A stretch of 26,521 nucleotides of DNA from a virus. Location: IMG/VR virus record IMGVR_UViG_3300025824_000003, positions 1 through 26,521 of that record; one strand, given 5' to 3'. Every line of letters begins with the position of its first letter. The first letter of the stretch is position 1. Positions 1 through 26,521 of this stretch are shown piece after piece. The notes under the pieces were generated by a model, which was not told the DNA's origin, ran no database searches, and saw nothing but the letters and a program-made list of their open reading frames with translations. The position numbers were made by a program, and so were the translations under genes.

Positions 1-178
1 CTACAATCCTGGCAAGCCATTCGGAAGGGCATCTGTCGCGGTAGTACTCGAGGGGGGTGATGACGTGGCGATAGAGGGCATCCATTCCGGGATCTCCAAT
101 GTCCGAAAAAAGCACGCTGGCCACGTAAGACAGCCTCGTGCCCTTTGGGTGGAAGAAGGATTCGATCCGTGGGGGCAC
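1..178 (-). CDS. Partial leftward ORF, runs off the left edge
   Basis: An open leftward frame runs from a GTG at 178-176 (preceded in frame by a stop at 190-188) to base 1. It encodes about 59 residues beginning VPPRIESFFHPKGTRLSY. Its aromatic and charged composition (FFHPKG, PLEYYRDRC, EWLARIV) looks more like real protein than the Ser/Pro-rich alternative frame over the same bases. It starts only 23 bases after the integrase stop, on the same strand. It could be a phage gene co-transcribed with the integrase, or the 3' part of a host gene cut at the attachment site. No family is recognised, and no good ribosome binding site precedes the GTG. Confidence 0.4.
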   Translation of the reverse strand, partial: MPPRIESFFHPKGTRLSYVASVLFSDIGDPGMDALYRHVITPLEYYRDRCPSEWLARIV

Positions 179-201
179 CCGGGTCCCTCACAGTACACCA
201 C

Positions 202-1446
202 TCATCTGATCCCGTTGACGGCTTTCCTCAAGCGTTCCAGGTCGCGAGGTGTGTAGGCGGCCTGCACCCGCGTGGATTTGTGGCCGAGGATCAGCTCCCG
301 GTCGATGATATCGACGCCGGCACGGGCCATCTCACTATTGGCATAGACGCGCAGGCAGTGGAACGAGTACGGCCCGACATCCTTCGCACGCTTCCCAAAA
401 GACTGTATGAGCCGCAGCCCTGGGTGCATCTGCCCCTTCGGGTCGGTGTAATCGCCGCATCCGCCGAACAATCTCCCCTGCCGGGTGCGCGCGAGCAGGC
501 CGAGCACTGTCGGCTCGAGCACATCGGCGACCGGCACGAGCCTTTCCGCCGCCTGGGTCTTGAGATGCCGGCAGACTCGGACGCAGAGGAGCCCTTCGAC
601 CTCGACGAGGTCCTCACCGTACAGCATCGCAATCTCCCCGGCCCGCATCCCAGTGTACCGGGCAATCACGGGCATTGCCCGCCAGGCGTAGGGATCGAGC
701 GTAGACGGGCACTGCATCATGCAGAGCTGTCCGGCATCCGCCGGCGGGGGACAGGCCTTGTGTGCCTCTACGCGGCCGCTCTGGCATCTCACCCCGACGC
801 CGGGCACAGCGCGCCGGAATGTGAGACGGCCCTCGGCCATTGCCCACTTGTACATGGCCCGGATCGCCGTCAACTCCCGATTCACGGTGCTCGGCTTTCG
901 CGCGGCGCCGCGGTCGGTGGTCGCGGTCCGTTGCTGGTCGAAGGCGGGCGTGGACAGCAGCACGTCCCGGATCATGGCCATATCGGCATCGGTCGTGTGC
1001 TCTGGCTCATGGTCCTCGCCGAGGATGCGGAGAGCTTGCTCGCAGGACCGCACTTTCGCCCGCACGGTCGCCGGTGTCATGCCTGTGTGACCCAGATATG
1101 ACGCGTAGACGTCAATCAGGCTGCCCAGGGTGCCGGTGGTACCTCGCAACGGCCCAAGCTGGGCCAGGCCAGCCCGGGCCAGCAGCTCGTTGGCACGATA
1201 CCGCATAGTGGCACTCGTCGCGCTGAGCTGGTCTACGGCCACACGCATGGCCGCATTGGTGCGGGACGCGTGCAGCAGGGGCATGACATAGCTGTCACGG
1301 AACGCCCTCGCCTGTACGATGTCTCCGGTCAGCAGACTGAACCGGACGCGCAACCCTCCCAGGCCCTCGCCCGTGTCCGATGGCAGTGTGAAGTCTACGT
1401 GCCATACCCCGGCGCGCCGACGTAGGTAGCGCTCTGTCTCGGTCAT
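202..1446 (-). CDS. int: Tyrosine-family site-specific integrase
   Basis: Phage integrase of the tyrosine recombinase family, about 414 residues from the ATG at 1446; it would recombine attP with the host attB. The N-terminus (ERYLRRRAGVWHVDFTLP) resembles the arm or leader region of phage integrases. A core-binding SAM-like domain spans about residues 110-205, and the catalytic domain follows. The catalytic set is visible: Arg in RYTGMRAGE (about R268), Lys in RHLKTQ (about K296), the HxxR of SFHCLR (about H363/R366), His in ILGHKS (about H389) and the nucleophile Tyr in QAAYTP (about Y398). The frame is open 18 codons further upstream (to 1500). The chosen start matches the typical N-terminus and has GGGAG 13 bases upstream. 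It is transcribed leftward, away from the lytic genes, as usual for temperate phages. Confidence 0.95.
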   Translation of the reverse strand: MTETERYLRRRAGVWHVDFTLPSDTGEGLGGLRVRFSLLTGDIVQARAFRDSYVMPLLHASRTNAAMRVAVDQLSATSATMRYRANELLARAGLAQLGPLRGTTGTLGSLIDVYASYLGHTGMTPATVRAKVRSCEQALRILGEDHEPEHTTDADMAMIRDVLLSTPAFDQQRTATTDRGAARKPSTVNRELTAIRAMYKWAMAEGRLTFRRAVPGVGVRCQSGRVEAHKACPPPADAGQLCMMQCPSTLDPYAWRAMPVIARYTGMRAGEIAMLYGEDLVEVEGLLCVRVCRHLKTQAAERLVPVADVLEPTVLGLLARTRQGRLFGGCGDYTDPKGQMHPGLRLIQSFGKRAKDVGPYSFHCLRVYANSEMARAGVDIIDRELILGHKSTRVQAAYTPRDLERLRKAVNGIR

Positions 1447-1448
1447 GG

Positions 1449-1647
1449 TTCGGTCACAGCTCCCACTGTTGCGTTCGTAAGTCCCGTAATGTACGTGCAT
1501 AATGGACCTTGCGCCATTCAGTCCCCGAACCCCTGTAAAACGGGCTATGGCGTTGCACCGCAGCTGGGTAGCCGTCTCCAGGGCAACCCGGCCAATAACC
1601 GGAAGCGTGCAGGAACCGGACCGGAAAGAACCGCCTTTCGGTCACAG
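1449..1647. repeat. Direct repeat TTCGGTCACAG, two copies upstream of integrase
   Basis: The 11-mer TTCGGTCACAG occurs at 1449-1459, just upstream of the integrase start, and again at 1637-1647. Each copy is followed within about a dozen bases by TTGCGT. Direct repeats beside an integrase gene can be integrase arm-binding sites or remnants of att-site structure, but nothing here proves that. Confidence 0.4.
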
Positions 1648-1827
1648 TTGCGTCACATGGGACGGACCGACCCGGTCGGCAGGCAAAGCAGGGGAGCCGG
1701 CTGGGGGGCTGTAGAGGCACGGCAGTATTCTCCCGGGTGTTGCGGTCAGTGACATACTATCGGCACGGGATGGCTGAAATGTCAAGCGGGGGCGGGGGAA
1801 CACAACCGGGGCCTCGTCAGAACTCCA
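1501..1827. other. Gene-free stretch upstream of integrase
   Basis: No convincing gene: the short ORFs on both strands have weak codon bias and no ribosome binding site. It holds one of two TTCGGTCACAG repeats (1637-1647), several ACCGGAA-type motifs around 1590-1635, and a small inverted repeat CCGAC-CCG-GTCGG at 1667-1679. The integrase promoter and possibly attP arm sites should lie here or just to the left. Confidence 0.5.
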
Positions 1828-2109
1828 CTACAGCAGGCTCCACAGGATGTCCCTAGCCGCCGACCTGATGGCGGTGTAAACGTCCACGGTCCCGCGGCGA
1901 TCTGGACACTTCGGGAAACTGAAGTGCATTACCCCAATCCGTCTCCCGAATAGCTTACGTGCGGCCTGCTGCCCCATCACCTCGTATCTCCCGAACGCGC
2001 TTCGGTGTATCCCAATCGCGAATTGCGGCCAACTGGGGCACTCCCGGAGGAATAGGCGTGCCATCCGAAGTGATTCAGGCACGGTGAGGTTCTTCCCCGT
2101 CGTCCGCAT
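1828..2109 (-). CDS. Hypothetical protein (lysogeny-side)
   Basis: Encodes 93 residues (MRTTGKNLTVPESLRMARLF...). The ATG at 2109 has a good ribosome binding site (GGAAGGGAAC immediately upstream), which supports it as real. The protein is basic, with a Trp/Phe-rich middle (CPSWPQFAIGIHRSAFGRYE) and no recognised domain, signal peptide or membrane segment. It lies 27 bases downstream of the helix-turn-helix gene on the same strand, so the two probably share a leftward transcript. A role in lysogeny, such as immunity or superinfection exclusion, would be a guess from position only. Confidence 0.6.
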   Translation of the reverse strand: MRTTGKNLTVPESLRMARLFLRECPSWPQFAIGIHRSAFGRYEVMGQQAARKLFGRRIGVMHFSFPKCPDRRGTVDVYTAIRSAARDILWSLL

Positions 2110-2136
2110 GTTCCCTTCCTTTCCTGTGGCCCCCCA

Positions 2137-2523
2137 TCAGGCAACGCCCGCCTCAGAGGCGGGTTCCCCGTCGCCCGACTCCTGGGCGTCCTCGGTCAGG
2201 CCGTGCCGTTGGAACACGGCCTCAATCATGTACGCAAGGTGATGCTGGCTGTCCGGCGGCAGCCGGTCCCAGAGCTTGACCGCGTTCACCAGAGCCGCCG
2301 GTATGGTGCCACGAGGAGGAGCACCGTAGCTGACATGCACCTCGTCCAGAATCGGCAGGAGCTTCTCGAAGGTAGACACAGTCATCCCCCCGGTAGTCCG
2401 CCGCCGGTTGCAGTACGCGGTGTAGAGACTTTGGCCGATGCCCACCCTCGCCGCTGCCTCGGTCTTGGTCCGGTACCGGGCCGCCGCGTTCAGCATGCCC
2501 TTATGTATCTCTTCGGATAGCAT
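2137..2523 (-). CDS. Helix-turn-helix protein, probable CI-type repressor
   Basis: Encodes 128 residues. Residues about 8-60 resemble an XRE/Cro-CI type DNA-binding domain: a helix (LNAAARYR), then TKTEAAARVGIGQSLYTAY as the helix-turn-helix, then a helix ending in STFEKLLPILDEV. The C-terminal half is acidic at its end (TEDAQESGDGEPASE) and shows no LexA/S24-type Ser-Lys protease motif. Any prophage repressor role would therefore not involve RecA-stimulated self-cleavage by that mechanism. It is transcribed leftward from the divergent control region at 2524-2636 and faces a small DNA-binding protein at 2637, the classical repressor/Cro layout. The function is inferred from fold resemblance and position. 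Confidence 0.7.
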   Translation of the reverse strand: MLSEEIHKGMLNAAARYRTKTEAAARVGIGQSLYTAYCNRRRTTGGMTVSTFEKLLPILDEVHVSYGAPPRGTIPAALVNAVKLWDRLPPDSQHHLAYMIEAVFQRHGLTEDAQESGDGEPASEAGVA

Positions 2524-2572
2524 CGTGGAGCGTCCGTTAATTCCTTACGGGGACAAAGCGCACAAGCGGTAG

Positions 2573-2622
2573 TTGCATTACAGCGATATGCGCTTATCGT
2601 ATGTTGTGAAGTCACCCCATAC
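2573..2622 (+). promoter_or_regulatory. Putative rightward early promoter with operators
   Basis: TTGCAT (2573-2578) and TATCGT (2595-2600), separated by 16 bases, form a plausible sigma-70-like -35/-10 pair for the rightward genes. The spacer holds an operator-like inverted repeat AGCG-ATATG-CGCT (2582-2594). A second imperfect palindrome (GTATG...CATAC, 2599-2622, 9 of 12 pairs) lies between the -10 and the ribosome binding site of the 2637 gene. Repressor and Cro-like protein would be expected to bind here. Confidence 0.45.
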
Positions 2623-2636
2623 CTGGAGGTCTCAGT

Positions 2637-2816
2637 ATGAGCACGGACGCAGCAAAGGACCGCCGCACGGTGGCGGTCAGTAACGCAATCCTCCTACAGT
2701 TCAAGGCGATGCTCGCACAGCGGAGCGCCAGCGAGGGCAGAGGCATCACCGTTAAGGAAGCCGTCGAGGAACTGATGCAGCGCGAATTGACGACCGCCTG
2801 CGCTGTTCTGAAATAG
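2637..2816 (+). CDS. Small ribbon-helix-helix-like DNA-binding protein
   Basis: A 59-residue protein with a strong ribosome binding site (GGAGG seven bases before the ATG). The pattern suggests a ribbon-helix-helix (Arc/MetJ-like) fold: a strand with alternating residues (RRTVAVSN), helix A (AILLQFKAMLAQRSASEG), a Gly-containing turn, and helix B (TVKEAVEELMQREL). It is the first rightward gene, directly opposite the repressor, so it occupies the Cro/Arc position. Its stop codon TAG is the first three bases of a 16-bp palindrome at 2814-2829, related to the one upstream of the gene. It may therefore bind on both sides of its own gene. Fold assignment is from pattern only. Confidence 0.7.
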   Translation: MSTDAAKDRRTVAVSNAILLQFKAMLAQRSASEGRGITVKEAVEELMQRELTTACAVLK

Positions 2817-2829
2817 CGTATATGCGCTA
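2814..2829. promoter_or_regulatory. Operator-like palindrome TAGCG-N6-CGCTA
   Basis: TAGCGTATATGCGCTA is an inverted repeat with 5-bp arms. It matches the repeat at 2582-2595 (AGCGATATGCGCTT) apart from one extra central base. It begins with the stop codon of the 2637 gene and sits 28 bases before the next start, so it may be a second operator of the early region. Confidence 0.45.
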
Positions 2830-2856
2830 CACATCGGATGAGATGAGGACGGTCAC

Positions 2857-3084
2857 ATGAGCATTCCATCAGGCGACTGGCTGCAGGAGCGTGACGCGCT
2901 CCGCCGGTACCAGATTGGCCGGCGGACGCTCAGGGAATGGGCGCGGGATGGCCTGGTGGCCACCGTGCGGCTCGGCCAGTCGTCATCGTCGAGACGAGTA
3001 TTCGCCACGGCGGATCTCGACCGGGCATTGAGGGCGCTGGCCCGGGGCCGGGAGCCAACGCCCCGGACCGCGGCCAGGCCATAG
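2857..3084 (+). CDS. MerR/excisionase-type winged-helix protein
   Basis: A 75-residue protein. The core (about residues 8-55) fits the short MerR/excisionase (HTH_17-like) helix-turn-helix: DALRRYQIGRRTLREWARDG, then a strand and wing (LVATVRLGQSSSSRRVF) and the FATADLDRAL helix. Such proteins act as excisionases (Xis) or early regulators, either of which fits the place next to the Cro-like gene. GAGG lies eight bases before the ATG. The C-terminal tail (RGREPTPRTAARP) is probably disordered. The gene ends seven bases before a strong hairpin. Whether it is an excisionase or a transcription factor cannot be told from sequence. Confidence 0.7.
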   Translation: MSIPSGDWLQERDALRRYQIGRRTLREWARDGLVATVRLGQSSSSRRVFATADLDRALRALARGREPTPRTAARP

Positions 3085-3091
3085 AAAGGGC

Positions 3092-3125
3092 GCGGCCCCG
3101 AGTGTGGGAGAGCACCCGGGGCCGC
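3092..3125 (+). terminator. Strong GC-rich hairpin after the regulator genes
   Basis: GCGGCCCCGaGTG (3092-3104) pairs with CACcCGGGGCCGC (3113-3125), giving 12 base pairs with one mismatch and an 8-base loop. It starts eight bases after the stop of the 2857 gene. No T-run follows on the plus strand, so it may be an attenuator, processing site or mRNA-stabilising hairpin rather than a classic intrinsic terminator. Confidence 0.5.
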
Positions 3126-3128
3126 AAA

Positions 3129-3147
3129 GGGAACGCAACAGAAAGGA
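3129..3147 (+). repeat. Leader repeat copy A (GGGAACGCAACAGAAAGGA)
   Basis: This 19-mer carries the ribosome binding site of the 3155 gene. It matches 10490-10508 at 18 of 19 positions; that copy lies upstream of the DUF2303 gene. Both copies are preceded by CCGCA. Confidence 0.6.
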
Positions 3148-3154
3148 ATGTACC

Positions 3155-3922
3155 ATGGGAACGCATGAGCCGCAAGGCTGCCCGCCTGTCATCATCCTGT
3201 GCGCCAACACCGACGACATCGTGAGGATGTCCCGGGAACTCTGCGACTACCCGCCCGATGCGCTCTGGGACGCGATGGAGGGCCTGGACTGGATCGACGC
3301 GGCCGACGACCAGGGCATTCCCGGCGAGCCGGTCCTCGTGTGGACGGGAACCACCTACGCGGTGGCCCGCTACGAGACGGACGACGGCTGGTTCGAGATG
3401 GCAACGGGCTGCCCGGTCACGGTGCAGCACTGGTGGGCCCGAGACTTCCCTGAGCCCCCGGAGGACGAAGCCGACGAGCTGCGACCGGCACCGTCGCTCG
3501 TCGAGTGTCCATGGGCCGACATGCTGCCCACGCTGGAATCCCTCACCAATAGCTTCCTCGACGTGCTGCGCCTGATCTCGTCGGTGCAATGTGCCGACCG
3601 CCTCGCCACCCTGCGCTATGTCTGCCGGCCTCTCGGTCGGGACTCGGCCTATGACTGGGCGCGGCACAAGACCGCGTTGCCGGGCGCCCTCTGCGCCCTC
3701 GCCGCTTTGGCGCCACCCGGTCGCAACGCCAAGCAGGCCCGGGAACTGTCGCGCCGGATCCTCGTCACGCTCGGGATGCTCACGGAACACCCCGAAGATC
3801 CCGCCCTCTATGAGTTCACCTGTCCGCAATGCGGCGGGCCTGTGATGCTCGGGGAGCCGTGCCGGGTGTGCGCGGTCAACAACGCCGAGGACGATGCGAA
3901 CATGCGGGGGCAGGAAGGATGA
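3155..3922 (+). CDS. Hypothetical protein with C-terminal zinc ribbon
   Basis: Encodes 255 residues from the ATG at 3155 (AAGGA eight bases upstream); the frame is open further upstream but without a better start. It is acidic, with a Trp/Asp-rich N-terminal half (DALWDAMEGLDWIDAADDQG) and a helical middle. A C-terminal zinc ribbon is visible in FTCPQCGGPVML...EPCRVCAV: CxxC at about residues 228-231 and again at about 242-245. No enzymatic domain is recognised. Its stop overlaps the methyltransferase start (ATGA), so the two are translationally coupled, and it could be a partner of DNA modification. That link is inference from adjacency only. Confidence 0.65.
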   Translation: MGTHEPQGCPPVIILCANTDDIVRMSRELCDYPPDALWDAMEGLDWIDAADDQGIPGEPVLVWTGTTYAVARYETDDGWFEMATGCPVTVQHWWARDFPEPPEDEADELRPAPSLVECPWADMLPTLESLTNSFLDVLRLISSVQCADRLATLRYVCRPLGRDSAYDWARHKTALPGALCALAALAPPGRNAKQARELSRRILVTLGMLTEHPEDPALYEFTCPQCGGPVMLGEPCRVCAVNNAEDDANMRGQEG

Positions 3923-5039
3923 GCAGCCGCACGTTCCGCATGGTGGATCTGTTCGCCGGCGCCGGTGGCATCTCCGAGGGATTCCACCGCGCCTGTGAGG
4001 CCCGGGGCCTTCGCCTGGAGTTGACGGCTATCAACCACTGGCCGACGGCCGTCGAGACTCACGCGCTCAATCACCCGGCCGCACACCACTTCTGCCAGAG
4101 CGTGTTCGATGTGGATCCGCTCAAGGCGGTCCCGTCCGGCCGTCTCGATTGCCTGGCCGCGGCCCCGGAGTGCATCTTTCACTCACGGGCACGCGGGGGC
4201 GGTCCCTGCAACGAGCAGAGCCGCAACGGGGCGCGTGACGTGCTGCGCTGGGCCGAGGCCCTGGAAATCAGGATGATCCTGATTGAGAACGTGCCGGAGT
4301 TCCAGGAGTGGGGACCGCTCTACCAGCGCGGCCCGAAGACCGGGAAGCCCATCCCGAAGTTCCGGGGACTGTACTTCCGCCGGTTCCTCTGTGACCTGCG
4401 CAGCCTGGGCTACCGGCTCGACTACGCGGTCCTCAACTCGGCCAACTACGGCGCCCGCACCGCACGCCGCCGGTTCTTCCTGATGGCGCGCAAGGACGGC
4501 CGAGACCCGCGCTGGCCGTCACTCACACATGTGGAGATGGACCCGGATCGGTTCCAGGAGTCATGGCGCAGCGCCCGGGACGCTATCGACTGGAGTCTAC
4601 CGGGAACCTCGATCTTCGCCCGTCAGGCCGGCCGTATCCCCGGGAAAAAGCCGCTATGCCCGAACACCATCAAGCGGATCTGCTACGGGCTGGAACGCTT
4701 CAGCGGTCTGAAGCTCGATCCCTACCTTGTCATGCTCTACGGCCAGTCGATGGCCCGGGGCCTGGACCTTCCCCTTCCCACCATCACCAACGGTAACCAC
4801 CTGGCGCTCTGCACGCCGTTCTTCGCCATTCTCCGGGGCACGGGGACGGTGCGCAGTTGGATGTCCTCTACCGGATGCTTGAGCCGCACGAGCTGGCCAA
4901 GGCCATGGGCTTCGGGGATTCCTACCAGTTCGCCGGCACCAAGACAGCCGTCAAGAAACAGATCGGCAACGCGGTCGAGGTCTGCCAGAGCACGGCGCTC
5001 GCCTCCGCAATCATCGACGCCGTGATCGCCGCAGCATAG
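3919..5039 (+). CDS. DNA cytosine-5 methyltransferase, frameshifted near the 3' end
   Basis: Dcm/HhaI-class enzyme that would methylate cytosine C5 using S-adenosylmethionine. Visible motifs: motif I VDLFAGAGG (about 9-17); motif IV as AAPECIFHSRARGG with the catalytic Cys at about 85, in PEC context instead of the usual PC; motif VI ENVPEF (about 123-128); and motif VIII GARTARRRFFLMA (about 178-190). A target-recognition region and ITNGNHLAL...FFAILRG follow. The frame then fails: as read, it stops at about 5025 in nonsense. The true C-terminus (LDVLYRMLEPHELAKAMGF, then KTAVKKQIGNAV, motif X) lies in the -1 frame at 4857-5039. The switch falls around 4836-4856, near a GGGG run. Third-position GC supports the same switch. 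It may be a sequence error or a real inactivating mutation. Confidence 0.88.
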
Positions 5040-5050
5040 GAGCGTGCACC

Positions 5051-5317
5051 GTGAGCATTGACCCCGGACAAACGCCACTGAGCATCGAGCGCGACGTCAG
5101 ACGGGCAGTACGCGAGGGATTCGAGGAGGCGCACCGGCGCTCCCTGGTCCTCTACACCGGCCTGTTCCTGTTCGCTGTCCTGCTCATCATCTGCGCCATC
5201 GTCTATGCCCACGCCATTTCGGACCGGCCGGGTCCGTCCCTCCCTCCTCCCTCTTCCCCCATCCGGGCCCGGCCGGTCCACCCCCTTCTGCGTCTCAGCC
5301 TGGAATCACAGGAGTAG
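5051..5317 (+). CDS. Small single-pass membrane protein
   Basis: An 88-residue protein starting at GTG, with GGAG eight bases upstream. After a polar N-terminus (SIERDVRRAVREGFEEAHRR) there is one clear transmembrane helix (LVLYTGLFLFAVLLIICAIV, about residues 32-51), then a Pro-rich, low-complexity tail. Positive charge before the helix suggests the N-terminus stays in the cytoplasm. No family is recognised. Small early membrane proteins of phages are often involved in superinfection exclusion or host takeover, but there is no direct evidence here. The tail is encoded by a pyrimidine tract (about 5234-5262). Confidence 0.6.
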   Translation: MSIDPGQTPLSIERDVRRAVREGFEEAHRRSLVLYTGLFLFAVLLIICAIVYAHAISDRPGPSLPPPSSPIRARPVHPLLRLSLESQE

Positions 5318-5321
5318 CACC

Positions 5322-5678
5322 ATGCCACGGACACCAATCGGGAACTGGCTCGTGGATAGCGGGCTGCTGACGGTGACGCAGGTCACCGCACATCTCGGGC
5401 GCAAGAGTCGGGCGCACACGGCCGAACTGCTCATCGCTTGCCGGGTCCCCTGCGTGCTGGTCCCACGGGGCGAGCATGGCGGGGCCGAGCACTATTACCG
5501 CCTCGAGGATATCGACCGGGCCAAGGATAGCCTTGACCATCCTCCGGAGACCTCGGACCAACGACGCGAACGGCGCATGGCCGAGTTTGCGGCACACCTG
5601 GAGGACCTCCGCCGGGATGCCCGGGAACTCCGCGACCTGATCGTGCAGCCGGGATTGAGGCTGGCCGCCACGCCATGA
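5322..5678 (+). CDS. Hypothetical helical protein, possible DNA-binding N-terminus
   Basis: Encodes 118 residues from the ATG at 5322 (AGGAG seven bases before). The N-terminal 60 residues (NWLVDSGLLTVTQVTAHLG, then RVPCVLVPRGEHGGAEHYYR, LEDIDRAK) look like a winged helix or MerR-like DNA-binding module. The C-terminal third is a charged helix or coiled coil (SDQRRERRMAEFAAHLEDLR). Its stop overlaps the ATGA of the next frame. The function is unknown. Confidence 0.65.
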   Translation: MPRTPIGNWLVDSGLLTVTQVTAHLGRKSRAHTAELLIACRVPCVLVPRGEHGGAEHYYRLEDIDRAKDSLDHPPETSDQRRERRMAEFAAHLEDLRRDARELRDLIVQPGLRLAATP

Positions 5679-5693
5679 AGAGGACCGCAGGCA

Positions 5694-6067
5694 TTGACCC
5701 CGGAACACTCAGACCCAGCGAGGCTACCCGCAGGTGCAACCCCGGGCTCTTTGGTGGTGGTCCTGCCGTTCCCGCTGCCGACGTGGAACCGGGTCCTCGC
5801 CATGAGCCTGAGCCAGCGCATGGCCCTGAAGCGATTGACGCACCAGTTGTCATCACCGTCCATAGCTTCCGCCACAAGCTCGCCGACCCCGACGGGCTGT
5901 GCTGCAAGTGGGTCATCGACGCGCTTGTCGCTGGCGGAGTACTACGCGATGATCGGGCGGAGTTCGTCGCCGAGGTCCGTCACCGACAGACCAAAGTCCC
6001 CAAAACGGAAGCGGAGCGCACGCTCCTGATCCTGGAGGTACAGACATGCCCCGAAGAATCTATGTAG
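5694..6067 (+). CDS. RusA-like Holliday junction resolvase, split across two frames
   Basis: RusA-type enzymes cut Holliday junctions with metal-binding aspartates. The C-terminal part carries the hallmark: FRHKLADPDGLCCKWVIDAL followed by GVLRDDRAEFV, with the DxD-type pair and the DD pair, in the frame closing at 6067. The expected N-terminus (VVVLPFPLPTWNRVLAMSLS) is in another frame starting at TTG 5694, and it has strong third-position GC. The best codon signal therefore switches by -1 at about 5840-5855. The C-terminal frame is also open from an ATG at 5675, but that N-terminus is Pro/Gly/Glu-rich with poor third-position GC. The joined protein is shorter than E. coli RusA between the two motifs, so a small deletion may accompany the shift. 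No slippery heptamer is evident. Confidence 0.65.
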
Positions 6068-6573
6068 CATCGAGCTGGCGCAACGAGCGGCAACCGGATG
6101 TCGTCAAAGTGCTCCGGCTTGCCGAGCACCAGGTCTACGATTTCCGCAACCCCGGACTCGGGGACTCCGTCTTTCACTGGTCGGAGATCGACCCGAATTG
6201 GCAGGGGTGGGCTCGTCACCAATTCCGTGACGCCCTTCAGCACCCCACGGCAATCAACGGCTACGCGTCGGACTGGGCCGCGATGCAGTGGGCCGATACG
6301 TGCGTTCTGGTCATGCCGTGCGGCCGCTCAGCGCACATCGAGGCGGGCTATTTCGTCGGGGCCGGGAAGGAGCTGCACATCCTGCTGGCCGATGGCGAGC
6401 CGGAACTCATGTACAAGATGGCGACGGCGCTCCACACCGACACGGCGTCCCTGTTGACGGCGCTCTGGGGTGCGGACGACCGCTGTCCCTACTGCCCAAA
6501 CTGTGACGGCGGGCTCAACAGCGACGGGCTGTGCCCGGTCTGCGACTACCACGGGGTGGAGATCCCGACATGA
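6046..6573 (+). CDS. Nucleoside 2-deoxyribosyltransferase-like protein with zinc ribbon
   Basis: Encodes 175 residues, with GGAGG eight bases before the ATG, and overlaps the previous gene by 22 bases. Residues 1-115 match the nucleoside 2-deoxyribosyltransferase/nucleotide-hydrolase fold: IYVASSWRN at the first strand, AAMQWADTCVLVMPCGRSAH, then IEAGYFVGAGKELHIL, where the Glu (about 99) sits at the catalytic nucleophile position. The C-terminus has a zinc ribbon (CPYCPNC about 147-153, CPVC about 163-166). Family members cleave or transfer N-glycosidic bonds of nucleosides or nucleotides. In a phage this could recycle host nucleotides, remodel pools for modified bases, or remove signalling nucleotides. 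The zinc ribbon is an unusual addition. Confidence 0.75.
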   Translation: MPRRIYVASSWRNERQPDVVKVLRLAEHQVYDFRNPGLGDSVFHWSEIDPNWQGWARHQFRDALQHPTAINGYASDWAAMQWADTCVLVMPCGRSAHIEAGYFVGAGKELHILLADGEPELMYKMATALHTDTASLLTALWGADDRCPYCPNCDGGLNSDGLCPVCDYHGVEIPT

Positions 6574-7172
6574 AAGACCACCGCAGCCGAATCGCGAAGT
6601 GCCTGGAGGCCGGTGAAGACCCCACGGGGCAACTGGCGTTCCTCCCGTCCCCCCCGTGGGCCCATGGCAACACCGCGTACACCAAGGTGCGCGTCGTGGG
6701 CCTGGCTACGGTCCGGGACTCCACGAGCGGGCGGATGCGCACCCATGGGGTGTTCGTCCAGCCGGTGAGCGGCACGGGGTCGCAGTACGTCAATGTCTGG
6801 TCTGGCTCCTACGCCAGTGGGGACCTCATTGACCCCACGGCACTGGCCCGGCGCCGACATTGGATCTTTAACCGCCGCGGGAATTGGTGCCACGCCATGA
6901 CACGCGCCCGTCACGTCCGGGAGCGGCGGCGGTGTGTCCGCCTTGTGGCCGACATGACCCGCCACCGTGACCGCGCTGACTACAAGGCGGCTCAGCACGG
7001 CGGCCCGTGGCATCGGATCTCGGCAACGAACTTGCGCGAGTTCGCCGACGCCCTCGCTCACCAGATTGCACGCACCGAGTGGGCACAAGGGGCTGCCGAC
7101 ATGTTCGACCTGGCGTCCCCGTACACACAGATCAGGCAGTGGGAGCGTGACGACCAGGAGGCACCGTTATGA
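6570..7172 (+). CDS. Hypothetical protein
   Basis: Encodes 200 residues; the start overlaps the preceding stop (ATGA), so it is translationally coupled. It has a compact N-terminal half with strands (TKVRVVGLATVRD, THGVFVQPV, SQYVNVWSGSY) and a basic, helical C-terminal half (ARHVRERRRCVRLVADMTRH; FADALAHQIARTEW). No membrane segment or known motif. The mix of a small beta domain and a basic helical region could suit nucleic-acid binding, but no family is recognised. Confidence 0.65.
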   Translation: MKDHRSRIAKCLEAGEDPTGQLAFLPSPPWAHGNTAYTKVRVVGLATVRDSTSGRMRTHGVFVQPVSGTGSQYVNVWSGSYASGDLIDPTALARRRHWIFNRRGNWCHAMTRARHVRERRRCVRLVADMTRHRDRADYKAAQHGGPWHRISATNLREFADALAHQIARTEWAQGAADMFDLASPYTQIRQWERDDQEAPL

Positions 7173-7408
7173 GCACGAACTGTATGACCTGCCTCGTGGC
7201 GCCGCGGACCGGTCCCGACCTGCCCGACAAGCTCCTGCACATCCTACAGCACTCTCTCGGCCTCGACCGCTATGGGCGGGGCCGGCCGTATCGCAACCAC
7301 TACGTCCCTGGCGGGGACGACGTTCCCCTGTGTTGGTCCCTGGCCGAACTTGGGATGATGCAGGAACACCCGGAGAGCGCCCTTACCGACGGAGCCTACA
7401 GACGATGA
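7169..7408 (+). CDS. Small hypothetical phage protein
   Basis: A 79-residue protein coupled to the gene before it by an ATGA overlap. It contains HSLGLDRYGRGRPYRNHYVPGGDD, a Gly/Tyr/Arg-rich segment that I associate with a small protein common in tailed-phage early operons, though I cannot attach a function. There is an N-terminal CxxC (NCMTCL), a helical start (LPDKLLHILQHSLG) and a C-terminal helix (WSLAELGMMQEHPESAL). Confidence 0.6.
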   Translation: MSTNCMTCLVAPRTGPDLPDKLLHILQHSLGLDRYGRGRPYRNHYVPGGDDVPLCWSLAELGMMQEHPESALTDGAYRR

Positions 7409-7656
7409 GCACCAATACCATGACCTGGCGACAGATGGCGGCACCGATCATCGCGGCGGTGATCGCAGAGCACAAGGCGGCCGGCGAGCGTGCTGTGCGT
7501 CGAGCGCTCCGCGATGCGTACCCCTGGGGCGAACGGGAGAACCACCCCTATAAGGTCTGGCTGGATGAGTGCAGGAAGCAGATGGCGCGGGCCTTTCCCA
7601 GGCCCTTCAGCCCTGTGGAAATGCCGCTGTTTGCGGACGTGGAGGGTAAGTGCTGA
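7405..7656 (+). CDS. Small hypothetical protein
   Basis: An 83-residue protein; the ATG overlaps the preceding TGA (ATGA). It is mostly helical (TWRQMAAPIIAAVIAEHKAA, GERAVRRALRDAYPWGER) with ENHPYKVWLDECRKQMARAF and a hydrophobic end. The NHPYKVWLDE segment is distinctive and resembles small conserved early phage proteins of unknown role. The next gene begins inside its stop (TGATG). Confidence 0.6.
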   Translation: MSTNTMTWRQMAAPIIAAVIAEHKAAGERAVRRALRDAYPWGERENHPYKVWLDECRKQMARAFPRPFSPVEMPLFADVEGKC

Positions 7657-7859
7657 TGCCGAGCTGGCTGCAACTGATCCGCGACACCTACGGCGTGCCG
7701 GCTCGCCGGCGCGCGAGGATCACGTTCCGCGGCAAACCGGCGACGGTCATCGAGGGGACACACCACCTGGAGATGCGGATTCGCGTGGATGGCGAGCCGC
7801 ACGGGCGCCTCGTCAACCCCCGAGTCAAGATCGAATACGAGCAGGAGGAAACGACCTGA
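7656..7859 (+). CDS. Small hypothetical beta-rich protein
   Basis: A 67-residue protein with a TGATG overlap to the gene before. The sequence (RRRARITFRGKPATVIEGTH, MRIRVDGEPHGRLVNPRVKI) suggests a small beta-barrel or SH3-like fold with conserved-looking Gly and Pro turns. Basic, no cysteines. The function is unknown. An AGGAGG box inside its last codons is placed for the following frame, which would start at a CTG. Confidence 0.55.
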   Translation: MPSWLQLIRDTYGVPARRRARITFRGKPATVIEGTHHLEMRIRVDGEPHGRLVNPRVKIEYEQEETT

Positions 7860-8089
7860 TAGGTAATCTGAGACCGCTCAAGCGATCCTGTGTCTGGCAG
7901 AAAACCCCGGCGCGGCCGCCACTGTTGGCCGGCTTCAACCTGCAGCAACGCTACTCGCAGCAACGTCGCCGCATCGCGCGCCTGCAAGCCCGGCCCGTAG
8001 GGACGGCCCCAATGGGCCACAAGCGCCGCCGGGAGTGGGAGGCGTGGTGTAAGGCGCAGCGGGCCGGGATGGGCAGGAGGCGGCTCTAA
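7856..8089 (+). CDS. Small arginine-rich protein, possible CTG start
   Basis: An open frame with good third-position GC runs to 8089, but no ATG, GTG or TTG lies near its natural beginning. The codon CTG at 7856 sits seven bases after a perfect AGGAGG and overlaps the previous stop as CTGA, exactly as ATGA overlaps do elsewhere in this operon. The product would be 77 residues and strongly basic (LRPLKRSCVWQKTPARPPLL, QQRRRIARLQARPVGT, GHKRRREWEAWCKAQ), suggesting nucleic-acid binding. The downstream ATG at 8011 (APMGHKRRREW) would leave only a fragment without a binding site. No family is recognised. Confidence 0.5.
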   Translation: MIGNLRPLKRSCVWQKTPARPPLLAGFNLQQRYSQQRRRIARLQARPVGTAPMGHKRRREWEAWCKAQRAGMGRRRL

Positions 8090-8301
8090 TGGCCAGAGGG
8101 GCGGACAGCCGCTGGCGTCACTACTGCTGCGTGTGCCGGGAGCGGATCACCGAGGTGACCCGCAGCGACAATCCCACGCTCTGCATCGACTGCGAACCGC
8201 TGTTCGGCACGGAGGACGAGCCCGAGGACGAGGACCAGACCCGGGATGCACGCGCCCTGGAGGGCGACAGGGACACGATCATTGAGGACATGATGAGATG
8301 A
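8089..8301 (+). CDS. Small zinc-ribbon protein
   Basis: A 70-residue protein with a TAATG overlap. Two CxxC pairs (CCVCRERI at about 13-16 and LCIDCEPL at about 32-35) form a probable zinc ribbon, followed by an acidic tail (GTEDEPEDEDQTRDARALEG). It sits between two other small basic or zinc-binding proteins. It could be a protein- or nucleic-acid-binding adaptor; the exact role is unknown. Confidence 0.6.
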   Translation: MARGADSRWRHYCCVCRERITEVTRSDNPTLCIDCEPLFGTEDEPEDEDQTRDARALEGDRDTIIEDMMR

Positions 8302-8489
8302 CGAAACCGTACCGGCCAACCCCGAAGCGCTACGGGCGCATTGAGCGCACCTGTGTCCAGTGCGGTAAGCCTGTCCGGGCCTACCACTGGGAGTTCTCGC
8401 CGACGTGCGGCCCCTGCCGCCAGGCCTATGCCGATCCGCGCAGAAACCAAACCGACACGGGATCGACGCCAACCAATGCCCCCGCGTGA
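8298..8489 (+). CDS. Small zinc-ribbon protein
   Basis: A 63-residue basic protein with an ATGA overlap. CVQCGKPVRAYHWEFSPTCG carries one CxxC and leads into TCGPCRQAY with the second, so a single zinc ribbon spans about residues 19-40. The Ser/Thr/Pro-rich C-terminus overlaps the start of the replication-like gene at 8476. No family name can be assigned. Confidence 0.6.
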   Translation: MTKPYRPTPKRYGRIERTCVQCGKPVRAYHWEFSPTCGPCRQAYADPRRNQTDTGSTPTNAPA

Positions 8490-9210
8490 CAACAAGAAGT
8501 TCGGCCGCTTCGCGGTCTGTCGCAGCCTGCTCTACGACCCCCTGTGGCTGGCGGAGCGTTTCACGCGCGGCCAGGCCCTTGTGGACCTGATCGGGCTCGC
8601 GAACCATGGCCCGAAAGACGTGGAGGTCCGCGGCAACCTGGTGCACACCGAACGGGGCCAGGTGGCGGTCGGAGAACGCACGCTGGCGGAACGCTGGAAG
8701 TGGGGGCGTGGACGCGTTCGCCGCTTCCTGGTGTACCTGACAGTGAACGGCACCCTAGTACCACAGACGGGGAACGTAAAGACCGTGCTGACACTGTGTA
8801 ACTATAACGCGTATCAGTTCGGCAGTACCGCAGACAGTACCGCAGACGGTACCGCAGACAGTACCGCAGACGGTACCGCTTCTTTAGAGAACTTAGAGAA
8901 CAAGAAAAAGACTACTCCAACCGCGCCTGCGCCCACGTGTGAGGATGTTTCCCCCGGTCAGGGATCCCTCGGCTACCCGTCGCTCGACACCTACCACGAT
9001 TACGGGGTTTCCATCGGCTTGCTGTGGACGAAAGACCACGCGGAGAACGACTACCTGCGGGTGAGGGCGTTCGGGTGGACCGATGGTCACGGCAAGCCCA
9101 TCGCGGACTGGAGGGCATGGCTGTCCTGGCGCAAGAAATACATCCAGCAGGACCTCGCCCAGGTCCGGGCCGGCGAAGAGGTGGATTGGAACCGGGTAGG
9201 GAAGATCTGA
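8476..9210 (+). CDS. Replication initiator/organizer-like protein with internal repeats
   Basis: Encodes 244 residues from the ATG at 8476, overlapping the previous gene by 14 bases. The N-terminal 110 residues look like the winged-helix domain of phage replisome organizers: FAVCRSLLYDPLWLAERF, QALVDLIGLANH, VGERTLAERWKWGRGRVRRF and TVLTLCNYNAYQ. A linker of repeating GTADSTAD units, encoded by 12-bp DNA repeats, separates it from a C-terminal domain (WTKDHAENDYLRVRAFGWTD, PIADWRAWLSWRKKY) that resembles the tail region of such proteins. It would bind the origin and load the helicase. The DNA repeats plus the AT-rich stretch inside the gene mirror lambda O, whose gene contains the origin. Fold and role are inferred by pattern. 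Confidence 0.7.
   Translation: MPPRDNKKFGRFAVCRSLLYDPLWLAERFTRGQALVDLIGLANHGPKDVEVRGNLVHTERGQVAVGERTLAERWKWGRGRVRRFLVYLTVNGTLVPQTGNVKTVLTLCNYNAYQFGSTADSTADGTADSTADGTASLENLENKKKTTPTAPAPTCEDVSPGQGSLGYPSLDTYHDYGVSIGLLWTKDHAENDYLRVRAFGWTDGHGKPIADWRAWLSWRKKYIQQDLAQVRAGEEVDWNRVGKI
8824..8922 (+). repeat. 12-bp iterons followed by AT-rich tract: candidate replication origin
   Basis: Four full copies of rGTACCGCAGAC (r = A or G) plus a partial fifth lie head to tail at 8824-8879. They are followed at 8880-8922 by an AT-rich tract containing a tandem TTAGAGAAC repeat (8884-8901). This arrangement of iterons, AT-rich unwinding region and location inside a replication gene is that of the lambda-type origin. 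The repeats also encode a Ser/Thr/Ala/Asp linker, so pure coding slippage is the alternative. Confidence 0.5.
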
Positions 9211-10118
9211 TGGCAGCGACGACCACACAGCTTTGGACGCCCTTCGAACAGAAGTTCATCCGGGAGTGGAAAACGCGCTGGAGCGCGGACACGGATTGGA
9301 CGGGCCGGGACATGGCCCAGGGGACCAGCTCGCTGCTCTCGTGGCGGGAGTGGTTTGAGAAGGCACCCCTGGACCTCGACACGCTGCTGGGGGTGCTCGA
9401 TATCATGCGGTTGCTGTCGCGGCATCGTAACGACAAGCCGACGATTGCCGACGTGCAGGACGCCTACACGTACCTCGCCAGTGACTACGTGGATGCCACC
9501 AAGGTGGCTCAGACCGCGGTGCACATGGTGGAGGCGCTCGCACCGGGTGACTACCGGCCGTCGTGGTCGGCCGTTGTGATGCAGTACAAACGGGCCGTCT
9601 CGCTCCGCCCTCCGCCCCGGGACGGTCTCTGTGGAGCGTGCTGGGGTAGCGGCCTCATCTGGGTGGCGGTCGTCAAGCGCAAGAACCGATGGTATTCGCT
9701 CGAACCGACCGAGGGGCCACGGCCGGTCCAGGCCCAGCCGGGTGCCACGTACTGCCCCTGCACACAGGGCCGGTACCTGGCGGCCAAGATTGAGGGCCAG
9801 GAGGTCGCGGCCACGCACGCCTTCAGCCGGGCCATGGCGCAGCGCTTCACCGACCACCGTCAACTGTGCGAGTTCTGCGCGGCGTGCTGTGAGCTGGCCG
9901 ACGCGAACGTGAGCGAGGCCTCGGCCCAACTGGCGCACACGGTCGATCACCACAGTTTCCGCGAGTGGGCAACGGGAGTTGCCAGCCAAACGCCCGAGCC
10001 GGACCACAGGCTACACCGGGACGACGTGGCCCCGGGGCCTGACCCGGATGACATGGACTGGATTGGACCACAACCAGAAGGAGAGGACGATGACCCAGCA
10101 GACGGCACAGGCGGTTGA
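9210..10118 (+). CDS. Hypothetical replication-region protein with Cys clusters
   Basis: Encodes 302 residues; the ATG overlaps the preceding stop (TGATG). The N-terminal half is helical (FEQKFIREWKTRWS; WREWFEKAPLDLDTLLGVLD). The middle holds CGACWGSG, like one unit of a DnaJ-type zinc repeat, and CPCTQGRY. A CEFCAACC cluster follows at about 218-225, and the tail is acidic (GPQPEGEDDDPADGTGG). The position directly after the initiator-like gene suggests a helicase loader or other replisome accessory protein, but no Walker motif is visible, so it is not itself a helicase. The family is not recognised. Confidence 0.6.
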   Translation: MAATTTQLWTPFEQKFIREWKTRWSADTDWTGRDMAQGTSSLLSWREWFEKAPLDLDTLLGVLDIMRLLSRHRNDKPTIADVQDAYTYLASDYVDATKVAQTAVHMVEALAPGDYRPSWSAVVMQYKRAVSLRPPPRDGLCGACWGSGLIWVAVVKRKNRWYSLEPTEGPRPVQAQPGATYCPCTQGRYLAAKIEGQEVAATHAFSRAMAQRFTDHRQLCEFCAACCELADANVSEASAQLAHTVDHHSFREWATGVASQTPEPDHRLHRDDVAPGPDPDDMDWIGPQPEGEDDDPADGTGG

Positions 10119-10470
10119 CGGGGTACGGATGGACTTCGCTGAGTTCATCCGGCAGCAACGGGATGGCGACTGCGCATTCGAGTGCGCGGCCAAGATGGAG
10201 CGCCTGATCGAGGCGGTCCGCGAGAAGGGGGCCGCGGGAGAGTTCACGCTGAAGATCGAGGTCAAGCCCTCGACGGCCGGGGACGGGACGCAAGTGCTGA
10301 TTACCGACCATCCGAAGATCAAGGTGCCGGATCCCAAGCGCAAGCCTTCCCTGTTCTTCACGACGCAGGACAACGGGCTGTCACGCCGCAATCCCAATCA
10401 GCTCCGGTTTGAGGACCGGGCCGAGACGGATGAGGACCGGCAAGCCTGGCGCGCGAGAGACGACCAGTAG
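10090..10470 (+). CDS. Hypothetical protein next to DUF2303 gene
   Basis: Encodes 126 residues from the ATG at 10090 (AGGAG eight bases upstream), overlapping the previous gene by 29 bases. The N-terminus is helical (MDFAEFIRQQRDGDCAFECA, KMERLIEAVREKG). The C-terminal half has FTLKIEVKPST, a DHPKIKVPDPKRKPSLFF stretch and DNGLSRRNPNQL, a pattern I associate with a small phage protein usually found beside DUF2303/YfdQ genes. No catalytic motif. Its place in the recombination-replication block suggests a DNA-metabolism accessory role, which is inference. Confidence 0.65.
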   Translation: MTQQTAQAVDGVRMDFAEFIRQQRDGDCAFECAAKMERLIEAVREKGAAGEFTLKIEVKPSTAGDGTQVLITDHPKIKVPDPKRKPSLFFTTQDNGLSRRNPNQLRFEDRAETDEDRQAWRARDDQ

Positions 10471-10489
10471 GCCACGAGGCCAAACCGCA

Positions 10490-10508
10490 GGGAACGCAAC
10501 AGACAGGA
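10490..10508 (+). repeat. Leader repeat copy B (GGGAACGCAACAGACAGGA)
   Basis: Second copy of the 19-mer found at 3129-3147, with one substitution. It includes an AGGA that could serve the downstream start at 10522, although GCAGAGGA nearer the ATG is also available. See the finding on the repeated leader. Confidence 0.6.
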
Positions 10509-10521
10509 GCAGAGGACAGAC

Positions 10522-11433
10522 ATGGCAGGACAAGAGAACATGCACAACGCGAGAGTTGAGGCCGACGCCCTCGGGCTGGACGACACCCCGGGCACGGCGG
10601 CCGTGTGCCTGCGGGCCGGCATGGCCCTGATGCACGTCGTCCCCCAGGACATGGACGGCCGGGGGCGTGCGACGCTGGGGGGGTGCATGGCGGTGCCCGA
10701 CGGCGTCCACCTGGAGAAGACGGCCGAGCTGTACCCGGCGATCCCCTCGCGCAAGACGGGTACCGTGGAGCTGACCGAGAAGGGGTCCTTCGTGGAGTAC
10801 GTGAACGAGCACCGGTTGCCCGAATCCCGGATCTTCGCCGAGGCGACCACTGAGCGCGCCGTCTACACGGCGATCCTGGACTACCACGAGGTCGGATTGC
10901 AGGGCGAGGCGGGATGGTGCGAGCACCGGGCCGTCCTGGCGCTTCAGCGCTCTCCTGAGTGGATGCGCTGGGCAAAGCTCGACGGGAAGTACGTCGAACA
11001 GGTGGAGCTCGCGGAGTTCCTCGAGGAACACGAAATCGACATCGTCGATCCGCCGGGCGCCAAGATCCTGGAGATTGCCCGGACGCTCAAGCTGACGATC
11101 AACACCAACCTGAAGAGCGCCCACGACCTCACGAATGGCAACACGGTCCTCCAGTACGAGGACCACACGACAGCTCTGGCCGGTGAAGCTGGGAATGTGA
11201 CGATCCCCGAGCGTATCACCATCCAGCTCCGGCCGTTCGTCGGGCACGAGCCCCAGGAGATCGAGTGCCTGCTCAGGTACCGGCGGCGCGAGAGCAAGGT
11301 GTTCTTCATGATCCGGATGCTGCGCGTTGAGGAGTTTATCGAGAACGTGCTCAAGGCGACCTCCGCGCATCTGCGCGAGGTCACGGAACTGCCGGTGTTC
11401 GCCGGCAACTACGTCAACGGAGCACCCTACTGA
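10522..11433 (+). CDS. DUF2303 (YfdQ-like) protein
   Basis: Encodes 303 residues; AGAGGA lies upstream of the ATG at 10522. The hallmark order of the DUF2303 family is visible: SFVEYVNEHRLPESRIFAE, then AILDYHEVG, EHRAVLALQRSPEWMRWAKL, ELAEFLEEHEIDIVDPPGAK, and TINTNLKSAHDLTNGNTVLQYED with a C-terminal EFIENVLKAT. YfdQ-like proteins are common in lambdoid and other prophage recombination or early regions, and their biochemical role is not established. No signal peptide or membrane segment. The length is as expected, so it is probably intact. It is preceded by the repeated leader element and followed by a non-coding gap. Confidence 0.85.
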   Translation: MAGQENMHNARVEADALGLDDTPGTAAVCLRAGMALMHVVPQDMDGRGRATLGGCMAVPDGVHLEKTAELYPAIPSRKTGTVELTEKGSFVEYVNEHRLPESRIFAEATTERAVYTAILDYHEVGLQGEAGWCEHRAVLALQRSPEWMRWAKLDGKYVEQVELAEFLEEHEIDIVDPPGAKILEIARTLKLTINTNLKSAHDLTNGNTVLQYEDHTTALAGEAGNVTIPERITIQLRPFVGHEPQEIECLLRYRRRESKVFFMIRMLRVEEFIENVLKATSAHLREVTELPVFAGNYVNGAPY

Positions 11434-11444
11434 GTCCTCCACCC

Positions 11445-11457
11445 CGCCCTTTGGGCG
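11445..11457 (+). terminator. Short hairpin after DUF2303 gene
   Basis: CGCCC-TTT-GGGCG forms a perfect 5-bp stem 11 bases after the DUF2303 stop. There is no T-run, so it may be only a weak terminator or mRNA 3' structure. Confidence 0.3.
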
Positions 11458-11500
11458 TCGTCGTGGCGCCCGGGGGCAACCAGACGAGGAGTAGGCGCCG

Positions 11501-11623
11501 GTGTCCGCAGCGTACCAGTACAATGGGGTGACGATTCACCACAAGGTTGCTACAAGCACATACCATGCCAATAGTGCCAATATTGCAAAAGGTGTAACAT
11601 TTTTACAAAACTGCAAAAGTTAG
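11501..11623 (+). CDS. Possible small AT-rich ORF (40 residues)
   Basis: GTG at 11501 follows GACGAGGAG, a good ribosome binding site, and opens 40 codons (VSAAYQYNGVTIHHKVATST...) ending at TAG 11621-11623. The second half uses codons unusual for this genome (AAT, ATT, AAA, TTT, TTA), so the DNA was probably acquired or serves another role. The product is small, with many Thr, Asn, Ala and His residues and no known motif. It overlaps an inverted repeat and several direct repeats, so it may not be expressed. Confidence 0.4.
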   Translation: MSAAYQYNGVTIHHKVATSTYHANSANIAKGVTFLQNCKS

Positions 11624-11635
11624 CAAGTTATGTGC
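11556..11635. repeat. AT-rich island with inverted and direct repeats
   Basis: GCACATAcCaTGC (11556-11568) is repeated inverted at 11623-11635 with two mismatches out of 13. Between them are two TGCCAATA copies, two TGCAAAA copies (11584-11590, 11612-11618) and a small hairpin TGTAA-CATTT-TTACA (11594-11608). This is the most AT-rich stretch of the window. It could be an operator, a secondary origin, or the scar of an insertion next to the truncated methyltransferase. Confidence 0.5.
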
Positions 11636-12076
11636 CAACTAGCGGACGTTCTGGAGGGCCTCCGGGCCCTTCCGGCGGCGTCCGTGCATTGTGTGGTGAC
11701 GAGTCCGCCGTATTGGTCGCTGCGTGACTACCAGCTCGAACCGTCCGAGTGGCCGGCCGTGACCTATGCCCCCATGCCCGGGCTCCCGGACGTGACGGTA
11801 CCGCCGATGGCCAGTCAACTGGGCCTGGAGCCTGATCCGTGGTCGTTCGTCGGTCACCTGGTCGCGGTCTTCCGGGAGGTCCGGCGCGTCCTCCGGCCGG
11901 ACGCTACGGTCTGGCTCAACATGGGGGACTGCTACACGTCCGGGGGTCGCGGCGGCGCCAACGGGGATAAGGGCCCGCATACCGGCCTGGCCAGGGGCCA
12001 GGAGGCGAGCAGAGCCGCCCACCACGCCATGGCGAGCTGGCGCCGGGACAAGGCCGCTGTCGGGGACAACACATGA
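11630..12076 (+). pseudogene. Truncated site-specific N4/N6 DNA methyltransferase
   Basis: 148 residues corresponding to the N-terminal half of a beta-class amino-methyltransferase. ADVLEGLRALPAASVHCVV precedes the catalytic motif IV TSPPYWSLRDY; then come the target-specific region and FREVRRVLRPDATVWLNMGD. Intact relatives run to roughly 250-400 residues and contain the FxGSGT S-adenosylmethionine motif near the C-terminus, which is absent here. The frame ends in unrelated residues and its TGA overlaps the next start (ATGA), as if a deletion fused it to a downstream gene border. The ATG lacks a clear ribosome binding site and lies in the AT-rich island. Without the cofactor site it should be inactive, unless the other half is supplied elsewhere. 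Confidence 0.75.
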
Positions 12077-12687
12077 AGATGAAGGCACTATCCCTCTGGC
12101 AACCGTGGGCTCAGGCCATGCGGTGTGACATCAAGAGGATCGAAACCAGGTCATGGCCAACGACATACCGGGGGCCGCTCGCACTCCATGCCGCAAAGCG
12201 CTGGACCAGGGAACAGCGTGAGCTTTGCGACCTATGGCCCTTTACTCTTTGCTCAGAGGGCCTCAACGGCTCCGCGTTCGGGGCCGTGATCGCGGTCGTT
12301 GAACTCTACGACTGTGTGCCCACAGTCGATATCGAGCCGAGGCTCACGCCTCGAGAGCGGGCGATTGGGAATTACGCCCCCGGCCGCTTCGCCTGGTTCA
12401 CGCGGTACGTTCGGGCCACAGGCCCGGTCTTTCTCACCGGCCGCCAAGGACTCTGGAACGTCGATATCGACGTGGATCCGTACCCCCGGGCCGTGGACGT
12501 GTTCGAGGACTGCGAGCAATGCAAGCGGGGCATGGCCTCGACACGGCTCCGGGTAATGACCGACCGCAACGGGTTTGTCTACGGCAAGACGCTCTGCCAA
12601 ACGTGCTACCGGGAAGAGGTAGGGCGGGAGGTCGCAGCCGACGCGCAGCGTGGCGCTACAGACATTGGCCCAGACTGGGCACGGTAA
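12073..12687 (+). CDS. ASCH-domain protein
   Basis: Encodes 204 residues. The N-terminal part is an ASCH (PUA-like beta-barrel) domain: MKALSLWQPWAQAM, then RIETRSWPTTYRGPLALHAAK, FGAVIAVVELYDC and FAWFTRYVR...GLWNVDI. The lead motif SLWQPWA and the ETRSWPT segment are typical. These domains bind RNA or modified bases, and some have nucleoside-processing activity. In phages they often sit with DNA modification genes, as here next to a methyltransferase remnant. The C-terminal 60 residues add a zinc-binding pair (CEQCKRG and CQTCYRE). The start overlaps the preceding stop. Confidence 0.8.
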   Translation: MKMKALSLWQPWAQAMRCDIKRIETRSWPTTYRGPLALHAAKRWTREQRELCDLWPFTLCSEGLNGSAFGAVIAVVELYDCVPTVDIEPRLTPRERAIGNYAPGRFAWFTRYVRATGPVFLTGRQGLWNVDIDVDPYPRAVDVFEDCEQCKRGMASTRLRVMTDRNGFVYGKTLCQTCYREEVGREVAADAQRGATDIGPDWAR

Positions 12688-12710
12688 CAGCCAGCAGGAT
12701 GACTACGACC

Positions 12711-13112
12711 ATGGGTAAGAAGCATCTCCAGATCGGCCAGATATGGACGGCGACACTCTACTGTCACGATGAACCGAAGCCACTTGACGGGTTCAGCTTC
12801 CTGATCGTGGCCAGGAGGGAACGGTGGTGGGGGCGTCCTGATCGTCGCTCCGCAACAGTTCGCGCCAACGATCCCCGGGTAGGCAGCATCGCCCGGGGGC
12901 GCTACCTGTGGTTGGCGTCGAAGGTGGACATAGCGCCCACCGTCTACTGCCCGCAAGCGTGGTGGTTTGACGACTACGGCGTCGCCGTGGTCGGCACACC
13001 GCCTGATGCTAGGCGCTTCGTGCTCATTCGCAAGAGCCGAGGCGCAGCGATACACCGGGTGTACGGGCTACGACCTCTCGACGTGGTGTTCCTCGGGGCC
13101 GCCGCTGACTGA
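12711..13112 (+). CDS. Hypothetical protein
   Basis: Encodes 133 residues from the ATG at 12711; an upstream in-frame ATG at 12699 is possible, but its only Shine-Dalgarno-like sequence is directly adjacent. It opens with KKHLQIGQIWTATLYCHDEP, followed by strands and Arg-rich loops (FLIVARRERWWGRPDRRSAT; RFVLIRKSRGAAIHRVYGLR). No known family, membrane helix or cysteine pair. A terminator-like hairpin begins seven bases after its stop, so it is the last gene of the early rightward block. Confidence 0.6.
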   Translation: MGKKHLQIGQIWTATLYCHDEPKPLDGFSFLIVARRERWWGRPDRRSATVRANDPRVGSIARGRYLWLASKVDIAPTVYCPQAWWFDDYGVAVVGTPPDARRFVLIRKSRGAAIHRVYGLRPLDVVFLGAAAD

Positions 13113-13118
13113 CGCATC

Positions 13119-13151
13119 GCCCGCACGAGCCGTTCTTGTGCGGGCTCTCTC
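13119..13151 (+). terminator. Terminator-like hairpin between early block and terminase genes
   Basis: GCCCGCAC (13119-13126) pairs with GTGCGGGC (13138-13145), an 8-bp GC-rich stem with an 11-base loop, followed by TCTCTC. It lies just after the 12711 gene and about 50 bases before the small terminase start, a natural boundary between early and late transcription. Confidence 0.6.
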
Positions 13152-13195
13152 AGCGGGGTATCGTTACTTACGGCAACGTTACAAGGAGATACGAC

Positions 13196-13717
13196 ATGTC
13201 GCAGGCCGCCAGCCAGAAGCGTCGGCAATTTGCCGACCATGTGTTCGCCGGGTGCAGCCTCTCCGACGCCTACCGCCGGGTCTACCCCGCCTCCACAAAG
13301 TGGAAGCCGCACACGGTCTGGACCAAGGCAAGCGCCATGGCCAAACATGGTGAGGTTTTGGGTAGGTTGACAGAGCTGCGCGGGGCAGTGACAGAGGAGG
13401 TCGTGGCTACGAAGGAGCGGGCCTGTGCGCACATCGCCCGCATGATGTTCGCGACCTGGTCCGAGCTGGTGGACTCCGAGGGATACCTCACCCCGGAGGC
13501 CCTCGGGCACCCCGCCCTTGAGCATATCGAGTTCGAGCTCACTCCTGACGGCCGGCCATACCTCTCGAAGGGCAAGCGCGCATCGGCGAAGGGGCTCTTC
13601 GACTCTCTGGCCAAGGCCATGGGCTGGAACGCGGAGGCGGACACCGCCCCCGGCTTCTCGTTGGCGGACCTGATCGACGAGGTCAAGAGGCGGGAGACCG
13701 CAGCCCGTGGCACATGA
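13196..13717 (+). CDS. terS: Terminase small subunit
   Basis: Encodes 173 residues from the ATG at 13196, with AAGGAG eight bases upstream; a longer open frame exists without a better start. The sequence shows the helix-turn-helix start of small terminases: KRRQFADHVFAGCSLSDAYR, then KASAMAKHGEVLGRLTELRG and EEVVATKERACAHIARMMF. A linker and C-terminal helix follow (FSLADLIDEVKRRETA). It would recognise pac/cos DNA and recruit the large subunit. The position, three small frames before the large terminase, supports the call. It overlaps the next gene by 11 bases. Confidence 0.85.
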   Translation: MSQAASQKRRQFADHVFAGCSLSDAYRRVYPASTKWKPHTVWTKASAMAKHGEVLGRLTELRGAVTEEVVATKERACAHIARMMFATWSELVDSEGYLTPEALGHPALEHIEFELTPDGRPYLSKGKRASAKGLFDSLAKAMGWNAEADTAPGFSLADLIDEVKRRETAARGT

Positions 13718-13940
13718 CACCGATCCTCCAACCATTGAAGCCGCCACAGTCATCCTTGAGGGCGCCGCCGCCAGGCTCGCGGAACACTTCGATCACGTAC
13801 AGATCGTCGTGACCTACCCCGCGCCCAATGGGGCAACGCGTCTCGTCGCTTCCGGTGAAGGCAACTGGTATGCCCGGCTGGGCGCGGTTCGCTCCTGGCT
13901 GAAGCGGCAGGATACCCACCGAGGAGGCCGAGGTGTTTAA
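13707..13940 (+). CDS. Small hypothetical protein between terminase genes
   Basis: A 77-residue protein overlapping the small terminase by 11 bases. Sequence features are AATVILEGAAARLAEHFDHV, a strand QIVVTYPAP, and GNWYARLGAVRSWLKRQDTH. It looks like a compact alpha/beta domain, and similar small proteins lie beside terminase genes in many phages. No catalytic or metal motif is seen. Confidence 0.6.
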   Translation: MAHDTDPPTIEAATVILEGAAARLAEHFDHVQIVVTYPAPNGATRLVASGEGNWYARLGAVRSWLKRQDTHRGGRGV

Positions 13941-14004
13941 CGACGTCCAGGCCGAGACCCTCGAGGACGAGGACGACCCCGAGGAGCAATGGCGCCATGC
14001 CTAG
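13933..14004 (+). CDS. Possible 23-residue acidic peptide
   Basis: GTG at 13933 is preceded by GAGGAGG at good distance and opens 23 codons (VFNDVQAETLEDEDDPEEQW, then RHA), closing at TAG 14002-14004. It overlaps the end of the previous gene and the start of the large terminase, so it may act mainly to couple translation. It is too short for any family call. Confidence 0.35.
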   Translation: MFNDVQAETLEDEDDPEEQWRHA

Positions 14005-15436
14005 AGCGGACAGCCTAGACGACCTTATCATGTCGTTCCGGCGGTACCGGCGCAACGCCGCGGCGTTCGCCCGGGAAATGCTGGGAGCTGATCCGACCGA
14101 GGACCAGGAGGAGGCACTCCTTGAGATATCCGACCCCGGGGCTCACGTGTCCATCCGGTCGGGCCACGGCACGGGCAAGACCGCGCTGCTGTCCTGGGTG
14201 GTCCTCTGGCACGTCGCCTGCTTCGAGGACTGCAAGATCCCGTGCACGGCGCCTACTGGACACCAGCTCTCTGACCTCCTCTGGGCGGAGATGGGCAAGT
14301 GGCACGCGATGATGCCCTCGCTGCTCCGCAAGGAAATCGTCATCTCGGCCGACCACGTGTTCGTCCGCGAGGCGCACAAGACGCGGTTTGCGGTCGGTCG
14401 GACGTCCCGGCCGGAGACGCCGGAGGCCCTGGCCGGCTTCCACGCCACCAACCTGCTGTATGTCATCGACGAGGCCTCGGGGATCCCCGAAAAGACGTTC
14501 GAGACGGCAGAGGGCGCCCTGTCCACACCCGGGGCCCGGGTCATTATGACGTCGAACCCGACCCGCACGGACGGCTACTTCCACGCGTCGCACCACAAGG
14601 ACCGCCCACACTGGACGTGCCTCCAGTTCTCGTGCCTCAATAACCACCTGGTCGATCCGGCCTACCCGAAGCGCATGGCCTCGAAGTACGGCCCCGACAG
14701 CGACGTGTACCGCGTGCGCGTGCTCGGGGAGTTCCCGCTCGGCAGCGCCGACGCGGTCATTCCCCTGGACTGGGTCGAGGTCGCCGTAGGCCGTGATATC
14801 GACCCAGCGGGAAGCACGGCCGTCGCCGGCCTCGATGTCGCCAGGTTTGGGGACGACTCCTCTGCCCTGGTAATCCGCACGGGCCAGTGCGTGACGTACA
14901 CAGAACAGTGGTTCAAGCAGGACACGATGTACACGACCGGGAAAGCCGTGCAGGCCTACCAGGACGGCTTGTTCAAAACGCTGTACGTGGACGTGATCGG
15001 CGTGGGCAGCGGCGTTGTGGACCGCCTCAAGGAGCTCCAGGTGCCCGTCGTCGGCGTGAACGTAGCTGAGAGCGCGGCGCACGGCGACCGCTTCTACAGG
15101 CTCAGGGATCAGCTCTGGTGGGACGTGCGGGAGTGGTTCGAGGTCAAGACGGCCGCCATTTCCCCGGACTGCAAGGACGTGGACACGCTGATAGGAGAGC
15201 TCACGGCTCCCACGTACTCCATAACGTCGAAGGGGCAGATCAAGGTGGAGAGCAAGGACGACATGCGTCGGCGCGGCATCGCATCCCCGAACCTGGCCGA
15301 CGCGCTCTGTCTGACCTTCGCCCGGGGCACGGTCCCCATGGCCAACACGGTACGCACTCACGAGATACAACCCGCTCAGGGATGGGCAGGGCTCCGCCGG
15401 GGCCAACCCACCAGAGCACAGAAGAAAGGACTCTGA
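13997..15436 (+). CDS. terL: Terminase large subunit (packaging ATPase-nuclease)
   Basis: Encodes 479 residues. ATPase domain: Walker A SGHGTGKT (about 55-62), Walker B LLYVIDEA (about 153-160) with its catalytic Glu, and coupling motif TSNPTR (about 185-190). Nuclease domain of RNase H fold: GLDVARFGDD (about 278-287), VDVIGVGSGVVDRL with Asp at about 332, and SPNLADAL with Asp at about 435. All key acidic residues are present, so the enzyme appears intact. It cuts concatemeric DNA and drives it into the prohead through the portal. GAGGAG lies 11 bases upstream of the ATG. It is separated from the portal gene by three small genes and the methyltransferase cassette. Confidence 0.97.
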   Translation: MPRADSLDDLIMSFRRYRRNAAAFAREMLGADPTEDQEEALLEISDPGAHVSIRSGHGTGKTALLSWVVLWHVACFEDCKIPCTAPTGHQLSDLLWAEMGKWHAMMPSLLRKEIVISADHVFVREAHKTRFAVGRTSRPETPEALAGFHATNLLYVIDEASGIPEKTFETAEGALSTPGARVIMTSNPTRTDGYFHASHHKDRPHWTCLQFSCLNNHLVDPAYPKRMASKYGPDSDVYRVRVLGEFPLGSADAVIPLDWVEVAVGRDIDPAGSTAVAGLDVARFGDDSSALVIRTGQCVTYTEQWFKQDTMYTTGKAVQAYQDGLFKTLYVDVIGVGSGVVDRLKELQVPVVGVNVAESAAHGDRFYRLRDQLWWDVREWFEVKTAAISPDCKDVDTLIGELTAPTYSITSKGQIKVESKDDMRRRGIASPNLADALCLTFARGTVPMANTVRTHEIQPAQGWAGLRRGQPTRAQKKGL

Positions 15437-15438
15437 CC

Positions 15439-15894
15439 ATGGTAACAATGACAGGTGGGATCCGGCGACTGCCGGACGGCGCCGTGGAGATGGACGTCGA
15501 GGCCGTGCCGAGCGGAGTGCCGACATCGGCTGAACACGAGTATGCCGACCACGTGCTCCAGTTCATCCGTCAGTACAGCGCCCGGTCCCGGGATGTCCAC
15601 AGTAAGCCGTTCGCCACGATGGACGAGATTGCGAACGCGGTCGATGCCCACGCCGCCAGCGGCGCTGAAGACCCGATCATTGAGCTGCCCGCCCTGGTTC
15701 CACAGTCGCCGGTGACTCACGCAATCGAGTTCGGTGTCAGGATCACGGAACGGCCGGATGGCCAGTTGCACGTCGCGACGGCCGGCACAGCCCAGGGCCT
15801 TCCCGGCGGCGCCGTCAAGCAGTGCGCCGACCACCTGTTCGGGTTCATCCGGGCGTACAACGCGCAGCGGGTCGCCGGCGCCCTCACCAGGTAG
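15439..15894 (+). CDS. Hypothetical protein with internal duplication
   Basis: A 151-residue protein beginning two bases after the terminase stop, with AAAGGA nine bases upstream. The two halves resemble each other: IRRLPDGAVEMDVEAVPSGV followed by EYADHVLQFIRQYSAR in the first, and VRITERPDGQLHVATAGTA followed by CADHLFGFIRAYNAQR in the second. Each unit looks like a strand pair followed by a helix with a shared ADHxxxFIRxY core. No family is recognised. Association with terminase suggests a packaging or head accessory role, which is not proven. Confidence 0.65.
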   Translation: MVTMTGGIRRLPDGAVEMDVEAVPSGVPTSAEHEYADHVLQFIRQYSARSRDVHSKPFATMDEIANAVDAHAASGAEDPIIELPALVPQSPVTHAIEFGVRITERPDGQLHVATAGTAQGLPGGAVKQCADHLFGFIRAYNAQRVAGALTR

Positions 15895-15898
15895 CCAC

Positions 15899-16093
15899 GT
15901 GAGGACCCCCAAGCCCAGACTGGCGGACCTACGGCGTGCGGCGGGATTCCCGCGACAGCAGGATGTCGCGGATCACCTGGGCTACCACGTCTCGACGATC
16001 CAGCAGCGGGAGGCCGGGGCGATCCGCCCCCCTCCCGAGTACATCCTCTGGCTGCAACTTCGCGCCCGAACACACACGGAGAGACTGCCATGA
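15899..16093 (+). CDS. Small XRE-type helix-turn-helix protein
   Basis: A 64-residue protein from the GTG at 15899, with AGG six bases before. The sequence RLADLRRAAGFPRQQDVADH, then LGYHVSTIQQREAGAIRPPPEY, fits an XRE/Cro helix-turn-helix: recognition helix around HVSTIQQREAG, then a short stabilising helix (ILWLQLRAR). It may regulate late genes or the adjoining region. Its stop overlaps the next start (ATGA). Confidence 0.7.
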   Translation: MRTPKPRLADLRRAAGFPRQQDVADHLGYHVSTIQQREAGAIRPPPEYILWLQLRARTHTERLP

Positions 16094-16347
16094 GCTTCGC
16101 GGTGCCCAGTGAACTCGATACGGTCGTGCGCTTCTCAGACTGGAAGCGGGAGACGCCGCCCGGCCAGCTCGCCTGGATTTCTGCCACTGTCCAGCACGGT
16201 GATGACGCATACAAGCCTGTGTGTGTCTTCACGCAGGTAATCCACTTCGACCCGACCGCCAGCACGGACGCCCAGATCATCCAGCAGGTGATAGACACGG
16301 CCGTCCGTCGCGTGCTCGAGGGCCACTTGGCGGCCGTTCTCTCCTGA
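16090..16347 (+). CDS. Hypothetical protein before the methyltransferase cassette
   Basis: An 85-residue protein; the ATGA overlap couples it to the helix-turn-helix gene. It contains strands (DTVVRFSDWKRE, QLAWISATVQHGD, KPVCVFTQVIHFD) and a C-terminal helix (DAQIIQQVIDTAVRRVLEGH). No motif is recognised. It is the last gene of the packaging-side operon before the inserted restriction-modification-like cassette. Confidence 0.6.
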   Translation: MSFAVPSELDTVVRFSDWKRETPPGQLAWISATVQHGDDAYKPVCVFTQVIHFDPTASTDAQIIQQVIDTAVRRVLEGHLAAVLS

Positions 16348-16398
16348 TCCGCTGTAAGCCTACCCCCTGGACCTACAACTGTCCTTCGAAGCCTGCAA

Positions 16399-16425
16399 TG
16401 GCACGACCTGGACCAAGTCGTGCCA
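16399..16425 (+). terminator. Hairpin at the left border of the methyltransferase cassette
   Basis: TGGCACGAC and GTCGTGCCA form a perfect 9-bp stem with a 9-base loop, 51 bases after the 16090 gene. No T-run follows. It may stop or slow transcription entering the cassette, or mark its border. The rest of 16348-16542 has no gene and becomes AT-richer toward the methyltransferase start, where a promoter may lie. Confidence 0.4.
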
Positions 16426-16542
16426 CGGTGGCATGCTGCGCCAGCTCAGGGCGGCGGCGGGCACCGCCACAAGTGATCCAGGCGTTAGACTACGATGTGC
16501 AGAACATCTGATCGACAATAGACGATATTTGGAGACAGCAGA

Positions 16543-17631
16543 ATGACGCAGAAATCGCTGAACCGCAGCCTCGTCGGAGCCAAACTGGCCAAGGAGGACG
16601 AGTTCTACACCCAACTGTCCGACATCGAGCGCGAGCTCAAGCACTACAAGAAGCACTTCAAGGGCAAGACGGTCTACCTCAACTGCGACGACCCCCGCGT
16701 GAGCAACTTCTTCCACTACTTCTCCTACAACTTCGAGAAGTTGGGCCTGAAGAAGCTCATCGCCGCCTGCTACAAGAACCAAGAGATGGACTTGTTCAGT
16801 CAGAACGACTCCGAAGAAGCCATTTGCCTTGTCTACGAGGGCGACGAGGACGGCAACATGGTCCCCGACCCGGATGAGATTGGCATCAAGCCGCTCAAGG
16901 GTGACGGTGACTTCCGTAGCGCCGAGAGCATCGAGCTGCTCAAGGAAGCCGACATCGTTGTTACCAACCCGCCCTTCTCGCTCTTCCGTGAGTACGTGGC
17001 CCAGTTGATGGAGTACCGCAAGAAGTTCCTCATTGTCGGCAACCAGAACGCCATCAGTTACAAGGAGGTCTTCGCGCTCATCAAGGCCAACAAAGTATGG
17101 CTCGGCGTAAACAATGGGAACATGTGCTTCAAGGTCCCAGACTACTACGAGCCCCGTACCACCCGCTTCTGGGTGGACGAGCATGGGCAGAAGTGGCGAA
17201 GCCTTGGCAATGCGGGGTGGTTCACCAACTTGGACTTTGCCAAGCGCCACGAGGATCTGATCCTCTACAGGACCTACGACCCCGAGCTGTACCCCGACTA
17301 TGACAACTACGACGCCATCGAGGTCGCCAAAGTCGTGGACATACCCATGGACTTCGACGGCGTCATGGGCGTGCCACTCACCTTCCTCGACAAGTACAAT
17401 CCAGACCAGTTTGAGATTCTGGGGCTAAGCGGGTCTAGCTACCCCACGACGAAGAACTACGGGAAGAAGGAGAGAGTCGTGGATGGCGCCCGCAAGAAGT
17501 CCAACACTGGAACCCTTGGCTGTGTCGTCAGGACGGCCTCCTTCGGCGCGGGGACTCACTTCGATGTTGGCTACCCCGTTAAGGGCATCTACAGGCGGTT
17601 GTTCATCCGTCGTAGGGAGAAAACCTCATGA
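16543..17631 (+). CDS. EcoRI-type adenine-specific DNA methyltransferase
   Basis: Encodes 362 residues of the EcoRI_methylase family. Features: the N-terminal DEFYTQLSDIERELKHYK region; YLNCDDPRVSNFFHYFSYNF, which carries the S-adenosylmethionine-site region; ADIVVTNPPFSLF with the catalytic NPPF tetrapeptide (about 142-145); and a complete C-terminus ending in GYPVKGIYRRLFIRR. It methylates adenine N6 in a specific sequence, which cannot be read from the protein. GGAGA lies seven bases upstream of the ATG. It overlaps the DUF262-HNH gene by four bases (ATGA), the usual pairing of a protective methylase with a nuclease. Since the nuclease is broken, this is now an orphan methyltransferase. 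Its Lys/Asp-rich composition differs from the neighbouring phage genes, which suggests transfer. Confidence 0.92.
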   Translation: MTQKSLNRSLVGAKLAKEDEFYTQLSDIERELKHYKKHFKGKTVYLNCDDPRVSNFFHYFSYNFEKLGLKKLIAACYKNQEMDLFSQNDSEEAICLVYEGDEDGNMVPDPDEIGIKPLKGDGDFRSAESIELLKEADIVVTNPPFSLFREYVAQLMEYRKKFLIVGNQNAISYKEVFALIKANKVWLGVNNGNMCFKVPDYYEPRTTRFWVDEHGQKWRSLGNAGWFTNLDFAKRHEDLILYRTYDPELYPDYDNYDAIEVAKVVDIPMDFDGVMGVPLTFLDKYNPDQFEILGLSGSSYPTTKNYGKKERVVDGARKKSNTGTLGCVVRTASFGAGTHFDVGYPVKGIYRRLFIRRREKTS

Positions 17632-18418
17632 AGATCGATCTAAAAGAAGTCACCGTCCGCGAGCTCACCGAGGACTACACCGACAATGAGGAGCTGGGTG
17701 TCGTGGCCTACTCGAATCGGCTGGATGTGCGGCCCAAGTATCAGCGGGAGTTCATCTACAAGCCAAAGCAGCGGGACGCAGTCATCAACACGATCACTAG
17801 GGGCTTCCCGCTCAATGTCATGTACTGGGCAGTGCAGGGGGACGAGCAGTTTGAGGTCATTGACGGACAGCAGCGAACCATCTCCATCTGTCAGTTTGTG
17901 GAAGGCGACTTCGCGGTGAAGGTGGGGAGCGTTGAACAGCCCCGCTACGTCCACAACCTCCAGCCCGACGAGAAAGAGCAGATCCTTGACTACACCCTCA
18001 TGGTCTACCTGTGCAGCGGCTCCGACTCGGAAAGGCTCGATTGGTTAAGGAGCTCGACCCCGCTAAGCTTGAGACGGAGATGGCCGAGCTAATGGCCGAT
18101 GAGGATGTCACCAGGAAGCGGGGCATCTACCCCTATGTCTTGAACCGCGAAGAGCGGAACTTGAGCATCAGGAGCTTCACCGACAACCAGAAGCGGGAAG
18201 CCTACGAGCGCCAGAAGGGGATCTGTCCCGTTTGCGGCAACCACTTCGAACTGGCACAAATGCAGGCTGACCATATCAAGCCGTGGAGCAAGGGCGGCAA
18301 GACCATCAGCAATAACGATTAGCGTCAGTGGCGCGGCTTGTCCGCGTACACTGCACGCTCTGGTTGGGGCTGCCCATCCCGACCGGAGCGACAACAAACA
18401 CAGGGCAAGGAGACGGTC

Positions 18419-18553
18419 ATGGCAGCAGCACGAGGAAATGCAGGACGCGGAAGCCGGGGGGCTTGCGGCGGAACGCGCAGGCGCGACGGTAGCGGCGGTG
18501 GCAAGGGCAACCGGGGAACGCCGAGGCAGCCCGCCCCAAAGAAGGGTAAGTAA
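18419..18553 (+). CDS. 44-residue Gly/Arg-rich peptide
   Basis: The ATG at 18419 has AAGGAG nine bases upstream, and the frame ends at TAA 18551. The product is rich in Gly, Arg, Ala and Lys (GNAGRGSRGACGGTRRRDGS, then GGGKGNRGTPRQPAPKKGK), with an RG/RGG-like character that suggests a disordered nucleic-acid-binding tail rather than a folded enzyme. It lies wholly inside the insertion in the HNH gene, between a pair of upstream hairpins and a downstream hairpin, like a self-contained expression cassette. No family is recognised. Low complexity in GC-rich DNA means chance coding cannot be excluded, although the ribosome binding site argues against it. Confidence 0.5.
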   Translation: MAAARGNAGRGSRGACGGTRRRDGSGGGKGNRGTPRQPAPKKGK

Positions 18554-18559
18554 TCATGC

Positions 18560-18590
18560 GGGGCGGCAAGGCCGGAAACCTTGTCGCCCC
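18560..18590 (+). terminator. Hairpin at the right end of the insertion
   Basis: GGGGCGGCAAGG (18560-18571) pairs with CCTTGTCGCCCC (18579-18590) through 12 pairs including one G-T wobble, with a 7-base loop. It starts six bases after the small ORF stop and ends exactly where the HNH gene resumes. No T-run follows, so it may be a transposition or end-recognition structure rather than a terminator. Confidence 0.5.
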
Positions 18591-18641
18591 AACTGCAAGA
18601 TGCTGTGCGAGGACGACAACAGAAGAAAATCGGGGAAATGA

Positions 18642-18890
18642 AAAGGTCCTAACAAGATGAATCCACGCTATCGGCGGGGGCCGCCGAAGCGTGATTCACA
18701 GCGTTGGGCGATCCGAAGAAACGGAAGCAGACTACGAGAACTGCCGCCGCTTCGCTCTGGCAGTTCTCACCGTCCGTCATCTATTCGTAGGCCCCCTTGC
18801 TCACCCGTTTCCCTCGATTTTCCCTCCTCATCCACAGCCTACTGTGTGTCAGGTAGGCGCCAAACGACCTGTAGAGTATCCCTATAACTG
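18642..18890. other. Non-coding hairpin-bearing stretch after the HNH gene
   Basis: No convincing gene; the short ORFs lack ribosome binding sites and consistent codon bias. Two perfect 7-bp hairpins are visible: TCGGCGG-GGG-CCGCCGA (18671-18687) and AACTGCC...GGCAGTT (18739-18765). The stretch is pyrimidine-rich and AT-richer toward 18880. It separates the cassette from the portal gene and probably belongs to the inserted material. Confidence 0.45.
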
Positions 18891-18987
18891 AATACCGGGC
18901 AGCAACGGGGCTGATCTCCCGGCGCTGCAAAACGCGCAAGCGTTAAGGGTGGTCTGCGGAAAATCCACCGTTTTTGTTGCCCGGATT
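18891..18987 (+). ncRNA. Candidate structured RNA upstream of the portal gene
   Basis: AAT-a-CCGGGCA (18891-18901) pairs with TGCCCGG-ATT (18978-18987), enclosing further hairpins. These are CCGGG/CCCGG or GCAGC/GCTGC alternatives around 18895-18928, a GNRA-capped hairpin AACGC-GCAA-GCGTT (18931-18944), and GGTGG...CCACC (18948-18969). The last is followed by GTTTTTG, which looks like an intrinsic terminator. This could be a small RNA ending in a terminator, a leader element of the portal transcript, or a DNA-level structure. No known RNA family was recognised. Confidence 0.4.
18948..18976 (+). terminator. Intrinsic terminator-like hairpin before the portal gene
   Basis: GGTGG (18948-18952) pairs with CCACC (18965-18969), followed by GTTTTTG. 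It is the only hairpin of this region with a T-run. It would end transcription coming from the methyltransferase cassette or the candidate RNA. Confidence 0.5.
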
Positions 18988-19054
18988 CTCCCAACATGCG
19001 TTGCCGGCTGCGCAGGGCACCGTGGGGCTGCCCGAAAGCCGGCACTCAGAACGT

Positions 19055-21052
19055 ATGAGCAGGTTTCTCCAGGCAACAACGGACGACGAAACAGTGATCG
19101 CGCTGGATCCGGACTATGCCGACCAGCCGGATTTCGCCATCGCGCCCGAGCAGCCCGGCTCTTCCCTCCCGATCACCGCTCTCGAGACCTACATCCGAAA
19201 CTGCTGGCAAGAGGCCCAGCAGCACCGGCGTGATATCGGGGTGGATGATCGTCTGGAAGCCTGCCTCCGCGCCTACAAGGGCGAATACGACGCCGCGACC
19301 GCCCAGGAGATCGCCGCGACCGGCGGCGCCGACCTCTTCCGCAAGCTGACCATGCACAAGGCCGACCAGCTCGGCGCCTGGATCCGGGACGTTCTCGCCG
19401 CGGTCGAGGATCGCCCGTGGGACGTAGAGCCCACCATCCAGCCGGAGCTCCCCCCGCAGGTCCGGGAACAGGTAATCACCAATGCCATGCAGCAGGCCTA
19501 CGCTCAGGCCCCCCCGGATCAGCTCGCCGTAGCCGCCTACGCGATTGCGAGCGAACTTTCTGACCAGGTTGCGGACCAGCTCAAGGCGGAGGCCGAGGCC
19601 CGGGCCGAGGCCATGGGCGAAACCATGCAGGACATCCTGCAGGAAGGCGGCTGGGCAAAGGCCTTCACCGGGTTTGTCGATGACTACAAGATGTACCCCA
19701 ACGCGTTCGTGAAAGGTCCGGTGGTGCGGATCGAGCGGCGACTGTCCTACGCCCCGGACCCCCAGACCGGTACTATGCGCGCACAGGTCACCGAGGAGCC
19801 GATCCTCGTCTTCTCCTCCCCATCCCCATGGGACATCTACCCGAGCCCGCACGCCTCGAGCTGCCAGGACGGCTACATCCTGGAGCGCGGCACGATCACC
19901 CGGCGTGAGCTGCACAGCCTCCGCGACCAGGACGGCTACAGGACCGAGGCCATTGAGGAGATCCTGAAGCTGTCGCCCCAGCTCAACCCCATGACCGGGC
20001 TCTCCGTGGACAACGCCACCGACCGCCTGGACCTCCTGGGCAAGCCCGGGACGTTCGAGCCCACCAACGACGCGGAGCTTGAGCGCATCGAGTTCTGGGG
20101 CACGGCGTCCGGCCAGATGCTCGAAGACTGGGGATTGCCCGTCGACGATGTCCTCGCCGAGTACGACATCATGGCCGTCATGGCCGAGGACCGGTGCGTA
20201 AAGGCCATCGTCAATCCCGACCCCCTGGGCCAGCGCCCCTATTCCACGACCTCGTTCAAGCCCATCAAGGACTCTTTCTGGGGCCAGGGCCTGCCGGAAG
20301 TGATGGAGGATATCCAGACAGAGGCCAACGCGAACATGCGGGCGCTCTGCAACAACCTCCTGATGTCCAGCGGCCCGATGATGTCGGTGGACGTGAACGC
20401 TCTGCCCCCGGGCTACAACATCCAGGGCATTGGCCCGTGGTACATCCACCAGTACGACGGCAGCAAGCTCACGCCCGGGCACCAGGGCATCAACTTCACA
20501 GACATCCCCTGCAACGTGGGCCAGTACATGACCGCCTACCAGGAGGTCAAGCGGGAAGCTGACGACGTCACCGGGATCCCCGCGTTCATCGCAGGCAGCG
20601 GGGAGACGCGCGGTGCCGGCGAGACGGCCCGCGGCCTGGCCATGCTGATGAACTCGGCCAGCAAGAACGTCAAGGAAGCACTCGCCCGCATCGGGTGTGA
20701 CATCCACGTGGATGTTCTGCAACGGCTGTTCACCTGGCTGATGATCTACCACCCGGACGAGACGATCAAGGGCGATTGCCAGATCAAGCTGTCCGGCCCG
20801 CTCAGTGTGATTGCCGAGGAACACGGCCAGATGGCTGCGGGCGAGTTCCTGAAGAACACGAACAACCCCGTGGATCTTCAGATCATGGGCGCCGACAGGC
20901 GTGCCAACGTCCTGCGCCGGCACGCGCAACTCCTCGATATGCCCGAAGACGACGTAGTCCCCCCTGCTGATGAACTCCGGCAACGCATGGCCGCCCCGGC
21001 GCCGCCCCCTGAGCCGATGTCCGCGCCGCAAGCACAGGGGGCAGTCGCATGA
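19055..21052 (+). CDS. Portal protein
   Basis: Encodes about 665 residues from the ATG at 19055. The frame is open to 18974, and a GTG at 19022 is an alternative; no strong ribosome binding site marks either, perhaps because the inserted cassette changed the upstream region. It resembles podovirus/P22-type portal proteins: FSSPSPWDIYPSPHASSCQD, MAVMAEDRCVKAIVNPDPLG, YSTTSFKPIKDSFWGQGLPE, DIQTEANANMRALCNNLLMS, DDVTGIPAFIAGSGETRGAG and ETARGLAMLMNSASKNVKEA. The dodecameric portal forms the DNA channel at one head vertex and docks the terminase. Pro-rich C-terminus. It overlaps the next gene (ATGA). Confidence 0.93.
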   Translation: MSRFLQATTDDETVIALDPDYADQPDFAIAPEQPGSSLPITALETYIRNCWQEAQQHRRDIGVDDRLEACLRAYKGEYDAATAQEIAATGGADLFRKLTMHKADQLGAWIRDVLAAVEDRPWDVEPTIQPELPPQVREQVITNAMQQAYAQAPPDQLAVAAYAIASELSDQVADQLKAEAEARAEAMGETMQDILQEGGWAKAFTGFVDDYKMYPNAFVKGPVVRIERRLSYAPDPQTGTMRAQVTEEPILVFSSPSPWDIYPSPHASSCQDGYILERGTITRRELHSLRDQDGYRTEAIEEILKLSPQLNPMTGLSVDNATDRLDLLGKPGTFEPTNDAELERIEFWGTASGQMLEDWGLPVDDVLAEYDIMAVMAEDRCVKAIVNPDPLGQRPYSTTSFKPIKDSFWGQGLPEVMEDIQTEANANMRALCNNLLMSSGPMMSVDVNALPPGYNIQGIGPWYIHQYDGSKLTPGHQGINFTDIPCNVGQYMTAYQEVKREADDVTGIPAFIAGSGETRGAGETARGLAMLMNSASKNVKEALARIGCDIHVDVLQRLFTWLMIYHPDETIKGDCQIKLSGPLSVIAEEHGQMAAGEFLKNTNNPVDLQIMGADRRANVLRRHAQLLDMPEDDVVPPADELRQRMAAPAPPPEPMSAPQAQGAVA

Positions 21053-21405
21053 AGAACATGGACCGGGACACCATCGAGGCCGTCTTCAGTCTCCGCAACA
21101 ACACGGCATTCCGCCGCGTGCTCGCCTACATGCAGGCCGAGCTTGAGGCGGCCGCCCTGGTCCTGATCGAGAAGGATTCGCCCGAGGATCGCGGTGCCGC
21201 CAAGTGGCTGCATGGCTTCCTCGGAACCGTATCGGCGACGAAACCGGATCCCGCTACCGGCAACCTGCCAGGCGCGATCCGGCCGGAAGCGCCATCCCTG
21301 CCCATCGGGCTCCAGGCCCAGGGCGCAACCCCTGTCCAACGGCCGCAGCCAGGACACAACAGAGAGCCCATCGGAGGCGCGAGCCCCCAGGGCGGAGGTA
21401 GGTAA
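21049..21405 (+). CDS. Hypothetical protein between portal and scaffold
   Basis: A 118-residue protein coupled to the portal gene by an ATGA overlap. The N-terminal half is helical (DTIEAVFSLRNNTAFRRVLA, YMQAELEAAALVLIEKDSPE, DRGAAKWLHGFLG). The C-terminal half is Pro/Gly/Gln-rich and likely disordered. It resembles small helical proteins found between portal and scaffold genes in other podovirus-type modules and may assist head assembly. Its TAA overlaps the scaffold ATG (TAATG). Confidence 0.65.
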   Translation: MKNMDRDTIEAVFSLRNNTAFRRVLAYMQAELEAAALVLIEKDSPEDRGAAKWLHGFLGTVSATKPDPATGNLPGAIRPEAPSLPIGLQAQGATPVQRPQPGHNREPIGGASPQGGGR

Positions 21406-22466
21406 TGCCCCACGAGACACGCGAACAGGTAGAAGCAGAGGTCGCCGCATTCACCGCGCGTATGGACGCCCATCCTCCACCCTCCGTGCAGGCTCCGAGC
21501 CCGCCTCCGTCCCTCCCGGGGACGCCGGAACTCGGTCCCACCGCAGCGGAGCCCGTGGACCTGAGTGTGTTCTTTGCCCCGGCCGACGGCGACGCCCTCG
21601 GGGCTCCGGACCCTGACCCCAGCCCAGAGCCCGCCGAGAACCGACTCGCCGCCCCGTCACCCGAGAAGGACGCCGATCCGGCGTACTGGCGTCAACGTGC
21701 CCAGAGCATCCAGGGGATGTTCGACAAGTTCCGCAATGAGGCCGCCCCGCGTGAGCAGGAGTTGACCCACCAGGTCCGCCAGCTCACCGATGCCCTGGCC
21801 AACTTGGGGAAAAGCACGACGACAGCCCCGGACATGGCACCCCCGCCGGTCGTGACGCTGGACGATATCACCGACGAGGAGGTAGCCAAGCGCTACAGCC
21901 AGGCGGTGATTGACGAGTACGGCCTCGATGAGCTCAAGCTGAAGATTGCCGAACGCCGCACCGACCAGGCTATCGCCGAGGCAGACGCGCGGAAGCGCGC
22001 CGGCCAGGAGAGCCAGGCCCGCGAGGCACAGGGGCAGTTCTGGTCACAGGTCAATCGCCTGGTTCGTGAGACGCATCCGGATGTGGACGCGGCGATCCTC
22101 AACGCCTCAGACCAAGGCTGGTTCGGTTTCCTGAACGAGCCCGAAGGAGTTGCCGGCACACCGCGGCGCACAGGCGCCGGCCAGGCCGTCGCCACCGGCG
22201 ACGCCGCCACAGTCGCCAAGTACATCCTCGCCTACCTCGACGCATCCCGTGAATCCACCGTCCGCCGGCAGGCCGCCCCGCAAGGGCGGCCCGTAGGCCC
22301 CCGGGCCCGGCCGGCAACCCAGCAGAAACCTGTGTACACGACTCAGCAGGTCGATGCCTTCTACGACGCCGTGCGCCGGGGGACCTTCGAAGGTACCCAG
22401 GCCCAACGGCAGCAAATCGAACGACAGATCGCCGATGCGGCAGGCGAGGGACGCATCCGACACTGA
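21405..22466 (+). CDS. Capsid assembly scaffolding protein (probable)
   Basis: Encodes 353 residues between the portal and coat genes, the standard scaffold position. Composition fits a scaffold: Pro/Glu/Asp-rich disordered N-terminus, then charged helices or coiled coil (WRQRAQSIQGMFDKFRNEAA, EQELTHQVRQLTDALANLG) and long charged helical stretches (DELKLKIAERRTDQAIAEAD). A compact C-terminal region follows (YTTQQVDAFYDAVRRGTFEG, QRQQIERQIADAAGEGRI) that could bind coat protein. GGAGG lies eight bases before the ATG. No protease motif is visible, so a fused prohead protease is unlikely. Confidence 0.75.
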   Translation: MPHETREQVEAEVAAFTARMDAHPPPSVQAPSPPPSLPGTPELGPTAAEPVDLSVFFAPADGDALGAPDPDPSPEPAENRLAAPSPEKDADPAYWRQRAQSIQGMFDKFRNEAAPREQELTHQVRQLTDALANLGKSTTTAPDMAPPPVVTLDDITDEEVAKRYSQAVIDEYGLDELKLKIAERRTDQAIAEADARKRAGQESQAREAQGQFWSQVNRLVRETHPDVDAAILNASDQGWFGFLNEPEGVAGTPRRTGAGQAVATGDAATVAKYILAYLDASRESTVRRQAAPQGRPVGPRARPATQQKPVYTTQQVDAFYDAVRRGTFEGTQAQRQQIERQIADAAGEGRIRH

Positions 22467-22507
22467 TGCGGACCGGCGCCGGCACGGCACAGATATGAGG
22501 TGACATC

Positions 22508-23461
22508 ATGGCTTTGGATGCTGTTCTCGGCGCCGTCAACTACTCCTACGGTGGAGACGTCGACTACATCCCGATTCTCTACGGCAAGCAGTTGCTTGTG
22601 GAGTATCTCGAAACCGCCGTGGTCCCCGCGATCACGAACACCGACTACCAGGGACAGATCAAGGAGCAGGGCTCCGAGGTCATCATCTCCAGTCTGCCGG
22701 ACGTGACCGTGGAAGACCACGAGCGCGGCGCGGAAGTCGGTGACTACGAGGAGCTGGAAAACCCCAGCGTCTCGCTCACCATCGACTACGCCAAGAAGTA
22801 CAAGTTCCGGGTAGGGACCATCGACCAGGCTCAGGCCCGGTTCGTGCTGGCCCCGAAGTTCCTCCAGAAGGCCGAATACGCCATGGAGATGGCGGTGGAC
22901 CAGCACTGGTTCAGCCAGACTCGGACCACGGCCGCCGCTGCGAACGCCGGCGTCACCGCCGGTGCGGACAGCGGACTGTTCGACCTCGGGGTCACCACCG
23001 ACCCGCTGATCCTCTCCAAGACGAATGTCCTGGACTGGGTCTCGAGCGTGGCCACCGTGCTCAGTGAGCAGAGCGTGCCCGAGGACGACGACCGCTGGAT
23101 GGCGATTCCCCCGTGGATCCAGAACCTCATCGACATTTCGGAGCTCCGCCAGGCACACGTGTCCGGCGACGACCGGAGTTCCCTGTACCACGGGCGCCCC
23201 ATCGGCGCGTTGCACGGCATCATGCTGCACCGCACCATGGCGAACTACAGCGCCACGGTGGGTGCCAACGTCGAGTGGGACATCCTCGGCGGTCACCGCT
23301 CCGCAGTCACGTTCGCGACCCAGGTCGTGGACTCGGACAGCCTGAAGACGGCCCAGTACTTCGGCAAGCTGTACCGCGGGCTCCAGGTCTACGGGTTCAA
23401 GACCGTCAAGGGCGAAGGTCTCGTGCACAGCGTCGTCACTGGCGCCGTGCTCAACGCATAG
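22508..23461 (+). CDS. Major capsid (coat) protein
   Basis: Encodes 317 residues with a strong ribosome binding site (GAGGTG seven bases before the ATG). Features of an HK97-fold coat protein similar to N4/P22-type: PILYGKQLLVEYLETAVVPA and ITNTDYQGQIKEQGSEVIIS near the N-terminus; IDQAQARFVLAPKFLQKAEY in the spine-like helix; DRWMAIPPWIQNLIDISELR in the P-domain-like part; and GALHGIMLHRTMANY, AVTFATQVVDSDSLKTAQYF, YRGLQVYGFKTVKGEGLVHS near the end. It follows the scaffold gene and has good codon bias. It forms the icosahedral shell. Confidence 0.92.
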   Translation: MALDAVLGAVNYSYGGDVDYIPILYGKQLLVEYLETAVVPAITNTDYQGQIKEQGSEVIISSLPDVTVEDHERGAEVGDYEELENPSVSLTIDYAKKYKFRVGTIDQAQARFVLAPKFLQKAEYAMEMAVDQHWFSQTRTTAAAANAGVTAGADSGLFDLGVTTDPLILSKTNVLDWVSSVATVLSEQSVPEDDDRWMAIPPWIQNLIDISELRQAHVSGDDRSSLYHGRPIGALHGIMLHRTMANYSATVGANVEWDILGGHRSAVTFATQVVDSDSLKTAQYFGKLYRGLQVYGFKTVKGEGLVHSVVTGAVLNA

Positions 23462-23483
23462 GAACGACGGACTGATGAACTGC

Positions 23484-23514
23484 CCGGGCACAGGAGCTTG
23501 AAGGGAGTGCCCGG
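23484..23514 (+). terminator. Hairpin after the coat gene
   Basis: CCGGGCAC (23484-23491) and GTGCCCGG (23507-23514) form a perfect 8-bp stem 22 bases after the coat gene. No T-run. It may stabilise the abundant coat mRNA or partly terminate transcription. The rest of 23462-23574 has no gene. Confidence 0.4.
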
Positions 23515-23574
23515 AGCAGACCCGATCCAGAGGACCGCAGAGCAGCACAGGAACATGCCCGGAGGACAATCACC

Positions 23575-23997
23575 ATGGCATATGTGGACAATCTCCCGAC
23601 TGCGACGGAACTCCCGTTCCAGAGCAGAGGCAAGCATCACCAGGTCTCCATCGACGTCGATTTCAGCGTGACGGGAAACTCGCTCGCGCAGAACGACCTC
23701 ATGGGGCTCCTGGCCATCCCCGCGGGGATGGACGTCGTGAGCGCCAAGATCAAGGTCACCACGGCCAACGCGGCCGTGACAAACGTTGACCTGGGCCTCA
23801 CCGCCGATGACGGCACCCCGGCCACGGCCGCGGACCTGATCGACGGCGCCACCCTCGGCACCACCGGCTACAAGTCCGGAGCCGGTACCCGGGTCCAGAC
23901 CACGGCCGACATGCTGGTCGTGCTGACCAACCTCGACGCCGACACCCTGAGCGCCGGTGTGATCGAGGTCAAGCTCGATCTCGTGGACATGCGGTAA
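23575..23997 (+). CDS. Probable head decoration or minor structural protein
   Basis: A 140-residue protein with GGAGG ten bases before the ATG. It is beta-rich with many Thr, Val, Ala and Asp residues (HHQVSIDVDFSVTGNSLAQN; MDVVSAKIKVTTANAAVTNV; TRVQTTADMLVVLTNLDADT), as in capsid decoration or head-fibre proteins. The place directly after the coat gene supports a structural role. No cysteines and no catalytic motif. It is flanked by hairpins on both sides, so it may be expressed from its own short transcript. Confidence 0.65.
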   Translation: MAYVDNLPTATELPFQSRGKHHQVSIDVDFSVTGNSLAQNDLMGLLAIPAGMDVVSAKIKVTTANAAVTNVDLGLTADDGTPATAADLIDGATLGTTGYKSGAGTRVQTTADMLVVLTNLDADTLSAGVIEVKLDLVDMR

Positions 23998-24010
23998 CCA
24001 TCAACCCCTG

Positions 24011-24043
24011 CCGCCCCCGGGGCCGCGTTGCCCCGGGGTGCGG
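24011..24043 (+). terminator. Strong GC hairpin
   Basis: CCGC-CCCCGGGG (with one slipped C) pairs with CCCCGGGG-t-GCGG, giving about 12 base pairs with a single bulged T and an 8-base loop, 13 bases after the 23575 gene. No T-run follows. A terminator or mRNA-end structure is likely. Confidence 0.5.
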
Positions 24044-24094
24044 TAGACAACCAGTACTGAGAGACAAGGCCCCACGCCCCACAGGAGAGAGACC

Positions 24095-24745
24095 ATGGCA
24101 CGCGCCCCAGAATCACAGTTCGTCATCATGCGCGAATCCGACGGCACGATCTACGGCTTCGATCCGCGCCAGAAGGAGAACAACAAGCACACGCTCGCGC
24201 AGCCCGGTATGCGCCTTGTGCGGCTTGCAGACGTCGAGGCGGTCAAGCGTACACTCGTGGCCCCCGACCAGCTCACCAGGGACCTCCTGGCCGAACCGGA
24301 AGAAACCGCCCCGGAGGAGGAACTCCCGCCAATCACCACCCGTACCACGCCCCTGGACCACATGACCGACGACGAGCTGTCGCGGTACCTCGACGGCCGG
24401 TTCGGTGTGCTCTACGACGACGACGACAGGCCCACCCGGGGCGCGCTCATCCAGCTTCTCACCGACATGGAGGCGGGCGCCCACGAGGAACCGACGCCCC
24501 ACCGGCCTGCTGAGCTCGAACGCGCCCCCGAGCCGCCCGCAATGCCGCCCGCCGGCCTCACGGTCACGGCTCCCCCCGTCCCCGAGCACCTCGAGGAGAT
24601 GACCAAGGACGAGCTCCGGCTCTATGCCGCCGAGCACTTCGACGGGCACGAGTTCCCGGTCCGCGCAACCAAGCGCGAGATGCTCGGCACCATCGCGACT
24701 CTGGAGGCGGGTCCGACCGCCGGAGACGCCGAACCCGAGGAGTAA
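24095..24745 (+). CDS. Structural-region protein with two HeH/SAP-like repeats
   Basis: Encodes 216 residues with GGAGAG upstream. The N-terminus (SQFVIMRESDGTIYGFDPRQ) is a small beta domain. Two related motifs follow: DHMTDDELSRYLDGRFGVLY with RPTRGALIQLLTDMEAG, and EEMTKDELRLYAAEHFDGHE with RATKREMLGTIATLEAG. Each is a helix-extended-loop-helix (HeH/LEM/SAP-like) unit with the MTxDEL start. They are separated by Pro/Glu-rich linkers. Such units bind DNA or proteins, and the domain is often found in phage head-tail-region proteins. A head-completion or DNA-contact role is plausible but unproven. Confidence 0.65.
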   Translation: MARAPESQFVIMRESDGTIYGFDPRQKENNKHTLAQPGMRLVRLADVEAVKRTLVAPDQLTRDLLAEPEETAPEEELPPITTRTTPLDHMTDDELSRYLDGRFGVLYDDDDRPTRGALIQLLTDMEAGAHEEPTPHRPAELERAPEPPAMPPAGLTVTAPPVPEHLEEMTKDELRLYAAEHFDGHEFPVRATKREMLGTIATLEAGPTAGDAEPEE

Positions 24746-24751
24746 CATCCG

Positions 24752-25084
24752 ATGGACAATGTGATTCGTACCGCTGTCCGGACGCCCACGATCCCCACGG
24801 CCACGTGGACCAAGATCAGCGCCGCCAAGCCGACCAGCCGGCGCGGGCTCTGGATCTGGAACGAGGACGCGGCCAACACGTACCGCGTGGCATTCGTGCG
24901 CCCGAACGCCGCCGCCCCGACCGCGGCCACCGACGGTATGCCCCTGCGTGCCAAGGATGCGGCGGCCGGAGAGGTCGCGGGCGGAGTGATCGAGGAACTG
25001 GAGCACATCACGGTGGCGGACGTTTACGCCTACCAGGCCAGCGGCGGGGCGCTCGAAACACTCCACATCCAGGAGGCCACGTAA
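24752..25084 (+). CDS. Hypothetical structural protein
   Basis: A 110-residue protein starting seven bases after the previous stop. The sequence (TIPTATWTKISAAKPTSRRG, then LWIWNEDAANTYRVAF, and a C-terminal GGALETLHIQEAT) has the pattern of small beta-sandwich virion proteins in which an RGLWIWN motif precedes a short strand. No enzyme motif. Its place among head/tail genes suggests a minor virion component. Confidence 0.6.
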   Translation: MDNVIRTAVRTPTIPTATWTKISAAKPTSRRGLWIWNEDAANTYRVAFVRPNAAAPTAATDGMPLRAKDAAAGEVAGGVIEELEHITVADVYAYQASGGALETLHIQEAT

Positions 25085-25090
25085 GAGACC

Positions 25091-25198
25091 ATGGCCTATC
25101 ACCCGAACGGCAAGCGGCCCAAGAGTACCGGATCCAGTACCGCAGAGACGGGCCGCGACAAGCTCATCAAGGCACAACTGTACGGAGGCGTGAAGTAA
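25091..25198 (+). CDS. Small basic protein (35 residues)
   Basis: The ATG at 25091 lies six bases after the previous stop, and the frame ends at TAA 25196-25198. It is followed immediately by the next ATG, which overlaps no base but is adjacent (TAAATG). The product MAYHPNGKRPKSTGSSTAET plus GRDKLIKAQLYGGVK is basic and hydrophilic, with a short C-terminal helix. The upstream AAGAGA is a modest ribosome binding site. The tight packing and good third-position GC support it as a real small gene, probably a minor virion or assembly factor. Confidence 0.55.
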   Translation: MAYHPNGKRPKSTGSSTAETGRDKLIKAQLYGGVK

Positions 25199-25585
25199 AT
25201 GGCAGCAGGAACAGACCCAATCTTCCCGAATGTCCTCAACAACGACACCCTCCGGCTGACCATCTCAGACGGCACGGACCTGACCGATCTGTTCACCCCC
25301 GGCGCCGACGGGTCCAAGGTGACCGCGATTTCGGTGCACAGCGACGATGACACCGACATCGCCCTGTCCCTCTACTACCACGACGGAACCAACGCGCGCA
25401 AGATCGGCACGGTGACCGTCACGGACGATGGCGCCCAGGCGCTCCTGAACGCCACGGACATGCCTTGGCTGCCCGATGACCTGGCGCTCCACGTCGCGGC
25501 CGGTCACAAGCTCCAGGTTGCCGCGGCAGCCGCCATGACCACGGCCAAGGTCTGCGACATTGTGGCCTTCTCAATCGACTACTGA
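25199..25585 (+). CDS. Hypothetical structural protein, beta-rich
   Basis: A 128-residue protein, ATG directly after the preceding TAA, with GGAGG ten bases upstream. It is beta-rich with Asp/Thr-rich turns (NDTLRLTISDGTDLTDLF; TAISVHSDDDTDIALSLYYH; ARKIGTVTVTDDGAQALLNA; LALHVAAGHKLQVAAAAAMT). The layout resembles small head-associated or tail-associated jelly-roll proteins. It shares composition with the 24752 product, and the two may be related components. Confidence 0.6.
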   Translation: MAAGTDPIFPNVLNNDTLRLTISDGTDLTDLFTPGADGSKVTAISVHSDDDTDIALSLYYHDGTNARKIGTVTVTDDGAQALLNATDMPWLPDDLALHVAAGHKLQVAAAAAMTTAKVCDIVAFSIDY

Positions 25586-25600
25586 TATCGAGGTGTGACA

Positions 25601-26392
25601 ATGGCCGGACTCGTCCTCCCGATGCCGGGACAGATCATCATGGTTCCGAAGGTGGCAACGCCTTCGGATACTTGGCGTACCTGCCCCAATGATCCGCGCT
25701 ACGAGTACCAGATCCGGCGCCGGGACCTCGCGACGACCATTGACGCCTACGTGGGACTCCTGACGCATCTCGACGGCGTGGACGCGGCGACCGAGGCCGA
25801 GGACGTGAGCGCGAACGCGCACACCATCACGTTCAACGGATCCGCGGCCATCGAGGACAGCGACGGGAAGTTCGCGCAGTGCTGCGTGTTCCCGGGCAAC
25901 GGGAGCTACCTCCAGGTTGCCGATCACGCGAGTCTCGATTCCGGCACCGGGCCGTTCACGATTGAGTTCTGGGGCAAGGTCGCGACCACCTGGCCCAATA
26001 TGCCCGGCGCGTTGAGCCACGGCGGATCGAGCGCCATCTCGGACGCAGACGGCTGGCGCATCAACATCAACACCGGGCACTTCGACTTCCAGTTCCGACA
26101 CGACGGCGAGGGCAATGTTACCTCGACGCCCACGCTCCCCACCGGGGCATGGGTGCACTTCGCGTTCACCAGGGACAGCAGTAGCGATTGCAGGCTGTTC
26201 ATCAACGGCACCCAGGTCGGATCTACCACCAACTGCACAAAGAGCGCCGACTCTTCCAGCCCGTTCCGCGTCAATTCATCCAACGACGCCGGCTACTGGG
26301 GCGGGGCATGGAGCATCGACGAGCTCAAGGTATCGGACGGGATCGCCCGGTACGTGGCCAATTTCACCCCACGCGCCAAGGCGTGGTCCTGA
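25601..26392 (+). CDS. LamG/concanavalin-like virion protein
   Basis: Encodes 263 residues from the ATG at 25601 (GAGGTG seven bases upstream); a GTG at 25595 is an alternative start. After a short N-terminus, residues about 50-260 show a laminin-G-like (LamG_3) fold: YVGLLTHLDGVDAATEAEDV, FAQCCVFPGNGSYLQVADHA, GPFTIEFWGKVATTWPN, TGAWVHFAFTRDSSSDCRLF, INGTQVGSTT and GGAWSIDELKVSDGIARYVA. These domains bind carbohydrates and occur in phage tail-associated or head-surface proteins. It may bind host surface glycans or decorate the virion. Confidence 0.75.
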   Translation: MAGLVLPMPGQIIMVPKVATPSDTWRTCPNDPRYEYQIRRRDLATTIDAYVGLLTHLDGVDAATEAEDVSANAHTITFNGSAAIEDSDGKFAQCCVFPGNGSYLQVADHASLDSGTGPFTIEFWGKVATTWPNMPGALSHGGSSAISDADGWRININTGHFDFQFRHDGEGNVTSTPTLPTGAWVHFAFTRDSSSDCRLFINGTQVGSTTNCTKSADSSSPFRVNSSNDAGYWGGAWSIDELKVSDGIARYVANFTPRAKAWS

Positions 26393-26417
26393 CCCCACAA
26401 GCAAAGGAGAGCGATCA

Positions 26418-26521
26418 ATGAGACGTGCAAGCCCGTGGAACATGCTTCTGACGATCCTGGTTCTGGTCCTCGCAGTCATGCTGACGGGATGCCCGAGCAT
26501 GCGGCCGAACAACATCTACGC
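26418..26521 (+). CDS. Lipoprotein, partial at the right edge
   Basis: The start of a gene that runs off the window; AAAGGAG lies upstream of the ATG at 26418. The first 34 residues are a clear lipoprotein signal: basic MRRASPWN, a hydrophobic stretch MLLTILVLVLAVML, then the lipobox LTGC with the Cys at about 25, followed by PSMRPNNIY. The product would be lipidated and membrane-anchored. In a phage this could be an outer-membrane spanin, an exclusion lipoprotein, or a virion assembly factor; the rest of the gene is needed to tell. Confidence 0.65.
   Translation, partial: MRRASPWNMLLTILVLVLAVMLTGCPSMRPNNIY

Follow-up and report, generated by a model that had tools for sequence, protein, structure and literature searches.

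A tandem array of 12-bp iterons lying inside the gene of a phage replisome organiser very probably serves as the replication origin of this uncultured phage, to judge by the sequences compared here, and the organiser itself is presumed to bind it (Table 1). The window, which is the whole stretch of DNA that was analysed, is a virus record of 26,521 bases and represents a 26.5-kb fragment. Reading the array as an origin follows from repetition beyond the protein's need, from the conserved position of the repeats, from their independence of the reading frame in relatives, and from covariation between recognition helix and iteron. The likely origin located in this way has good precedent, and homology to Bacillus phage SPP1 replaces the analogy to phage lambda with which the original prediction had described it.

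Table 1. Positions of the putative origin and of the protein segments encoded around it
Feature	Position in window	Strand	Basis
Replisome-organiser gene (244 aa)	8476..9210	+	SPP1 G38P / DnaD-like family: phrog_2514, tblastn to SPP1 gene 38
Winged-helix DNA-binding domain, residues 10-114, with family motif NYxxYQ at its end	8503..8817	+	AlphaFold, CRP-type structural matches, alignment
Recognition helix, residues 78-90	8707..8745	+	AlphaFold model; residues 78 and 79 are the top iteron-covarying columns
Outlying iteron-like copy AGTACCACAGACGG	8757..8770	+	Wing-coding sequence; reading frame differs from that of the array
Disordered linker, residues 115-165, encoded by array and AT tract	8818..8970	+	AlphaFold
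Iteron array, 4.8 x 12 bp (GTACCGCAGACR)	8823..8879	+	Tandem Repeats Finder; codon-shuffle test
Short AT-rich tract with TTAGAGAAC x2 at 8884-8901	8880..8916	+	Candidate DNA-unwinding element
Helical C-terminal domain, residues 170-231, presumed partner-binding	8983..9168	+	AlphaFold; weak C-terminal similarity in relatives

The repeat array and the protein encoded around it

Tandem Repeats Finder gave the array a score of 100, the top of its 17 rows in the window, with units starting at 8825, 8837, 8849 and 8861 and a 7-nt start at 8873, so that codons 117-135 of the 244-codon gene are occupied. We compared this repetition with 4,000 synonymous-codon shuffles inside the gene, a null that holds the protein and its codon pool constant, and obtained a self-repeat score of 36 for the 75 nt that immediately follow the winged-helix domain (shuffles: mean 12.8, maximum 29; p = 0.00025). 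Repetition across the array goes beyond the protein's requirement, and the tandem 12-bp repeats that had been noticed in mid-gene are confirmed. In a sliding repeat test along the gene (100 shuffles per window, p < 0.03), flags were confined to windows overlapping the array. The array makes use of AGT, GCA and GGT, which account for 8% of Ser, 12% of Ala and 11% of Gly codons, respectively, and are rare in this phage of 65% GC.

The AT-rich tract directly after the array, also part of the original prediction, is real but short and modest. Its tandem repeat is present, with a period of 9 in Tandem Repeats Finder, and AT content reaches 65% over the 20 nt at 8878-8897, but then falls to 44% at 8898-8947, with a gene mean of 37%. 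The outlying iteron-like copy in the wing-coding sequence had gone unmentioned. With the protein fixed, this copy by itself does not reach significance (p = 0.14), and we rejected it as stand-alone evidence; its zero mismatches carry no independent weight, since the pattern had been widened (R at one position) to admit it. Cumulative GC skew, which had been suggested as a check, reached its minimum within the first 14 kb at 7308 and its overall minimum at 26290, near the fragment end. The 8.8-kb region is not singled out, the record is a fragment, and we discarded GC skew as an indicator of origin position.

Sequence comparisons place the gene product among the SPP1 G38P / 'DnaD-like' replisome organisers. 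Residues 15-144 match phrog_2514 ('DnaD-like helicase loader') at E = 7.2e-13, tblastn aligns the protein with SPP1 gene 38 at E = 2e-5, and the SPP1 gene 38 product itself matches phrog_2514 at E = 1.8e-33. The term 'DnaD-like' is the PHROG name only and the PHROG match is limited to those N-terminal residues; a Pfam search returned no family at or above cut-off for the protein, a DnaD-type C-terminal domain included. An AlphaFold model computed with 60 relatives comprises a confident winged-helix domain (block-mean pLDDT 88-98, residues 11-110) with wing strands at residues 94-98 and 103-107, a linker of low confidence (46-61, residues 121-170) and a helical C-terminal domain of moderate confidence (77-88, residues 171-230). 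By family alignment and PHROG match, the N-terminal winged helix with its terminal NYxxYQ is homologous to phrog_2514 members. A search of 170 family members showed weak similarity of the C-terminal domain to the C-termini of 4 of them (E = 1e-5 to 3e-4). Structural comparison with VIA-align matched the model to CRP-type winged helices (Z up to 8.7; top row spanning residues 20-109), a fold that is common. Foldseek found nothing among solved structures at E ≤ 0.001, and against viral models it gave 31 matches at this threshold, of which 8 carry the name 'Replisome organizer'. A scan of viral contigs with the single protein yielded 10 pattern matches and 0 confirmed relatives.

Comparison with known phage origins

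An origin inside the initiator gene is already known in the SPP1 G38P family, to which the query adds a member. SPP1 gp38 is described as binding direct repeats within gene 38 at oriL, with in vitro replication published (PMC6316719), and a 350-bp fragment at 35801-36151 is reported to serve as oriL (PMC5615212). We located the gene-38 repeat zone at 35911-35985 of the 44,010-base SPP1 record, within that fragment. The two systems share a homologous winged-helix N-terminus and have direct repeats with an AT-rich tract, in the query a short candidate unwinding element, at the same in-gene place, and they differ in repeat period (11 bp in SPP1, 12 bp in the query), in iteron sequence and in the C-terminal domain, which is Phg_2220_C in SPP1 and without a Pfam match in the query. 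A further SPP1 origin, oriR, is described some 13 kb away from oriL (PMC6316719). The G38P-like ORF20 of Staphylococcus aureus phage 80alpha, compared here through its paper only, is likewise related to SPP1 G38P, and its gene reportedly includes the origin in cis: its deletion was described as not complementable in trans, and the authors infer an ori embedded in ORF20, as in SPP1 and the 'unrelated' lambda O (PMC5499656). For a Francisella phage, an origin of the in-gene type has been predicted inside a Phg_2220_C gene (PMC7924643).

From SPP1 we infer how binding, melting and helicase loading may proceed in the query phage. Several protein molecules would bind the 12-bp iterons through their N-terminal winged helices, possibly together with copies in the wing-coding sequence; the wrapped nucleoprotein complex would melt the adjoining AT-rich tract; and the C-terminal domain would bring in helicase loader and helicase, upon which theta replication could start. 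SPP1 has G39P and G40P downstream, whereas counterparts were not recognised in the query fragment: none of the 20 window ORFs scanned was recognised as a DnaB-type helicase or as another loader. The gene directly downstream, at 9210-10118 (+), has no informative family match and by position could be a helicase loader.

A kinship with lambda O, as the description 'lambda-O-like' had implied, is not supported by profile searches. The query protein has no match to Phage_rep_O (PF04492), the N-terminal domain of lambda O, up to E = 1 (lambda O control: 5.7e-36), and hhalign of the query profile with lambda O, entered as a single sequence, returned a probability of 0.2%. A lone model resembling the lambda GpO N-terminus ranks 29th among the Foldseek matches to viral models; lambda O does not appear by name among the structural matches listed for solved structures or by VIA-align, which in itself excludes nothing. 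Lambda and query share an analogous layout, in which the coding sequence of an N-terminal DNA-binding domain is followed by iterons within the initiator gene, and the lambda ori iterons are likewise adjoined by an AT-rich region; the lambda iterons measure 18 bp and are annotated as four, against 12 bp in the query. The resemblance is one of layout and, presumably, of mechanism, and iterons within a gene are insufficient for membership of the lambda O family. Lambda O nevertheless matches positions 88-269 of phrog_2514 (E = 2.8e-37), and the C-termini of the relatives Vibrio F89 and Enterococcus EH-TP1 resemble that of lambda O by eye; given this match and such lambda O-like C-termini, domains seem to be shuffled between both families, and the SPP1-type and lambda O families may have exchanged initiator halves. 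At the loci L003:1495-2463 and L011:1429-2214, an SPP1-type winged helix seems to be combined with a C-terminal domain of this lambda O-like appearance.

An autoregulatory operator, through which the protein represses its own transcription or blocks elongation while the origin lies elsewhere, would be another function for the repeats and strikes us as improbable. The winged-helix fold does lie near CRP/NtcA-type regulators, although this fold is common, and a second iteron-like pair at 25125-25148 (+), 16 kb from the array and in a tiny ORF, suggests that sites are perhaps not at one place only. The units of this pair are 12 bp apart with 9/12 and 11/12 matches, and such a pair arose in 2 of 300 one-strand Markov simulations at a threshold chosen after the pair had been seen. 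Operators are usually found at promoters rather than in mid-gene, and AT content at 80-130 nt after the NYxxYQ motif exceeds that of the gene itself in 87% of 171 family members. Against an operator there is also the in-gene array of the SPP1 homologue, which lies within the mapped origin, and the 80alpha gene, which appears to act in cis (PMC5499656).

Repeats and recognition helices across the family

We surveyed whether iterons after the winged-helix domain are a general property of the family in 364 loci that had been collected by protein similarity, chiefly of the DNA-binding domain and partly with subgroup alignments (A2-A5), never by repeats, with some contigs represented twice. The winged-helix domain was located in 366 of 366 sources (the 364 loci, the window and the window's own copy, L001). 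The main set used 360 of these, leaving out L001, L179, L274, L323, L250 and L121, and comprised 171 members after removal of near-duplicates, query included; an earlier set of 202 rows, without L001, L121, L125 and L179, was dereplicated to 114. In the 75 nt immediately after NYxxYQ, repeats exceed synonymous shuffles (p < 0.05) in 144 of the 171 non-redundant members, query included, and 27 members have no significant repeats in this zone. Equal-sized control zones gave 7 of 170 within the domain and 6 of 164 in the C-terminal part, about the chance level. As positive controls, the test recovered the repeats of SPP1 as well as the iterons annotated in lambda ori (p = 0.002 each, 1,000 shuffles); a coarse scan (100 shuffles, p < 0.03) also returned weak off-array windows, at starts 150 and 165 of SPP1 gene 38 and at start 450 of lambda O.

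Periods among the 144 arrays are 11 bp (71 arrays), 12 bp (34), 23 bp (18) and 22 bp (8), with 24 bp (4), 33 bp (4), 36 bp (3) and 35 bp (2) more rarely, and some 23-bp arrays alternate visibly between 11 and 12. The in-frame 12-bp unit of the query is a minority form, and an array of this kind is frame-locked, such that single iterons could be gained or lost without breaking the gene. In 99 of the 144 arrays the period is not divisible by three, and successive units consequently fall in different reading frames; an 11-bp unit shifts frame every time, which points to selection on the DNA with the peptide following. One DNA word is accordingly translated differently among linkers, for example as GTAD, VQQT or DSRR. 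The prevalence of such periods, together with a helix-iteron link that is independent of the reading frame (described below), supports both the proposal that iterons and AT tract form a putative origin inside the initiator gene and the idea that the Ser/Thr/Ala/Asp linker is a by-product of the iterons: the linker peptide is largely whatever the iterons spell, with little sequence of its own to keep.

Copies of the iteron word are often found upstream of the array as well, in codons between the recognition helix and the wing. A comparison of upstream and downstream sequence with no preset motif detected a significant upstream match in 32 of 114 genes, against 5.7 expected. Among the 121 rows with Arg at residue 78, the core word occurs 113 times at -90 to -12, where shuffles give 66.8. 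It peaks at -58 (53 against 30.7) and -70 (27 against 21.8), and is not in excess farther upstream (16 against 15.0). The outlying copy of the query lies at -61 to -48, a place where core words also occur in the Arg-78 group.

Family-wide, the iteron sites seem, from these alignments, to change together with the part of the protein that reads them. In the 144 genes, iteron similarity correlates with similarity at six recognition-helix positions with a partial r of 0.31 that controls for the rest of the domain, wing excluded (0 of 2,000 permutations); none of 500 random six-column control sets was as high, the maximum being 0.18. A first set of 84 gave a partial r of 0.27 (0 of 2,000 permutations, 0 of 300 control sets). 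Residues 78 and 79 are the top single columns; residue 96 also ranks high, which may be circular because the wing codons carry iteron copies. A covarying initiator DNA-binding domain and iterons have also been described for PLE RepA_N of a Vibrio cholerae satellite, which shares this feature with the query's family and belongs to a different protein family, with a noncoding origin and semi-palindromic iterons of about 30 bp (PMC8263062).

Within the Arg-78 group the covariation can be followed for one residue and one base, residue 79 and iteron base 9. We read base 9 through an 8-position core that ignores base 9 itself, in tables covering 66 of 70 Arg-78 rows in the first set and 114 of 121 in the second (rows with two or more sites). 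Gly-79 goes with C in 49 of 56 rows (5 T, 2 A) and Asp-79 with C in 4 of 4, whereas A accompanies Ser-79 in 8 of 8 rows and Thr-79 in 8 of 9 (1 T). Asn-79 is split (12 C, 12 A, 1 T), Lys-79 has 2 A and 2 G, and Phe, His, Pro, Arg and Ala together make up 8 rows. The query, with Gly-79 and the iteron ACCGCAGAC[G/A]G, fits this pattern.

Core-word frequency by itself was dropped as evidence beyond the peptide: with 7 of 8 positions required, 114 of 121 rows have two or more sites against 107.9 expected in codon-shuffled linkers, which are nearly as rich, and the word is rare in control zones (4 of 121 and 15 of 115). For this reason we tabulated base 9 frame by frame, counting sites, which are not independent events. 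Frame by frame, base 9 is C or T at 143 of 152, 33 of 38 and 64 of 69 sites of rows with Gly or Asp at residue 79, and A or G at 16 of 22, 18 of 20 and 30 of 37 sites of rows with Ser or Thr. The link between residue 79 and base 9 is independent of the reading frame, as a link at the DNA level requires.

Among pairs whose rest-of-domain difference is at most 35%, 40% or 45%, the base class differs in 29 of 36, 186 of 217 and 452 of 551 pairs when the residue-79 class differs, and in 19 of 126, 38 of 297 and 97 of 595 when it is the same. For 23 rows the nearest neighbour belongs to the opposite helix class, and in 16 of these base 9 agrees with the class of the helix. Tree-based independent pairs were too few in either set, with 6 in the first (of which, on average, 3.9 changed as expected and 0.0 the opposite way; p = 0.125) and 5 in the second (2.7 and 0.0; p = 0.25), and strict coding was likewise underpowered (5 pairs, p = 0.125; 3 pairs, p = 0.5).

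These results bear on the idea that the array arose by neutral tandem expansion, through slippage in a disordered linker without DNA function, which we consider very unlikely. The linker is disordered in the model, a 12-bp unit preserves the frame and could spread in this way, and array length does vary among eight closely similar loci (L129, L130, L133, L134, L138, L139, L141 and L143), where L139 has an array with 33 bp more and L130 one with 66 bp more, equivalent to three or six 11-bp units with the frame kept; one pair tabulated at 33 bp differs by 66 bp in the sequences themselves. Slippage tolerated by a linker does not, however, fit the predominance of periods not divisible by three, 11 bp foremost among them, nor repeats that track the recognition helix in all three frames, nor control zones without excess.

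Mantel tests left a correlation of DNA with helix given linker peptide (0.16; 0 of 1,000 permutations) and one of linker peptide with helix given DNA (0.13; 0 of 1,000), and since both remain, these tests alone cannot decide whether DNA or peptide is primary. That the repeats are kept for the protein, as a Ser/Thr/Asp-rich spacer such as a phosphorylated or flexible tether, is scarcely credible even with this residual peptide correlation and with GTAD, STAD or GTTD motifs common to several 12-bp linkers, because peptide composition does not follow the helix (-0.02; 650 of 1,000 permutations), 11-bp relatives read one DNA word as different peptides, repetition exceeds synonymous shuffles that fix the protein, and the residue-79/base-9 link is present in each frame.

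Protein-site pairs and other genes of the fragment

With the array read as an origin, the layout found in 144 of 171 members turns an annotation of 'DnaD-like helicase loader' or 'hypothetical protein' into an origin locator. On balance we also think it likely that this phage initiator family, a very large one, is self-documenting, each gene consisting of a DNA-binding domain and, as its linker, the sites of that domain, so that protein-site pairs would yield a readable recognition code. As an example predicted from the alignments, Gly or Asp at residue 79 with C, and Ser or Thr with A, can be read out at iteron base 9. The family thereby offers data for studying the DNA specificity of winged helices, with each target encoded next to its reader, and this arrangement makes the code testable by simple binding assays. 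If the reading is true, many natural pairs of protein and site can be obtained from sequence alone, and the linker peptide is one DNA word translated in several frames. To a specialist, the regularity across the family and the covariation of helix and iteron might be new; in the literature covered, no paper among the matches listed described family-wide helix/iteron covariation in the SPP1 G38P/DnaD-like family.

Elsewhere in the window, a gene at 16543-17628 (+) encodes an adenine methyltransferase of the EcoRI type (PF13651, E = 3.4e-138). GC content around this gene is lower, about 0.56-0.60, as if it had been acquired recently. Further matches are a C5-cytosine methyltransferase at 3829-5022 (+; PF00145, E = 2e-15) and a short N6/N4 methyltransferase of 148 aa at 11630-12073 (+; PF01555, E = 6e-7), which may be incomplete or split. 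The product of 6046-6570 (+) is nucleoside deoxyribosyltransferase-like (phrog_12607, E = 1e-52), which hints at nucleotide or modified-base metabolism.
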